DNA of 55,882 bases. Source: Oscillospiraceae bacterium. Its GTDB lineage: Bacteria; Bacillota; Clostridia; Oscillospirales; Oscillospiraceae. The notes beneath the pieces were generated by a model. The model was not told the DNA's origin. It searched no databases and saw only the letters and a program-made list of their open reading frames with translations. How positions within the stretch are numbered: position 1 is the first letter of the stretch; the number at the start of each line of letters is the position of its first letter. Where the stretch lies: NCBI GenBank assembly GCA_015068225.1, contig SVKX01000009.1:1-55882 (forward strand), written 5' to 3'. The translations under genes and the position numbers were made by a program. Positions 1 through 55,882 of this stretch are shown piece by piece.

Positions 1-147
1 TTACTCAAGAATTTTCGTTGGCTGTTAATTCGTCTTGTACAAAAACTTAAACAATCCATTTAAATTGTCCAAGGTGTTTATAGTTCGTCTCACATTATTC
101 AATTTACAAGGTACAGGTGCTTCCCGCGCGCAGCGGTCAGCTTGTTC
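1..147 (-). other. Putative pre-16S rRNA leader (operon beyond left edge)
   Basis: Read on the minus strand, the sequence after two strong promoters is a noncoding, AT-rich leader. It contains the stretch ACCTTGTAAATTGAATAATG, which resembles the conserved leader/spacer text around Firmicutes 16S genes. No convincing ORF with a ribosome binding site is present here. I infer that an rRNA operon begins just left of position 1; the 16S sequence itself is not in the window. Confidence 0.5.
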
Positions 148-176
148 ATACTAGCACATGTGTCACTCTTTGTCAA
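148..176 (-). promoter_or_regulatory. Sigma-A promoter, proximal, leftward (rRNA-type)
   Basis: On the minus strand a perfect -35 TTGACA (171-176) is followed after 17 bases by -10 TAGTAT (148-153). It is the second of two tandem promoters pointing off the left edge. Confidence 0.75.
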
Positions 177-252
177 GAACTTTTTTCTATTCTCGTCAAA
201 ATTCTTTTGAAAAAGCGCTAGTCTGTCGTGCCTTGATTTAAGGCGCTGGGAC

Positions 253-281
253 ATGATAACAGACAATTCATTATTTGTCAA
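253..281 (-). promoter_or_regulatory. Sigma-A promoter, distal, leftward (rRNA-type)
   Basis: The minus strand has -35 TTGACA (276-281), a 17-base spacer and -10 TATCAT (253-258). An AT-rich stretch lies just upstream and could act as an UP element. Two consensus -35 boxes in tandem are typical of rRNA operons. Confidence 0.7.
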
Positions 282-423
282 CCCTCTTTTTTATAAAGAA
301 GACTGGCAACCTCTTACGATTAATGTCATTAAAACAGATTTTCATCGCGAAACTCCCTTATGGTTTTCCGATCAGTTCGTATGCTTTCTGTTGACAAATT
401 TTGCTGCTTTATTACGAAAAATG

Positions 424-452
424 TTGATTTTTGAAATATATCATGCTACTAT
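424..452 (+). promoter_or_regulatory. Sigma-A promoter for the zinc-ribbon gene
   Basis: -35 TTGATT (424-429), 17-base spacer, -10 TACTAT (447-452) with an extended TGC in front. It lies about 40 bases before the start codon at 495. Confidence 0.65.
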
Positions 453-494
453 ACGATTAAGCATATTCTTAATTTCTACGGAGGAGAAAATAAA

Positions 495-1088
495 ATGACA
501 AACGAAAGCAGAATGTACCGGTTGATGGATGTTCGCCCGGAGATCATCGTCGATGCAGTAAAATCTCATCTCAAGATGCAAAAGGGCATGGAGACTCAGA
601 GCGCAAAAACGACCGAAGGATATGTTATTCAGGCAAGCCAACCGCACGATGCTTGGAAGACCATCAGCGGCACACGTCTTGCGATTACCATATATATGAC
701 CGTTATCAATGATATGATCAACGTGACGGTTGGCGAGGGGCATTGGGCTGACAAGATCGGTGCAGGTGCCGTAGGCTGGTTTGTTTCCTGGCCGTTTGCA
801 GTAACCGCTATCGTAGGTGCAGTTCGTCAGAAAAATCTTCCGACTGAGATTTTTAATCTTGTTGAAAGAACGATCTATACCGGTGGTAAAGAGGTGATGG
901 TTCAGGGCTCAGGTGCGGTTTTGGCTGAAGGCGAGATTGTTTGCTCTAACTGCAAATCTCATAATCCTGAAGGGTCATTATTTTGCAATAATTGTGGAAC
1001 TAAGCTTAATAGTAACTGTCCCAACTGTGGTGCCCAAATTACCCAAGGCGTACACTTCTGTAACAAATGCGGCACCAAGCTGGACTGA
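495..1088 (+). CDS. Double zinc-ribbon domain protein
   Basis: A 197-residue protein of unknown role. The first ~145 residues form an uncharacterised domain whose stretch at about residues 88-110 is hydrophobic (a possible membrane-associated or buried helix). The C-terminus carries two four-cysteine zinc ribbons: C150/C153 with C164/C167, and C175/C178 with C189/C192, each CxxC-x10-CxxC. Such tails occur in many Firmicutes membrane-associated or scaffold proteins and bind Zn; their partners are usually unknown. A GGAGGAG site precedes the ATG and the gene appears monocistronic, with its own promoter and terminator. The zinc ribbons are certain, the function is not known. Confidence 0.85.
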   Translation: MTNESRMYRLMDVRPEIIVDAVKSHLKMQKGMETQSAKTTEGYVIQASQPHDAWKTISGTRLAITIYMTVINDMINVTVGEGHWADKIGAGAVGWFVSWPFAVTAIVGAVRQKNLPTEIFNLVERTIYTGGKEVMVQGSGAVLAEGEIVCSNCKSHNPEGSLFCNNCGTKLNSNCPNCGAQITQGVHFCNKCGTKLD

Positions 1089-1138
1089 TTTAACCGACAT
1101 AAGAATAGTCTGCAGCATGACTGTTAACGAGATATTAT

Positions 1139-1172
1139 CAACACCCACCGGAAATCCGGTGGGTGTTGTATT
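1139..1172 (+). terminator. Terminator after the zinc-ribbon gene
   Basis: A perfect 13-bp stem (1139-1151 with 1156-1168) and AAAT loop. The following T tract is weak (TATT), so this may be a less efficient intrinsic terminator. Confidence 0.65.
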
Positions 1173-1319
1173 AGACTCCGTTTTCTGTCATTGTGAAACA
1201 GTGACCGTTGTCACCGCTTCGCAAACCGTTTTCCTAAAAATTCTCTCGTGTTGAGGCCCGCAATGGTAATCTGAACTCCACAACATTCCCTCTTACGTGC
1301 CCCCTTTAATCTGTAATCC

Positions 1320-1856
1320 TTATTTTGCATCGTCGATCAGGCCATAGCCGCCATCGTTTCTGCGGTAGACCACAGCGAAGGACCCACCGTTATCCTCATC
1401 CCGGAATGCGAAGAAGTTATGCTCCAAAAGGTTCATCTGCAGCACAGCTTCCTCCCGGGTCATGGGCTTAAAATAGAAGCTCTTGGTCTTAACGATGCTC
1501 AGATCCTCTTCCGTTTCCTCCGGAGTAAAGGAAGTCTCCTCTACGGTGCGGGTGAATGCATCCTGGCGCAGCCGACGGGCAAGGCGGGTCTTATTCTTCC
1601 GGATCTGTCCTTCTATGGTGCCAACAGCGGCATCAATGGAGGCAAACATATCCGAAGTGCTTTCATGAGCCCGGAACCAGTGGTCTGCACCGTGGACGGT
1701 GAGCTCCACATTGTTCCGGTTTTTTTCTACAGAAAAGATGATCAGTGCTTCCGCATCCTCCTCAAAGTAACGCGCCAGCTTCATTACCTTTTTTTCGGCA
1801 TAAGCATGGACATTGCCCGGCAGCTTAACTTTTTTCTCACTAAACTGAAATTTCAT
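1320..1856 (-). CDS. hpf: Long-form ribosome hibernation promoting factor
   Basis: A 178-residue protein of the long HPF/RaiA type. Residues 1 to ~100 form the S30AE/RaiA fold that occupies the mRNA/tRNA channel of the 30S subunit; residues ~122-178 match the dimerisation domain (KSFYFKPMTREEAVLQM, then NFFAFRDE). Long HPF joins 70S ribosomes into inactive 100S dimers in stationary phase. AAAGGAGCT precedes the ATG. The gene has its own promoter with a small hairpin in the 5' UTR. I see no strong terminator in the 230 bases between it and the convergent zinc-ribbon gene other than the hairpin at 1139-1168. Confidence 0.95.
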   Translation of the reverse strand: MKFQFSEKKVKLPGNVHAYAEKKVMKLARYFEEDAEALIIFSVEKNRNNVELTVHGADHWFRAHESTSDMFASIDAAVGTIEGQIRKNKTRLARRLRQDAFTRTVEETSFTPEETEEDLSIVKTKSFYFKPMTREEAVLQMNLLEHNFFAFRDEDNGGSFAVVYRRNDGGYGLIDDAK

Positions 1857-1900
1857 ATGCGGCAGCTCCTTTCATTTCACCGATTCTTCGGTGTACTTAT

Positions 1901-1929
1901 ATTATACAGCGATTCTGTGTCGACGACAA
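1901..1929 (-). promoter_or_regulatory. Promoter of hpf
   Basis: On the minus strand -35 TTGTCG (1924-1929), 17 bases, -10 TATAAT (1901-1906). The leader then holds a hairpin, CACCGATTCTTCGGTG at 1879-1894, a few bases ahead of the ribosome binding site. Confidence 0.6.
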
Positions 1930-1936
1930 GGGGCAT

Positions 1937-2482
1937 TCACGAATCTTCAACAGAATCTTCCTCATCCAGAAGCTCGGTCATGGTCAGGTTATACACATTC
2001 TCTGCCTTTTTCTCGAACAGCTTTGCAAGGCGGATGGCTTGCCGCTGATCCGGGGCCAGCAGCTCCAGTGTCATCAGGTTTCCCACCTCGTCATCCAGAG
2101 ACATGATTACAGAGAATTCTCCATTTCCTCTGGGAACTGTCTGGGTGCGGATAAAGCTGCTGCGGCGAATCTGGCGGTTAAACCGGGCAACCGCATTTTC
2201 CGCCCGCTGCTTCACGGTAAAGGCAATGGAATCCTCCGTCAGCTGACCGGCGTCCCGCCCTTTTTCCGTGATCTCATATTTTTCATCCTCTGTCTGCTTC
2301 AGGTGGCCGGACTTTACCATTTCCGGCACTGCCGTACAAACATCAAAATAGCTCAGGCAGTCATCCTGATAGCAAAGCTCGTACACTTCCTGCATGGTCA
2401 TGGGGTACTCCGACCGGGCAGCAACAAACAGGATCAGCACCTTAACATCCATCATATCATGGATAAAACCTAATCTTTGCAT
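1937..2482 (-). CDS. DUF4364 family protein
   Basis: A 181-residue protein starting MQRLGFIHDMMDVK. An in-frame extension to 2593 is rejected because AAGAGGTGA lies just before the ATG at 2482 and a sigma-A promoter lies inside the extension. The N-terminal half reads like a winged-helix transcription factor domain (DVKVLILFVAARSEYPMT, then the helix around YFDVCTAVPEMVKSGHLK). The acidic tail ends DEEDSVEDS. DUF4364 proteins are common in clostridia and have no assigned function; a DNA-binding role is inferred. Confidence 0.85.
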   Translation of the reverse strand: MQRLGFIHDMMDVKVLILFVAARSEYPMTMQEVYELCYQDDCLSYFDVCTAVPEMVKSGHLKQTEDEKYEITEKGRDAGQLTEDSIAFTVKQRAENAVARFNRQIRRSSFIRTQTVPRGNGEFSVIMSLDDEVGNLMTLELLAPDQRQAIRLAKLFEKKAENVYNLTMTELLDEEDSVEDS

Positions 2483-2501
2483 ACGCTCACCTCTTAATAA
2501 T

Positions 2502-2529
2502 ATTATACTGAAACCTGTGAAAAAATCAA
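2502..2529 (-). promoter_or_regulatory. Promoter of the DUF4364 gene
   Basis: Minus strand -35 TTGATT (2524-2529), 16 bases, -10 TATAAT (2502-2507), 20 bases before the start codon. Confidence 0.6.
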
Positions 2530-2579
2530 GCACCGGGGAATGTATGCCCGCATATTCTGGGGTGAAAGGGTGATTTTTT

Positions 2580-3347
2580 ATGAATGGAATCAAAATCTAT
2601 CCCGCCGGAAAGACCATGGCGCTGACCCATGCCTGTCATTTTCTCTCCTGTCAGGGGCTGGATATTGCCGACTGCCCCTCTGCGGATACAACACACCTTT
2701 TGCTTCCGGTGCCAAGCTTTGAGCCAACCGGACAAATCAAAGGTGGGGCGGATCTGGTACATATTCTGTCCTGCCTTTCAAAGGACATTACGGTGATGGG
2801 CGGAAATCTGAGACATCCGGCGCTGGCACATTATAAATGTATAGATTTTCTTCAGGATCCTGTTTATCTTGCGGAAAATGCAGCCATTACTGCCCAATGC
2901 GCCATTACCATAGCAGCAAACAACTTGCCGGTGACGCTCAAAAATTGTCCGATCCTGATCATCGGTTGGGGGCGGATCGGCAAATGTCTTGCCGCAGATC
3001 TTCTGGCTCTGGGCGCTGATGTGACCGTAGCTGCCAGAAATCCGGCAGACCGGGCTATGCTTCTGGCTCTTGGATACCGGAGCATCCCCACCGGTGAACT
3101 TGCCCCCTACCTCATGCGCTACCGGGTCATATTAAACACCGTGCCGGTACCTGTACTGTCGGAGGCGGACACTGCCCGTTGCAGGCATGACTGCATCAAG
3201 ATTGATCTTGCTTCCCAGTTGGGAATCGCCGGCAGCGGTGTCATATGGGCAAAGGGTCTTCCCAATCAGGAAGCGCCGGAAACCTCCGGCAAGCTTATTG
3301 CAAAAACTGTGATCCGTCTGGCCGCCGGAAAGGAGGAAACTTTATGA
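2580..3347 (+). CDS. dpaA: Dipicolinate synthase subunit A
   Basis: A 255-residue protein, SpoVFA/DpaA family. With DpaB it makes dipicolinic acid from dihydrodipicolinate in the mother cell; DPA with Ca2+ dehydrates the spore core. The N-terminal half holds the family domain (residues 1 to ~115). A Rossmann dinucleotide-binding fold follows, with the motif ILIIGWGRIGKCLAADL and DVTVAARN about 25 residues on. The family is normally slightly longer (~290 residues). GAAAGGGTGA precedes the ATG. The stop overlaps the dpaB start by four bases, so the pair is translationally coupled. In Bacillus this operon is under sigma-K; no convincing sigma-K promoter was found here. Confidence 0.93.
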   Translation: MNGIKIYPAGKTMALTHACHFLSCQGLDIADCPSADTTHLLLPVPSFEPTGQIKGGADLVHILSCLSKDITVMGGNLRHPALAHYKCIDFLQDPVYLAENAAITAQCAITIAANNLPVTLKNCPILIIGWGRIGKCLAADLLALGADVTVAARNPADRAMLLALGYRSIPTGELAPYLMRYRVILNTVPVPVLSEADTARCRHDCIKIDLASQLGIAGSGVIWAKGLPNQEAPETSGKLIAKTVIRLAAGKEETL

Positions 3348-3904
3348 CCATAGGATTTGCCATGTGCGGTTCCTTCTGTACTTTTCATCAGGTATTCCCT
3401 GTTATGGAGGAGCTGGCAAAAACGTACCGCCTGATCCCTGTTTTTTCTCCGGCTGCATACAGCACTGACACCCGGTTCGGCACTGCCCAGTCCCACATTC
3501 GCAGAGCAGCCGAGATCTGCGGCACAGATCCCTTAAGCACCATCGCACAGGTAGAACCCATCGGCCCAAAAAAGCTGCTGGATGCTCTTGTAATCGCCCC
3601 CTGCACGGGCAACACTCTGGCAAAGCTTTCCCACAGCATTGCGGACACCTCTGTTACCATGGCAGCTAAAAGTCATTTGCGAAACAGCCGGCCTGTGCTG
3701 GTGGCTGTATCCACCAACGATGCACTGGCCGGCGCGGCGGAAAACATAGGAAAGCTTTTAAGCCGGAAAAACTATTACTTCGTTCCTTTCGGGCAGGATG
3801 ATTCCCTGGGGAAACCCACCAGTATGGTGGCAGATTTCAGCAAAATTCCTGCCGCGCTGGAAGCCGCGCTGTCTGGGGAGCAGCTTCAGCCTATATTATT
3901 ATAA
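3344..3904 (+). CDS. dpaB: Dipicolinate synthase subunit B
   Basis: A 186-residue flavoprotein-like subunit (SpoVFB, flavoprotein/UbiX-type fold) that pairs with DpaA. It begins MTIGFAMCGSFCTFH, the usual opening of the family, and contains DALVIAPCTGNTLAKLSHSI, the phosphate-binding type loop. The start at 3344 is set by AAGGAGG seven bases upstream and the ATGA overlap with dpaA. Length is normal. In most clostridia and bacilli dpaAB precedes asd/dapG/dapA; here a pheST unit follows, so the genes for the DPA precursor are elsewhere. Confidence 0.93.
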   Translation: MTIGFAMCGSFCTFHQVFPVMEELAKTYRLIPVFSPAAYSTDTRFGTAQSHIRRAAEICGTDPLSTIAQVEPIGPKKLLDALVIAPCTGNTLAKLSHSIADTSVTMAAKSHLRNSRPVLVAVSTNDALAGAAENIGKLLSRKNYYFVPFGQDDSLGKPTSMVADFSKIPAALEAALSGEQLQPILL

Positions 3905-3949
3905 TTAATGTATCCGCCAGAAAAATGCGGTTTTCGGCAGAAATAGGAC

Positions 3950-3978
3950 TTGCATTTTGAAAATGGATATGTTAATAT
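3950..3978 (+). promoter_or_regulatory. Promoter of the T-box/pheST unit
   Basis: -35 TTGCAT (3950-3955), 17 bases, -10 TAATAT (3973-3978) with an extended TGT. It starts the long leader that carries the T-box. Confidence 0.6.
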
Positions 3979-3987
3979 TACCCCGAT

Positions 3988-4257
3988 ATAGAAAAAGCGA
4001 TGATTGGGTCGCCCTGTACAGAGTATGCACAGCTTCAGCGAATGCGGGATGGTGGGAGCCGCTTGGGTGCTGTATCGGGCTTTCTCCCATGAGCTGCGGC
4101 CTGAACTTTCAGTAGGGTTTGCCGGGTGATGCCGTTATGCATCTTAGACGTGTCAGCGTCTGAAAAGTGCGCCGCTAACAGCGGTGAATTGCGGGTGGTA
4201 CCGCGGAAGGAAGTCCTTTCGTCCCGATTTGCGGGATGGAAGGATATTTTTTTATAG
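3988..4257 (+). ncRNA. T-box riboswitch, tRNA-Phe type
   Basis: This 270-base leader has the ordered T-box landmarks. There is an AGTA S-turn near 4020, the stem I apical motif GGGATGGTGGGAGCC (4047-4061), a specifier loop reading GAACTTTCAGTAGG, the T-box bulge GGGTGGTACCGCGG (4193-4206), and a terminator. The predicted specifier codon is UUC (4108-4110), a Phe codon, in line with pheS downstream. Uncharged tRNA-Phe pairing to the specifier and T-box bulge would favour the antiterminator and read-through into pheST. The exact 5' end is estimated from the promoter. Confidence 0.93.
4214..4253 (+). terminator. T-box regulated terminator
   Basis: Stem 4214-4226 with 4232-4244, loop ATTTG, then TATTTTTTT. 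Its 5' arm lies next to the T-box sequence, so it competes with the antiterminator. Confidence 0.9.
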
Positions 4258-4283
4258 ATTAATCCAGAAAGGATGTAACATAC

Positions 4284-5327
4284 ATGAAACAACAGTTAGA
4301 GCAGATCCGGCTTCAGGCCATGGCGGCTCTGGAAGCAGCCGACTCTCCTGCCGCTCTGGAAGAGCTTCGGGTCAAATGGCTGGGCAAAAAGGGTGAGCTC
4401 ACCGCCGTTTTGAAAATGATGGGCAAGCTCAGCGCCGAGGAGCGGCCTGTTATGGGTCAGCTGGCAAACTCTGTCCGGGCCGACATTGAGGCAAAGCTGG
4501 AGGAGCGCAAGGCCGCTATCCACTCTGCCGTGCTGGAGGCAAAACTGGCAAGCGAAGCGCTGGATGTGACCATCCCCGGTGATACAGTTACCATGGGCCA
4601 TCAGCATCCCATGAACATGGTGCTGCAGCAGATCAAGGAGATCTTCGTGGGCCTTGGTTATCAGGTAGTAGACGGTCCTGAGGTAGAGCTGGCAGATTAC
4701 AACTTTACCCGTTTGAACATTGAGGAGGGTCATCCCTCCCGGGACCGCAGCGACACCTTCTACTTCTCCGATGACGATTCTGTTCTGCTGCGGACCCAGA
4801 CCAGCCCCATGCAGATCCGCTTTATGGAAAACAATAAGCCCCCGCTGTGCATGCTGGCCCCCGGCCGGGTATTCCGCAAGGACGAGGCCGACGCCACCCA
4901 CAGCCCCATGTTCCACCAGATCGAGGGTCTGGTGGTGGACGAGCATATCACCATGGGTGACCTGAAGGGCGCGCTGGTTGCCATTATGAAGAAGATCTAC
5001 GGAGAGGATTCCCAGATGCGGTTCCGTCCCCATCACTTCCCCTTCACCGAGCCCAGCTGCGAAATGGATATGCAGTGCCACAAGTGCCACGGCACCGGCG
5101 AGGTGGACGGCCATGTGTGCTCCACCTGCCACGGCGAGGGCTGGATCGAGCTGCTGGGTGCCGGTATGGTGCACCCTGAAGTGCTGAAATGCTGCGGCAT
5201 TGATCCGGAAAAGTATTCCGGCTTCGCATTCGGCATGGGTCTGGAGCGTATGGCCATGGGCCGTATGCGGATCAATGACCTGCGCCTGATCTTCGACAAC
5301 GACATCCGGTTCCTGAACCAGTTCTAA
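4284..5327 (+). CDS. pheS: Phenylalanyl-tRNA synthetase alpha subunit
   Basis: A 347-residue class II aminoacyl-tRNA synthetase subunit. An N-terminal coiled-coil (about residues 1-85) contacts tRNA. The catalytic domain follows, with motif 2 region VFRKDEADATHSPMFHQIEG and motif 3 GFAFGMGLERMAM near the C-terminus. A CxxC...CxxC insert (about residues 268-289) is normal for Firmicutes PheS. It works as an alpha2-beta2 tetramer with PheT, encoded 12 bases downstream. Expression is controlled by the upstream T-box. Confidence 0.97.
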   Translation: MKQQLEQIRLQAMAALEAADSPAALEELRVKWLGKKGELTAVLKMMGKLSAEERPVMGQLANSVRADIEAKLEERKAAIHSAVLEAKLASEALDVTIPGDTVTMGHQHPMNMVLQQIKEIFVGLGYQVVDGPEVELADYNFTRLNIEEGHPSRDRSDTFYFSDDDSVLLRTQTSPMQIRFMENNKPPLCMLAPGRVFRKDEADATHSPMFHQIEGLVVDEHITMGDLKGALVAIMKKIYGEDSQMRFRPHHFPFTEPSCEMDMQCHKCHGTGEVDGHVCSTCHGEGWIELLGAGMVHPEVLKCCGIDPEKYSGFAFGMGLERMAMGRMRINDLRLIFDNDIRFLNQF

Positions 5328-5339
5328 GGAGGGTAGACA

Positions 5340-7727
5340 ATGAAACTCAACAGAAAATGGCTCCATGAGGAGTTTGTGGATCTGTCCGCTGTCTCCGATA
5401 AGGAATATGTGGAAAAGCTCACTGTCTTCGGCCAGAAGGTAGAGACCTGGGAGCGGATGGATGCAGAAATCAAAAATGTTAAAGTAGGCAAGGTGCTTTC
5501 CATCGTCCGCCACCAGAACTCCGACCATATGTGGGTCTGTCAGGTGGATGTAGGCGGTGAAGAGCCTGTCCAGATCGTTACCGGCGCACAGAATGTGCAG
5601 CAGGGCGACCTTGTTCCTGTTGCGCTGCACAACAGCTGGCTGCCCGGCGGCGTGCACATCACCAAGGGCAAGCTCCGTGGCGAGGTTTCCAACGGCATGC
5701 TTTGCGGTCTGGAAGAACTGGCCCTGACCCAGAACGACTTCCCCAATGCCATTCTGGACGGCATCTGGATCCTGAACGGCGAAAACTGCAGCATTGGCGA
5801 CGACATCAATCTGGTGATCGGCAATGATGATACCATCGTGGACTTTGAGATCACCAACAACCGTCCCGACTGCTACTCCATCATCGGTCTGGCAAGAGAA
5901 TCCGCCGCCGCCTTCGGCAAGACCATGCGCCACCACGAGCCTGTGGTGAGCGGCTCTGATGCCGGCTCCATCTATGACAAGCTGGATGTGGAAGTTCCTG
6001 CCACCGAGCTGTGCAATCGCTACACCTCCCGGATGGTGGCCAATGTGAAGATCGCCCCCTCCCCCAAGTGGCTGCGGCAGCGTCTTCGTGCCAACGGCAT
6101 CCGCCCCATCAATAACATCGTAGACATTACCAACTATGTGATGCTGGAGTACGGCCAGCCCATGCACGCCTTTGACTACCGGTATGTTTCCTCCGGCAAG
6201 ATCGTTGTCCGGGAAGCCGAGGAAGGTGAAACCCTGACCACACTGGATGGCAATGTCCGCAATTTGAAGCCCGGTATGCTGGTCATTGCTGATGAAAGCA
6301 AGCCCATTGGCCTTGCAGGCATCATGGGCGGCGAAAACTCCGAAATTACGGACGATACCACCACCGTGGTATTTGAGTCTGCCAACTTTAACGGCACTTC
6401 CATCCGCCAGACCGCACTGGCGCTGGGCATGCGCACCGAGTCTTCCGGCAAATTCGAGAAGAATCTGGATCCCATGATGACTCTGCCTGCTGTCCAGAGA
6501 GCCTGCGAACTGGTAGAAATGCTGGGTGCCGGCGATGTACTGGACGGGATTATCGACATCATCAACTATGTCCCCGCTCCCAGAACGGTTGCTCTGGAGC
6601 CGGAGAAGATCAACCACCTGCTGGGCACAGACATTTCCAAGGAAGCAATGGTAGAATACCTGAAGCTGCTGGAGATTCCTGTGGAGGGCGACAGCATTCT
6701 CGTTCCCTCTTTCCGTCCCGACCTGAACCTGATGGCAGATATCGCAGAGGAGATCGGCCGTTCCTACGGCTACAACGAAATCCCCACCACTGCCTTCAAA
6801 ACCTCCACTCAGGGCGGTTACACCCCATATATGCTGGCGGAGAATCAGGCAGGCATCCTGTGCCGTGGTCTGGGTTACAGCGAGATCATTACCTATTCCT
6901 TTGTTTCTCCCGCCATTTTTGATCAAATCCGCCTGCCCCAGGACAGTGCCCTTCGCAACACGCTGAAGATCCAGAATCCTCTGGGCGAGGACACTTCTGT
7001 GATGCGTACCATCGCGCTGCCCTCTATGCTGGATATTCTGGGCAGAAACAACGCCTATCACAATAAGGCCGCCAAGCTCTATGAACTGGCCAAGGTCTAT
7101 CTTCCCGTTGCCGGTCAGCTGCTTCCCGAAGAACCCAAGATGCTGATGCTGGGTACCTACGGTGCCGGCACCACCTTCTTCTCCCTGAAGGGCGAGCTGG
7201 AAGCCATCTTCGCCGGTCTGCGGCTGCCCAAGGCAAGCTATCGGGCAGTAACGGACAACCCCTCCTATCACCCCGGCCGCTGCGCCATGGTGAGCATGGA
7301 CGGCGTGGATCTGGGCTATATGGGTCAGGTGCATCCGCTGGTTGCCGCAGGCTACGGACTGGACTGCGAGGTATACTGCGCCGAGCTTAACTTCAACAAA
7401 CTCTTTGAATTGAAGCTGCCGGATCCTACCTATACCCCCCTGCCCAAGTACCCCGGCGTGTCCCGGGATCTGTCCCTGATCTGCGACGAGGCTGTGACGG
7501 TTGCCATGGTAGAAGATGTGATCAACGCCGCTGCCGGCAAGCTGCTGCGGGGCGTTAAGCTCTTTGATATCTACCGGGGCACAGGCGTTCCCGAGGGTAA
7601 AAAGAGCATGGCATTCTCTCTGGAGCTGCGTGCCGACGACCGCACGCTGACCGATGCCGACTCCGAGGCCGTGGTCACCAAGGTGCTGTCTTCCCTGAAG
7701 GAAAAGCTGGACGCCACCCTTCGTTAA
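5340..7727 (+). CDS. pheT: Phenylalanyl-tRNA synthetase beta subunit
   Basis: 795 residues, full length for the family. Domains in order are a tRNA-binding (EMAP-like) OB fold at about 40-150, B3/B4 editing domain at ~210-390, B5 at ~400-475, the pseudo-catalytic core, and a C-terminal anticodon-binding (FDX-ACB) domain ending KEKLDATLR. The B3/B4 region clears Tyr-tRNA-Phe in the family. TAAGGAGGG overlaps the pheS stop, giving tight coupling. A 1148-codon open frame on the opposite strand spanning pheST is a composition artefact. Confidence 0.97.
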
Positions 7728-7759
7728 ACATCTGTTCACCAAAATTTTTTGTGCAGGTC

Positions 7760-7788
7760 TTTACACAAAGGTAAATTTGGGATATAAT
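7760..7788 (+). promoter_or_regulatory. Promoter of the ireB-like gene
   Basis: -35 TTTACA (7760-7765), 17 bases, -10 TATAAT (7783-7788), 30 bases before the start at 7819. Confidence 0.75.
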
Positions 7789-7818
7789 ACCTGTATCAGG
7801 CACAAGGAGGTCGATATT

Positions 7819-8061
7819 ATGACGGAAAATACCATTAAGTTTACCGTTCCCAGTGACGACAAAGAGAATATGCGCCGGGTTCTCCGGACTGTATTCGACG
7901 CTCTGCAGGAAAAGGGCTATAATCCTGTCAATCAGATCGTCGGCTACCTGCTGACAGAGGATCCCACCTATATCACCAACTACAACAACGCCCGCAGCAT
8001 GATTTGCAAGCTGGATCGGGATGAGTTGCTGCAGGAACTGGTGCGGTGCTATCTGGCCTGA
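7819..8061 (+). CDS. ireB: IreB family regulatory phosphoprotein
   Basis: An 80-residue UPF0297/IreB protein with the family core [23 protein letters not shown] and the C-terminal [14 protein letters not shown]. In Enterococcus faecalis IreB is phosphorylated by the PASTA kinase IreK and restrains cephalosporin resistance; in clostridia its role is not defined. The start is MTENTIKF, placed by AGGAGGT eight bases upstream; the longer in-frame start at 7777 lies before the -10 box. It has its own promoter and terminator, without the usual Holliday-junction resolvase (ruvX/yrrK) neighbour. Confidence 0.9.
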
Positions 8062-8075
8062 CCAAATCTGCCGCT

Positions 8076-8111
8076 AAGGGGCTTTTGCCACGGCAAAAGC
8101 CCCTTATTTTT
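8076..8111 (+). terminator. Terminator after ireB
   Basis: A long stem (8076-8088 with 8093-8105, CACG loop) followed by ATTTTT. Confidence 0.85.
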
Positions 8112-8203
8112 AGAAAAACAATTTCATACTCCCTCCGTCTTACAAAATCCAATTCCCCGTAACCACTGTTTCCTGCCAAGTTCTGCCAAATGCCCTTTTG
8201 CGG

Positions 8204-8232
8204 TTGACGGAAAGGTTACAAAGTGTTACAAT
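8204..8232 (+). promoter_or_regulatory. Promoter of the 8263 gene
   Basis: -35 TTGACG (8204-8209), 17 bases, -10 TACAAT (8227-8232) with an extended TGT. Confidence 0.7.
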
Positions 8233-8262
8233 TTGATTACATTCTTACAGGAGGTAACCGAA

Positions 8263-8553
8263 ATGGCTGATGAAAACGCAGTTCTCATGTACAAGGGCCA
8301 TCCGCTGATGCGGAAGGACAACCTGATCTACTACGGATCCATGGCAGACACCCACATCGTCATGCTTCAGGTTCTGGAGACCAAGAAAGTCGGCGATCTG
8401 GATGTGGCATCCAAGGTATCCGTTCAGCTTCAGCTCACCGACCCCGCCGCTAAGAGCCGGGATCGGATCGTTAAGAAGAGCGAAAAAGACGGCCTGTACA
8501 CAGCTTTGGATTTTGGCTGTGTGTGGCTCGAGCGTGCTTTGGCAGGCAAATAA
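8263..8553 (+). CDS. Hypothetical protein, 96 residues
   Basis: I do not recognise this family. The protein is soluble, with no signal peptide or membrane segment, and reads as an alpha/beta fold with a strand-like middle (THIVMLQVLETKKVGDLDVASKVSVQLQL). It ends in an amphipathic helix (FGCVWLERALAGK). The start is MADENAVLMYKGH, set by AGGAGGT eight bases upstream and a good promoter. It is followed 28 bases later by the NlpC/P60 gene without a terminator between them, so the two are probably co-transcribed. Confidence 0.8.
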   Translation: MADENAVLMYKGHPLMRKDNLIYYGSMADTHIVMLQVLETKKVGDLDVASKVSVQLQLTDPAAKSRDRIVKKSEKDGLYTALDFGCVWLERALAGK

Positions 8554-8581
8554 ATCATTTCAGTAAGACGGAGGGCATCGT

Positions 8582-9565
8582 ATGAAAGTATCTATGCGCA
8601 TTGCCAGCCTTGTGCTGGCATTTTTTGTTTTGATCGGCATTGGAAGTCCGGCAGCAAACGCCGCCGGCGGGCGAAGGTCGCTCGGCATCGCCTTTGTGGA
8701 TGCCAGTGCTCTGCGGCTGCGCAGCAGCCCATCCACCACATCCACCACTCTGGATTATGCCTACGACAACGAGGTGGTGGTGCTGCTGGAAAAGGCCGGT
8801 GCATGGTATAAGGTAAACTACAATCTGCAGACCGGGTATATGCACAGCAGCTATCTGGATGTGACCACCCGGGAAAACGCGGAGCTGGGCTATGGCCGTG
8901 TGAACGGCTCCAAGGTCAATATCCGCAGCGGTCCGTCCACCGGATATTCTGTGGTTTCTCAGGCTGGCTTAGGAGATAAGGCGTACATCATTGGCATCAA
9001 CAACCAGTGGTTCAAGGTGATCTACGGCAACACGATCGGCTACATCCGCAGCGATTATCTGGATCTGACGGAGATCCCTTACGAAAACCGGGACTCTGCC
9101 AAAAAGCCCCTGTTCTTCATAGGCGGCAAATCCACCGGCATTGCTCCCAGCGCCTCGGCGCTGAACGGCAGTACCGGCAGCGGCACGGGCAGCAATTCTG
9201 TCCGCCAGCAAGTCATCGCTACTGCCAAACAGTACATCGGCGTTCCCTATGTCTGGGGTGGCAGCAGCCCCAGCGGTTTCGACTGCTCCGGACTGGTGCA
9301 GTATGCGTTTAACCGCCACGGCATTACCCTGCCTCGCACCACCAAACAGCAGTGGACTGTTGGCACCGAAATTTCCAAGTCTGCCCTGCAGCCGGGAGAT
9401 CTGGTATTCTTTGCAAATACCTACACCAGCGGCATTTCCCATGTGGGCATCTATGTAGGAGACAATCAGTTTATCCACGCATCCTCCAGCAAGGGCGTTA
9501 TTATTTCTTCTCTTTCCAATTCCTACTGGGCAAGCCACTACTACGGCGCACGCCAGATCCTGTAA
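8582..9565 (+). CDS. Secreted SH3b and NlpC/P60 peptidoglycan hydrolase
   Basis: 327 residues. A Sec signal peptide (residues 1 to ~28, ending SPAANAA) is followed by two bacterial SH3 domains (about 33-93 and 100-162), a Gly/Ser/Thr-rich linker (~175-205), and an NlpC/P60 cysteine peptidase domain (~208-327). Catalytic Cys235 lies in GFDCSGLVQYAF and His287 in ISHVGIYVGDNQFIHAS. Such enzymes cut gamma-D-Glu to diamino-acid bonds in cell-wall stem peptides, and the SH3b domains dock on peptidoglycan. The ATG has GGAGGG upstream. The neighbouring polysaccharide deacetylase suggests a small cell-wall module. Confidence 0.95.
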   Translation: MKVSMRIASLVLAFFVLIGIGSPAANAAGGRRSLGIAFVDASALRLRSSPSTTSTTLDYAYDNEVVVLLEKAGAWYKVNYNLQTGYMHSSYLDVTTRENAELGYGRVNGSKVNIRSGPSTGYSVVSQAGLGDKAYIIGINNQWFKVIYGNTIGYIRSDYLDLTEIPYENRDSAKKPLFFIGGKSTGIAPSASALNGSTGSGTGSNSVRQQVIATAKQYIGVPYVWGGSSPSGFDCSGLVQYAFNRHGITLPRTTKQQWTVGTEISKSALQPGDLVFFANTYTSGISHVGIYVGDNQFIHASSSKGVIISSLSNSYWASHYYGARQIL

Positions 9566-9870
9566 CAAAGCCGGCAAAGGGCAGCACTTCGTAAGGATGT
9601 ATTGGTTTTGAACGGCCCTTTTTCCGCTTAACCGCATAAAAAATCACCGAAATACGACAGTATTCCGGTGATTTTGTTATTTGTTTATCGCAAAAATTGC
9701 CACTTCAAAACTGCGCAGCACCTGAAAAGGGTAGATTTTTCTGCTGGATAAGGAAAAAAGCGCAGGAATCCTTGGTGGATTGCGAGCATTTTTGATGCAT
9801 TACAGCTGGAAAAAATGTTTTTTCAGGCATTACATCCTTGCGGAGTGCTGCCCAAAGCCGGCTTTGTTTT
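9563..9870. repeat. Noncoding block bounded by an imperfect inverted repeat
   Basis: Positions 9563-9603 read like the reverse complement of about 9828-9868. Shared blocks are AACAAAGCCGGC, GGGCAGCAC and AAGGATGTA, with a few substitutions between them. The left arm starts at the stop codon of the NlpC/P60 gene and the right arm ends at the -35 box of the deacetylase gene. The ~225 bases inside hold one terminator and no ORF. It could be a MITE-like element or a large structured RNA; no target-site duplication was identified. Confidence 0.6.
9640..9675 (+). terminator. Terminator-like hairpin after the NlpC/P60 gene
   Basis: A 16-bp stem with one mismatch (9640-9655 with 9660-9675, GACA loop). 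A and T runs at its two ends would let it work in either direction. Confidence 0.7.
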
Positions 9871-9873
9871 TTG

Positions 9874-9902
9874 TTGATATTTGGGAATAAATCGTGTATA
9901 CT
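9874..9902 (+). promoter_or_regulatory. Promoter of the polysaccharide deacetylase gene
   Basis: -35 TTGATA (9874-9879), 17 bases, -10 TATACT (9897-9902). Confidence 0.65.
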
Positions 9903-9940
9903 GAAAAAAAGGCTTCTGAAGCAAGAAAGGAAGTGTCTCT

Positions 9941-11446
9941 ATGTCAGAGTATTATTTCGACGAAAATGACTCCCGTGGCAAAAGCAGAAATAAATACTGG
10001 ATATTGATCGCGCTGCTGGTTGTCATATTGATCTGCGCCATTGTTGTGGCCATTATGCTCCCCACATGGCTGGACCCCCAGATGGATGTCCCCTCTCAGC
10101 CTACACAGCCTACTATCCCCTCCTCCGGCACATCTACCACCGCGCCTACTGTGACTACTTCTCCCACAGTCCCCTCTCAAACCATCCAGCCTACCCAGAC
10201 CACTGCGCCTGTGATTCCCGCAGAGGCTGTTTCTCTGATGGAAAAAGCAGATTTCATCGCAGCCGGCTACGATTATGAGACCGCGATTACCATGCTGGAA
10301 GAATCGGAATATTTCGATGAAGTACCGCAGATGGCAAATCTGGTATCTGCGTATCAAGCAGCTGCCAGCCAGCTGGTCCGCTACCCTACTCCCGAGAAGA
10401 CACCGCATATTTTCTTCCATTCCCTCATTGCGGATACGGACCGCGCCTTTGACGGCGACGGTGATTCCGGCGGCTACAATATGTATATGACTACCATCAG
10501 CGAATTCATCGCCATTATGGAGCAGATGTACGAAAAGGGCTATGTGCTGGTTTCTCCCTATGATCTTGCCTATGAATACACCGATGACACCGGCACCCAC
10601 TTCAAATACGGTGACATCTATCTGCCCAAAGGCAAAAAACCTTTCCTGATGAGTCAGGACGATGTGAATTATTACAGCTATATGGTGGGCACAGGCGATG
10701 GAAAGAATGAGACCCCCATCTTTGCCGATGCCAGCGGTGATGGCTTTGCCCATAAGATCGTTATTGGAGAAGATGGCTATCCCACCTGCGAATATATAGA
10801 CAAAGACGGCAATGTCACCACCGGCGACTACGATCTGGTGCCGGTGCTGGAGCGCTTTATTCAGGAGCATCCGGACTTCTCCTACCGGGGTGCCCGGGCC
10901 ATGCTGGGTGTTACCGGCTATGAAGGCGTTTTGGGTTACCGGACCAAGCCCTCCTACGAAACTGCTATGGGCAGTGAAGCTTACGCTGCTGAAGTGCAAG
11001 CTGCCAAGGAAGTGGCACAATGCCTGAAAGACCACGGCTGGCTCATCGTCAGTCACTCCTACGGCCACCCCGCCTACGGCAACATCAGCGACTACCGGGT
11101 AGAAGCGGACTCCGACAGATGGGAGAATACCGTGCAGCCCATCGTAGGCGATACGGATATTATCCTTTACCCCCACGGCTCGGACATTCACACTTGGCAC
11201 AAGTATCCCGCCACCAACGGGAAATTCCAGGCCCTGTATGCCGATGGCTACCGCTACTTCTTTAATGTGGACAGCAGCGTCCACTGGAACCAGATGGGCG
11301 ACAACTATTTCCGGGGTGGCCGCCGGAATCTGGACGGTTTCCGGATGTATTACAATCCGGAGCTTCTGGAGGACCTTTTCGATGTAGAATCGGTCTTTGA
11401 CAAGGCCCGTCCCACGCCTGTTCCCAACAGCGGTTGGGGTATGTAA
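9941..11446 (+). CDS. Membrane-anchored polysaccharide deacetylase-like protein
   Basis: 501 residues. A short cytoplasmic N-terminus with acidic and basic residues, one transmembrane helix (about residues 20-40), a Thr/Pro-rich spacer (~45-90), then an extracellular domain from ~145. The domain has the NodB-type features SQDDVNYY (D240/D241) and the histidine motif SHSYGHP (H372, H376). The likely role is deacetylation of cell-wall or surface glycans at the outer face of the membrane. The repertoire of motifs is shorter than in classical NodB proteins, so activity is inferred. AAGGAAG precedes the ATG. Confidence 0.85.
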   Translation: MSEYYFDENDSRGKSRNKYWILIALLVVILICAIVVAIMLPTWLDPQMDVPSQPTQPTIPSSGTSTTAPTVTTSPTVPSQTIQPTQTTAPVIPAEAVSLMEKADFIAAGYDYETAITMLEESEYFDEVPQMANLVSAYQAAASQLVRYPTPEKTPHIFFHSLIADTDRAFDGDGDSGGYNMYMTTISEFIAIMEQMYEKGYVLVSPYDLAYEYTDDTGTHFKYGDIYLPKGKKPFLMSQDDVNYYSYMVGTGDGKNETPIFADASGDGFAHKIVIGEDGYPTCEYIDKDGNVTTGDYDLVPVLERFIQEHPDFSYRGARAMLGVTGYEGVLGYRTKPSYETAMGSEAYAAEVQAAKEVAQCLKDHGWLIVSHSYGHPAYGNISDYRVEADSDRWENTVQPIVGDTDIILYPHGSDIHTWHKYPATNGKFQALYADGYRYFFNVDSSVHWNQMGDNYFRGGRRNLDGFRMYYNPELLEDLFDVESVFDKARPTPVPNSGWGM

Positions 11447-11451
11447 CAAGC

Positions 11452-11485
11452 AAAACCAGTCAGCTTCAAAGCTGACTGGTTTTTT
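11452..11485. terminator. Bidirectional terminator
   Basis: A stem of about 13-15 bp (11452-11466 with 11469-11483) with A and T tracts on the two sides. It sits between the convergent deacetylase and acetyltransferase genes; its right arm includes the acetyltransferase stop codon. Confidence 0.85.
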
Positions 11486-11969
11486 CATTGCGCTCATAGG
11501 CGATCCGTGGTGTGCCGTCGGCAATGTAAATGATCCCCCGCCGCTGAAAACCATGCTTCTCCACAATATGCTGCATCACATGGTTGTCCCGGTGGGTATC
11601 GATCCGCAGATGGCCGATCTGGTTGCGGCACCAGGAAAGGCAGGCTGCAAATACACCGCCGCTGCCATCGGAGGCGATCCTGTGGATGGTACCATAGGAT
11701 TCCTCGCTTTCCCACTGGCCGTCATGGATGATCCGGTAAGTAGGATCCTCCCCAAGGCTGAAATAAAAAACGCCGTGGATCACGCCGGTTTCCTCCACAA
11801 CATAGAGCCGCTGCGCGGCAACATCCGCCTCCAAGGTCCTTTGTGGCGGATTCGTTTTTCCCCACTGGTTTGGATTTCCATTTTCTTCCATAAACCGGCG
11901 GGCATAAGCATAGATTTCCAGAATCCGGGGCATATCCTCCGGATTTGCCTTGCGAATGGTATGGTTCAC
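11466..11969 (-). CDS. GNAT family N-acetyltransferase
   Basis: A 167-residue single-domain acetyltransferase. It starts IRKANPEDMPRILEIYAYARRFM, the usual first strand and helix of the fold, and has SYGTIHRIASD and LRIDTHRDNHVMQHIVEKHGFQRRGIIY in the acetyl-CoA binding half. The substrate is unknown. I place the start at a GTG (codon 11967-11969) because a sigma-A promoter lies inside the longer frame and AAGAAGGTGG lies directly upstream of this GTG. It faces spoVAD across a 115-base divergent promoter region. Confidence 0.88.
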   Translation of the reverse strand: MNHTIRKANPEDMPRILEIYAYARRFMEENGNPNQWGKTNPPQRTLEADVAAQRLYVVEETGVIHGVFYFSLGEDPTYRIIHDGQWESEESYGTIHRIASDGSGGVFAACLSWCRNQIGHLRIDTHRDNHVMQHIVEKHGFQRRGIIYIADGTPRIAYERNEKTSQL

Positions 11970-11993
11970 ACGATCCACCTTCTTTCTTTTTTT

Positions 11994-12021
11994 ATTATAA
12001 TGAAACAATGTGATTTGTAAA
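11994..12021 (-). promoter_or_regulatory. Promoter of the acetyltransferase gene
   Basis: Minus strand -35 TTTACA (12016-12021), 16 bases, -10 TATAAT (11994-11999). Confidence 0.7.
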
Positions 12022-12026
12022 GCAGA

Positions 12027-12056
12027 AGAATCTTTCCACTTTCTTTGCACATACTA
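12027..12056 (+). promoter_or_regulatory. Candidate sigma-G promoter of spoVAD-spoVAE
   Basis: CATACTA at 12050-12056 fits the forespore sigma-G -10 pattern CATnnTA. AGAATC at 12027-12032 is a partial match to the -35 TGAATA, with a 17-base spacer. In Bacillus the spoVA operon is sigma-G controlled. The match is suggestive only. Confidence 0.45.
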
Positions 12057-12084
12057 ACCAAAACACGCAAAGAAGGTGTATTCC

Positions 12085-13104
12085 TTGGCAAATAACAAAC
12101 GGGGCAGGCAAAGCTTTATTTTGCCCCAAATGCCGGTCATCACCGCATGGGCAAGTGTGGCCGGAAAAAAGGAATCCGAAGGGCCTCTGGCTCACTGCTT
12201 TGATGTGACCTCTCAGGATACCTATTTTGGGCAAAAAACCTGGGAACAGGCAGAAAAGCAGATGCAGAAGTTGGCTTTGGACACCCTGATGAAAAAAGCA
12301 GGCATCTCCCGGCAACAGGTGGGGTTGGTTTTCTCCGGAGATCTGCTGAACCAGTGTATCGGTTCTTCCTTTACTCTGCGCAATACGGGAATTCCCCATC
12401 TGGGCCTTTACGGTGCCTGTTCCACAATGGCAGAAAGCCTGTTGCTGGGCGCTATGACCATCAGCGGTGGGTTTTCTGACCGGGTGATCGCCATGACCTC
12501 CTCCCATTTTGCCTCCTCTGAGCGGCAATACCGTTTCCCACTTGGATACGGCGGTCAGCGCACCCCCTCCGCCCAGTGGACCGTCACAGGCTCCGGCGCG
12601 GCACTCCTTTGCTCCGCAGGTACGGGGCCCCGGATTGAAAGCTGCACACTGGGCACTGTCACCGATCTCGGCATCAAGGATGCCAACAACATGGGCGCCG
12701 CCATGGCTCCGGCCGCTTATGCCACCATTCGCGCCCATTTTGCGGATCTGAATGTCGGTCCGGAAGGCTTTGATCGGATCGTCACCGGTGATCTGGGACA
12801 GCTGGGCAAGGATGTTCTTCTGGAACTTGCCAAGCGGGACGGGATATCTCTCGGTGGCAAACTGATGGACTGCGGCACCATGGTTTTTGACCTGACGGAG
12901 CAGGATGTCCATTCCGGCGGCTCCGGCTGCGGCTGCAGTGCCATCACTCTGTGCGGATATTTACTGGATCAGCTGAATACAGGAAAGCTGAATCGGATAT
13001 TGTTCTGCGGAACAGGCGCGTTGCTTTCCCCAACCTCTACCCAACAGGGGCTGCCCATTCCCGGCGTCTGCCATGCTGTATCTATTATTGGAGGGCAAAG
13101 CTGA
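12085..13104 (+). CDS. spoVAD: Stage V sporulation protein AD
   Basis: 339 residues, thiolase-like fold, full length. SpoVAD binds dipicolinic acid and is part of the SpoVA channel that loads Ca-DPA into the forespore and releases it at germination. Family stretches include HCFDVTSQDTYFGQKTWEQAE, GLYGACSTMAES and SGGSGCGCSA. I choose a TTG start at 12085 (MANNKRGRQ), because AGAAGGTG lies six bases upstream and family members begin similarly; a GTG at 12076 overlaps that site. The usual spoVAC is not upstream; spoVAE follows one base after the stop. Confidence 0.95.
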   Translation: MANNKRGRQSFILPQMPVITAWASVAGKKESEGPLAHCFDVTSQDTYFGQKTWEQAEKQMQKLALDTLMKKAGISRQQVGLVFSGDLLNQCIGSSFTLRNTGIPHLGLYGACSTMAESLLLGAMTISGGFSDRVIAMTSSHFASSERQYRFPLGYGGQRTPSAQWTVTGSGAALLCSAGTGPRIESCTLGTVTDLGIKDANNMGAAMAPAAYATIRAHFADLNVGPEGFDRIVTGDLGQLGKDVLLELAKRDGISLGGKLMDCGTMVFDLTEQDVHSGGSGCGCSAITLCGYLLDQLNTGKLNRILFCGTGALLSPTSTQQGLPIPGVCHAVSIIGGQS

Positions 13105-13105
13105 T

Positions 13106-13474
13106 ATGGAATTTTTTTGGGATATTGTAAAAGCCTTTTTTGTGGGCGGTATTCTTTGCGTGATCGGTCAGGTTTTGATCGACAAAACAAAGCTGACTCC
13201 TGCCCGAATCTTAGTCAGCTATGTGGTCATCGGCGTATTGCTGGGGGCTATTGGACTTTATAAACCGTTGGCAGAATTTGCAGGAGCAGGCGCCACTGTG
13301 CCCCTTACCGGCTTTGGGTATAATCTTGCAAAAGGCGTAAAGGAGGCTGTGGAACAGGACGGTTTTCTCGGCATCCTTACCGGTGGGCTGAAGGCCTCGG
13401 CCGGCGGCATCGCCGCGGCCATTGTCTGCGGACTGATCGTCAGCCTGATTTTCAAAGCCAAGGATAAATCCTGA
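13106..13474 (+). CDS. spoVAE: Stage V sporulation protein AE
   Basis: A 122-residue membrane protein of the SpoVAEb family with about four hydrophobic helices (near residues 8-28, 35-55, 60-80, 95-117). It begins MEFFWDIVKAFFVGGILCVI and carries the conserved middle GAGATVPLTGFGYNL. It forms the membrane part of the DPA channel with SpoVAC and SpoVAD. The start at 13106 is set by GGAGGG upstream; the earlier in-frame codons overlap spoVAD. Confidence 0.95.
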   Translation: MEFFWDIVKAFFVGGILCVIGQVLIDKTKLTPARILVSYVVIGVLLGAIGLYKPLAEFAGAGATVPLTGFGYNLAKGVKEAVEQDGFLGILTGGLKASAGGIAAAIVCGLIVSLIFKAKDKS

Positions 13475-13534
13475 ATTTCGGGGAAAGATAGGTTCGCGGC
13501 ATGACCGCAAGAAGGAATTTGGAGGAACGAAGCT

Positions 13535-13684
13535 ATGAACGAGCAGTACAAGAATCAGAATCAGAACAACAACCAGAATAACAACCAGAACAAGAACAAC
13601 AATCAGAACAACAGCCAGAACAACAACCAGAACCAGAACAACAACCAGAACCAGAACAACAACCAGAACCGCAACAGCCGCTGA
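13535..13684 (+). CDS. Asn/Gln-repeat microprotein, 49 residues
   Basis: An ORF of 50 codons with GGAGGA eight bases before the ATG. The protein starts MNEQYKNQNQNNN and is almost only Asn and Gln, broken by a few Lys, Ser, Tyr and Arg, ending NRNNSR. Its 3' half holds three 18-bp tandem units (13618-13671). It follows spoVAE by 60 bases and is closed by a strong terminator, so it is probably in the same transcript. No homologous family is known to me. A spore-associated or intrinsically disordered role is a guess from context. Confidence 0.65.
   Translation: MNEQYKNQNQNNNQNNNQNKNNNQNNSQNNNQNQNNNQNQNNNQNRNSR
13618..13671 (+). repeat. Three 18-bp tandem repeats
   Basis: Units at 13618-13635, 13636-13653 and 13654-13671, the last differing in one base, inside the Asn/Gln-repeat gene. 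Each keeps the reading frame, so copy number can vary without frameshift. Confidence 0.85.
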
Positions 13685-13691
13685 ATCGGCA

Positions 13692-13730
13692 ACGGGCACG
13701 CTCTTAATGAGCGTGCCCGTTTATTTTATT
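13692..13730. terminator. Terminator between the spoVAE unit and addA
   Basis: A 12-bp perfect stem (13692-13703 with 13709-13720, loop TTAAT) followed by TTATTTTATT on the plus strand. It probably ends the spoVAD transcript. It lies directly past the addA stop and might also serve the minus strand. Confidence 0.85.
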
Positions 13731-16700
13731 CCAGAATGCTTACCAGCCGGTCCATATGGAAGAAATACAAAAGGGTTTCCTTAACACTTCTTTGATAGAT
13801 CCGCTCCAGCGCACTGGCATACGCCAGCACCTGGGGACGGTAATGGGCTGCTCTTTCCGCCAAAGTCTGCTCCGTTACCCGGTCGGTTTTAAAGTCCACT
13901 ACCGTGATCCCGTCTTCCTCGATCAACGCACAGTCCACAACGCCTTGCAGAAGGATCTGCTCCCCGGCAAGGCCAGGATTATAGTTTCTGCCGTCATCCA
14001 GAATGGAGAACTTAAATTCCCGAAGCACATTTTCGCTGCGACGCAGCTTTTGTCCCAAATCAGTGGCAAAAAATGCGGCAATTTTTCCGCAGTCCACCAT
14101 ATCTGCCTGCTCCTGAGAGAGGAACTGTTCCTGCACCAACCGATATACTTCCTGCCTCACCCCATTCTCATCGGTACAGGCTTCATAGCGGATGTACTGC
14201 AGGCACTGGTGCATTGCTGTACCAAAAGCTGTTGCTTCCGGCCTCATTTCTGCAAAAGAGGGAGAGCGCCAGTTTCTTACCGTTTTTTTCGGCAGCTGGG
14301 CGTATTCCGCTGCCTCCGCATCCTTCTCCCTGCCCTTGCGCTGAGTGGCTGTCTGCTTGGAGGGGGAACGGGTGGCCGCTTCATGGGCATACCGGAAGGA
14401 AAGCCCCTGCCCGATTGCCTTCACCGCATCTTCCGGCAGGGATGCCGCCGAATGCTCCATCAAAACCGCCTCTCCGGCCTCCGGCGCACCGGTTACCTCG
14501 ATGTGCCATGCCGGCTCTCCCGGAGAAGTGTTTTGGGGTTTCTCCCCCAGGGCAAACAATGCCCCTGCTTCTGTCCGCTGCAGCGCTGCCATCAGCACCC
14601 ACTGACCGGGGCAAACCGCATCCCGGGTCACCAGTTCCCGATTCCCCACATCCATGCGAAGGGCTGTTTCCCGCAAATCCGACTCCAGATCCGATGCCGC
14701 GTAGGTCATGATCAGCTTGTCCCTTGCTCTTGTCAGGGCAACATACAGCACCCGCATTTCCTCAGAAAGGCTTTCTGCCGCCATCTTGACAGCGATCGCC
14801 CGCTTGGCAATGGTAGGAAACCGCACCCGGTTCTTTTCATCCACTGCTGTCAGGCCCAAGCCAAGGGACTTATCGCAAAGCACCTGCGCGCGAACGCTTT
14901 CCCGATTGAATTCCCGAGAGAGACCGCAGACAAATACCACAGGAAACTCCAAGCCCTTGGATTTATGAATGCTCATCAGCGTCACTGCACCGGCAGCGCC
15001 CTGCTCCTCAGAGGCAATCAGTCCCCTTTCTGACAGAATCTCCAGTGACCGGAGGAACTGACTCAGCTCCCGCCGGCCCACCGCCTCATAATCTGCTGCC
15101 AGAGAGCAGAATGTCTGCAAGTTCTTTTTTCGGCTTTCTCCGCCGGTCATGGCGCCATAAATACTGTCTATGTGGGTGTGATAAAAAACGGTTTCCAGCA
15201 ATTGGGTAAGCGGTTGCAGCCGTGCGGCCTTGCGGAGCTTTTGCAGGATATCCAAAAAGCTCCGGGCCTTATCTGTATCCCACTGCTGCAGGGCATCATA
15301 GATACTTCCCCAGCGGTTTGCGCTCCGGAATGCCGCCAGATCCTCTGCTGTAAAGCCAAACAGAGGACTTGTCAAAGCAGCAAGCAGTGGAATATCCTGT
15401 CTGGGGTTATCTATGGTTTGCAGCAGGGAGCGCAATACGGCGATCTCCTCTGTCTGCAAAAGGTCCTCTCCGCCACCGCTGGCGCAGCGGATTCCTCTGG
15501 CTTCCAGAGCTGCGCGGAAATACCCTCCGACGCTGCCGGGGGAACGGAGCAGAATGGCAATATCTTCTGCTCGGATGGGGCGAAGTGTATCCCCTTGACG
15601 GACATAGTGGGTGCCGTCCAGAAGTCGGGCAATTCTGTCCGCCACAACCGCAGGCTCTTCCTCATAGGTCGCCTCCTGAACCGGAATTGCCAGAAGCTCC
15701 ACCTCCGGCTCTCCCAGCGGCACATGGGGAATGCCCTCCCGCAGTGCCTCCTCTTCGCCATAGTGCAGTCCTCCAACCGCAGGGGTCATGCAGGCTGCAA
15801 AAATATCATTGACCCCCCGGATCACGCCGCCGCCGGAGCGGAAATTGGCAGAAAGCAGAATCTTTCTTCCCTCCTGGGGCTTCGCCTCCTCCGCCGGTGC
15901 AAAAGATTCGTACTTTTCCAAAAAAATGGAGGGGTCTGCCAGCCGAAACTGGTAAATCGACTGCTTCACATCGCCCACCATAAAGCAATTATGTCGTCTG
16001 GCTGTTAATGCTGAAAAAATCGCATCCTGCACGGCATTGGAGTCCTGATACTCGTCCACCATGACTTCCCGAAAACGGCTGCCAATCTCCTGCGCCAAAG
16101 CCGTCACACCGGCACGCCGTCTGCCAAGGAGCAGATCCAGCGTCTTATGCTCCAGATCACCAAAATCCAGCACACGACGGGTCTGCTTTGCCCGGTCATA
16201 TTCCTGAGAAAACCGGCGAACCAGTGCCACCATCCCCCTTAGGGCAGGGATGCACCGCTGCAGATCCAAAAGCATCTGCCGGCTATCGCACGCAAAGCTT
16301 TTCAGCTTCTTTTCCAGCGTTTTTTTGCAGGCAGCACGTACCGCCTTGATCCGCTCGGCCAATGCCTGATCGGTGCATTTTTTGGAGATCACCAACCGGC
16401 CATAGTCAATATCTCTTCGTTCATAGACCTGATCCCAGGTCTGACTCTGGCGCAAGGCTTCCAGCTGCCCCACAGTCTCCCAGAGCAAAGCGGCGGGTTT
16501 TTCCATACCTTCTGCAAGCCCGGCCTGCTCCGCGCAGCTTTTCATGGCGCCAATCTGCAGATCCAGATAGGAGAACAGATCTTCCATCAGATATCTGCCC
16601 CACAGAGTCTTTGCCGCATCCTCCACATGCTCGATTCGGGCGTTGTCCACGCAAGCATCCAGCCAAGCCTCGCTGTCCAGATGGCAGCGGGCGCTGTGAT

Positions 16701-17235
16701 ACACCTGAAGCAGGATCTGGGGGATCAATCGATCGTCCCGTCCCATGCTCTGGGTATCCACAAAGCACTGAAAATCTTCATCCGGTGTCTCGTATGCCCG
16801 CTCCAAAACCTTTGCCATCACACTGTCCTGCAGCTCCCGGCATTCATTTTCATCTGCCACCCGGAAATCTGCTGGCAGATCCAGAGAATAGGCATACTGC
16901 CGCAGAATGTCTCCGCAGAAGCCGTGGACCGTAGAGATCTTGGCTAAGTACAGCCGCTGCATCTGCCGCTGTAGGTGCCGGTTTTCCGGCTGAACAGCCA
17001 GATGTTCTGTGAGCTTGGCTGCGATCTTGGCGCGAAGCTCCGCCGCCGCAGCCTTTGTATAGGTGATGATCAGAAAATCATCCAGATTGGCAGGCTCTTT
17101 TTCGTCCATCACATAGCTTAGCAGCCGGTCTACCAGCACCTTCGTTTTTCCGGAGCCTGCCGCCGCGCTGACCAGAAGATCACCGCCTCTGTCCCACACA
17201 GCCTGATGCTGCTGGGGCGTCAGTTTTTCAGCCAT
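13726..17235 (-). CDS. addA: ATP-dependent helicase/nuclease subunit A
   Basis: 1169 residues, UvrD-type SF1 helicase with a C-terminal RecB-like nuclease. Walker A is AAAGSGKT (residues 24-31), Walker B/motif II is VMVDEYQDSNAVQ, helicase motif V/VI is MSIHKSKGLEFPVVFV and VLYVALTRARDKL. The nuclease motif is VVDFKTDRV, then RPQVLAYASAL. AddAB resects double-strand breaks and loads RecA after Chi recognition. The start overlaps the end of addB by eight bases. Size is slightly below the Bacillus protein (~1230). Confidence 0.96.
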   Translation of the reverse strand: MAEKLTPQQHQAVWDRGGDLLVSAAAGSGKTKVLVDRLLSYVMDEKEPANLDDFLIITYTKAAAAELRAKIAAKLTEHLAVQPENRHLQRQMQRLYLAKISTVHGFCGDILRQYAYSLDLPADFRVADENECRELQDSVMAKVLERAYETPDEDFQCFVDTQSMGRDDRLIPQILLQVYHSARCHLDSEAWLDACVDNARIEHVEDAAKTLWGRYLMEDLFSYLDLQIGAMKSCAEQAGLAEGMEKPAALLWETVGQLEALRQSQTWDQVYERRDIDYGRLVISKKCTDQALAERIKAVRAACKKTLEKKLKSFACDSRQMLLDLQRCIPALRGMVALVRRFSQEYDRAKQTRRVLDFGDLEHKTLDLLLGRRRAGVTALAQEIGSRFREVMVDEYQDSNAVQDAIFSALTARRHNCFMVGDVKQSIYQFRLADPSIFLEKYESFAPAEEAKPQEGRKILLSANFRSGGGVIRGVNDIFAACMTPAVGGLHYGEEEALREGIPHVPLGEPEVELLAIPVQEATYEEEPAVVADRIARLLDGTHYVRQGDTLRPIRAEDIAILLRSPGSVGGYFRAALEARGIRCASGGGEDLLQTEEIAVLRSLLQTIDNPRQDIPLLAALTSPLFGFTAEDLAAFRSANRWGSIYDALQQWDTDKARSFLDILQKLRKAARLQPLTQLLETVFYHTHIDSIYGAMTGGESRKKNLQTFCSLAADYEAVGRRELSQFLRSLEILSERGLIASEEQGAAGAVTLMSIHKSKGLEFPVVFVCGLSREFNRESVRAQVLCDKSLGLGLTAVDEKNRVRFPTIAKRAIAVKMAAESLSEEMRVLYVALTRARDKLIMTYAASDLESDLRETALRMDVGNRELVTRDAVCPGQWVLMAALQRTEAGALFALGEKPQNTSPGEPAWHIEVTGAPEAGEAVLMEHSAASLPEDAVKAIGQGLSFRYAHEAATRSPSKQTATQRKGREKDAEAAEYAQLPKKTVRNWRSPSFAEMRPEATAFGTAMHQCLQYIRYEACTDENGVRQEVYRLVQEQFLSQEQADMVDCGKIAAFFATDLGQKLRRSENVLREFKFSILDDGRNYNPGLAGEQILLQGVVDCALIEEDGITVVDFKTDRVTEQTLAERAAHYRPQVLAYASALERIYQRSVKETLLYFFHMDRLVSILE

Positions 17236-20200
17236 GGCGATCCTCCTTTTCTATCTCCTCCCAGAACCGCTGGGCGGTCATTGCCTTATAGCTGCGCCGA
17301 TCCTGCACATCCTTTTGATGACAGACAGCGCCATAAGGGCAGAATGTGCAGGCATTGTGGGCTGTGCCACGGGTATAGGGATTGGGTGTCACATTGCCCG
17401 AGGCAATATCCTCCACCATACTCTCCAACACCCGGAAAATGTGGCGCTCCAGCATTTTCAGCTGCTGCGTATCTGCCAGATCGCCGGAAAGACTGCCGTC
17501 TTTTTTGCGGGTGCAGCAAAGCCTGCCCCGAGTCTCCGGTTCCATAGCCTCCAGCGCAGCCTCGTCCTTCAAAAGCAAACCCTTGCGCTTCCACTCTTTT
17601 CTCCGGGCCGCATCCGCTTCCTCGTCCGTCAGGCGGCCGTCAGCTGCCACCAGAGGAGCTCTGGCAGGAAAATATTGCACGCCTGCCGCCACCGGATCAC
17701 TGCCCACCACGGTCTCTCCGTTTTTCTGCAGGGCAAACAAATACAAGAGCATCTGCAAACCTACGCCGTTGAACACATCGCAGTAGTCGAAATCCTTTTT
17801 TCCGGTTTTGTAATCCACAACGCGGAAATAATTCCGCCCGTTTTCCTTCCAGATGTCCACCCGATCCACAAAGCCCCGCAGGGATGCCTGCATGCGGGCT
17901 GCCGGAATGTCAATGGCCGGCATCGTGCCGCCCTGGCCAAAGTTCAGTTCAAAATCCGCAGGCTGAAAGCGGGATTCCTTCAATTCCTGCCACAGTTCTT
18001 CCACCACCATCTCCAGCTCCCGACGGTTGCGCCGGAACTGATATTCCAGCCGCTGGGATTGGAGCTGGCTGAAGTGGTCTGCGGCATAGGCATCCCCGTG
18101 ACGGAAAGCGATCTCCATGGTCTCCTCCAGCGACACAGCATGGAAGCCGCCCCGATCCATCACTTCCCGCGCGGTATTTTCCAGAACTGCATGGACATAG
18201 GTGCCGAATTCTGCCGGATCGATCGTCGCTTCCTTTTGCTCCTTTGCCCGCATGCCGTATTTCAGGAAATAGGACATACGGCACTCTGCCTGCCGGTCGA
18301 TCTGGGAGGCCGACAGGTTCAATGTGCTGCCGTAAAGGGCGTGGATACTGTCCGGACTGACCCTGCCCAGACTATGTGTCGTCCGGTGCAGGATTTCTTT
18401 ATACCACTGCTCCAGCCCCAGCTGCGCAGCTGCGCTCTCTTCCTGGAAAGCGGCAAGATACGCGCCTGCCGCCATGGGATCTGCCAGCGCAGCACCGTAT
18501 AGCGGAGCAGCCTTTTTCTCCCCTCCGGCCATTTGTGCCAGCCGGCGGAAAATGTAAGAAGGTTGGCCGCTACAGCTGACCCATAGCGATTGTTCCGCAC
18601 CGCAGAACACCCCATAGATCTCCGCAAATTCTGCCTGCAGACCCTCCAGCGCGCCTCCGGTCAGAGGTACACCCAGATTCCGCAGGGCTACCCGCTCCTG
18701 ATCCGTCAAAAGTCCTTTTGCACCGGTATAGGCAGGAAATGCGCCTTCCTGCGCGCCTAATAAGAACAAATGCTTTGTCTGCTGGCAACGCATGGCACTG
18801 ACCGGGCCTACCGTCACCGCATCCAGAACCGGTGGGATCGTGCCCACATCGTACTGGCTCAGCAGCAGGGTAAACAGCCGGACGAACACCTCCGGCTCCC
18901 ACACAGTCCTGCCCAGAACATCGTGCATCTGCTCCAACGCGCCAAGCAAAATATCCCATAGCTGATTCAGGATCTGGGCGCTGCGGTTATCCCCTTGGGC
19001 ATCCATCTCCTCTGCCAGGACATCCAGCCCATGGGCAAAGCCGATCTGCTCCAAAAACGCATACAGACCCTGCACCTGCCCAGCAAGATCCTTTGCCTCC
19101 CGAAAGCTCTTTTCCAGCTCCATCAGGGGCGTAATGCTCCGCTTTCTTGCCCCATTTAATTCATCCAACCGGCGCTGGGCATCCTCTGTCCAAAGCTGTC
19201 CCAGTCCATCGGGATGATTGGTCCATTCTTCTTTCCAGTGTTTACCCTGAATACCCCACATGATGGCGTAGCTCTCCACCGCGTCGCAGACATCCTGCGC
19301 CAAGGGGGATAGCACAGATTTCAGATACCGCAAAACATCCCGCTGCTCAAAGCCCCCCAACGCAGCATCCAAGGCAGAAAGCACCGTCGTCACAGCGCTC
19401 TTGCACAGAATGTCCTCCGTGCCGGAAAGATAGGCCGGAATGCCGCACCTGTGAAATTCCATGGTGACGGCGTTTCGATACCCCTCCATGTCCGCGCATA
19501 CCACGCTGATATCCCGATATCGGCAGCCGCCCCGCACCAGCTCCATGATTTTTTCCGCCGCAGCCTGAACTTCCTGCCAGAGAGAATCCGCCTGCAGAAC
19601 TTGCAAATTCTCTTCATAGACTTCAGGCGGGAGCTTGCCCTGAAACAGCCTGCTTCGGATGGACGCAAGGGGCGATTCCTCTGCCGCGATCTCATGGATC
19701 TGCACCGGAACACCGGCACGGCGGGCGCATTGGATCAGCTCCGATGCAGTGGCTCCGGCTTTTTCAAAAGCAGGTGCCTCGGAATCTACCCTGTCGCAGT
19801 TTAAACCCACAGCAACGCAGGGACTGACCCGAATCAGGTGCTCCAGAATCGCCAGATGCTGCCGGGTAAAATCCGGAAAGCTATCCACATAAAATACATG
19901 CTCCTGACCAAATGCGCTGTCCTCCAGCTGCTCCAGCAGCCAGCTCATCTGATCCCTGGGATCTTTTTTCCCCTGGGTGCACAAGCCGTCATAAGCACCC
20001 AATAGCAGAGATAGCTCCTCCAGCTTCTGGGCAAGGGCACCCTCTGCGCGCATGGAAGCATTTGCAAGATCCTGGGGTGTAATACAGCAGCGCTTGAATT
20101 CGTCCACCGCATCCACCAGTTCCTTTAAAAATTCCGGCTTAGTCTCCACTGCGGCATAGGCCTTGAGCCGGCTGTGGAGCTGGCGGGCCGCAGCGGCCAT

Positions 20201-20476
20201 GGCCACCACTCTGCCTCCGTTGTCCATACAGCTGACTGCCGCACAGCCCATGCTGTCCGCCACACGACGGGCAAGCCGGGGGAAAGAAAGCACCTCCGCG
20301 TACCGGCTGGCAGTATCTCCCGCTGCCGCACAAAGGCGGCGCTCGGTATCATGGCTGATCAGCTCCGGAACCATTAAGATTCTGCCTGATTGCCGGTTCT
20401 TTACATCCTCAGCTACCAGACGCAGGATCGCTTCCCGAACCTGAACCCAGTCTGTTCCCATATAAATATGCAGCAT
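17228..20476 (-). CDS. addB: ATP-dependent helicase/deoxyribonuclease subunit B
   Basis: 1082 residues. The C-terminal nuclease has FRVVDYKTGKK followed by GLQMLLYLFALQ. The four cysteines for the iron-sulfur cluster are visible: one in RQAECRMSYFLKYG and three in the C-x2-C-x5-C motif of NACTFCPYGAVC. AddB is the partner of AddA and carries the second nuclease and Chi-recognition surface. The N-terminus, MLHIYMGTDWVQVREAIL, lacks the GxGKT Walker A loop found in Bacillus AddB. Upstream is a possible extended -10 promoter; downstream it overlaps addA. Confidence 0.93.
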   Translation of the reverse strand: MLHIYMGTDWVQVREAILRLVAEDVKNRQSGRILMVPELISHDTERRLCAAAGDTASRYAEVLSFPRLARRVADSMGCAAVSCMDNGGRVVAMAAAARQLHSRLKAYAAVETKPEFLKELVDAVDEFKRCCITPQDLANASMRAEGALAQKLEELSLLLGAYDGLCTQGKKDPRDQMSWLLEQLEDSAFGQEHVFYVDSFPDFTRQHLAILEHLIRVSPCVAVGLNCDRVDSEAPAFEKAGATASELIQCARRAGVPVQIHEIAAEESPLASIRSRLFQGKLPPEVYEENLQVLQADSLWQEVQAAAEKIMELVRGGCRYRDISVVCADMEGYRNAVTMEFHRCGIPAYLSGTEDILCKSAVTTVLSALDAALGGFEQRDVLRYLKSVLSPLAQDVCDAVESYAIMWGIQGKHWKEEWTNHPDGLGQLWTEDAQRRLDELNGARKRSITPLMELEKSFREAKDLAGQVQGLYAFLEQIGFAHGLDVLAEEMDAQGDNRSAQILNQLWDILLGALEQMHDVLGRTVWEPEVFVRLFTLLLSQYDVGTIPPVLDAVTVGPVSAMRCQQTKHLFLLGAQEGAFPAYTGAKGLLTDQERVALRNLGVPLTGGALEGLQAEFAEIYGVFCGAEQSLWVSCSGQPSYIFRRLAQMAGGEKKAAPLYGAALADPMAAGAYLAAFQEESAAAQLGLEQWYKEILHRTTHSLGRVSPDSIHALYGSTLNLSASQIDRQAECRMSYFLKYGMRAKEQKEATIDPAEFGTYVHAVLENTAREVMDRGGFHAVSLEETMEIAFRHGDAYAADHFSQLQSQRLEYQFRRNRRELEMVVEELWQELKESRFQPADFELNFGQGGTMPAIDIPAARMQASLRGFVDRVDIWKENGRNYFRVVDYKTGKKDFDYCDVFNGVGLQMLLYLFALQKNGETVVGSDPVAAGVQYFPARAPLVAADGRLTDEEADAARRKEWKRKGLLLKDEAALEAMEPETRGRLCCTRKKDGSLSGDLADTQQLKMLERHIFRVLESMVEDIASGNVTPNPYTRGTAHNACTFCPYGAVCHQKDVQDRRSYKAMTAQRFWEEIEKEDRHG

Positions 20477-20502
20477 CCTGCCACCGCCTTTCGTTTTCCT
20501 AC

Positions 20503-20508
20503 ATCATA
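20503..20508 (-). promoter_or_regulatory. Possible extended -10 promoter of addB
   Basis: TGG followed by TATGAT on the minus strand, 27 bases before the addB start. No good -35 box is present. Confidence 0.35.
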
Positions 20509-20552
20509 CCACACAATTCGTCCGAAAAACAGGGTATATTACTCTCTCAACC

Positions 20553-20584
20553 AAAAAAATCTCCGATACCTGAGTATCGGAGAT
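20553..20584 (-). terminator. Terminator of spoIIR
   Basis: An 11-bp perfect stem (20559-20569 with 20574-20584, loop CTGA on plus). On the minus strand it is followed by a run of T (20553-20559), five bases past the spoIIR stop. Confidence 0.88.
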
Positions 20585-20588
20585 AAGG

Positions 20589-21200
20589 TTATCCACGAAA
20601 GAACAGATTCTGCAGCCAGCCCAGACAATCCAGCAGGAAAAACCGGATCTCATACCCTTCTTTTTGCTGCAGGGTATCCGTCAGCGGATCGGAAAAGCCT
20701 GCTCCTGCCGCAGCATCGGTCATGTCCTCCCCTGCCGCCGGCAGGCAAAGAGACGGGAACACTACGCACCACCAGTTTTTCCCTGCCCCATCGCCAATGG
20801 TCACCCGCAGGGATTCATAGACCCCCGCAGGCAAAGAAAAGGTCTCGTAATCCCGGGTGGGAAAGGTTTCTTTTTCCAATGTCACCACCGCCCGCAAACT
20901 GCTGCCGCCCGCTGCCAAGGCAGAATTTGCTGCTTCCTCCAGCTGCTGCAGCTTGCCGCAAAGATATTCCTTTGCTTCCGCTATGCCTGATATTTTCTGC
21001 ATATCCGGCTGCAGGCTGCTTACGATCGCATCCCGCACCTGCAGTTTTACAGCCTGATCCGCTTCTGAATCGGAATTTGCCACCACATGCAGCCGGATCA
21101 GATTGTTGTTCAGCTGCTGCCGGTCGGAAATAAGCCCTCCTATCCAGAAAAGGCTAAATAGCAAAATGGATGTACCAAGAATCTTCGTCAATATCTTCAT
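20589..21200 (-). CDS. spoIIR: Stage II sporulation protein R
   Basis: A 203-residue secreted signalling protein. One N-terminal transmembrane/signal segment (residues 5-25) is followed by the family core LIRLHVVANSDSEADQAVKLQVRDAI and a C-terminal VYESLRVTIGDGAGKNWWCVVFPSLC. Made in the forespore under sigma-F, SpoIIR acts across the intermembrane space on SpoIIGA to trigger pro-sigma-E processing in the mother cell. The ATG at 21200 has no good ribosome binding site: it follows directly the T run of the ispE terminator. Alternative GTG and TTG codons upstream are no better. Confidence 0.92.
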   Translation of the reverse strand: MKILTKILGTSILLFSLFWIGGLISDRQQLNNNLIRLHVVANSDSEADQAVKLQVRDAIVSSLQPDMQKISGIAEAKEYLCGKLQQLEEAANSALAAGGSSLRAVVTLEKETFPTRDYETFSLPAGVYESLRVTIGDGAGKNWWCVVFPSLCLPAAGEDMTDAAAGAGFSDPLTDTLQQKEGYEIRFFLLDCLGWLQNLFFRG

Positions 21201-21239
21201 AAAAAACACCGTCCATACTGGAATGCTTCCAGTATGGAC
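21201..21239 (-). terminator. Terminator of ispE, abutting the spoIIR start
   Basis: A perfect 13-bp stem (21211-21223 with 21227-21239, loop TGC) and, on the minus strand, GGTG then six T up to the spoIIR ATG. It separates ispE from spoIIR. Confidence 0.85.
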
Positions 21240-21253
21240 GGATTCTGGCAAAT

Positions 21254-22111
21254 TTATACAGGCCTTGCAATATATACCTGAGGATAATTCTCCCGCAGCA
21301 TATTGCAGATCACCGCGGCAAACTCAAACTCGGGCACAATACAGAATACCGCCGAGCCCGAGCCGGTCATCTGCTGGCCCATAGAGCCGTAGGAATTGAA
21401 AATGGATTTGATATAATTCAGCTCCAGATGCTCCTGTGTCACCACCGGGTCAAAAACATTCACGAAAAGTCCGCAGATCTTCCCAATGTCTCCGGAAAGC
21501 AACGCACTTTCCATAGCCATATGATCGGGGCGAAGGGCAATGGGCTTTTCATCCAGTTTCCGGTACAGTTCCGGTGTGGAAGAGGAGAAATCCGGCTTGC
21601 ACACCACGAAAAAGCATTCTGGAAGATCCGGCAGCTTGCGGAGCTTTTCGCCCCGTCCTTCCACCATGGCCGTTCCGCCCAGTGTGCAGAAAGGAACATC
21701 ACTTCCCACCTGCGCACCCAGCTCAGCCAGCGCCAGAATGGACAAAGGGTCACCATAGTGCCGGTTCAGCGCCCGCAGCACCGCCGCGGCATCTGCGCTT
21801 CCGCCGCCCAGTCCTGCCTGACTGGGGATGCGTTTGGTGATCCGGATCTCTAAACCATCCGGGTCCTTCTTCAGGGCATCCAGATAGACCCTTGCCGCTT
21901 TCCATGCCAGATTGCGCTCATCGGTAGGAATGTCCTCCTTGTCGCACTTCAGGCACCAGGGTTTTCCTGTGCCCACATCGATTTCAATATCATCCCGGAT
22001 GGAAATGGTCTGCATAACGCTTTTTATATCATGGTAACCGTCGCTGCGCTTGTCCAGCACATCCAGCGTCAGATTCACCTTGGCATAGGCGGGTTCAAAA
22101 AGGGTTGTCAT
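21254..22111 (-). CDS. ispE: 4-diphosphocytidyl-2-C-methyl-D-erythritol kinase
   Basis: A 285-residue GHMP kinase of the MEP isoprenoid pathway, phosphorylating the 2-hydroxyl of CDP-ME. The opening is AYAKVNLTLDVLDKRSDGYHD, the ATP-binding glycine motif is PSQAGLGGGSADAAAVLRAL, and the C-terminal GHMP motif is MTGSGSAVFCI. Residue composition and length are normal. The start MTTLFEPAYAK is fixed by AGGAGGAACC; the upstream in-frame extension contains the promoter. Confidence 0.96.
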   Translation of the reverse strand: MTTLFEPAYAKVNLTLDVLDKRSDGYHDIKSVMQTISIRDDIEIDVGTGKPWCLKCDKEDIPTDERNLAWKAARVYLDALKKDPDGLEIRITKRIPSQAGLGGGSADAAAVLRALNRHYGDPLSILALAELGAQVGSDVPFCTLGGTAMVEGRGEKLRKLPDLPECFFVVCKPDFSSSTPELYRKLDEKPIALRPDHMAMESALLSGDIGKICGLFVNVFDPVVTQEHLELNYIKSIFNSYGSMGQQMTGSGSAVFCIVPEFEFAAVICNMLRENYPQVYIARPV

Positions 22112-22151
22112 TTTGGTTCCTCCTGTTGATTTTCTGTTCCTGTTTTTATTT

Positions 22152-22180
22152 ATTATAGCCCATCCGGTCGTCTTTTGCAA
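22152..22180 (-). promoter_or_regulatory. Promoter of ispE
   Basis: Minus strand -35 TTGCAA (22175-22180), 17 bases, -10 TATAAT (22152-22157). Confidence 0.7.
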
Positions 22181-22250
22181 GACAAATGCATAATTCCCGC
22201 CGGAATGGGAATTCTATGGACAGCCAAAAAAAGGAATGGAGGTATTTCTT

Positions 22251-22454
22251 ATGGATACACTGGCATTGATCCTGTCCATTGTCGGCAGTTTGAACTGGGG
22301 TCTGATCGGTATTTTCCAGTTTGATCTGGTGGCTTGGCTGTTTGGCGGTCAGGGGGCTATCATCAGCCGGATCATTTATACCGTGATCGGTCTTGCCGGT
22401 CTTTGGTGCATCTCTTTGCTGTTTCGCAAAGGTCAGGGTGTGGACGGCGAATAA
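22251..22454 (+). CDS. DUF378 family small membrane protein
   Basis: 67 residues with two hydrophobic helices (about 3-28 and 38-58) and the family signature GSLNWGLIGIFQFDLVAWL. The function is not known. GGAGGT lies eight bases before the ATG at 22251. A 7-bp inverted repeat (AATTCCC 22192-22198, GGGAATT 22207-22213) sits in the upstream region between this gene and divergent ispE and might be an operator. No clear sigma-A promoter was found for it. Confidence 0.88.
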   Translation: MDTLALILSIVGSLNWGLIGIFQFDLVAWLFGGQGAIISRIIYTVIGLAGLWCISLLFRKGQGVDGE

Positions 22455-22458
22455 CCGC

Positions 22459-22493
22459 AAAAAAGCGGCAGCACAGGCCTTGTGCTGCCGCTT
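22459..22493 (-). terminator. Terminator between DUF378 and Big2 protein genes
   Basis: A 13-bp stem (22463-22475 with 22481-22493) and, on the minus strand, a run of six T. It ends the Big2 gene and may also stop the convergent DUF378 transcript. Confidence 0.85.
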
Positions 22494-22497
22494 GGGT

Positions 22498-23745
22498 TTA
22501 TTCCTCAGTTTTTGGCTCTGTTACACGAACCTTGCAGGAATACGTAACATCCTCATAGGTCGCGGAAACTATTACATACTTATTGTCCAGATCAGCAGTG
22601 CCCTTTGCGCCGGTGATGCGGCCGCCGTCAATGGTGACATAGCCTTCCTCATTTGCAGTGAACTCCACATTCATCTTTACGCCCTCGCTGTTGGTCAGGG
22701 TCAGTGTAAAGGTCTCGTCCACCTTAATGGTAACATCCGTCTTGTTCAGCTTGAGCTTTTCGCCTTCCTCCTCGCCTTCACCCTCTGTTGCGGCGTGGAA
22801 GCGGACACGGACCCAGCAGGATACGGTCTGGTCGCCAATGGTGGCATGGACCTGGGTGTCGCCGTAGTTCACCGCGGTGACTCTGCCGTTTTCAACGGTT
22901 GCTACCGCAGGATCGTCCACTGTCCAGGTGATATCGGAAGCCTTGACGCCATTGGTCTCGGTGTAGAGCGTCCACTTTTCACCCTCATTGGACATGGTAA
23001 AGTCCTCCCGGTTCAGCTTCAGCACAAAGTCTGCAGGAATATTCACTGTGGGATCCGTGGGATTGGTGGTGGGCTGCGTTGCGTCACCAAAGGTGCAAAT
23101 TACCCTGCATTCCTTAACGATCTGACCACAGGTGATAGTGATCACCGCTTCGCCGGGGCCGATGGCCTTGATATTACCACTGGGGCTGACCGTTGCCACA
23201 AGATCATTGGAGGAAGCAAATGTCATCTTATCGGTAGTATCCGCAGGCTCAGCCTTTACATTCAGCAGCCATGCACTGCCCTCTGCGGACAGGGTAATGG
23301 TCTCATCATCCAGATCAATGCCGGTACAAGGTACTGTCTCCGGCTCAGATGTACCCGTGCTGCTGGGGAGTGTACTCTGAGAAGTGCCGCTGGGCTGGGG
23401 TGTATCCGGGGTAAATACGCGCACACCAATGTAGATCAGAACCGCCACGATGGCCAGCAGCAGGATCATCACCACGACGATCAGACCAATATTGGTCTTC
23501 TCCTGCTCGGGCTTCTGATTGGAGCTGCCGCGGGAATAATTCTTTTCTCCTTTGCTGCGCTTGCGCACATTGGATTTGGAGAAACGACCGCCTTTTACAT
23601 ATGTATAGCCTGCACCGGAATCCGCCTGAGGGGCGCTGTCCGCCGCAGTCTGTGTGGTGGTATTTTTTGCGCATCCACAAATCGGACACGATACGGAAGT
23701 CTCAGGGTATGTCGTACCGCAGACGTCGCAAATCACCTTGCTCAT
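22498..23745 (-). CDS. Zinc-ribbon, membrane-spanning Big2-domain protein
   Basis: 415 residues. A cytoplasmic zinc ribbon (C6/C9 and C20/C23) is followed by a basic, Ser/Asn-rich linker, one transmembrane helix (about 87-112), a Ser/Thr/Pro spacer (~113-138), and three extracellular immunoglobulin-like repeats of the Big2 type. The repeats show SSNDLVATVSPSGNIKAIGPG and DDPAVATVENGRVTAVNYG, the typical Big2 end. The substrate or binding partner is unknown. The gene has its own promoter and terminator and is divergent from the kinase-like gene. Confidence 0.88.
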   Translation of the reverse strand: MSKVICDVCGTTYPETSVSCPICGCAKNTTTQTAADSAPQADSGAGYTYVKGGRFSKSNVRKRSKGEKNYSRGSSNQKPEQEKTNIGLIVVVMILLLAIVAVLIYIGVRVFTPDTPQPSGTSQSTLPSSTGTSEPETVPCTGIDLDDETITLSAEGSAWLLNVKAEPADTTDKMTFASSNDLVATVSPSGNIKAIGPGEAVITITCGQIVKECRVICTFGDATQPTTNPTDPTVNIPADFVLKLNREDFTMSNEGEKWTLYTETNGVKASDITWTVDDPAVATVENGRVTAVNYGDTQVHATIGDQTVSCWVRVRFHAATEGEGEEEGEKLKLNKTDVTIKVDETFTLTLTNSEGVKMNVEFTANEEGYVTIDGGRITGAKGTADLDNKYVIVSATYEDVTYSCKVRVTEPKTEE

Positions 23746-23790
23746 ATATATACCTCCGTCCTGACGCCTTCGTGCGCCTTTATTTCGTTC

Positions 23791-23819
23791 ATTATATCAC
23801 ACCCATATGATTTATGCAA
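23791..23819 (-). promoter_or_regulatory. Promoter of the Big2 protein gene
   Basis: Minus strand -35 TTGCAT (23814-23819), 17 bases, -10 TATAAT (23791-23796). Confidence 0.75.
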
Positions 23820-23915
23820 GGAGAAATCATCTTTCCTTTTTCCGTTTTCCCCCTTTCCATAGCATAACTGACAGCTTGCGACGGTATATTCCGAGGAAAA
23901 ACCATGGAAATAGTG

Positions 23916-23944
23916 TTGCTTTTTTGCAGTTTTTATTTTATCAT
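23916..23944 (+). promoter_or_regulatory. Promoter of the kinase-like gene
   Basis: -35 TTGCTT (23916-23921), 17 bases, -10 TATCAT (23939-23944). Confidence 0.55.
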
Positions 23945-23978
23945 ATATAGGAGTATATGTTAAAAGGAGGCGATGGAT

Positions 23979-26900
23979 GTGTCAGAGCCCAAATTGATTT
24001 CTCCGCTGCTGGACGGTTTTGTCATGGGCAGTCCCATCAGCAGCCATGACGGCGTAGTCTGCTGCCCCGCCATGAAAGCGGATTCTGATGACAAATATAT
24101 CGTCAAAATCATCTCCATCCCCGCATCTCAGGTAAAGCTGGATGCTCTGCTGCTGGCAGGCGCATTCCATGACAGGGACTCTGCTCTTGCATATTTCCGG
24201 GAGCTTGCCGATGGTGTGGTGGAAGAGGCTGTGCTTTTGCAGCGCCTGTCCCGGCTGGAGGGTTTCCTGCCCTATGAGAACTGGCAGGTCGTTCCTATGG
24301 AAAATGGAGAGACCGGCTATGATATCTATCTGGTTGGTACTTACCGCCCCACTTTGGAGCGTCATCTGCGCCGCAAGCCTATGACCCATCTGGGCGCTGT
24401 GAATCTGGGTCTGGATCTGTGCGCCGCTCTGGCGGTCTGCCGCCGCAGTGGATATCTGTATGTAGATCTGAAGCCCGGTAATATTTTTATTTGCGACGAT
24501 CATGAATACCGGATCGGTGATCTGGGCTTTATAGATTTGTCTTCTCTGGCCTATGCCTCCCTGCCGGAAAAATATCTCAGCGCTTATACTGCGCCGGAGA
24601 TCACAGACGCATATTCCGCGCTGAATGAGACGCTGGATATTTACGCCGCAGGTCTTGTCCTGTATCAGGTTTACAACAACGGCATTCTGCCCTTTGAGGG
24701 CAGAGCTCCTGCCGAGGAGCTGCCGCCGCCGGAATATGCCGACTATGAAATGGCAGAGATCATTGCCAAAGCCTGCGCTGTTAATCCTGAGGACCGCTGG
24801 CAGTCTCCTGTGGAAATGGGACAGGCCTTGGTGGCTTATATGCAGCGCAACAGCATCGACGATACGCCCATCGTGCCGCCTGCCATTCCTGTAGAGCCGG
24901 ATCCCGAACCTGTGGAAGTGCTTGCCGAGGAAGATGACGAACCTTCTGTTGACACACTGATTGCGGAAGTGGATCAGGTGCTGGATGCCCCGGTCAGCCC
25001 TGTGGAGGAATCGGATGAGGCAGAGATCTGTGAAGAAACTGCTGAAATATCCGAGCCGGAGGAACCCACATCTATACAGGAGGAGTCCTCGGAAGAAGAG
25101 ATCGCTGACGAAAACCCGGAGCAGGAAGCAGAAATTGTCGAGGAAACCCAAGAAACTGAAGTTGCTGAGGAAGCTGAGGAAGCGGAAGCAGAAGTGGCCT
25201 TTGCCGCTGAGGCGGCCGCTTTACAAGAGGAGCTGGGTGTTTCTGAGGAGGTTTCCCAGATCCTTGCTCAGGCAGATGATCTGATCGCCCACGAGGCACC
25301 GGAGCCTGTTGTCGCACCGGAACCTGTGGAGATCACAATTCCCGCGCCGGTGTCTCAGGAGGCAGTGTCTCCTGCTGAAGAAAATGCCCCTGTCGCCCCA
25401 TCGGAAACGGAGGCTGACGATACCAAGTCCCCCGACGCTCCCGCTCCCGAAGCAGAGCCTGCATCCGTAGCAGAGGAGGACGATGACGAGGATTACGAAT
25501 ATCCCTATTCCCGTGCTCCCAGGAAAAAGCACCGGGGCTGGCTGATCGCGCTGGTGCTGGTAATCCTGCTTGCCGGCATTGCCACCGCAGGATATATGTA
25601 CTACGAGAACTATTACCTGCAGCCGATTCTGGGCATTTCCTTGGAGGGTCAGGAGGACCATTTGACCGTCTACCTCAGCTCCCAGATTGAAGACGAGCTG
25701 CTCACGGTTTTCTGCACAGATACCTATGGCAACACCATGAAGGCTTCTGTGCGCAACGGCAAGGCCACCTTCCAGGATCTGAAGCCCAACACCCGCTACA
25801 AGGTGTATGTGGAGATCAGCGGCTTCCATAAGCTGATCGGCGTGACCAACGATGTCCATGTTACCCCCGCCCAGACCACCATTGTGGACTTTAATGCCGT
25901 TACCGGCAGCGAGGATGGCTCTGTGATCCTGAATTTCACCGTTCAGGGCCCGGAAACCAACGATTGGACCGTTACATACTCTGCCGAGGGTGAAGAGGAA
26001 AAGAGTGTCTCCTTCTCCGGCCGTATGGTAGTCGTCAACGGCCTTACCGTAGGAAAAGAATATACCTTCCATCTGGAGCCTGCAACGGAGTTGTATATCA
26101 TAGGCGAGGATACCATTACCCATACCGCCTCGGCTGTGATCCTTGCGGAGAATCTGGTTATCGAAGGTTTCCACAATAACGCCATGACGGTCACATGGAA
26201 CGCGCCGGAAGGTGCTGCCGTAGAAAGCTGGTATGTCCGCTGCTATAACGACGCCGGTTACGACAAGACCATCACCGTCACCGAAACCAAGGCCATCTTT
26301 GAGGAGCTGGACATTGCCACCGCCTATACTGTTGAGGTCACCGCTGTTGGCATGACCCAGAGCAGCCGGACCTATGTCTCTGCAAATTCCGTTACCATCC
26401 AGTCCGTTGATTTTGTGGATTCCAATCCCAATCAGCTCACTGTCAGCTGGACCTATGAGGGTACTGCCCCGGCTGGAGGCTGGCTGCTGCTGTATACTAT
26501 AGACGGTAGCAGCGAACAGCAGGTCATCCAGTGTACCGGTGAATCCGGCGTGATCAGCCCCCTGATCCCTGGCAGCCAGTATTCCATTACCATTCAGCCT
26601 GCCAGCGGCAGCACCGTATTTGATGGCTCTGCCGAGTATACCGCTCCCGCAGCAGAGGCCTTCTCCGGATATATGCTCAGTGCTGCGGATATGGATTTCC
26701 GGATGTGTAAGACACCGGAAAACCCCGAATGGGGTGAGGCGGATGTGCCTGCTGAGGATTATACCACGGTTTTCCCATCAGGCAGCAAAGCATCCTTTGC
26801 AGTACGTCTGAACCATGAGTACATTACCTCTTCTGATCAGATCGTGACCCTGTTTGTTACCCGGTCTGCTGACGGCGCCGTTGTCAGCACCGCCACCCAG

Positions 26901-27041
26901 AGCCGCACCTGGACCTCCATGTGGTACCGGGGCTTTGGCCGGATCGATATTCCTGCCCTTCCCCAAACCGCCGGCGACTATACTCTGGAAATCTACTTCA
27001 ATGGCGCACTGGTGACCACTCAGGGCTTTACAATCGAATGA
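23979..27041 (+). CDS. Transmembrane Ser/Thr kinase-like protein with Fn3-like exterior
   Basis: About 1020 residues. The N-terminal ~290 residues resemble a protein kinase: a strand lysine in KYIVKII (~43), the catalytic loop YVDLKPGN (D~163, N~168) in place of HRDLKPEN, the metal motif DLG (~181) in place of DFG, and TAPE (~207). The glycine loop is not recognisable. A Glu-rich, disordered stretch (~300-510), one transmembrane helix (~517-540) and about 480 extracellular residues in repeated beta-sandwich units follow. The GTG at 23979 is chosen because AAGGAGG lies eight bases upstream; the ATG at 23973 is only two bases from it. Kinase activity is inferred. Confidence 0.82.
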   Translation: MSEPKLISPLLDGFVMGSPISSHDGVVCCPAMKADSDDKYIVKIISIPASQVKLDALLLAGAFHDRDSALAYFRELADGVVEEAVLLQRLSRLEGFLPYENWQVVPMENGETGYDIYLVGTYRPTLERHLRRKPMTHLGAVNLGLDLCAALAVCRRSGYLYVDLKPGNIFICDDHEYRIGDLGFIDLSSLAYASLPEKYLSAYTAPEITDAYSALNETLDIYAAGLVLYQVYNNGILPFEGRAPAEELPPPEYADYEMAEIIAKACAVNPEDRWQSPVEMGQALVAYMQRNSIDDTPIVPPAIPVEPDPEPVEVLAEEDDEPSVDTLIAEVDQVLDAPVSPVEESDEAEICEETAEISEPEEPTSIQEESSEEEIADENPEQEAEIVEETQETEVAEEAEEAEAEVAFAAEAAALQEELGVSEEVSQILAQADDLIAHEAPEPVVAPEPVEITIPAPVSQEAVSPAEENAPVAPSETEADDTKSPDAPAPEAEPASVAEEDDDEDYEYPYSRAPRKKHRGWLIALVLVILLAGIATAGYMYYENYYLQPILGISLEGQEDHLTVYLSSQIEDELLTVFCTDTYGNTMKASVRNGKATFQDLKPNTRYKVYVEISGFHKLIGVTNDVHVTPAQTTIVDFNAVTGSEDGSVILNFTVQGPETNDWTVTYSAEGEEEKSVSFSGRMVVVNGLTVGKEYTFHLEPATELYIIGEDTITHTASAVILAENLVIEGFHNNAMTVTWNAPEGAAVESWYVRCYNDAGYDKTITVTETKAIFEELDIATAYTVEVTAVGMTQSSRTYVSANSVTIQSVDFVDSNPNQLTVSWTYEGTAPAGGWLLLYTIDGSSEQQVIQCTGESGVISPLIPGSQYSITIQPASGSTVFDGSAEYTAPAAEAFSGYMLSAADMDFRMCKTPENPEWGEADVPAEDYTTVFPSGSKASFAVRLNHEYITSSDQIVTLFVTRSADGAVVSTATQSRTWTSMWYRGFGRIDIPALPQTAGDYTLEIYFNGALVTTQGFTIE

Positions 27042-27045
27042 TTTC

Positions 27046-27077
27046 AAAAAAGCAGCCGCTCAGCGGCTGCTTTTTTT
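27046..27077 (+). terminator. Terminator after the kinase-like gene
   Basis: AAAAAAGCAGCCGC (27046-27059), loop TCA, GCGGCTGC and seven T (27063-27077). It insulates the kinase-like gene from the aro operon promoter. Confidence 0.9.
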
Positions 27078-27108
27078 GCTGAAGCAAGTCAAAAAGGTAA
27101 ATTTGCTC

Positions 27109-27137
27109 TTGCAAAATTCCACCCACGGTGGTATAAT
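27109..27137 (+). promoter_or_regulatory. Promoter of the aro operon leader
   Basis: -35 TTGCAA (27109-27114), 17 bases, -10 TATAAT (27132-27137). Transcription would start near 27144, 27 bases before the leader peptide. Confidence 0.75.
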
Positions 27138-27170
27138 GTCCACAGCTACTGGATTTGGAGGCAAATCGTC

Positions 27171-27236
27171 ATGATTTCCATTACTGCTGCACAGTTCTTT
27201 TTTGGCTACTATTACTTTTTTATGGACAAAAAGTAA
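27171..27236 (+). CDS. Phe/Tyr-rich attenuator leader peptide
   Basis: A 21-codon ORF with GGAGG eleven bases before the ATG. The peptide starts MISITAAQ, then has the control run FFFGYYYFF, then MDKK and TAA. Five Phe and three Tyr codons in nine positions, in front of an operon that makes Phe and Tyr, is the hallmark of a leader peptide whose translation speed reports aminoacyl-tRNA levels. The control codons lie in the 5' arm of a 12-bp hairpin (27209-27220 with 27228-27239), and the stop codon lies in its 3' arm. Confidence 0.88.
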   Translation: MISITAAQFFFGYYYFFMDKK

Positions 27237-27313
27237 TAGCGATTTGTGCTGCAGATTTTTTCAGAAGCAAAGCAAGTTTTTAAGCCGCTGCACAGGATCG
27301 CATCTGTGCAGCG
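27185..27313 (+). promoter_or_regulatory. Ribosome-dependent attenuator of the aro operon
   Basis: Four competing segments are visible. Segment 1 (27185-27193, CTGCTGCAC) pairs with segment 2 (27246-27254, GTGCTGCAG) at eight of nine positions, closing over the inner 12-bp hairpin. Segment 2 (27244-27254) can instead pair with segment 3 (27285-27295) as an antiterminator. Segment 3 also pairs with segment 4 (27304-27313) to give the terminator. A ribosome stalled on the Phe/Tyr codons would block 1:2 and allow 2:3; a ribosome reaching the stop would cover segment 2 and allow 3:4. Confidence 0.82.
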
Positions 27314-27325
27314 TTTTTATTTTAT
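27286..27325 (+). terminator. Attenuator terminator of the aro operon
   Basis: A perfect 10-bp stem (27286-27295 with 27304-27313), eight-base loop, then TTTTTATTTTATT. It lies 50 bases before aroF. Confidence 0.92.
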
Positions 27326-27362
27326 TGCCGCCTATAGCGGTTGATACTGGGAGATGTTTTTT

Positions 27363-28364
27363 ATGATCGCTGTTCTTAAGCAAGGTACCACTCAGGCACA
27401 GACTCAACACCTCATTGACTGGCTGAAGCACATGAACCTGGATGTGCATATTTCCGAAGGTCAGGAGGTAACCATCCTCGGCCTTATCGGCGATACCACC
27501 CGGGTAGATATGGAGCTGCTGGGCAGTCTGGAGATCGTGGAATCTGTCAAGCGGGTGTCTGAACCCTATAAGCAGGCCAACCGCAAATTCCACCCCAAGG
27601 ACACGGTGGTTCAGATCGGTGATGTGCGCATTGGCGGCGGTCATTTTGCCATGATTGCAGGCCCTTGCAGCGTGGAATCGGAAGAGCAGATCATTGAGGT
27701 TGCCACAGCCGTCAAGGAGGCTGGCGCACAGATCCTTCGGGGCGGTGCTTTCAAGCCCCGCACCTCTCCCTATGCGTTTCAGGGTATGAAGGGAAAGGGC
27801 ATTGACCTGCTTCTGGAAGCCAAAAAGGTCACAGGTCTTCCCATTATTACAGAAATCATGAACATCAGCACTCTGGAGCTTTTCAACGATGTAGACATTA
27901 TTCAGGTAGGCGCCAGAAATATGCAGAATTTTGACCTTTTGAAGGAGCTGGGCAAGACCAAAAAGCCCATCTTGCTCAAGCGGGGTCTTGCCAACACATT
28001 ACAGGAGCTTCTGATGAGCGCGGAATATATTATGAGCGAGGGCAACGAAAATATTATCCTCTGCGAGCGGGGCATTCGTACCTTCGAGACCTGCACCCGC
28101 AATACCCTGGATATTTCCGCCGTATCTGTCCTGCACGAGATGACCCACCTGCCGGTGGTGGTAGATCCCAGCCACGCCACCGGAAAATCCCGCCTCGTGC
28201 CCCCCATGGCTGCCGCGGCGGCTGCTGCCGGCGCTGACGGCATCATGGTAGAGGTCCACAACAATCCTGCCTGCGCCCTGTGCGACGGTGCCCAGTCTCT
28301 GACCCCCCAGCAGTTTGCGGACCTGAATCAGCGGGTTCAGAGGATCCGGGAGGCCATCTTATGA
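27363..28364 (+). CDS. aroF: 3-deoxy-7-phosphoheptulonate (DAHP) synthase
   Basis: 333 residues, type I-beta DAHP synthase, joining PEP and erythrose-4-phosphate, the entry step of the shikimate pathway. An N-terminal ferredoxin-like regulatory domain (1 to ~70) precedes the TIM barrel with AGPCSVES, GAFKPRTSPYAFQG, ILLKRG, LCERGIRTFE and VDPSHATGK. The ATG at 27363 has GGGAGA upstream and fits the family start MIAVLKQG. The N-terminal domain often gives feedback control by Phe or Tyr; the ligand cannot be read from sequence. First gene of an eight-gene operon; the stop overlaps tyrA by four bases. Confidence 0.96.
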   Translation: MIAVLKQGTTQAQTQHLIDWLKHMNLDVHISEGQEVTILGLIGDTTRVDMELLGSLEIVESVKRVSEPYKQANRKFHPKDTVVQIGDVRIGGGHFAMIAGPCSVESEEQIIEVATAVKEAGAQILRGGAFKPRTSPYAFQGMKGKGIDLLLEAKKVTGLPIITEIMNISTLELFNDVDIIQVGARNMQNFDLLKELGKTKKPILLKRGLANTLQELLMSAEYIMSEGNENIILCERGIRTFETCTRNTLDISAVSVLHEMTHLPVVVDPSHATGKSRLVPPMAAAAAAAGADGIMVEVHNNPACALCDGAQSLTPQQFADLNQRVQRIREAIL

Positions 28365-29191
28365 CAGTCGGCATTTTAGGCCTTGGCCTGATCGGTGGCT
28401 CTGCGGCCCGTGCTTATGCCAAAGCCGGCCATCAGGTTCTAGCCTGTGAGAAGGACGAAAGCATTCTGGGCTTTGCTCAGCTTTCCGGTGCGGTCCACGG
28501 CGTTCTGGATGCGGACACCGTCGGTAAATGCGATCTGATCCTTTTAGCGATCTATCCGGAAGGATGCATCTCTTTTCTGGAAAAGCATGCCCACCTGATT
28601 TCGTCCTCTGCGCTGGTCATGGATCTTTGCGGCATCAAAGAGGAGATTTGCCGCCGCTGCTTCCCACTGGCTGAAACATACGGTTTTACCTTTGTCGGTG
28701 GGCATCCCATGGCCGGTACTCATTTTTCCGGCTTCAAATACAGCCGTTCCAATCTGTTTCAGGGTGCGCCCATGGTGCTTGTCCCCTCTGTATTTGACAA
28801 TATGCAGCTGCTGGAACGGGTAAAGGAAGCTCTTTCCCCCTGCGGCTTTGGATCTTTTTCTGTGTGCAGCGCCGAAGAGCACGACCGGCTCATTGCCTTT
28901 ACCTCTCAAATGCCCCATGTGCTCAGCAATGCCTATATCAAATCCCCTACTGCTGCTTCCCACAAGGGGTTCTCCGCAGGCAGCTATAAGGACCTGACCC
29001 GGGTGGCATGGCTGAATCCGCAAATGTGGGCAGAGCTTTGCATGGAAAACCGGGAGAATATGCTATTCGAGCTAAATGCCTATATAGAAAGCCTGCAGGC
29101 CTACAAAAAAGCCCTGCAATCGAAGGATATGGATGCGCTTACCGCACTTCTGGAAGAGGGCCGCAAACGCAAGGAGGAGGTAGACGGATGA
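28361..29191 (+). CDS. tyrA: Prephenate dehydrogenase
   Basis: 276 residues. It oxidises prephenate to 4-hydroxyphenylpyruvate with NAD(P)+. The Rossmann motif GILGLGLIGGSAARA is at the N-terminus; the catalytic signature GGHPMAGTHFSGF and the helical C-terminal dimer domain follow. There is no C-terminal ACT domain, unlike Bacillus TyrA, so feedback control by Tyr may be weak. The start is set by the ATGA overlap with aroF; an in-frame extension inside aroF is rejected. Confidence 0.95.
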   Translation: MTVGILGLGLIGGSAARAYAKAGHQVLACEKDESILGFAQLSGAVHGVLDADTVGKCDLILLAIYPEGCISFLEKHAHLISSSALVMDLCGIKEEICRRCFPLAETYGFTFVGGHPMAGTHFSGFKYSRSNLFQGAPMVLVPSVFDNMQLLERVKEALSPCGFGSFSVCSAEEHDRLIAFTSQMPHVLSNAYIKSPTAASHKGFSAGSYKDLTRVAWLNPQMWAELCMENRENMLFELNAYIESLQAYKKALQSKDMDALTALLEEGRKRKEEVDG

Positions 29192-30240
29192 AGACCATCC
29201 CTGTCAACACCGCAAACAGCTATGAAGTGAAGATCGGTGCCGGGCTTCTTTGCCGCTTGGGCGATGAGGCCGCCGAAGTCTGCAAAGGAAGAACCGCTGT
29301 CATTATCAGCGATTCCAATGTCTTCCCTCTTTACGGACAAACCGCAACAAATAATCTGAAAAAATCGGGATTTTCCGTTGTTTCCTATGTGTTTCCTGCT
29401 GGTGAAGCCAGCAAAAACGGCAGCACTTATCTGTCTATTCTGAACTTTCTGGCAGAAAACCATGTTACCCGCACAGACTGCCTGATTGCCCTGGGCGGTG
29501 GCGTGGTGGGAGATATGACCGGCTTTGCCGCAGCCACTTATCTGCGGGGCATCGCCTATATTCAAGTCCCCACAACCCTTCTGGCGGCGGTGGATTCCTC
29601 TGTAGGTGGAAAGACCGCTATTGACCTGCCTGCAGGCAAAAACTTAGCCGGTGCCTTCTATCAACCCCGGCTGGTACTGTGTGACATAGACACCCTTGCC
29701 ACCCTGCCCGAGGATATATTTCGGGACGGATGCGCCGAGGTCATCAAATACGGAATTTTGTATGACAGCGCGCTTTTCGACCATTTGGCGGAAAAAGGGC
29801 TTTGCTTCCATCGGGAAACGGTTATTGCCCGCTGTGTGGAGCTCAAGCGCGATGTGGTCACAGAAGACGAGTTCGATACCGGCGCGCGGATGAAGCTGAA
29901 TCTGGGCCACACCGTTGGTCACGGTGTGGAAGCCCAAAGCAATTTCACCCTGTCCCACGGAAAAGCTGTGGCCATCGGCATGGCAATCGTCAGCCGCAGT
30001 GCCGCCAAAGCAGGCATTTGTTCTCAGGAATGCTGCGACCGGATCCTGAACATTTTGGAGGATTTTGGTCTGCCCACTGCCGCCGGCTGCACCGCCGGAG
30101 AGCTTTTTACCAGCGCCCTGTCGGATAAAAAACGTGCCGGCAGCACGATCCACCTCATCATTCCGGAGAGGATCGGCTTCTGCCGCATATGTCCTACCGG
30201 AATCAACGAACTACAATCCTTTATTGAAGCAGGTCTTTGA
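29188..30240 (+). CDS. aroB: 3-dehydroquinate synthase
   Basis: 350 residues. It converts DAHP to 3-dehydroquinate using NAD+ and a divalent metal. Visible motifs are CLIALGGGVVGDMTGFAAATYLRGI, TTLLAAVDSSVGGKTAID, and the metal-binding histidines in NLGHTVGHGVE. AAGGAGGAGG lies before the ATG, which overlaps the tyrA stop by four bases. Length is normal. Confidence 0.97.
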   Translation: MKTIPVNTANSYEVKIGAGLLCRLGDEAAEVCKGRTAVIISDSNVFPLYGQTATNNLKKSGFSVVSYVFPAGEASKNGSTYLSILNFLAENHVTRTDCLIALGGGVVGDMTGFAAATYLRGIAYIQVPTTLLAAVDSSVGGKTAIDLPAGKNLAGAFYQPRLVLCDIDTLATLPEDIFRDGCAEVIKYGILYDSALFDHLAEKGLCFHRETVIARCVELKRDVVTEDEFDTGARMKLNLGHTVGHGVEAQSNFTLSHGKAVAIGMAIVSRSAAKAGICSQECCDRILNILEDFGLPTAAGCTAGELFTSALSDKKRAGSTIHLIIPERIGFCRICPTGINELQSFIEAGL

Positions 30241-30241
30241 T

Positions 30242-31408
30242 ATGGACATTACCATCAAACCGGGCCTCTTGAAGGGGGAGATCACCGTCATCCCCTCCAA
30301 ATCCCAGGCTCACCGGCTGCTGATCTGCGCAGCCCTTGCAGACAAACCGACACAGCTGGTTTGCAGCGAAACCAATCGGGATATTGAAGCCACCGCAGAC
30401 TGCCTGCGCGCACTCGGCGCGGAAATTACCCGCACAGACTCGGGTTATTCCATCTTCCCCACGAAAGCTGCGCCGGAAAAAGCCACCCTCAACTGCGGAG
30501 AAAGCGGTTCGACACTGCGGTTTCTCCTGCCGATTGCAGGCGCACTGGGTTTAGACGCCACCTTCCAACTGGAAGGAAGGCTGCCACAGCGACCCCTTTC
30601 CCCACTGTGGGAGGAGATGGAACGGATGGGCTGCCGCCTTTCCAGACCGACGGAAACTACCGTCCGCTGCGAAGGAAAGCTGAAAAGCGGAGAGTATGTT
30701 ATCGATGGCGGCATTTCCAGCCAGTTCATCACCGGCCTGCTTTTTGCCCATGCTCTGCTGGGCGAATGCAGCCTGACGGTTACCGGCAAGCTGGAATCCC
30801 AGCCCTATGTGGACATGACAGCAGAGGCGCTACGCATTTTTGATGCCCCCCGTTTCCATACCCCCGGCCATCTGACAGTAGAGGGGGATTGGAGCAACGG
30901 TGCTTTCTGGCTGGCAGCAAATTCTTTGGGATGCGAGCTGTCTGTCCATGGCCTGAACACAGATTCCCTGCAGGGAGACCGGGCTGTCATTTCCATTCTG
31001 CGGCAATTGGACGCCGGAACTCCCGTGATTTCGGCCGGGGATATTCCGGATCTTGTGCCCATTCTGGCGGTGTGCGCCGCCGCAAAAGGCGGCTGTGTCT
31101 TTACAGATATCCGGCGGCTGCGGCTGAAGGAATCCGATCGGGTGGCCTCTGTTATGGCCATGCTGGAAGGTCTGGGAGGCAAGGCAGAAGCCGACGAAAA
31201 CACCTTAACTGTCTACGGCACAGGGCTGTGTGGCGGCACTGTCAACAGTATGAATGACCACCGCATCGCCATGGCTGCTGCCATCGGGGCAACCGCGTGC
31301 AAGGAGACGGTAACCATTCTGGGCGCAGAAGCCGTAAGCAAATCCTATCCCCGTTTCTGGGAAGAATATATCCGTTTGGGAGGTAATTATGAGCTCTACC
31401 TACGGTGA
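30242..31408 (+). CDS. aroA: 3-phosphoshikimate 1-carboxyvinyltransferase (EPSP synthase)
   Basis: 388 residues, slightly short for the family (~430). It condenses shikimate-3-phosphate with PEP. Motifs are IPSKSQAHRLLICAALA at the N-terminus, NCGESGSTLRFLLP (PEP site), DGGISSQFITGLL, RLKESDRVASV and MNDHRIAMA. The start follows the aroB stop by one base and has only a weak site (AGCAGG), consistent with translational coupling. The last 20 bases overlap aroC. Confidence 0.96.
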   Translation: MDITIKPGLLKGEITVIPSKSQAHRLLICAALADKPTQLVCSETNRDIEATADCLRALGAEITRTDSGYSIFPTKAAPEKATLNCGESGSTLRFLLPIAGALGLDATFQLEGRLPQRPLSPLWEEMERMGCRLSRPTETTVRCEGKLKSGEYVIDGGISSQFITGLLFAHALLGECSLTVTGKLESQPYVDMTAEALRIFDAPRFHTPGHLTVEGDWSNGAFWLAANSLGCELSVHGLNTDSLQGDRAVISILRQLDAGTPVISAGDIPDLVPILAVCAAAKGGCVFTDIRRLRLKESDRVASVMAMLEGLGGKAEADENTLTVYGTGLCGGTVNSMNDHRIAMAAAIGATACKETVTILGAEAVSKSYPRFWEEYIRLGGNYELYLR

Positions 31409-32477
31409 AAATTTGAAACTTTCGATCTTTGGCCAGTCCCACGGGGCCGGCATCGGCATGACCCTGGATGGCATTCCTGCAGGTCTGCCGGTGGATTTGG
31501 AAAAGCTGCAGGTCTTTCTGAACCGCCGGGCACCGGGGCAGAACAACTGGTCTACCCCCCGCAAGGAAGAGGATGCTCCGGAATTTCTTTCCGGCATTGT
31601 CGATGGTTTTACCTGCGGCGCGCCCATTGCGGCGGTGATCCGCAACACCAACACCCGCAGTGGTGACTACGCAAACCTGAAGGACTGCCCCCGACCTGGC
31701 CACGCGGACTATACCGCCCAGATCAAATACGGCGGTTTCCAGGATGCTGCCGGGGGCGGACATTTTTCCGGCAGACTTACAGCCCCGCTTTGCATTGCCG
31801 GCGGCCTGTGCAAGCAATGGTTGGAGGAAAAGGGCATTTATATTGGCGCCCACATCAGCTGGCTCTACGGCCTGAACGACGATTTCTTTAATCCCATGGA
31901 ACCTCAGATCCATAAGGTCTGCCGGGAGTTTCCTGTTCTGAATCTTGCCAAGGGCCTGCGGATGCAGGAGGCCATTGCCAAGGCCCGGGCTGAGGGCGAC
32001 AGTGTCGGCGGCATGATTGAATGCGCCATTACCGGCCTGCCTGCAGGACTTGGGGATCCCATGTTCGGCGGCATGGAAAGCCGGATCGCATCCATTGTCT
32101 ACAGCATTCCCGCCGTCAAGAGCATATCCTTTGGCATTGGTGCTTCTGTCGCCCACATTCCGGGCAGTGAAAATAACGATGAATTTACCATTGAAAACGG
32201 TCAGGTAAAGACACTGACCAATCACTGCGGCGGTGTTTTAGGCGGTATTACCAACGGCATGCCTCTGCTTTTCCACGCAGCCATCAAACCCACCCCTTCC
32301 ATCTCCCGACCCCAGCAAAGTGTATCTTTAAGCCGTATGGAGGTCACCTCTCTGGAGATTAAGGGGCGGCACGATCCCTGCATCGTTCCAAGGGCTGTGC
32401 CGGTTGTGGAGGCTGCCGCTGCCATTGCTGTTTTTGATGCTTATCTTGCTACTTTTCGGAATGATTGGAGGAAATAA
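31389..32477 (+). CDS. aroC: Chorismate synthase
   Basis: 362 residues. It makes chorismate from EPSP with reduced FMN. Signatures are FGQSHGAGIGMTLDGIPAG, RRAPGQ, RPGHADYTAQIKYG and the central DAAGGGHFSGR region. GGGAGGT lies five bases before the ATG, and the gene starts 20 bases inside aroA, the longest overlap in this operon. Confidence 0.97.
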   Translation: MSSTYGENLKLSIFGQSHGAGIGMTLDGIPAGLPVDLEKLQVFLNRRAPGQNNWSTPRKEEDAPEFLSGIVDGFTCGAPIAAVIRNTNTRSGDYANLKDCPRPGHADYTAQIKYGGFQDAAGGGHFSGRLTAPLCIAGGLCKQWLEEKGIYIGAHISWLYGLNDDFFNPMEPQIHKVCREFPVLNLAKGLRMQEAIAKARAEGDSVGGMIECAITGLPAGLGDPMFGGMESRIASIVYSIPAVKSISFGIGASVAHIPGSENNDEFTIENGQVKTLTNHCGGVLGGITNGMPLLFHAAIKPTPSISRPQQSVSLSRMEVTSLEIKGRHDPCIVPRAVPVVEAAAAIAVFDAYLATFRNDWRK

Positions 32478-32479
32478 TC

Positions 32480-33622
32480 ATGGAATTAAATGAACTTCGG
32501 GAGGGAATCGACCGGATCGATGATGAGCTTGTGAAGCTTTTCAAAGCCCGCATGGATGTATCCGCTAAAATCGCGGATTATAAGAAGGAGCAGCATCTTC
32601 CCATTTATGTCCCTGCCCGGGAGCGGGAAAAGCTGGCAGATGTGGCAGAAAAAGCCGGCCCGGAAATGGGAAATTACACCCGTGTGCTCTACTCCATGCT
32701 CTTTGAGCTGAGCCGTAGCTATCAGGGAAAGCGGAACAATACCCTCTCCCCTCTTTATCACAAGATCACGAAGGCCATTGATTCCACCCCCCAGCTGTTT
32801 CCCCAGCAGGCAATGGTAGCCTGTCAGGGCGTAGAGGGCGCTTACTCTCAGATCGCCTGTGAGAAGATCTTCAAAAGCCCCTTTATTATGTATTTCAAAA
32901 ACTTCGACGGTGTCTTTACCGCCATTGAGCAAGGTCTTTGCCAGTATGGCATCCTCCCCATCGAAAATTCCACTGCCGGCTCGGTAAAAAAGGTGTATGA
33001 TCTGATGATCCGCCACAATTTCTCCATTGTCCGCAGCTTCCGGCTGAAGGTGGATCACAATCTGCTGGCCAATCCCGGCGCCACCATGGAATCCATCAAA
33101 GAGATCTATTCCCATGAGCAGGCCATCAACCAATGCAGCGATTTTCTGAAAAATCTGACCGGTGTGAAGATCATCCCTGTGGAAAACACAGCTACCGCTG
33201 CTGAAATGGTGGCAAGCTCCGGCCGCACGGATATCGCAGCCCTGTCCAGCCGCAGCTGCGCGGAGCTGTACGGTCTAAAATCCCTTGCTTCTTCCGTGCA
33301 GGATAAGGATAACAACCATACCCGTTTCATCTGCATCAGCAAGAATCTGGAGATCTATCCCGGATCGGACAAAACCAGCATCATGATGATCCTGAACCAC
33401 CGTCCCGGTGCCCTGTATAAAGTGCTGGCGCGGCTGTATGTACTGGGCATCAATGTGACCAAGCTAGAATCCCGCCCCCTGCCTGACCGGGATTTTGAAT
33501 TCATGTTCTATTTTGATCTGGAAACCTCCATTTACTCCGAGGAATTCGTCCAGCTGATGTGCGAGCTGGAGGATCTGTGCGAGGAGTTTAAGTACCTGGG
33601 AAGCTACAGCGAGGTCGTATAA
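32480..33622 (+). CDS. pheA: Bifunctional chorismate mutase/prephenate dehydratase
   Basis: 380 residues. An AroQ-type chorismate mutase domain (1 to ~85, LREGIDRIDDELVKLFKARM) is followed by prephenate dehydratase (~110-285, QGVEGAYSQIACEKIF, ILPIENSTAGSV, NNHTRFICIS) and a C-terminal ACT domain (~300-370, HRPGALYKVLARLYVLGIN, ESRPLPD). The GALY and ESRP elements form the Phe-binding site in known P-proteins, so Phe feedback inhibition is expected. GGAGG lies before the ATG, two bases after aroC. Confidence 0.96.
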   Translation: MELNELREGIDRIDDELVKLFKARMDVSAKIADYKKEQHLPIYVPAREREKLADVAEKAGPEMGNYTRVLYSMLFELSRSYQGKRNNTLSPLYHKITKAIDSTPQLFPQQAMVACQGVEGAYSQIACEKIFKSPFIMYFKNFDGVFTAIEQGLCQYGILPIENSTAGSVKKVYDLMIRHNFSIVRSFRLKVDHNLLANPGATMESIKEIYSHEQAINQCSDFLKNLTGVKIIPVENTATAAEMVASSGRTDIAALSSRSCAELYGLKSLASSVQDKDNNHTRFICISKNLEIYPGSDKTSIMMILNHRPGALYKVLARLYVLGINVTKLESRPLPDRDFEFMFYFDLETSIYSEEFVQLMCELEDLCEEFKYLGSYSEVV

Positions 33623-34848
33623 TGAAGTGCGGTCTGCTTGGAAAAAAGCTGGGGCACAGCTATTCTCCCCAGATCCATCGGCATCTGGGGGACTATCCCT
33701 ATGATCTCTATGAAAAAACGCCGGAGGAACTGCCCGAGTTTCTGCTGCACGGAGATTTTACAGGCCTGAATGTGACCATGCCCTACAAAAAGGATGTGAT
33801 GGCCTACTGCAGCTCCCTTTCTCCCAAAGCGGAAGCACTGAACGCAGTAAATGTTTTGGTCCGGCAGCCAGATGGCGGTCTGATGGGGCACAACACGGAC
33901 TATTATGGCTTCGAAACCATGCTGCAAAGTACAGGCTTGTCCGTTTCCGGCAAAAAAGTGCTGGTGCTGGGTAGCGGTGGTGCTTCCAACACAGCTGTGG
34001 CGGTTTTAAAGGCCCATGGCGCTCGGGTGGTAGTGATCTCCCGCAGCGGAGAAAACCATTACGGTAATCTCCACCTTCACACCGATGCCTCTGTCATCGT
34101 CAATACAACGCCTGTGGGCATGTATCCAAATACCGGTGAATCTGCTGTGGATCCGGCGCTTTTCCCCCATCTGGAGGGGGTACTGGATGTAGTCTACAAT
34201 CCTGCCCGCACCCGTCTTTTGCTGGATGCAGAAAAGCGGGGCCTGATCACTGCCAACGGCCTGCTGATGCTGGTGGCACAGGCGAAGGAAGCGGCAGAAT
34301 GGTTTACCGGCCAGCCCATACCGGAGGATCGGGTGACCTTCATCCATAAGGCCCTTCGCAGCCAAATGGAAAATATTATCCTCATCGGTATGCCCGGCAG
34401 CGGAAAATCCACCGTTGGCAGGCTGCTGGCGGACATGACCGGAAAGAAGTTCATTGACGCAGATGCTTTTCTTATTCAAAAGGCGGGAAGGACCATTCCG
34501 GAGATCTTTGCTTCCGATGGAGAAGCTGCGTTCCGCACCTTGGAAACACAGGTGCTGAAGGAGCTTGGCTGCCAGTCCGGCCTGATCATCGCCACCGGCG
34601 GTGGCTGTGTCACCCGGGAGGAAAACTATCCCCTGCTCCATCAAAACGGCACGATCTTCTGTCTGGATCGGGATCTTCAAAAGCTTCCTGTGGATGGTCG
34701 GCCTCTTTCTCAAAACACAAACCTTTCTCAAATGTATCAGCTTCGCAAACCTCTGTATGACCGATTTGCCGATCACCATATCGACAATAACGGCGCTGCC
34801 CAATGCGCTGCCGCGCAGATCCTGAAAATCTGGGAGGAACGAGAATGA
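33622..34848 (+). CDS. aroEK: Shikimate dehydrogenase-shikimate kinase fusion
   Basis: 408 residues in one frame. Residues 1 to ~250 are AroE: GKKLGHSYSPQIH, catalytic Lys56 in NVTMPYKKD, Asp93 in GHNTDYYG, and the NADP loop VLGSGGASNTAVAVL. Residues ~251-408 are AroK: P-loop GMPGSGKST starting at ~256, DADAFL, FRTLETQVL, ATGGGCVTR and the lid RPLSQ. It performs the fourth and fifth shikimate steps in one polypeptide, reducing dehydroshikimate and phosphorylating shikimate. Start and pheA stop share one base (TAATG). Confidence 0.95.
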   Translation: MKCGLLGKKLGHSYSPQIHRHLGDYPYDLYEKTPEELPEFLLHGDFTGLNVTMPYKKDVMAYCSSLSPKAEALNAVNVLVRQPDGGLMGHNTDYYGFETMLQSTGLSVSGKKVLVLGSGGASNTAVAVLKAHGARVVVISRSGENHYGNLHLHTDASVIVNTTPVGMYPNTGESAVDPALFPHLEGVLDVVYNPARTRLLLDAEKRGLITANGLLMLVAQAKEAAEWFTGQPIPEDRVTFIHKALRSQMENIILIGMPGSGKSTVGRLLADMTGKKFIDADAFLIQKAGRTIPEIFASDGEAAFRTLETQVLKELGCQSGLIIATGGGCVTREENYPLLHQNGTIFCLDRDLQKLPVDGRPLSQNTNLSQMYQLRKPLYDRFADHHIDNNGAAQCAAAQILKIWEERE

Positions 34849-35279
34849 AGATCCTTGTTATCAACGGCCCAAATATCAATATGCTGGGCATTCGGGAGCC
34901 GGGAATCTACGGAAAAAACACCTTTGCAGACCTTTTGGTGCTGATCGCGCAGACCGCCCGGGAGGAAAATCTGGATATTGAGCAGTTCCAATCCAACCAC
35001 GAGGGCGCTCTCGTGGATAAAATTCAGGAATGCTACGGCAAGGTTGACGGTATCGTAATCAATCCCGCCGCCTACACCCACACCTCGGTTGCCATTTTGG
35101 ATGCGCTGAAGTCTGTATCCATTCCGGCAGTAGAAGTCCACATTTCCGATGTGGATGCCAGAGAGTCTTTTCGGCAGATCTCCTACGCCGGCATGGCCTG
35201 CGTGCACACCATTAAGGGACAAGGGCTGGAGGGTTATCGGCAGGCGATCCTGTACCTGAAGCAAAACTATGGCAAATAA
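34845..35279 (+). CDS. aroQ: Type II 3-dehydroquinate dehydratase
   Basis: 144 residues, dodecameric class II dehydroquinase. Signatures are INGPNINMLGIREPGIYG with the catalytic tyrosine, FQSNHEGALVDKIQ, INPAAYTHTSVAILDAL and VEVHISDVDARESF. It dehydrates 3-dehydroquinate. The start overlaps the aroEK stop by four bases and GGGAGG lies upstream. It is the last gene of the operon. Confidence 0.97.
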   Translation: MKILVINGPNINMLGIREPGIYGKNTFADLLVLIAQTAREENLDIEQFQSNHEGALVDKIQECYGKVDGIVINPAAYTHTSVAILDALKSVSIPAVEVHISDVDARESFRQISYAGMACVHTIKGQGLEGYRQAILYLKQNYGK

Positions 35280-35283
35280 AAGT

Positions 35284-35330
35284 ATCCGGCTGTCACGAAA
35301 GGCGACAGCCGGATTATTTCATTTCTTTTT
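35284..35330. terminator. Terminator of the aro operon
   Basis: Stem 35284-35294 with 35304-35314, then TATTTCATTTCTTTTT. It lies between convergent aroQ and the gtrA-like gene and overlaps the end of the latter. Confidence 0.82.
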
Positions 35331-35735
35331 AAATACCAGCAGCTTACTGCCAAAGTAGTTCACAATGATCACCAGAATGTTGGTAAACAGCTTCATCCAG
35401 TTGCCATCCCACAGCAGCCAGTCCACCGTAACCAGAATGATCACCGTCTCCAGAACGCCGGAAAGCAGCCGGCAGCTAACGAATTTGCCCAACTCCGGCA
35501 GCACCGTCTTTGCTGACCAATCCTTGCTTTTGAAGACAAAAGGCTTGTTGGTCAAAAAGGCAAAGGCCACCGCTACCACCCAGGCAATACCATTGCTGAC
35601 TGCCGCGCTCAATCCAAGAAAGTTATAACAGGGCAAGTAAACCCCGTAATTCACCACTGTGGTCAGAACGCCGAAGAACAGGTAAGCAAGGGCGTCATAA
35701 TAGCGCAGCAGAAGCGCTTTCAGCTTTTGAAGCAT
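35319..35735 (-). CDS. GtrA family membrane protein
   Basis: 138 residues with four hydrophobic helices (about 15-35, 40-60, 78-98, 110-130). The family motif is YLFFGVLTTVVNYGVY at the N-terminus and FTNILVIIVNYFGSKLLVF at the end. GtrA-like proteins are thought to move lipid-linked sugars across the membrane; no glycosyltransferase partner is next to it. The start shares one base with the stop of the LUD gene, so the two are coupled. Confidence 0.9.
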   Translation of the reverse strand: MLQKLKALLLRYYDALAYLFFGVLTTVVNYGVYLPCYNFLGLSAAVSNGIAWVVAVAFAFLTNKPFVFKSKDWSAKTVLPELGKFVSCRLLSGVLETVIILVTVDWLLWDGNWMKLFTNILVIIVNYFGSKLLVFKKK

Positions 35736-36373
35736 CAGAAGCCCAGCTCCTCTCCCACCAGAATAAACTTAATTCTCCCCACGGGGCGGCAATGGCGAGT
35801 GATCACAATATGATTGCAGATACAGCCCTCATTTTTGCAATCCGCGCAAATGCCGGTAACGCCGCAGGGGGTTACATTGGCAAACCGCTGCTTGTTCATG
35901 GGTGCGGCCACCGTTCTGGCCCGCTCCACTGCCGCCTCCAGCGTATCCATAACCTTGTTCATGCCGGCCACCACGATCACGGAAGCAGGGCCGTAAATGA
36001 TCGCGGCTACCCGGTTTCCGGTGCCGTCGATATTCACCATCTCACCGTCCAGGCTGAGTCCGTTGGCACCAGTGAGGAACACATCCGCTGTCATGGCATC
36101 TTTTGCGCACTGAAGCTTTTCTTCCTCCGTCCGGCACTTGTCCCGGTCCAGCGCCCGGTAATTGCCGCTGTTAAGCGCCTGGATCAGTCCGATCTCATGG
36201 CAGGACTGGGCACCGCCCCAGCCCACAGTTGCCCCCTCTGGGATCCATTCCAGCGCTTTTTCCAGCGCCTGCTCCTTGTTTTTGCAGTAACAGGCTTCGA
36301 AATGCCGGCTTTGCAGATTCTTCACCAGAATCTGTCCTCTTTTTTCATAATACAGTTCCTTGGGTGTTGCCAC
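35735..36373 (-). CDS. LUD-domain (lactate utilisation type) protein
   Basis: 212 residues covering one LUD/DUF162 domain, as in LutC and LutB. Features are VGWGGAQSCHEIGLIQAL, DVFLTGANGLSLDGEMVNIDGTGNRVAAI and a cysteine cluster GVTGICADCKNEGCICN near the C-terminus that could bind a metal or cluster. No LutA or LutB partner is present, and single LUD proteins in clostridia are uncharacterised. It starts with GTG after AAAGGAGGG. Confidence 0.88.
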   Translation of the reverse strand: MATPKELYYEKRGQILVKNLQSRHFEACYCKNKEQALEKALEWIPEGATVGWGGAQSCHEIGLIQALNSGNYRALDRDKCRTEEEKLQCAKDAMTADVFLTGANGLSLDGEMVNIDGTGNRVAAIIYGPASVIVVAGMNKVMDTLEAAVERARTVAAPMNKQRFANVTPCGVTGICADCKNEGCICNHIVITRHCRPVGRIKFILVGEELGF

Positions 36374-36396
36374 AGGGCATCCCTCCTTTTGGTTCT

Positions 36397-36425
36397 ATTT
36401 TACAGGATAGGAGCAAAAAAGTAAA
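36397..36425 (-). promoter_or_regulatory. Promoter of the LUD-gtrA pair
   Basis: Minus strand -35 TTTACT (36420-36425), 17 bases, -10 TAAAAT (36397-36402). Confidence 0.5.
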
Positions 36426-36453
36426 GAAAAAGCTCCCTGCTTGGGAGCTTTTT
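36421..36453 (-). terminator. Terminator of the aminotransferase gene
   Basis: Stem 36427-36437 with 36443-36453, then TTTTTC TTTAC on the minus strand. It lies two bases past the aminotransferase stop and touches the promoter of the LUD gene. Confidence 0.85.
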
Positions 36454-36455
36454 GA

Positions 36456-37730
36456 TTATTCCAGAATCTTTTCGATGGCGGCAAGCCGCAGGCTGGTACA
36501 CAGCACGTGCATGGCCTTTTCCAATTCCTCCACAGGAGGAAGGCTGGGCGCAATGCGAATCATAGAATCCTGAGGATCAATACCGTAAGGATAAGTCGCA
36601 CCCGCTTCCGTCAGTGTGACGCCTGCCTGCTTGCACAGCTCCAGCGTCCGCTTTGCCGTACCCGGCATAGCGGCCACACAGACAAAATAGCCACCCTTGG
36701 GATGGTGCCAGTGGGCGATGCCCTTGTTGGTCAGCTGGTGACGCAGTATCCATAGCACCATTTCAAACTTCGGCGCCATAATCGTGGCATGGCGCTTCAT
36801 CAGTTCAATGGTATGCTCCCGGTTCTTCAGATACTTCACGTGGCGCAGCTGGTTGATCTTATCATAAGAAATGGTCTGCACAGAGATCAGCTTCAGCTGG
36901 TAAGCAATATTTTCCTCCGAGGATGCCATGACGGAAATGCCTGCGCCGGGGAAGGTGATCTTGGAGGTGGAGGCAAATTCATAGACCATGTTGGGCCGGC
37001 CAGCTTCGGCGCAAAGGGAAATAATGTCCCGGAATGGCTCAAATACGCCGTCAAATTCGTGGACACAGTAGGCATTATCCCACATGATGACAAAATCCGG
37101 CGCAGCAGGCTTCAGATTTGCAAACCGGTCAACGGTTTCTTCACTGTAGCTGTAGCCCTGCGGGTTGGAATACTTTGGAACACACCAGATTCCCTTCACC
37201 GCAGGATCCTGTACCAGTTCCTCCACCATATTCATATCCGGACCGTCAGGCGTCATAGGAATCACGATCATTTCAAATCCGTAAAGCTCCGTGATCCGGA
37301 AATGCCGGTCATAGCCGGGAGAAGGACACAGGAACTTGCGTTTTTCCTCCTGGCACCAGGGTTTGGGGCTGTCGTTAAGACCGTGGGTATAAGCACGGGC
37401 AATCAAATCGTGCATCAGGCTCAGGCTGGCATTACCGCCGACAAAGGTCTGCTCTGGCTTACAGCCCAGAACGTCCGCCCAATACTCTCTTGCACACTTC
37501 AGGCCTGCCAGATCACCATAATTCCGGCAATCATTGCCTTCAATCTGGCATTGTGCAGGATCGGTCAGCACTTCCAACATATCGCTTACCAGGTCCAGCT
37601 GCAGCTTACTCGGCTTACCCCGGGACATATCAAGCTTCAAATTTTCCTTTTTCAGTTCCTCATACCGTGCAAGCAACTTCTCCCGCTCCAAACAGAGTTC
37701 CTCTCTGCTTCTGCAAGAATATGACGCCAT
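36456..37730 (-). CDS. Class I/II aminotransferase (MocR/AspT-like)
   Basis: 424 residues, PLP-dependent fold type I, close to the AspT/PF12897 group. Features are MSRGKPSKLQLDL, CPSPGYDRHF, WCVPKYSNPQGYSYS, IMWDNAYCVHEF and the PLP lysine (~257) in YEFASTSKITFPGAG. Members are described as aspartate aminotransferases; a role in Phe/Tyr formation is possible because the adjacent aro operon lacks a transaminase, but this is inference. The ATG at 37730 is chosen because GGGGAGG lies nine bases upstream; the codon at 37739 touches that site. Confidence 0.9.
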   Translation of the reverse strand: MASYSCRSREELCLEREKLLARYEELKKENLKLDMSRGKPSKLQLDLVSDMLEVLTDPAQCQIEGNDCRNYGDLAGLKCAREYWADVLGCKPEQTFVGGNASLSLMHDLIARAYTHGLNDSPKPWCQEEKRKFLCPSPGYDRHFRITELYGFEMIVIPMTPDGPDMNMVEELVQDPAVKGIWCVPKYSNPQGYSYSEETVDRFANLKPAAPDFVIMWDNAYCVHEFDGVFEPFRDIISLCAEAGRPNMVYEFASTSKITFPGAGISVMASSEENIAYQLKLISVQTISYDKINQLRHVKYLKNREHTIELMKRHATIMAPKFEMVLWILRHQLTNKGIAHWHHPKGGYFVCVAAMPGTAKRTLELCKQAGVTLTEAGATYPYGIDPQDSMIRIAPSLPPVEELEKAMHVLCTSLRLAAIEKILE

Positions 37731-37772
37731 CTCCGTCATCCTCCCCTTCAAAAAACAGGTTAGCAATGGGTA

Positions 37773-37811
37773 TATTATATGTCACACCTCGTAAAAATGC
37801 AACATATAATA
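37773..37811. repeat. Inverted repeat across the aminotransferase promoter
   Basis: TATTATATGT (37773-37782) and its exact complement ACATATAATA (37802-37811) flank a 19-base spacer. One arm covers the -10 box and the other starts at the -35 box. A regulator-binding site is possible; AT-richness weakens the case. Confidence 0.45.
37774..37802 (-). promoter_or_regulatory. Promoter of the aminotransferase gene
   Basis: Minus strand -35 TTGCAT (37797-37802), 17 bases, -10 TATAAT (37774-37779). A second, upstream TTGACA is also present. Confidence 0.7.
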
Positions 37812-37896
37812 TGTCAAAATTTCATTTTTTGAAAGAATTATATTTCTTACACAAAAGGCAGCCGTAAACAAATGGAAATTCATGAAAAATTCACTC

Positions 37897-37925
37897 TTGC
37901 ATTTCTTTCCTATATGGAATAATAT
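37897..37925 (+). promoter_or_regulatory. Promoter of the glutamine synthetase gene
   Basis: -35 TTGCAT (37897-37902), 17 bases, -10 TAATAT (37920-37925). A long leader of about 90 bases follows, with a second TATAAT at 37981 lacking a -35. The leader shows no recognisable riboswitch. Confidence 0.6.
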
Positions 37926-38021
37926 TGATAGTGTGTTGCCTTTTTACACATTTTGTTTCTGTTTTTCATAAAAATGGTTTTATAATCAATTATCGTATCT
38001 ACCCAGAAAGGATGCGCCGTT

Positions 38022-40106
38022 ATGAGTGACTTCATCAATGTTCCCGAGATCTTTGGTGCCGATGTTTTTAATGATGCCACTATGCAGCAATGCCTGGAGG
38101 CTAAGACATATCAGGCATGGAAGCAGTGCGTCAGCACCGGTTCCTCCCTTCCCCTGGAGATTGCCAACGATATCGCCGAGGCTATGAAGATCTGGGCCAT
38201 CGAAAAAGGCGCTACCCACTATACCCACTGGTTCCAGCCCATGACCGGCATTACCGCGGAAAAGCATGATTCCTTCATTGCTCCTACCGGTGATGGCAAA
38301 GTGATCATGGAGTTTTCCGGCAAAGAGTTGGTGCGCGGCGAATCTGATGCCAGTTCCTTCCCCTCCGGCGGCCTGCGGGCAACCTTTGAGGCCAGAGGCT
38401 ATACCGCATGGGACCCCACTTCTTATACCTTCGTAAAAGACGGCAGTCTTTACATACCCACCTGCTTCTTCTCTTATACCGGAGATGCTTTGGATAAAAA
38501 GACTCCCCTGCTCCGTTCTCTGGATGATGTTTCCAGAGAGGCGTTGCGGATCCTGCGCCTGTTTGGAGACGATCAGGCCCAGCGTGTCCATGTTTCCGTA
38601 GGCGCTGAGCAGGAGTATTTCCTGATCCCCAAGGCTTTGTATGCCCAGCGGGAGGATCTTCGCCTGACCGGACGGACCCTTTTCGGTGCGCTGCCCCCCA
38701 AGGGGCAGGAGCTGGATGACCATTACTTTGGCACCATCCGTACCCGGGTCTCCAACTTTATGAAGGATCTGGACGAACAGCTCTGGCGGCTTGGTGTCCT
38801 GTCCAAGACAAAACACAATGAGGGTGCGCCCTGTCAGCATGAGCTTGCCCCCATTTATTCCAACGCCTCCAATGCCTGCGATGCCAATCAGCTGGTTATG
38901 GAGATCATGAAAAAGTGCGCTGCCAAGCACGATCTGGTGTGTCTGCTACACGAAAAGCCCTTTGCCGGTGTAAACGGCTCCGGAAAGCACAACAACTGGT
39001 CTTTGTGCACCGATTCCGGAAGGAATCTCTTCAGCCCCGGAAAGACCCCCCGGCAGAACGCCCAGTTCCTGGTATTTCTGGCAGCCTTCATTCAGGGTGT
39101 GGATGAATATCAGGATTTCCTGCGCTGCACCGTGGCCTCTGCCGGTAACGATCACCGTCTGGGTGCCAACGAAGCACCCCCGGCCATTGTCTCCATTTTC
39201 CTTGGAGATGAACTGAACGCGGTGGTAGAATCTATCATCCACAGCTCCAGCTATACCGATCCGGAAAAGGGTCTGATGCGCATTGGCGTGGATGTGCTTC
39301 CCCCCATCCCCAAGGACACCACCGACCGCAACCGCACCTCCCCCATTGCTTTTACCGGCAATAAGTTTGAGTTCCGTATGCTGGGCTCCTCCCAGTCCAT
39401 CGCTGGTCCCAACATCGCACTGAACACCATTATGGCAGACGCGCTGAGCCGCTTTGCCGATGCGTTGGAAAAGGCTGAGGACTTTGATGCTGCCCTTCAC
39501 AAACTGGTCTGTGAGGCTTTCACGGCCCACCAGCGGATCATTTTTAACGGTGACGGTTATTCCGACGACTGGAAGGAAGAGGCCGCCTGTCGAGGCCTGA
39601 GCAATCTCCGCTCTACACCAGAGGCACTGCCCAGCTATATTTCCCAGAAGAACATCGATCTGGTCACAAAGCGCGGCATCTTTACGGAGACCGAATTCCG
39701 CGCCCGTTATGAGATCCACCTGGAAACCTACCGCAAGGTCATCAACATTGAAGCCCGAACCATGGTAGATATGGCTCTGCATCAGATCCTTCCGGCCGCG
39801 CTGGCATATTCTTCCGATCTTGCAGAAGCGGTGGAGAGAAAGCGCAAGGCCGGTATCCGCGCCAATACAGAAGCAGACCTTGCCCAGCGCCTGTCCGATT
39901 GCTGCGACAGCCTGTACGAAAAATGCGAGCAGCTTCATAAAGCGCTGAAAGCCGTCCCCTCCGGCAGTCAGGAAGCAGCGGACTACCACAACCGGATCAC
40001 CTGCCCTCAGATGCAGGCTCTGCGCAAGGATGCAGACCTTTTGGAAAAGCTGACTGCAAAATCCTACTGGCCCTACCCCACATACTCAGACATTCTGTTT
40101 TATTGA
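38022..40106 (+). CDS. glnN: Glutamine synthetase, type III
   Basis: 694 residues, the size of GSIII (dodecamer, ~700), not GSI (~440). N-terminal family region MSDFINVPEIFGADVFND, then GATHYTHWFQPMTGITAEKHDSF and FEARGYTAWDPTSYTF. Catalytic parts are GAEQEYFLIP, KTKHNEGAPCQHELAPIY, FAGVNGSGKHNNWSL and AGNDHRLGANEAPPAI. It makes glutamine from glutamate, ammonia and ATP. The gene is monocistronic and divergent from the aminotransferase. GAAAGGATG lies before the ATG. Confidence 0.97.
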   Translation: MSDFINVPEIFGADVFNDATMQQCLEAKTYQAWKQCVSTGSSLPLEIANDIAEAMKIWAIEKGATHYTHWFQPMTGITAEKHDSFIAPTGDGKVIMEFSGKELVRGESDASSFPSGGLRATFEARGYTAWDPTSYTFVKDGSLYIPTCFFSYTGDALDKKTPLLRSLDDVSREALRILRLFGDDQAQRVHVSVGAEQEYFLIPKALYAQREDLRLTGRTLFGALPPKGQELDDHYFGTIRTRVSNFMKDLDEQLWRLGVLSKTKHNEGAPCQHELAPIYSNASNACDANQLVMEIMKKCAAKHDLVCLLHEKPFAGVNGSGKHNNWSLCTDSGRNLFSPGKTPRQNAQFLVFLAAFIQGVDEYQDFLRCTVASAGNDHRLGANEAPPAIVSIFLGDELNAVVESIIHSSSYTDPEKGLMRIGVDVLPPIPKDTTDRNRTSPIAFTGNKFEFRMLGSSQSIAGPNIALNTIMADALSRFADALEKAEDFDAALHKLVCEAFTAHQRIIFNGDGYSDDWKEEAACRGLSNLRSTPEALPSYISQKNIDLVTKRGIFTETEFRARYEIHLETYRKVINIEARTMVDMALHQILPAALAYSSDLAEAVERKRKAGIRANTEADLAQRLSDCCDSLYEKCEQLHKALKAVPSGSQEAADYHNRITCPQMQALRKDADLLEKLTAKSYWPYPTYSDILFY

Positions 40107-40113
40107 TCCAAAA

Positions 40114-40146
40114 ATCCCCCTGCCGAACCGGCAGGGGGATCGTTTT
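40114..40146. terminator. Bidirectional terminator
   Basis: A perfect 12-bp GC-rich stem (40114-40125 with 40129-40140, loop AAC), with T tracts on both strands. It ends glnN and the convergent Na/Pi transporter gene. Confidence 0.9.
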
Positions 40147-40147
40147 C

Positions 40148-41962
40148 TTACTGCAGCTCCTTCAGAGGCTTAATATACTGCTGACGGCGGCGGTCCTTTT
40201 CCGCTGCATACAGGGTGTCGTTGCCCGCATGGATCTCACGCAGATAATCATAGTGATTCTGAAGTATGGCTTCATTTTTTCTTGCCAGCATCATAACTGC
40301 AATGGAGGAGCACTGGTCAGAGGCACGCTCCAGATAGGTCAGCGCCTCCATGAACACCAGACCGGAGCCCACAGAGCATTCCCCGGATTTCAGGCGCTTG
40401 GTATGGCGGTCCCGCAGGATCATAACCATATCGTCAATGGTCTCTTCCAGAGGTTCAATGGTCTTGGCCTTTTCATTATTATCATTGGCAAAGGCGTCCA
40501 CAGTGATCTCCAGGATCTCATTGACCGCGCTGCACATGATCTCCAGTTCTTTTTTGGCCATATCGGAAAGGCCGCTCTTTTCATCGTTCAGCCGCTGCGC
40601 CAGCTCTACCATATTGATGGCATAGTCGCCGACTCTCTCAAAATTGGGAACTGTCTGCATCAGCATATCCAGCTGACGGTCCTCGTTTTCACTCTCAATG
40701 GCTTTGGAAAGGCCGATCAGGAAGCGGTCTGCATCGTCCGCAAATTGATCCAGGCACTCTTCATCTGCACCGATCTGTTCACAAACAGCTTCCTCATAAG
40801 CTGCAAGCTGCCCACAGCCTTTTGCAAAGTTTTCCTTTGCCAGTGCGCCCATGGCCGCAACCGCTTTGGTGGTTTCCGCCAGAGCCACCGCAGGAGAAAT
40901 ATAAAGCTTCTCGTCCAGAGTAAGCAGCTCCGGATGACGGGGGGCAGGTATTTTATCATCCCGCACCAGTAGTGCGGACAGCTTCACCAGCAGGCTGGAG
41001 AAGGGGATCAGCACCACGGCAGTGATCAAATTGAACACCGTCTGGAAATTGGCGATACCGCCGCTGTCCACATTGGCTGCCCAGAAGCTCTCTCCAAACA
41101 CCGCAAAATGCTGCAGGATGCTCATGACGATCATAAACAGCACCGTGCCAATGGTATTAAATGCAATATGCACAACGCCGGTGCGCTTGGCATCCTTACT
41201 GGAACCAATAGAGCAGACCATAGCAGTGGTTACGCAAGTGCCCAGATTGATGCCCATGATCACAGGATATGCCATGGCAAATGTGAATGTAACACTGGGA
41301 TCGCTGGCCGCAACAGCTGCAACCGTCTGCACCATACCAACTGTAGCAGAGGAGCTCTGAACAATGACTGTCAGCACCAGACCCAGCAAAATGCCGATCA
41401 GCGGATTGCTCAGTACGCCCAAAAACGCTGTAAATGCATCCGTACCGATCAGGGGCTTGACACCGTCAGTCATCAAATTCAAGCCGATGAACAATACACC
41501 GAAGCCCATAAAGATATCGCCGATGGTCTTGGCCTTTTTGGTCTTGATAAACATCAGCAGCACAATGCCTACCACCAGAGCGATGGGCGCCAGTGTGTCT
41601 GTATCAAACAGCCACAAAATCCAGTTGTCACCGGCCTCGATGGAGCCAAGGCGAATGATCTGGGCAGTAACCGTCGTGCCGATGTTGGCACCCATAACAA
41701 TGGAAACCGCCTGCTTCAGATTCAGTACACCGGCACCGATCAGCGCAACCGTCAGCACGATGGTGGCTGTGGAGCTTTGGATAACAGCAGTAACCAACGT
41801 GCCGGTAAGCACGCCCAGAACTACATTTCCCGTTACTTTTTCCAGAATCCGCTTCAGCGCATCGCCGGAGCTGTTCTTCAGGCCGTCGCCCATGACCTCA
41901 ATACCGTACAAGAACATTGCCAGGCCGCCAAGCAGCATAACAATGGCACTTACTATATCCAT
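40148..41962 (-). CDS. Na/Pi-cotransporter family protein with PhoU-like tail
   Basis: 604 residues. Two inverted NptA/YjbB repeats, each with a QSS motif (IQSSTATIVLTVALIGAG and VQSSSATVGMVQTV), give about nine transmembrane helices in residues 1-310. A cytoplasmic PhoU-like helical domain (~350-590) follows. The family takes up or exports phosphate with Na+; some members use c-di-AMP or other signals, not shown here. Start ATG at 41962. It lies alone between two convergent or tandem units. Confidence 0.93.
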   Translation of the reverse strand: MDIVSAIVMLLGGLAMFLYGIEVMGDGLKNSSGDALKRILEKVTGNVVLGVLTGTLVTAVIQSSTATIVLTVALIGAGVLNLKQAVSIVMGANIGTTVTAQIIRLGSIEAGDNWILWLFDTDTLAPIALVVGIVLLMFIKTKKAKTIGDIFMGFGVLFIGLNLMTDGVKPLIGTDAFTAFLGVLSNPLIGILLGLVLTVIVQSSSATVGMVQTVAAVAASDPSVTFTFAMAYPVIMGINLGTCVTTAMVCSIGSSKDAKRTGVVHIAFNTIGTVLFMIVMSILQHFAVFGESFWAANVDSGGIANFQTVFNLITAVVLIPFSSLLVKLSALLVRDDKIPAPRHPELLTLDEKLYISPAVALAETTKAVAAMGALAKENFAKGCGQLAAYEEAVCEQIGADEECLDQFADDADRFLIGLSKAIESENEDRQLDMLMQTVPNFERVGDYAINMVELAQRLNDEKSGLSDMAKKELEIMCSAVNEILEITVDAFANDNNEKAKTIEPLEETIDDMVMILRDRHTKRLKSGECSVGSGLVFMEALTYLERASDQCSSIAVMMLARKNEAILQNHYDYLREIHAGNDTLYAAEKDRRRQQYIKPLKELQ

Positions 41963-42008
41963 ATTGATCTCCCGATTCTCTTAAGTCTGCCCCAAAAGGG
42001 CTGTGTTT

Positions 42009-42037
42009 ATTATAAAGGAAAAACTGTGAGATGTATA
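42009..42037 (-). promoter_or_regulatory. Possible promoter of the Na/Pi transporter gene
   Basis: Minus strand -10 TATAAT (42009-42014) with a weak -35 TATACA (42032-42037) at 17 bases. Confidence 0.45.
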
Positions 42038-42066
42038 GCAAAATTTTTCAGAAATTTGCCAAATCT

Positions 42067-42504
42067 TTACTTTCCTGTTGAACCGAAGCCTCCTGTACCC
42101 CGATCTGTATCCGTCAGATCCTCCGTTTCCGTATAGGCAGGCATCAGCACAGGGGTAATGATCATCTGGGCAATCCGCTCACCGGGCTGTACCGTCTGAG
42201 CCTGCCCGCTGTGATTGAGCAGCACCACCCGGATCTCTCCCCGGTAATCGCTGTCGATCACGCCTACTTTATTGGCCGGCGCCAGCCCCCGCTTGCAGGC
42301 CATGCCGCTGCGGGCATAGATAAGTCCCGCGCAGCCCTTGGGCACTTCCAGCGCAAGACCTGTGGGAATAAATGCGCTGTGTCCCGGCTGGATGGTCACA
42401 GACTCTTCCAGACAGGCATACAGATCTGCGCCCGCTGCTTCCTCCGTTCCATAGGTAGGCAGGATTGCCTCAGGATGCAGTTTCTTTACACGAATCACGC
42501 TCAT
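42067..42504 (-). CDS. dut: dUTP diphosphatase
   Basis: 145 residues, trimeric dUTPase. The five motifs are visible: EEAAGADLYA, YARSGMACKRGL, GVIDSDYRGEIRVVLLNH, PGERIAQMII and the C-terminal RGTGGFGSTGK that closes over the substrate. It removes dUTP and supplies dUMP. The start MSVIRVKKL follows GAAAGGAGATC and overlaps the nrdG-like stop by four bases; a longer frame inside the nrdG-like gene is rejected. Confidence 0.96.
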   Translation of the reverse strand: MSVIRVKKLHPEAILPTYGTEEAAGADLYACLEESVTIQPGHSAFIPTGLALEVPKGCAGLIYARSGMACKRGLAPANKVGVIDSDYRGEIRVVLLNHSGQAQTVQPGERIAQMIITPVLMPAYTETEDLTDTDRGTGGFGSTGK

Positions 42505-43052
42505 TTTTTGATCTCCTTTCCTGTCCCCTGCCAGTCCTGCCAGAGAATGACCTCTCCTGATTGCAAGGATGCAGGCACATCGATCAGGCGCTGGTTTTCC
42601 GATCCCCGAAACCGGAGGGAAAGATTCTTCTTTGCCTCCACAAAGGGCCCGTCCACCAGAACATCCAGATAGCTTAAGAACTCTTTTGTGACCTCCCACG
42701 GGCCAAGTCTGCCCGAGAGGATGTCTTTGTCAAACACGTAGCCGGAAAAGGCCCAGATGCTCTTATCCGGATATTTCTTCCTCACCTGCCGCAAAAGCTC
42801 CACCACCGGCCCCTGATTCTGGGGTTCAAAAGGCTCGCCGCCCAGCAAGGTCAGACCCCGGATATGGTCAGGTCTCAGCATGGAAAGAATGTCGTCGATG
42901 GTCTGCTGGGTGAACTCCTCGCCATAGTCAAAATCCCATGCCACCTCGTTAAAGCACCCCTTGCAGCGGTGGGTACAGCCCGATACAAACAGGCTGACCC
43001 GGACGCCGGGGCCGTTGGCAATGTCACAATTTTTAATGGTTGCGTATTTCAT
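42501..43052 (-). CDS. nrdG: Anaerobic ribonucleotide reductase activating protein
   Basis: 183 residues, radical SAM activase. The cluster motif is CTHRCKGC, preceded by NGPGVRVSLFVSG and followed by LTLLGGEPFEPQN. NrdG makes the glycyl radical on the class III reductase NrdD, which is not in this window. GGAGG lies before the ATG. Coupling with dut makes a small dNTP unit and agrees with an anaerobic host. Confidence 0.94.
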   Translation of the reverse strand: MKYATIKNCDIANGPGVRVSLFVSGCTHRCKGCFNEVAWDFDYGEEFTQQTIDDILSMLRPDHIRGLTLLGGEPFEPQNQGPVVELLRQVRKKYPDKSIWAFSGYVFDKDILSGRLGPWEVTKEFLSYLDVLVDGPFVEAKKNLSLRFRGSENQRLIDVPASLQSGEVILWQDWQGTGKEIKK

Positions 43053-43062
43053 GGATCCTCCG

Positions 43063-43974
43063 TTATTTCTTTCCCAGCTTTTCAAACCACCGGAATGTCA
43101 AAGGCCATACGATGCCGGCAAATAATACGATCAGGAAGTACCGGACCGCCCGGGATGCCATATGCCCCGCAAACAGCATTTCCAGCGGGGTTTTCAGCAC
43201 GGATTTGATGATCAGCACTGCGCCAAGTCCCAGCGCAGCCTTGCAAAGCTGTGCCCACCACACGGCCTTTACAGGGAAATTCAGATACTTTGTATCCACT
43301 GCGTATACCACCGCCACACCGGTCAGGCAACCGATCATGGTATAGGCATTTTTTACGCCGGATTGCAAATTGTGCACATCCACATCCGCCGGGAAGGGAA
43401 ACAGCTCTACATAGGCAAGCAGGCCCAAAGCCATAACGACCATCCCTGCAATCAGCAGCTTCATGGTCTTGACCCTGCCCTCCAAAACAGGTTTCCGGAG
43501 AAGCCACACCAGCGCCAGCGCCATGCCCGCGCCTACCAGCACATCATAAGGGGTGTGAACACCCACATACATCCGGGAAAAGGGCACAAGGATCATAATG
43601 GCAATGCAGATTCCCTTGACCCACCGGTTCTTTTCCGCCACACAGATGGCGCCAAAGGTGCCAACAGCTGTCTGGGTGTGACCGCTGGGAAAACTGTAAC
43701 CTGCAGCCGCTTCCCTTGCCTGCTCCAGTATGGTAAACTTCTCATCCAGCACCCACGGTCTGGGAACGCGGAAAACAAGCTTTAAAAACTGGTTTACCAT
43801 TGTGCCGATAAAGCCAACGGCCATGATAAAATAGCCCTTCTTTTTATCCACACACCAGAAAAATACCAGCGCCAATGCCAGAAACGCCGTTTCCTCTCCC
43901 ATCTGGGTGATCAGGAGCATCAGTTCATTGAGCACGGGGATGCGGATTTTTTCCAGTAAGTACAGTATTTCCAT
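43063..43974 (-). CDS. PAP2-superfamily membrane phosphatase
   Basis: 303 residues with about eight transmembrane helices. The three phosphatase motifs are KLVFRVPRP, YSFPSGHTQT and SRMYVGVHTPYD, with the catalytic histidine in the last. Likely substrates are phosphatidate, undecaprenyl diphosphate or similar lipid phosphates. The start MEILYLLEK follows GGGGGAG. The gene ends ten bases before the nrdG-like gene, so the three probably share a transcript. Confidence 0.92.
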   Translation of the reverse strand: MEILYLLEKIRIPVLNELMLLITQMGEETAFLALALVFFWCVDKKKGYFIMAVGFIGTMVNQFLKLVFRVPRPWVLDEKFTILEQAREAAAGYSFPSGHTQTAVGTFGAICVAEKNRWVKGICIAIMILVPFSRMYVGVHTPYDVLVGAGMALALVWLLRKPVLEGRVKTMKLLIAGMVVMALGLLAYVELFPFPADVDVHNLQSGVKNAYTMIGCLTGVAVVYAVDTKYLNFPVKAVWWAQLCKAALGLGAVLIIKSVLKTPLEMLFAGHMASRAVRYFLIVLFAGIVWPLTFRWFEKLGKK

Positions 43975-44001
43975 AAAGGCTCCCCCCAAGCAGTTTTTTT
44001 A

Positions 44002-44010
44002 ATTATATCA
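44002..44010 (-). promoter_or_regulatory. Extended -10 promoter of the PAP2-nrdG-dut unit
   Basis: TGATATAAT on the minus strand, 28 bases before the start. No good -35 box is visible. Confidence 0.5.
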
Positions 44011-44052
44011 CAAAGCCGGTCTGTATTTCTACCTTTCTGCCCATTTTTCTAC

Positions 44053-44085
44053 AAAAAATCCTGTGCCGCTTGTGCGGCACAGGAT
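44053..44085 (-). terminator. Terminator after trxA
   Basis: A 12-bp stem (44058-44069 with 44074-44085, loop TTGT) with a T run on the minus strand. It ends the long ktrB-to-trxA cluster. Confidence 0.9.
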
Positions 44086-44096
44086 GATTCTTTCTA

Positions 44097-44405
44097 TCAG
44101 GGCAGCATGGCAAGAATCGCATGCTTGGGTTTTGCGCCAAGAGACTTTCCAAAAACCTCTCCGTCCTTCATGACCACCAGCAGCGGAATGCTGGAGACCT
44201 GAAAGCGCATGGCAAGCTCCGGCTCTTCGTCCACATTGATCTTGCAGACCTTGAGTCCGGCATCCTCCCGGGCGATCTCCTCCAGTACGGGAGCCACCAT
44301 CCGACAAGGGCCGCACCAATCGGCGTAAAAGTCCAGCAACACCGTACCCGCGCAGGCAATGACTTCCTGCTCAAAATTATCCTTCGTGATTTTCATAACA
44401 GACAT
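44097..44405 (-). CDS. trxA: Thioredoxin
   Basis: 102 residues. The active site is DFYADWCGPCRMVAPVLEEIA and the cis-proline is in VSSIPLLVV. It is a general disulfide reductant. AGGAGG lies before the ATG. It is the last gene of the leftward housekeeping cluster, 24 bases after rnc. Confidence 0.97.
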   Translation of the reverse strand: MSVMKITKDNFEQEVIACAGTVLLDFYADWCGPCRMVAPVLEEIAREDAGLKVCKINVDEEPELAMRFQVSSIPLLVVMKDGEVFGKSLGAKPKHAILAMLP

Positions 44406-44429
44406 GGGTTGTTCCTCCTGTAATTTCGT

Positions 44430-45113
44430 TCACTGCTTTTTTTGCAGTGCTTCCAGCGCTACTCTGGCCGCTTCCTGCTCGGCACGCTTTTTGCTGCCGC
44501 CGCTGCCGCGCCCTATCAAGCTGCCGTTCAAGGTCAGTTCCACCTGAAATACCTTGTCGTGGTCCGGACCGCTCTCCCCCACAAGGGAATACACCAGCGA
44601 TTGATTGCGCTTTTGCTGCACTAGCTCCTGCAGCGCCGTTTTATAATCCGCATTGGCAAGTCCGGATACCGGCACCCGGGTCAGAACAAAACGATCAATA
44701 AAACCTTTTGCCGCTTCCATGCCGCCATCCAGATAGCAGGCAGCGATCACCGATTCCACAGCATCTGCCAAAATAGAATCCCGGCTTCTGCCGCCTCCCA
44801 GCTCCTCACCTTTTCCCAGCAGCAGGTGTTCACCCAGTCCGATTTGCGCTGCTATTTTCGCCAGTGCACGCTCGCAGACCATATCTGCCCGCATGCGGGT
44901 CAGCTCACCCTCAGGGCGGTCGGAAAAGGTGCGGTACAGATAGTCCGCCACCAGCATACCAAGGATCGAATCCCCCAAAAACTCCAGCCGCTCATTGCTC
45001 ATCAGGCTGTTATGCCAGCGCTCGTTGGCATAAGAAGAATGGGCAAGGGCGTTTTGCAGCAGGGTAATATTGTGAAACCGGTAGCCGATGGCCGTTTCCA
45101 GCTCCTTGATCAT
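44430..45113 (-). CDS. rnc: Ribonuclease III
   Basis: 227 residues. The catalytic domain has NERLEFLGDSILGMLVADYL and DSILADAVESVIAACYLDGG (metal-binding Glu and Asp). The double-stranded RNA binding domain is at ~155-225, ending GGSKKRAEQEAARVALEAL. It processes rRNA and other duplex RNA. The start overlaps the plsX stop by four bases. The usual acpP between plsX and rnc, and smc after it, are absent. Confidence 0.97.
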   Translation of the reverse strand: MIKELETAIGYRFHNITLLQNALAHSSYANERWHNSLMSNERLEFLGDSILGMLVADYLYRTFSDRPEGELTRMRADMVCERALAKIAAQIGLGEHLLLGKGEELGGGRSRDSILADAVESVIAACYLDGGMEAAKGFIDRFVLTRVPVSGLANADYKTALQELVQQKRNQSLVYSLVGESGPDHDKVFQVELTLNGSLIGRGSGGSKKRAEQEAARVALEALQKKQ

Positions 45114-46147
45114 ACCTCTGTCTCCTTGATCTGGGCCAGCTTCTGAAGTCCCATTTCCAGCTCTGCGGAAATGTCACCGGAGGCTGCCACTTCTGCCTGT
45201 CGTACTGCATTGCGGAATGCCACTGCGTCAGAAGATCCATGGGCCTTGATCACAGGCTTGCGGATGCCCAAAAATTCCGTGCCGCCAATGGTGCGGTAGT
45301 CCAGCATTCCCATAACCTCATTCACGCCCTTTTTGCAGAACAGGTAACCAATGGCGGAAAGGACATTTCGCTTAAAGATCTTGTGCTTCATCAGACTGCC
45401 CATAAACATGGCCGTTCCCTCAATGGACTTCAGCAGCACATTGCCGGAGAAACCGTCGCAGACCACCACATCCACAGCGCCCAGCGGCACATCTCTGGCT
45501 TCCACATTGCCCACGAAGTTGATAAGGCCCTGATCTGCCGCCTGCTTCAGCAGAGCATAAGCTTCTTTCTGCAAAGGCGTGCCCTTGGAATCCTCCGTAC
45601 CGATATTCAAAAGGCCCACCTTGGGGTTTGCGATCCCAAAGGTCTTTTTGACATACAAAGAGCCCACCAGACCAAACTGGAGCAAAAATTCCGGTGTGCA
45701 TTCGGCATTGGCGCCGCAGTCCAGAATAACTGTCTTTCCACCGGTCTTATTGGGCATGGCAGGACCCATGGCCGCTCTGCGGATACCCTTTACCCGCTTA
45801 ACAATCAATGTTGCGCCGGTAAGCAGTGCGCCGGTGCTGCCTGCGGAGATAAAGGCATCGCCCTGACCCTCAGCCAGCATTTTCAGGCCGATGACCATGG
45901 AAGAATTCTTCCGCTTATGGACAATGGACGCGGGATCATCGTGCATATCCACCACATCATCCGCGTTGCAGATCTCGATACCGTCGGGCAGATCTTCGAT
46001 TCCTGCCTGCTTGAGAACATCCAGGATCTCTTCTCCCCTGCCAACCAGGGTAATTTTGGTTCCATAGGTCTTTGCTGCTTCCACTGCACCCAGCACCGGT
46101 GCCTGAGGGGCATTATCGCCGCCCATGGCATCCATGATGATCTTCAT
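45110..46147 (-). CDS. plsX: Phosphate acyltransferase PlsX
   Basis: 345 residues. It makes acyl-phosphate from acyl-ACP for phospholipid synthesis. Signatures are IIMDAMGGDNAP, AFISAGSTGALLTGA, ILDCGANAECTPEFLLQFG, LLNIGTEDSKGT and VCDGFSGNVLLKSIEG. GAGGTG lies before the ATG. It lies between trmFO and rnc. Confidence 0.97.
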   Translation of the reverse strand: MKIIMDAMGGDNAPQAPVLGAVEAAKTYGTKITLVGRGEEILDVLKQAGIEDLPDGIEICNADDVVDMHDDPASIVHKRKNSSMVIGLKMLAEGQGDAFISAGSTGALLTGATLIVKRVKGIRRAAMGPAMPNKTGGKTVILDCGANAECTPEFLLQFGLVGSLYVKKTFGIANPKVGLLNIGTEDSKGTPLQKEAYALLKQAADQGLINFVGNVEARDVPLGAVDVVVCDGFSGNVLLKSIEGTAMFMGSLMKHKIFKRNVLSAIGYLFCKKGVNEVMGMLDYRTIGGTEFLGIRKPVIKAHGSSDAVAFRNAVRQAEVAASGDISAELEMGLQKLAQIKETEV

Positions 46148-46165
46148 AGCCGCACCTCGTTTCTC

Positions 46166-47470
46166 TCAGATTCCCTCTGCCAGCAGCCGGTCGATCACAT
46201 CCAGTGACCGGTTGGCAATGGCAAGGTTCTTTTCTGCTTTCTTTCGGATCCTCTTTTCCAGAGGCTCGATAATGCTGAAATTGATATTCATCGGCTGGAA
46301 ATTGACCACCGATTCATCGCTGATGTACTGTCCCAAAGCGCCGATGGCCGTGGTCTTGGGGAAATCAGGAGCAGTTCTGCCCTGAACCTTCGCCGCCATG
46401 GCTACCGCCGCCAGAAAACCGGAGGCTGTGCTTTCCACATACCCCTCTACGCCGGTCATCTGTCCGGCAAAGGCAACCAGCGGATTCCGCCGGTCGGCAT
46501 AATACCGGTCCAGAAGCTTGGGCGACTGCAAAAAGGTATTGCGGTGCATCACGCCGTAGCGGACAAATTCCGCATTGCGCAGAGCGGGGATCATGGAAAA
46601 GACCCGCTTCTGTTCTCCAAACTTCAAATGGGTCTGGAAACCCACCAGATTATAAACAGTGCCCTGAGCATTGTCCTGCCGCAGCTGGACCACGGCATAG
46701 GGCTCTTTTCCTGTTTTGGGATCGGTCAGACCCACCGGCTTCAGCGGGCCGTAGCGCAGGGTGTCAACACCCCGGCGGGCCATGACCTCTACCGGCATAC
46801 AGCCTTCGAACACATTCTTATCCTCAAATCCGTGGACCGGCGCTTCCTCCGCAGCGATCAGTGCCTCGAGAAACGCCTCATACTGCTCCTTATCCATGGC
46901 GCAGTTTACATAATCCGGAGTTCCCCGATCATAGCGGCTCTGCCACCAGGCAAGCTCCATATCCACAGACTCCGCCGTAACCAGCGGTGCTGCCGCGTCA
47001 AAAAAGTGCAAATACCCCGTGCCGAAATATGCTCCGATGGCTTCCGACAGTGCATCGGAAGTCAAAGGGCCCGTTGCAATGATCACCGGCCCTTCGGGAA
47101 CCTGGGTCACCTCTTCCGAGACGATGGTGATGTTGGGATGGTTTTTTAGGCACTGGGTTACCTTCCCGGCAAAGCCTTCCCGGTCCACTGCCAGACAGCC
47201 GCCGGCCTCCACTCTCGTTTCCTCGGCACAGCGCAGGATCAGGCTGCCGCAGCGCCGCAGCTCTTCTTTCAAAAGACCCACCGCATTTTCCAAACGGTCG
47301 CCCCGCAAAGAATTGGAGCACACCAGCTCCGCGAAATCATTGCTATGGTGAGCGGGGGATTTTTTATGGGGTTTCATGTCAATAAGGGTAACGGGAATTC
47401 CCCGCTGGGCAAGCTGCCATGCAGCTTCTGAGCCCGCCAGTCCCGCGCCAATGACCTTTACACCTGTCAT
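46166..47470 (-). CDS. trmFO: Folate/FAD-dependent tRNA (m5U54) methyltransferase
   Basis: 434 residues. It methylates U54 of the T-loop in tRNA using methylenetetrahydrofolate. The FAD motif is VIGAGLAGSEAAWQLAQRG; AHHSNDFAELVCSNSLRGD and AGQMTGVEGYVESTASG are family signatures. The start overlaps the topA stop by four bases. The topA-trmFO order is conserved in Firmicutes. Confidence 0.97.
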   Translation of the reverse strand: MTGVKVIGAGLAGSEAAWQLAQRGIPVTLIDMKPHKKSPAHHSNDFAELVCSNSLRGDRLENAVGLLKEELRRCGSLILRCAEETRVEAGGCLAVDREGFAGKVTQCLKNHPNITIVSEEVTQVPEGPVIIATGPLTSDALSEAIGAYFGTGYLHFFDAAAPLVTAESVDMELAWWQSRYDRGTPDYVNCAMDKEQYEAFLEALIAAEEAPVHGFEDKNVFEGCMPVEVMARRGVDTLRYGPLKPVGLTDPKTGKEPYAVVQLRQDNAQGTVYNLVGFQTHLKFGEQKRVFSMIPALRNAEFVRYGVMHRNTFLQSPKLLDRYYADRRNPLVAFAGQMTGVEGYVESTASGFLAAVAMAAKVQGRTAPDFPKTTAIGALGQYISDESVVNFQPMNINFSIIEPLEKRIRKKAEKNLAIANRSLDVIDRLLAEGI

Positions 47471-49683
47471 TTGTTTTTCCCCTCTGTCTTTTTCGCTGTT
47501 TTTTTGCCGGTCTGCTTTTTTGCGCCGGTCTTTTTTGCCGGCTTCTTTTCGCCTGTTTCTTCCGAATCAGTCTTCTTTTTATAGTAGCCCCGCTGATCCT
47601 CCGGCAGGAAATTACTGCAGGCTTCATTGATGCAGAATGCCTTCTGGCGGCCTCTGCCGGATTTCTTGAACATGGTATTGCCGCACTCCGGGCAATCCAG
47701 TTCCGTAGGAACATCCCAGCTCATAAAGCCGCATTCCGCGCCCTTTTCGCAGGCATAGTAAGCATAGCCCCGCTTGGATTTCCGTTTCAGAATGCTGCTG
47801 CCGCACTTGGGGCAGCGGCCGGGCATCCGCTCTACGATGGGCTTGGTATTTTTGCACTCGGGCCAGCCGGGACAGGCCAGGAATTTACCGAAACGGCCCA
47901 CCTTGACCACCATTTTTCTGCCACAGGCCTCACAGACCTCTTCCGTTTCCTCCTCCGGCACTTTCAGGCGCACGCCTTCCAATGCAGCTTGCGCATCCTC
48001 CAGCTCCTGATGGAAGCCGGTATAGAATTCCGCCAGCACTTCCTTCCAGTTGCGCTGACCTTCCTCAATGGCATCCAGACGGTCCTCCATAGAGGCGGTA
48101 AATTCCACATCGATTATGTCATTGAACCGCTCCATCATAAGGCCATTAACCACTTCACCCAAAGGCGTGGGGGCAAGGCGCTTTTCATTTTTCACAACAT
48201 ATTCCCGGTCCTGAATGGTAGACACAATGGAAGCATAGGTAGAAGGACGGCCTACACCCTTTTCTTCCATTGCCTTGACCAGCGTTGCCTCGGTATAGCG
48301 GGCAGGAGGCTGGGTAAAATGCTGCTCTTTTTCAATTTTTGACGCAGTGGCCGTATCCCCTACCTGCAGATCCGGCAGCGGAGAACCCACAGCCTCCGCT
48401 TCATCATCTCTGCCCTCTTCATAGACAGCGATGAAGCCTGCGAATTTCATGCTCTGGTGGCTGGACCGGAACACATGGCCGGCACACTGGGTATCGATAG
48501 AAACCGTGTCAAACACTGCGTTTGCCATCTGAGAAGCAAGGAAACGGCTCCAGATCAGCTTGTAGAGCTTGTACTGCTCCTTGGTCAGGCTGCCTTTGAT
48601 CCGCTCCGGATCCAGCTCCACATGGGTGGGCCGGATGGCCTCGTGGGCATCCTGCGCACTGGATTTGCTCTTAAAAACATGGAACTTTCCATAATAGTAG
48701 TCTTTACCGTAGCGCTGTTTAATAAACGCACCGGCAGCTGCCATGGCTTCATCCGAAAGACGCAGAGAGTCTGTACGCATATAGGTGATCAGACCCAGTG
48801 TGCCCTCGCCTGCCACATCCACGCCCTCATAAAGCTGCTGGGCAATGGCCATAGTGCGCTTAGGCGCCATATTCAGCTTGCGGGAAGCCTCCTGCTGCAG
48901 GGTAGAGGTGGTAAAAGGAGGCGCGGCTGTCCGCTTTTTCTCCGCCTTTTTCACATTGGTCACTGTAAAGGTCTTGCCGGTAATATCATCGATCACCGAC
49001 TGGACCTGGGCTTCATTTTCCAGCTCCCGCTTGGTGTTTTCCCCATGATAATGGGCCTGAAAAGAACCGGGCTTTCCAATGCGGTCCAGTGTCACATCCA
49101 GCGACCAGTACTCTCTGGGAACAAAGGCACGGATCTCATTCTCCCGATCCACCACAAGGCGGGTGGCTACGCTCTGCACCCGTCCGGCAGACAGGCCTCT
49201 GCGGATCTTCCGCCACAGCAGCGGAGAAAGCTCATAGCCTACGATCCGGTCCAAAATCCGGCGGGCCTGCTGTGCATCCACCAGAGAATAGTCGATCCCT
49301 CTGGGATTGGCAATGGATTCTTTGACCACCTTCTGGGTGATCTCGTTAAATGTGACCCGATGGGTTTTCTCATCCGGCAGTTCCAAAAGCTCCTTCAGGT
49401 GCCAGGAGATGGCCTCGCCCTCCCGGTCAGGGTCCGTTGCCAGATATACGGTTTGAGCCGCCTTGGCGGCCTTTTTCAGTTCCTTGATCAGATCCTCTTT
49501 CCCGGATACGGGAATATACTTCGGCGTAAAGTCGTGTTCCAAATCTACGCCCATGGTGCTCTTGGGCAGATCCCGCAAATGGCCCATACTGGCCTTGACG
49601 GTATATTCCGGTCCAAGATACTTTCCAATGGTCTTAGCCTTGGAAGGCGACTCTACGATCACAAGATTCGATGGTGTTGCCAT
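47467..49683 (-). CDS. topA: DNA topoisomerase I
   Basis: 738 residues, type IA. The Toprim domain is near the start (VIVESPSKAKTIGKYLG, and DPDREGEAISWHL), and the catalytic tyrosine is in GLITYMRTDSLRLS. Three four-cysteine zinc ribbons (starting near CEACGRK, CPKCGSS and CPECGNT) follow, then a Lys-rich tail. It relaxes negative supercoils. The start MATPSNLVIVE is used because GGAGCG lies about seven bases upstream; an in-frame start six codons earlier lacks a site. Confidence 0.97.
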   Translation of the reverse strand: MATPSNLVIVESPSKAKTIGKYLGPEYTVKASMGHLRDLPKSTMGVDLEHDFTPKYIPVSGKEDLIKELKKAAKAAQTVYLATDPDREGEAISWHLKELLELPDEKTHRVTFNEITQKVVKESIANPRGIDYSLVDAQQARRILDRIVGYELSPLLWRKIRRGLSAGRVQSVATRLVVDRENEIRAFVPREYWSLDVTLDRIGKPGSFQAHYHGENTKRELENEAQVQSVIDDITGKTFTVTNVKKAEKKRTAAPPFTTSTLQQEASRKLNMAPKRTMAIAQQLYEGVDVAGEGTLGLITYMRTDSLRLSDEAMAAAGAFIKQRYGKDYYYGKFHVFKSKSSAQDAHEAIRPTHVELDPERIKGSLTKEQYKLYKLIWSRFLASQMANAVFDTVSIDTQCAGHVFRSSHQSMKFAGFIAVYEEGRDDEAEAVGSPLPDLQVGDTATASKIEKEQHFTQPPARYTEATLVKAMEEKGVGRPSTYASIVSTIQDREYVVKNEKRLAPTPLGEVVNGLMMERFNDIIDVEFTASMEDRLDAIEEGQRNWKEVLAEFYTGFHQELEDAQAALEGVRLKVPEEETEEVCEACGRKMVVKVGRFGKFLACPGWPECKNTKPIVERMPGRCPKCGSSILKRKSKRGYAYYACEKGAECGFMSWDVPTELDCPECGNTMFKKSGRGRQKAFCINEACSNFLPEDQRGYYKKKTDSEETGEKKPAKKTGAKKQTGKKTAKKTEGKNK

Positions 49684-49697
49684 TGATACGCTCCATT

Positions 49698-50945
49698 TCA
49701 TTTCGCTTTATGCTTCAATTCGACCCGGTTTCCGGGCAGACGCAGAACAAGGCCCTTGATTTCCAGCATGGTCAGCGCCACAGAAACCGCTCCTGCAGAC
49801 AAGCCGGTCTGGGCGATCACCTCGTCCACCAGCATAGGCGCTGTCAGCAGTTCCACGATCCGGCGCTGACTTTCCGGCAGCTTGGAAAGCACGCTCACTA
49901 AGTCACTATAGTGCGGCTTTTCTTCCTTGTCAATGGGTTTTTTCACTTTTTTCCTGTCGACTGTCGGTTTTTTTGTGGGAGAAAGTGGCTTTTGCGCAAC
50001 TTTGGGCGCATCTGTTTCCCAAGCCTCGAGGGTGGACATAGGAGGATTCTCCTTCATTGGACGAACCCTTTGGGGATACAGCGCTTCATATTCTCCCACA
50101 ACATCCCAGCCGTTGCGAACAGGGATCGCGCCTTCGCGAAGCAGCGCGTTGCTGCCCACAAAGCCTGCCATGTCCACATTACCCGGCACTACAAATACAT
50201 CCCGTCCCTGCTCTGCCGCCTGTCTGGCGGTGATCAGAGAGCCGCTGCGCTCCGGTGCTTCGATCACCACAACGCCGTTACTCAGACCGCTGATGATCCG
50301 GTTACGCTTGGGGAAATTCCACTTGTACGGCGGCGTTTCCGGCGGAAATTCGGTAAGCAGACAGCCGCCGCTGCGCACCACATCCTCAAACAGCTGGCGG
50401 TTACACTTGGGATACACCACATCCGCGCCAAAGCCAAGAATGCCAACCACAGTACCTCCGGCAAGCAGTGCGCCCTCCATAGCCTTCCCGTCAACGCCGT
50501 CGGCTATGCCGGATACGATCTGCCCGCCGCAGGATGCCATCTGATAGCCCATGCGCATGGCAATATTCAGCCCGTAAACAGAAGCCTTTCTGGTGCCTAC
50601 TGCCGCGATTACCGGCGCATCATCCATCTCTGGGATCTGCCCTTTATAATACAAGACCATAGGCGGGTCAATGATATTCTTCAGCCTTTGGGGATAAGCC
50701 ACATCCTGATATGTACAGACAGAAATGCCCCGGTCTACACATTGATTCAATATTCTCTCCGCCTCAGAAAGGTCCTTGTCAAGAAGGGCCTCCTGCTCCG
50801 CGGCGTTCAGATCCTCTGTCTGCGCCAAAGCCTTTTTATCCGCAAAATACACATCCTCCGGATCTGCAAACACTTCCAGAAGTCTGCGCTTTTGCCGGTC
50901 GGTCAAAGACGGGCGGGTCGCATACCAAATCCAATGTACCAGCAT
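49698..50945 (-). CDS. dprA: DNA-processing protein DprA
   Basis: 415 residues. It loads RecA on incoming single-stranded DNA in transformation. The Rossmann-like core has AAVGTRKASVYGLNIA, SGIADGVDGKAMEGAL, TEFPPETPPYKWNFPKRN and VVVIEAPERSGSLITARQA. A Lys/Pro-rich linker and a C-terminal winged helix (~345-415) follow. I choose ATG at 50945 with TGGAGAC upstream; the ORF start at 50987 lies inside the methyltransferase gene. Confidence 0.95.
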   Translation of the reverse strand: MLVHWIWYATRPSLTDRQKRRLLEVFADPEDVYFADKKALAQTEDLNAAEQEALLDKDLSEAERILNQCVDRGISVCTYQDVAYPQRLKNIIDPPMVLYYKGQIPEMDDAPVIAAVGTRKASVYGLNIAMRMGYQMASCGGQIVSGIADGVDGKAMEGALLAGGTVVGILGFGADVVYPKCNRQLFEDVVRSGGCLLTEFPPETPPYKWNFPKRNRIISGLSNGVVVIEAPERSGSLITARQAAEQGRDVFVVPGNVDMAGFVGSNALLREGAIPVRNGWDVVGEYEALYPQRVRPMKENPPMSTLEAWETDAPKVAQKPLSPTKKPTVDRKKVKKPIDKEEKPHYSDLVSVLSKLPESQRRIVELLTAPMLVDEVIAQTGLSAGAVSVALTMLEIKGLVLRLPGNRVELKHKAK

Positions 50946-50965
50946 TCTCTGTCTCCAGTCTATCT

Positions 50966-51718
50966 CTATCGGTTCGTCATCTGCCACATGACGATGGTGG
51001 CCGCCACTGCGGCATTCAGGGATTCGCAGTGGGGATTCATCGGTATGATCAGCTGCGCATTAGCGCTTTCCAGAATCTCCCGGCGAACGCCCTGACCTTC
51101 GCTTCCGATGACCACGGCCATCTGTTTCAAGTCCGTCTGCCGGATATCCTGCGCGCGGTCGGACAGCGCGGTCACACCAATGTCAATTCCCGCTTCCCGG
51201 AACGCGCAGCTGGCTTCCTGCCAGGTGGTCTGTACCGGCTCCCTGCGAAACACCGCGCCCATGGATGCCCGAACTGTTTTATGGCTGTAGGGATCCGCGC
51301 AACCCTCCAAAAGGGCCACCGGAATGTCCAGCGCATCTGCTGTCCGCAAAATGGTGCCTAAATTGCCCGGATCCTGAATACCATCCAGCAAAAGTATCCC
51401 TTTTTGGGGGTAAAACGCCTTTTTTTCCGGGATCCGGCACAGAAAGAGTGCCCCCTGGGGGGTCTGCATTGGAGAAATGGATGCCATCACATCCTCCGGA
51501 ACACGAATGCATTTTACCTGCTCCGGGAGTTCCACGTCCACCCCATCAGAGAGGATCACTGTATCCAGCCCCTGGCAATAACGTACCGCTTCCTGCAGAA
51601 GCTTTGTACCATCGGCCACAAAAAGCCCCGTTTCTTCCCGCTCTTTCCGGGAGGAAAGCAGCTTTCTGACCTGCTGCAGCAACGGATTTTTCCGGGCTGT
51701 AATTCTTGTTTCCATCAT
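50966..51718 (-). CDS. TrmH/SpoU family RNA 2'-O-methyltransferase
   Basis: 250 residues. An N-terminal substrate-binding domain (~1-90, KNPLLQQVRKLLSSRKEREETGLF in pieces) precedes the SPOUT knot with motif 1 LDGIQDPGNLGTILRTADAL, motif 2 VIGSEGQGVRREI and motif 3 IPMNPHCESLNAAVAATIVMW. It methylates a 2'-hydroxyl, probably in 23S rRNA; the target nucleotide cannot be read from the sequence. The start overlaps the ktrA stop. Confidence 0.95.
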   Translation of the reverse strand: MMETRITARKNPLLQQVRKLLSSRKEREETGLFVADGTKLLQEAVRYCQGLDTVILSDGVDVELPEQVKCIRVPEDVMASISPMQTPQGALFLCRIPEKKAFYPQKGILLLDGIQDPGNLGTILRTADALDIPVALLEGCADPYSHKTVRASMGAVFRREPVQTTWQEASCAFREAGIDIGVTALSDRAQDIRQTDLKQMAVVIGSEGQGVRREILESANAQLIIPMNPHCESLNAAVAATIVMWQMTNR

Positions 51719-52362
51719 AACCGCTGCACCGCCTCCAGCGCACGGCTGTCACCAAGGACTACCAGAATATCGCCGCTGCTCATTCGGAAATCCGCGGCAG
51801 GAGAAACCAGCACCTTACCTTCACGGCGGATGGCAATGATATTGACGCCCAGCTTTGCCCGCACATTCAATTCTACCAATGTGCTTCCCTGCCAACTGTC
51901 CGGAGCAGGTATTTCCAGAATGCCGTAGTCCTCAGACAGCTCAATATAATCCAGCACATTGGGGGTAGAAAGGCTTCTGGCCAGCCGCGCCGCGTTTTCC
52001 TGCTCTGGGATTACCACCCGGTCTGCGCCCAGCTTCTCCAGCACCCTGCGATGGGTATCATCGTGGGCCTTGCACACCACATAGGGCACGCCCAATTCTT
52101 TCATATTCATAGTGGCAAGCACTGAAGATGCCAAATTGTCGCCAATGGCAATGATGGCGCAGTCAAACTCCCGGATTCCCAACGCTTTCAGGACCTCCTT
52201 ATCCTGTCCGTCGCTGACAACCGCATGGGTCACATCGTTGGCGATCTCCTGCACCAATTCACTTTTGATATCCATAGCCAGCACCTCACAGCCCATACTG
52301 TGAAGCTGACGGGCAACCTCTTTGCCAAAGCGGCCAAGACCGATCACAACATAAGATTTCAT
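51715..52362 (-). CDS. ktrA: Potassium channel RCK subunit KtrA
   Basis: 215 residues, one RCK_N (VIGLGRFGKEVARQLHSMG) and one RCK_C domain (~135-215). It forms the octameric gating ring of Ktr K+ transporters; single-copy length fits KtrA/KtrC, not the doubled TrkA. RCK_C can bind c-di-AMP in Firmicutes and RCK_N ATP/ADP. It follows ktrB by ten bases. Confidence 0.94.
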   Translation of the reverse strand: MKSYVVIGLGRFGKEVARQLHSMGCEVLAMDIKSELVQEIANDVTHAVVSDGQDKEVLKALGIREFDCAIIAIGDNLASSVLATMNMKELGVPYVVCKAHDDTHRRVLEKLGADRVVIPEQENAARLARSLSTPNVLDYIELSEDYGILEIPAPDSWQGSTLVELNVRAKLGVNIIAIRREGKVLVSPAADFRMSSGDILVVLGDSRALEAVQRL

Positions 52363-52372
52363 GGTTTTCCTC

Positions 52373-53743
52373 CTAACCGATCAAAAGATTTGTATGGGCA
52401 TATTGATACCGTTCTTTCGCCTTATTCCCCATAAGGAATCCCAGACTGATGGTCAAAACACCCACCCTGCCGAAATACATATAGATCATAATTAAAATCT
52501 GCGCAGGAACACTCAACACCGGAGTGACACCGGCTGTCAAACCCACAGTTGCCAGCGCTGAAACTGCCTCGTAAAGTCCATCTGTAAAGCTGACCGGAGA
52601 GGTCGCGCTGATAAAGATACCACCAAACAGAGCAAGTCCCATCAAGACAGAAACGATCGTCATGGCATCCATCACTTGATTATCGGGAATGGTGCGCTTA
52701 AAGACGCAAACCATAGTCTTTCCCCGCATCCGAGACCACAAAAACAGCAACAACACCACCATGGTCACGGTCTTGACACCGCCGGCAGTAGAACCGGAGG
52801 AGCCGCCCACCAACATCAGGCACATAGTGATCGCCTTGCCCGCCTCTGTAAGGCCTGCCTGATCAAAGGATGCAAAGCCTGCTGTGCGAACTGTTACAGA
52901 CTGAAAGAACCCGTTTAGAATCTTCTGCGCCGGTGTCATTGGCCCGAGGGTAGCAGGGTTGTTCCACTCTAAAACACAGAAGGACAGCGCTCCGCCAAGG
53001 ATCAGCGCCGCCGTCATCAGCAGCACCAGCTTTGTATACACACTGAATTTCTTCCAGCTGTGAAGCCGCACCACTTCCTCCCAGACAAAGAAGCCCAGAC
53101 CGCCCACCACAACAAGGGCCATAAGGGTAATGCAAACCACTGGGTCTGTGTTGAATACAGCCACGCTTGTCCCCGGCGCCACAGAACCGAATATATCAAA
53201 TCCGGCATTGCAAAAAGCGGAAACCGCATGAAATACACCCCAGAAAATAGAGCGCTGCAAACCAAACTCCGGCAAAAACCGCAAAAACAGGATCATCGCG
53301 CCTGTAAGCTGGATACAAATACTCCCAATCAGTACCCATTTTTGCAGCCGGACAATACTTTCCATATCGCTGACGTTCAGCGCCTGAGCCATCAACATAC
53401 GCTGCTTTAGACCCACTCTGCGCCGCAGCATGAAAACAAAAAAGGATGCCACCGTCATAAAGCCAAGGCCGCCCAGTTCAATCAGGCCGAGAATAATCAT
53501 CTGACCAAAACCGCTCCACTGGGTCCAGGTATCAAACCGCACAAGCCCCGTTACACAGGTAGCGGAGGTGGCGGTAAACAGAGCATCCAGAAATCCACAG
53601 GACTCACCGCTGCGGGATGCCGCAGGTAACGTCAGCAGAAGCGATCCAATCAGGATGATCAGTGCGAACATAATGGCAATGATCTGCATGGGGGACAGCT
53701 TCAGCCGGCTTTTTGTCCGAAAAAAAGCTCGTTTTATGCGCAT
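52373..53743 (-). CDS. ktrB: Potassium uptake protein KtrB/TrkH family
   Basis: 456 residues with four pore repeats. Pore motifs are TATSATCVTGL, AFCNAGFDIFG, VRTAGFASFDQ and LVGGSSGSTAGGVKT. It moves K+ (Na+-coupled in known Ktr systems) across the membrane with KtrA. The size fits KtrB. It opens the cluster that runs to trxA. Confidence 0.95.
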   Translation of the reverse strand: MRIKRAFFRTKSRLKLSPMQIIAIMFALIILIGSLLLTLPAASRSGESCGFLDALFTATSATCVTGLVRFDTWTQWSGFGQMIILGLIELGGLGFMTVASFFVFMLRRRVGLKQRMLMAQALNVSDMESIVRLQKWVLIGSICIQLTGAMILFLRFLPEFGLQRSIFWGVFHAVSAFCNAGFDIFGSVAPGTSVAVFNTDPVVCITLMALVVVGGLGFFVWEEVVRLHSWKKFSVYTKLVLLMTAALILGGALSFCVLEWNNPATLGPMTPAQKILNGFFQSVTVRTAGFASFDQAGLTEAGKAITMCLMLVGGSSGSTAGGVKTVTMVVLLLFLWSRMRGKTMVCVFKRTIPDNQVMDAMTIVSVLMGLALFGGIFISATSPVSFTDGLYEAVSALATVGLTAGVTPVLSVPAQILIMIYMYFGRVGVLTISLGFLMGNKAKERYQYAHTNLLIG

Positions 53744-53800
53744 TTTCCTGCATCTCCCCTCTTTTTCATAAATCTACAGTTGTATTTTAATTTACCTTTT

Positions 53801-53828
53801 ATTATACCAATTTTCCGCTTGTTTGCAA
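53801..53828 (-). promoter_or_regulatory. Promoter of the ktrB-to-trxA cluster
   Basis: Minus strand -35 TTGCAA (53823-53828), 16 bases, -10 TATAAT (53801-53806) with an extended TGG. Confidence 0.75.
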
Positions 53829-53890
53829 GTGCCGATTTCTTTTGGACCTTTTGCACTGGTTTTCTCCATATTTTTATGCAATAAGCGGAT

Positions 53891-53919
53891 TTTACTTTTC
53901 AATTTATTTATGCTATACT
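53891..53919 (+). promoter_or_regulatory. Promoter of the adenine deaminase gene
   Basis: -35 TTTACT (53891-53896), 17 bases, -10 TATACT (53914-53919) with an extended TGC. Confidence 0.7.
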
Positions 53920-53947
53920 GGAAAAAATATTTCAGGAGGTGCTGATT

Positions 53948-55681
53948 ATGGGTTATCAGGAAAGCTGGTCCGGTAAGATCAACCGCAAGCTCATCAAAAA
54001 GCAGCATATCATCGACGTGGCTGCCGGACGGGTAAAGGCCGATCTTGTGCTGAAAAACGCCACCTATGTGGATGTTTTTTCCGGAGAGCTGGCCACGGAT
54101 GATATTGCCGTTGCCGAGGGTCTGATCGTGGGACTAGGCAGTTATTCCGGCGTCGAGGAAGTGGATATGACCGGCTTTATCGTCTGCCCCGGATTTCTGG
54201 ATGCCCATATCCATCTGGAATCCAGTCTGGTCAGCCCTGCGGAATTTGCCCGCTCTGTCCTCCCCCATGGCACTACCACCGTCATTACAGATCCTCATGA
54301 GATCACCAATGTGATGGGTGAAAGTGGCATCGACTATATGCTGGCCGCCACAGAAGGACTACCTGTGGATGTGCGGTTTATGCTCCCATCCTGCGTTCCC
54401 GCCTCTCCCATGGATGAAAGCGGCGCGGAGCTGGACTATCGGGATATCGACAGCTATTTTACCCACCCACGGGTGCAAGGTCTGGCAGAAATGATGAATT
54501 TCCCCGGTATTATTGCCGCCGATGGCAGCACCGTGGCGAAGATCGTGGCCTCTCAGGCTCATCACAAAAAGATCGACGGTCACGCCCCCGGCCTGCAGGG
54601 CAATGACCTGAACGCCTACATTGCCGCCGGTGTTTACTCTGACCATGAGTGCTCCGATCTGGAGGATGCGCTGGCAAAGCTGAAACGGGGCCAGTTTATC
54701 ATGATCCGGGAGGGCACTGCCGCCAGAAATCTGGAGGCGCTGATGCCCCTGATCCTGTCAGAAAAGCTTTTTGACCGGTGTATGTTCTGCACCGACGACA
54801 AGCACCCCAATGACCTTTTGGAAAAAGGGCATATCGACTATATTTGCCGGGAAGCTGTCCGCATGGGCGCAGATCCCATCCGCACTGTGCAGGTAGCCTG
54901 TCTGCACGCGGCCCGGTATTTCCTGCTGAACAATCGGGGCGCCATTGCTCCCGGATATCTGGCAGATTTTGCCATTGTAGACGATTTGAAGGATTTTCAC
55001 GTCCGCACCGTTTACAAAAAGGGTGTCCGGGTCTATCACGACGGCATTGTTGCCGATTTTGAAAAGCCCCCGATCCCCGCCTATCTGGAAGATCGCGCCC
55101 ACGATACCTTCCACTTACCGGTTTTGAAGCCGGAGGATTTTGCCGAACCCCGCCGCAAGGCTGTCATCGGCATGGTCGAGGGCCAGATCATTACTGAAGA
55201 CCGGGGCTACGCAGACGGCATCGATGTGCATAAGGACATTTTAAAAATGGCCGTCATCGAACGGCACAAAAACACCCGCCACATCGGCATCGGCTATTTG
55301 AGCGGCTATGGCCTGAAATCCGGCGCTGTTGCCACATCCGTTGCCCACGACAGCCACAACATTATCTGCGTAGGCTGTTCCGATTCGGATATGGCATATG
55401 CGGCCAACCGGGTAGCAGAAAACAAGGGCGGAATCGTGGTGGTAAAGGACGGCACTGTGCTAGCGGAGCTCCCTCTGGAGATCGCGGGCATCATGAGCGA
55501 CCAGCCTCTGGTGCAGGTGAATCAGGCGCTGGAGAATGCCAAAGCCGCCGCCCACGCTCTGGGTGTGGGCACAGGTATCGACCCCTTTATGACTCTGTCC
55601 TTTATGAGCCTTCCGGTGATCCCCACCCTGCGGCTGACCACCCGGGGCGTGATCGATGTAAATACCCAGCAATTTATCTAA
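53948..55681 (+). CDS. ade: Adenine deaminase
   Basis: 577 residues, amidohydrolase superfamily AdeC type. It deaminates adenine to hypoxanthine. The metal site has CPGFLDAHIHLESSLVSP and TTTVITDPHEI; others are VYSDHECSDLEDAL, FCTDDKHPNDL and, near the C-terminus, VAHDSHNIICVG. Start MGYQESW follows AGGAGGT with eight bases. There is no purine riboswitch in the short leader. It is monocistronic. Confidence 0.97.
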   Translation: MGYQESWSGKINRKLIKKQHIIDVAAGRVKADLVLKNATYVDVFSGELATDDIAVAEGLIVGLGSYSGVEEVDMTGFIVCPGFLDAHIHLESSLVSPAEFARSVLPHGTTTVITDPHEITNVMGESGIDYMLAATEGLPVDVRFMLPSCVPASPMDESGAELDYRDIDSYFTHPRVQGLAEMMNFPGIIAADGSTVAKIVASQAHHKKIDGHAPGLQGNDLNAYIAAGVYSDHECSDLEDALAKLKRGQFIMIREGTAARNLEALMPLILSEKLFDRCMFCTDDKHPNDLLEKGHIDYICREAVRMGADPIRTVQVACLHAARYFLLNNRGAIAPGYLADFAIVDDLKDFHVRTVYKKGVRVYHDGIVADFEKPPIPAYLEDRAHDTFHLPVLKPEDFAEPRRKAVIGMVEGQIITEDRGYADGIDVHKDILKMAVIERHKNTRHIGIGYLSGYGLKSGAVATSVAHDSHNIICVGCSDSDMAYAANRVAENKGGIVVVKDGTVLAELPLEIAGIMSDQPLVQVNQALENAKAAAHALGVGTGIDPFMTLSFMSLPVIPTLRLTTRGVIDVNTQQFI

Positions 55682-55691
55682 GCAGCATAAA

Positions 55692-55726
55692 GGCGCACTG
55701 CAAACAATCTGCAGTGCGCCCTTTTT
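55692..55726 (+). terminator. Terminator of ade
   Basis: An 11-bp stem (55692-55702 with 55710-55720), seven-base loop, then CTTTTT. Confidence 0.9.
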
Positions 55727-55882
55727 CTTATTGGTTATCCAGTGGCTTCATTGTGGGGAACGCATCTTAGGGCTTTTCTTGCCCCCTTATCGTTACGATT
55801 GTTTGCCTTCTCGCCGTAAATCCCGGTAGTGCCTATTCATTGCCCTCTCTCCGTCCCTAATGCAAACTAAGGGATGGAGAAC
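55727..55882. other. Unassigned right end
   Basis: No gene, RNA or repeat is recognised here. On the minus strand a 15-codon ORF (MNRHYRDL...) with a GGAGAGAGG-like site is visible, but it is too short to support. Confidence 0.3.

Follow-up and report, generated by a model that had tools for sequence, protein, structure and literature searches.

How does a bacterium of the Clostridia control the synthesis of phenylalanine and tyrosine when the genes of the pathway lie together in one operon? The question is raised by the window analyzed here (the whole stretch of 55,882 nucleotides from an Oscillospiraceae bacterium), in which eight genes encoding nine activities overlap or nearly so on the + strand: aroF (DAHP synthase, PF00793 with a ferredoxin-like FXD domain; 27363..28364), tyrA (prephenate dehydrogenase; 28355..29191), aroB (3-dehydroquinate synthase; 29188..30240), aroA (EPSP synthase; 30242..31408), aroC (chorismate synthase; 31389..32477), pheA (chorismate mutase-prephenate dehydratase; 32480..33622), an aroE-aroK fusion (shikimate dehydrogenase and shikimate kinase; 33622..34848), and aroQ (type II 3-dehydroquinate dehydratase; 34845..35279). 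Between them, these genes cover the steps that lead from DAHP to prephenate and from prephenate to the precursors of Phe and Tyr. A first-pass annotation had called it a complete aromatic operon, and while its eight genes were borne out, an aromatic aminotransferase is missing from it.

Upstream of aroF (27109-27362), every leader element listed in that annotation was found in its place by direct reading of the sequence. On the + strand, a sigma-A-type promoter (TTGCAA-17-TATAAT with TG before the -10, at 27109..27137; TTGCAA at 27109-27114, 17 nt, TATAAT at 27132-27137), identified from sequence and comparison with relatives, is followed by a GGAGG ribosome-binding site (27157..27161) and by an ORF of 21 codons then TAA TAG (27171..27236), whose predicted translation, from sequence and comparison, is the leader peptide MISITAAQFFFGYYYFFMDKK. 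Codons 9-17 of this ORF read FFFGYYYFF, with the control codons at 27195-27221. Four RNA segments on the same strand can alternatively pair as 1:2, 2:3, or 3:4: segment 1 (CUGCUGCACAG; 27184..27194), assigned from the fold and pair counts as the partner of segment 2; segment 2 (GCGAUUUGUGCUGC; 27239..27252), the 5' strand of the antiterminator according to conservation and the 2:3 tests; segment 3 with part of the terminator loop (CGCUGCACAGGAUCGC; 27286..27301), common to antiterminator and terminator according to conservation and covariation; and segment 4 (CUGUGCAGCG; 27304..27313), the 3' strand of the terminator according to pair counts of the 3:4 helix and a terminator scan. The U-run of the intrinsic terminator, read from the sequence, occupies 27314..27325, and the terminator stem ends 49 nt before aroF. 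An inner 12-bp hairpin is formed by a 5' arm of Tyr-Tyr-Phe-Phe codons (CUAUUACUUUUU; 27209..27220), as judged from pairing in 34 leaders, and a 3' arm made up of Lys-Lys and two stop codons (AAAAAGUAAUAG; 27228..27239), as judged from pairing in relatives. The 1:2 and 2:3 pairings of the first-pass annotation are both present, each stem with one mismatch in the window.

The region 27140-27325 folds at -53.1 kcal/mol (z -3.5), with 0/200 shuffles equally good, and the FFFGYYYFF pattern occurs once in the organism's own genome (assembly 78% complete). In a scan of 26950-35500, the top + strand sites were this promoter (10/12 matches) and this terminator (11 pairs); overall, the sites were not above shuffles (5 promoters vs 5.8, 10 terminators vs 10.3), and single-sequence scans are therefore little proof. 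The gene preceding the leader (23973-27041) encodes a protein-kinase-like domain and a fibronectin type III domain. A hairpin and T-run seen by eye after this gene are absent from the terminator scan list.

Leaders rich in Phe and Tyr codons (F/Y leaders) were then counted across aroF upstream regions, with a leader defined as the best short ORF with an SD and at least 6 F/Y within 10 codons. A match to aroF was found at 168 loci (from genome contigs, the 80 best of 592; from each genome search, the best 30), which yielded 154 distinct regions once 2 that were too short and 12 that duplicated another region over the final 150 bases had been removed; because they were taken from the best-scoring matches, these 154 regions lean to close relatives. 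An F/Y leader with an SD was found in 99 of them, compared with 0/154 on the reverse strand and about 0.7/154 in dinucleotide shuffles, and dropping the SD requirement raised the count to 118 (3 reversed, 2.5 shuffled). Another 60 regions were hand-picked further down the match lists, 40 from the class and 20 from the phylum (L232 and L260 shortened by contig ends; 5/60 not starting exactly at the start codon), and a leader was found in 26 of these vs 0 reversed (24/40 in the class, 2/20 in the wider phylum). Overall, an F/Y leader precedes aroF in 144 of the 214 sampled regions, and 140 of the 144 leaders contain at least 2 Phe and at least 2 Tyr codons. This comparison across regions excludes chance as the source of the predicted F/Y leader before aroF. 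A terminator with a U-run was present at 98/99 leader-positive loci (about 25% of shuffles) and at 62/63 of the more distant leaders, where the antiterminator was within the best 5% of shuffles in just 33/61. The literal FFFGYYY pattern, which matches 2 of 200 family genomes including its own, was dropped as a family marker in favor of ORF scoring; it fails because the order of F and Y drifts.

Several variants were seen among these leaders. At eight loci (L020, L047, L053, L054, L056, L065, L070, and L081), an F/Y leader without an SD is preceded by an exact TTGACA-17/18-TAnnnT that ends 6-7 nt before the ATG, so that these transcripts probably start at the AUG (i.e., are leaderless); under a stricter test, such promoters preceded 6/19 leaders without an SD vs 0/99 with one (shuffle rate about 1.4%). 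A block S-x-G-Y/F-F/L follows the main F/Y run in eleven distant leaders (L173, L181, L229, L240, L243, L245, L249, L251, L252, L258, and L263; 11/108 outside the close group defined below), several of which have Trp before the block. By a loose definition, 27/108 leaders outside the close group and 1/36 inside it have a Trp within the span bounded by their first and last aromatic residues.

The close group consists of 36 distinct leaders, including that of the window, with aroF identity of at least 76% to the window. The F/Y ORF, a promoter-like site, segment 2, and the terminator are each present in all 36. A promoter-like match (at least 8/12, within 110 nt) precedes 36/36 leaders where shuffles expect about 11/36, and the distance from the end of the -10 to the leader ATG is 28-36 nt in 35 leaders and 44 nt in one; an SD-like sequence also lies ahead of every leader. 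Phe codons hardly shift to Leu (TTY 163 vs TTR 1). Segment 2 directly follows the stop codon(s) and is mostly GCGAUUUGUGCUGC or 1-3 changes away, and the terminator hairpin with its U-run (36/36) has a stem end 20-49 nt before aroF. The motif TGTGYTGY is found behind the F/Y run in 36/36 close leaders, 12/63 more distant ones, and 0 shuffles. Leaders that keep the terminator and lose the ORF or the F/Y run, which the first-pass annotation had named as grounds for refuting attenuation, number 0/36 in the close group; this holds less well in the wider set, where 36/154 regions fall below the F/Y leader threshold and 19 of these 36 nevertheless have a terminator-like hairpin (at or below -10 kcal/mol, last 200 nt).

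Pairing was assessed in an alignment (A1) of 34 of the 36 close leaders, the near-copies L112 and L114 being omitted. The inner hairpin is paired in 99.3% of cells across the 34 leaders, and in L123 a Tyr codon has become Ser with a matching change in the stop region, so that A-U is replaced by C-G and the hairpin is retained by a double change. The 3:4 terminator helix is paired in 94.4% of cells, with double changes at 7/10 pairs, and the core of the 2:3 antiterminator (one mismatch excluded) in 97.8%, with double changes at 3/8 pairs; the weakest helix is the 1:2 outer stem (77.8% of cells, 34 leaders; double change at 1/8 pairs). Taken together, the 1:2, inner, and 3:4 helices show double changes at 10/30 pairs (shuffle mean 4.7, 0/500 as high), compared with the 3/8 of the 2:3 helix (shuffle mean 0.6, 2/500 as high), and both counts exceed every slid control. 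Further pair types are weakly raised (26 vs 24.0, 44/500 shuffles as high). Among the 28 distinct pairs of the 2:3 duplex, segments bind their own partner at -15.96 kcal/mol vs -13.55 (sd 0.38) for permuted partners (0/10,000), a permutation number that, as the sequences are related, is not a probability. The same reading applies to the portion of 2:3 outside the terminator stem (-4.90 vs -3.06 for permuted, 0/10,000); this outer part reaches into the terminator loop, so its fit to its own partner is not explained by 3:4. For example, GAGU stands opposite ACUC in L109, L113, and L114, whereas in most relatives GCGA is the partner of UUGC or UCGC. Since kinship inflates covariation tests, we gave separate kinds of change more weight than the numbers. 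Compensatory changes in segments 2 and 3, which the first-pass annotation had asked for, are thus present in the close group. One antiterminator position is mismatched in 34/34 leaders, with U opposite C or U (A1 columns 98 and 147; 27250 and 27289 in the window), as if this helix were held weaker than the terminator.

Having examined conservation, we folded the 36 close leaders with a ribosome masking 18 nt back and 13 nt ahead of the start of the A-site codon (sizes from general knowledge). With the ribosome stalled at the first F/Y codon, 2:3 forms in 36/36 leaders; at the last F/Y codon it forms in 25/36, with no antiterminator in the other 11, and on average the antiterminator forms at 90% of F/Y codons. 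Shuffling the region from the stop codon to segment 3 lowers the first-codon figure to 34%. A ribosome at the stop codon leaves 2:3 in 0/36 and 3:4 in 36/36, an outcome mostly dictated by the mask. The geometry is similarly regular: the front edge of a ribosome at the last F/Y codon falls 1-10 nt short of segment 2 in 36/36, and with the ribosome at the stop codon it reaches 9 nt into segment 2 in 35/36 and 5 nt in one. When no ribosome is present, 2:3 folds ahead of terminator synthesis in 17/36 leaders, and the untranslated state is therefore not uniformly off; the window's own leader is not among the 17 and would be off.

These data can be brought together in the following model. Transcription would start a few bases past 27137, and the long 1:2 hairpin, which combines the outer stem with the inner hairpin of control codons and stop codons, would probably pause RNA polymerase while the first ribosome catches up. 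When Phe and Tyr are plentiful, the ribosome would reach the UAA at 27234 and its front would cover about 9 nt of segment 2, which would block 2:3 and allow 3:4 to end transcription before aroF. When charged tRNA is short, the ribosome would halt within the run at 27195-27221 with segment 1 covered or melted, and the free segment 2 would pair with segment 3, so that the terminator is not formed and all eight genes are expressed. We infer translation, stalling, pausing, and the starvation response of the leader. The sequence features of an attenuator are present, namely an ORF with a ribosome-binding site and a cognate codon run before aro/tyrA/pheA genes, a mutually exclusive terminator and antiterminator with covariation (close group), and the placement of the stop codon (36/36). 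From its parts, their conservation, the covariation of pairs, and the in silico geometry, we consider it very probable that transcription of the entire operon is governed by a classical leader-peptide attenuator responding to charged tRNA-Phe and/or tRNA-Tyr. Trp/phe-type ribosome-stalling attenuation, as first proposed for this locus, is by far the best account of the conserved F/Y run, the terminator, the covarying antiterminator, and the ribosome geometry.

Other explanations would share part of this anatomy. In a nascent-peptide arrest sensor of the TnaC type, the peptide would sense free Phe/Tyr in the exit tunnel and an excess would be the signal; ORF and terminator anatomy would be identical, and the S-x-G-Y/F-F/L block that recurs in 11/108 leaders outside the close group hints at a peptide-level constraint there. 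However, F and Y swap along the run among relatives, which suits codon reading over a defined arrest peptide, RNA pairing explains why KK and the stop codons are conserved and partly explains AAQ, and an excess of product would switch on the very genes that make it, all of which renders such a sensor very unlikely. A strong terminator alone might also stand ahead of any operon, close to the promoter, unregulated, and letting a constant share of transcripts pass, but segment 2 and the F/Y run should then drift, whereas segment 2 is present in 36/36 leaders and covaries with segment 3; we regard this explanation as scarcely credible, and the least probable of those considered.

The strong fold of the untranslated RNA (z -3.5) would also fit an RNA-only or protein-mediated switch (T-box, riboswitch, or RNA-binding protein) beside a fortuitous ORF, and T-boxes do occur elsewhere in this genome (12 matches). 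Such elements can lie near aroF as well: when 20 loci then taken as leader-negative were searched, a T-box was found 44 nt before the leader-negative aroF of L178, and at L158 another lies on the aroF strand, some 590 nt ahead of the gene (four of the 20, L138, L148, L161, and L162, were later scored as leaders without an SD). In the window, however, no Rfam family reached its gathering score, including the amino-acid operon leaders (trp, phe, his, and others), and the T-box model (RF00230) had no match in 27050-27400 up to E 10, where the same model finds 12 places elsewhere in the genome at E 0.001. The near-matches in the leader are at chance level and none is a T-box, the nearest cis-regulatory one being the trpB motif (20.2 of 59 bits, E 1.7). 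Given that the TTY:TTR ratio of 163 to 1 and the conservation of the reading frame in 36 leaders would be left unexplained, a switch of this kind is extremely unlikely, and attenuation by a translated leader peptide remains our preferred reading. The trpB motif (RF04312) was also considered as the Trp version of the leader and rejected for the 14 loci with such leaders, which gave no gathering match.

The same cell appears to use T-boxes for other genes. Six of the 12 T-box matches in the genome are above the family cut-off, and the genes behind the 12 include tyrS, pheS, and trpB (checked), as well as valS, ileS, thrS, a LeuA-like enzyme, and three AMP-ligase-like genes (by eye). One T-box lies in the window itself, before pheS (3991-4229; 77.9 bits, gathering score 93), and its specifier, at the position that we take it to occupy, looks like UUC. 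Phe-tRNA is probably read both by this T-box and by the leader peptide at 27171, and with T-boxes before tyrS and pheS, the cell probably reads tRNA-Tyr and tRNA-Phe by T-box as well as by leader.

Attenuation of this type also requires a ribosome close behind RNA polymerase. Transcription has been reported to outrun translation in B. subtilis. In the organism studied here, gene-end terminators (n=62; simple ORF calls in 455,882 of 1,462,484 bases) have stems that start a median of 9.5 nt past the stop codon, 40/62 within 12 nt, vs a median of 23.5 nt and 5/20 within 12 nt in an E. coli control (200,000 bases; Fisher p 0.004). In the available part of the published work (PMC7858274), short stop-to-terminator spacing serves as a proxy for runaway, uncoupled transcription. 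A coupling-dependent switch inside a genome with runaway-type terminator spacing is the most testable puzzle that this locus presents.

The reach of the leader was explored with a covariance model built from the 34 close leaders. In its own genome, the leader is the sole strong match (142.6 bits); the next full-length match (29.6 bits; C21:15701-15865) has no F/Y ORF and no aro gene and was rejected as a second leader and taken as chance. Across the order, 57 of 197 genomes contain a model match with an E-value no higher than 0.01. Apart from the window and one genus mate, 28 loci were listed for the best model matches; at 21 of these an aroF of the same type follows, in each case with an F/Y ORF before it (19 with an SD), although F/Y in these matches is partly built in, as the model was made from F/Y leaders. 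The remaining seven of the 28 lie before a TrpB-like gene (3), before an AroFGH-type DAHP synthase (1), or where no aromatic gene was found (3). The first three (L200, L206, and L208) are leaders of mixed Trp, Tyr, and Phe codons (AKYWYFYFT, AKYWRYFNFTFYGF) before a TrpB-like PLP enzyme, and L216 is an F/Y leader before a DAHP synthase of a family distinct from the window aroF. The last three (L204, L211, and L214) had no aro gene by tblastn and were taken as chance; a family scan gave no family for L204 and a SigK-like one for L211.

With rather more doubt than conviction, we suggest that one aromatic attenuator family may extend through much of Clostridia and be tuned by lineage: Phe and Tyr codons in the present genus, Trp codons as well in certain others, Trp versions before a TrpB-like enzyme, one version before a DAHP synthase of a different type, and some leaderless. 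It would work in runaway-spacing genomes, so that local ribosome-RNA polymerase coupling would have to be enforced by the long 1:2 hairpin, with its pairing of Tyr-Phe codons to stop codons. T-boxes would then serve genes that depend on one tRNA (pheS, tyrS, trpB), and leader peptides branch-point pathways that read two or three.

The layout itself is familiar. The pheA, pheST, and trp attenuators of E. coli follow the 1:2, 2:3, 3:4 logic, with a stop codon that lets the ribosome cover segment 2, and each responds to one amino acid (summarized in PMC11802643); the window leader shares this pairing logic, and is likened to these gammaproteobacterial systems by layout. The aroR leader of C. glutamicum is reportedly due to Neshat et al. 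2014. According to the accessible text on aroR (PMC11802643, PMC4046766), it is likewise a Phe/Tyr leader peptide with ribosome-stalling attenuation ahead of a DAHP synthase operon; it differs in belonging to Actinobacteria and in having three aromatic codons vs eight in the window leader, and the two are likened by description. In the accessible part of one of these accounts (PMC11802643), Phe limitation raises transcription from the aroR leader (Phe-Tyr-Phe) before aroF and Tyr availability is without effect. That a shortage of Phe or of Tyr alone might open the operon studied here, as the first-pass annotation proposed, is only somewhat more likely than not; we lowered this likelihood because the related aroR is reported blind to Tyr, and the leader here has more Tyr codons than aroR, in a row.

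Three further sets of leaders bear comparison, each as presented in the available portions of its source. The candidate uORFC-13-1 (Brewer et al. 2021, PMC8632094; 24 representatives, from Acholeplasma and environmental sequences only) resembles the window leader, by description, in having a uORF with at least 1 Phe codon, a promoter, a ribosome-binding site, and a terminator before aroF, and differs in that no Tyr is named in that portion of the paper. Two uORF candidates mined from five genomes including Clostridium novyi (Stav et al. 2019, PMC6429828) likewise have F and Y codons with shikimate genes downstream and, by description, may belong to the same family as the window leader. In Bacillota, the same broad group, leader-peptide attenuators in place of T-boxes are reported for his genes (PMC2965389, PMC9413887), which differ from the present case in the amino acid (histidine) and the genes. 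The first-pass statement that no family had been described for this leader was therefore too strong, going by the available portions of the work on the F/Y shikimate uORFs (PMC6429828), uORFC-13-1 (PMC8632094), and aroR (PMC11802643, PMC4046766), all published candidates. In the literature, supplements and most subscription papers aside, we found no description of this leader family in Oscillospiraceae-type Clostridia. The leader thus belongs to a known kind and may be part of a larger family that others have already seen in part.

Overall, the F/Y leader most likely lets this gut Clostridia bacterium switch on Phe and Tyr synthesis when these amino acids run short. The findings suggest that textbook attenuation is not mainly proteobacterial, and that in gut Clostridia it commonly controls the first step of aromatic synthesis, beside T-boxes in the same cell; the switch would be widespread in bacteria thought to depend mainly on other switches. 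For annotation, short F/Y(/W) ORFs ahead of aroF are probably regulatory. Because attenuation of this type works only if a ribosome follows RNA polymerase closely, these leaders would also serve as a natural test of how, and at which places, the two are coupled in Bacillota.
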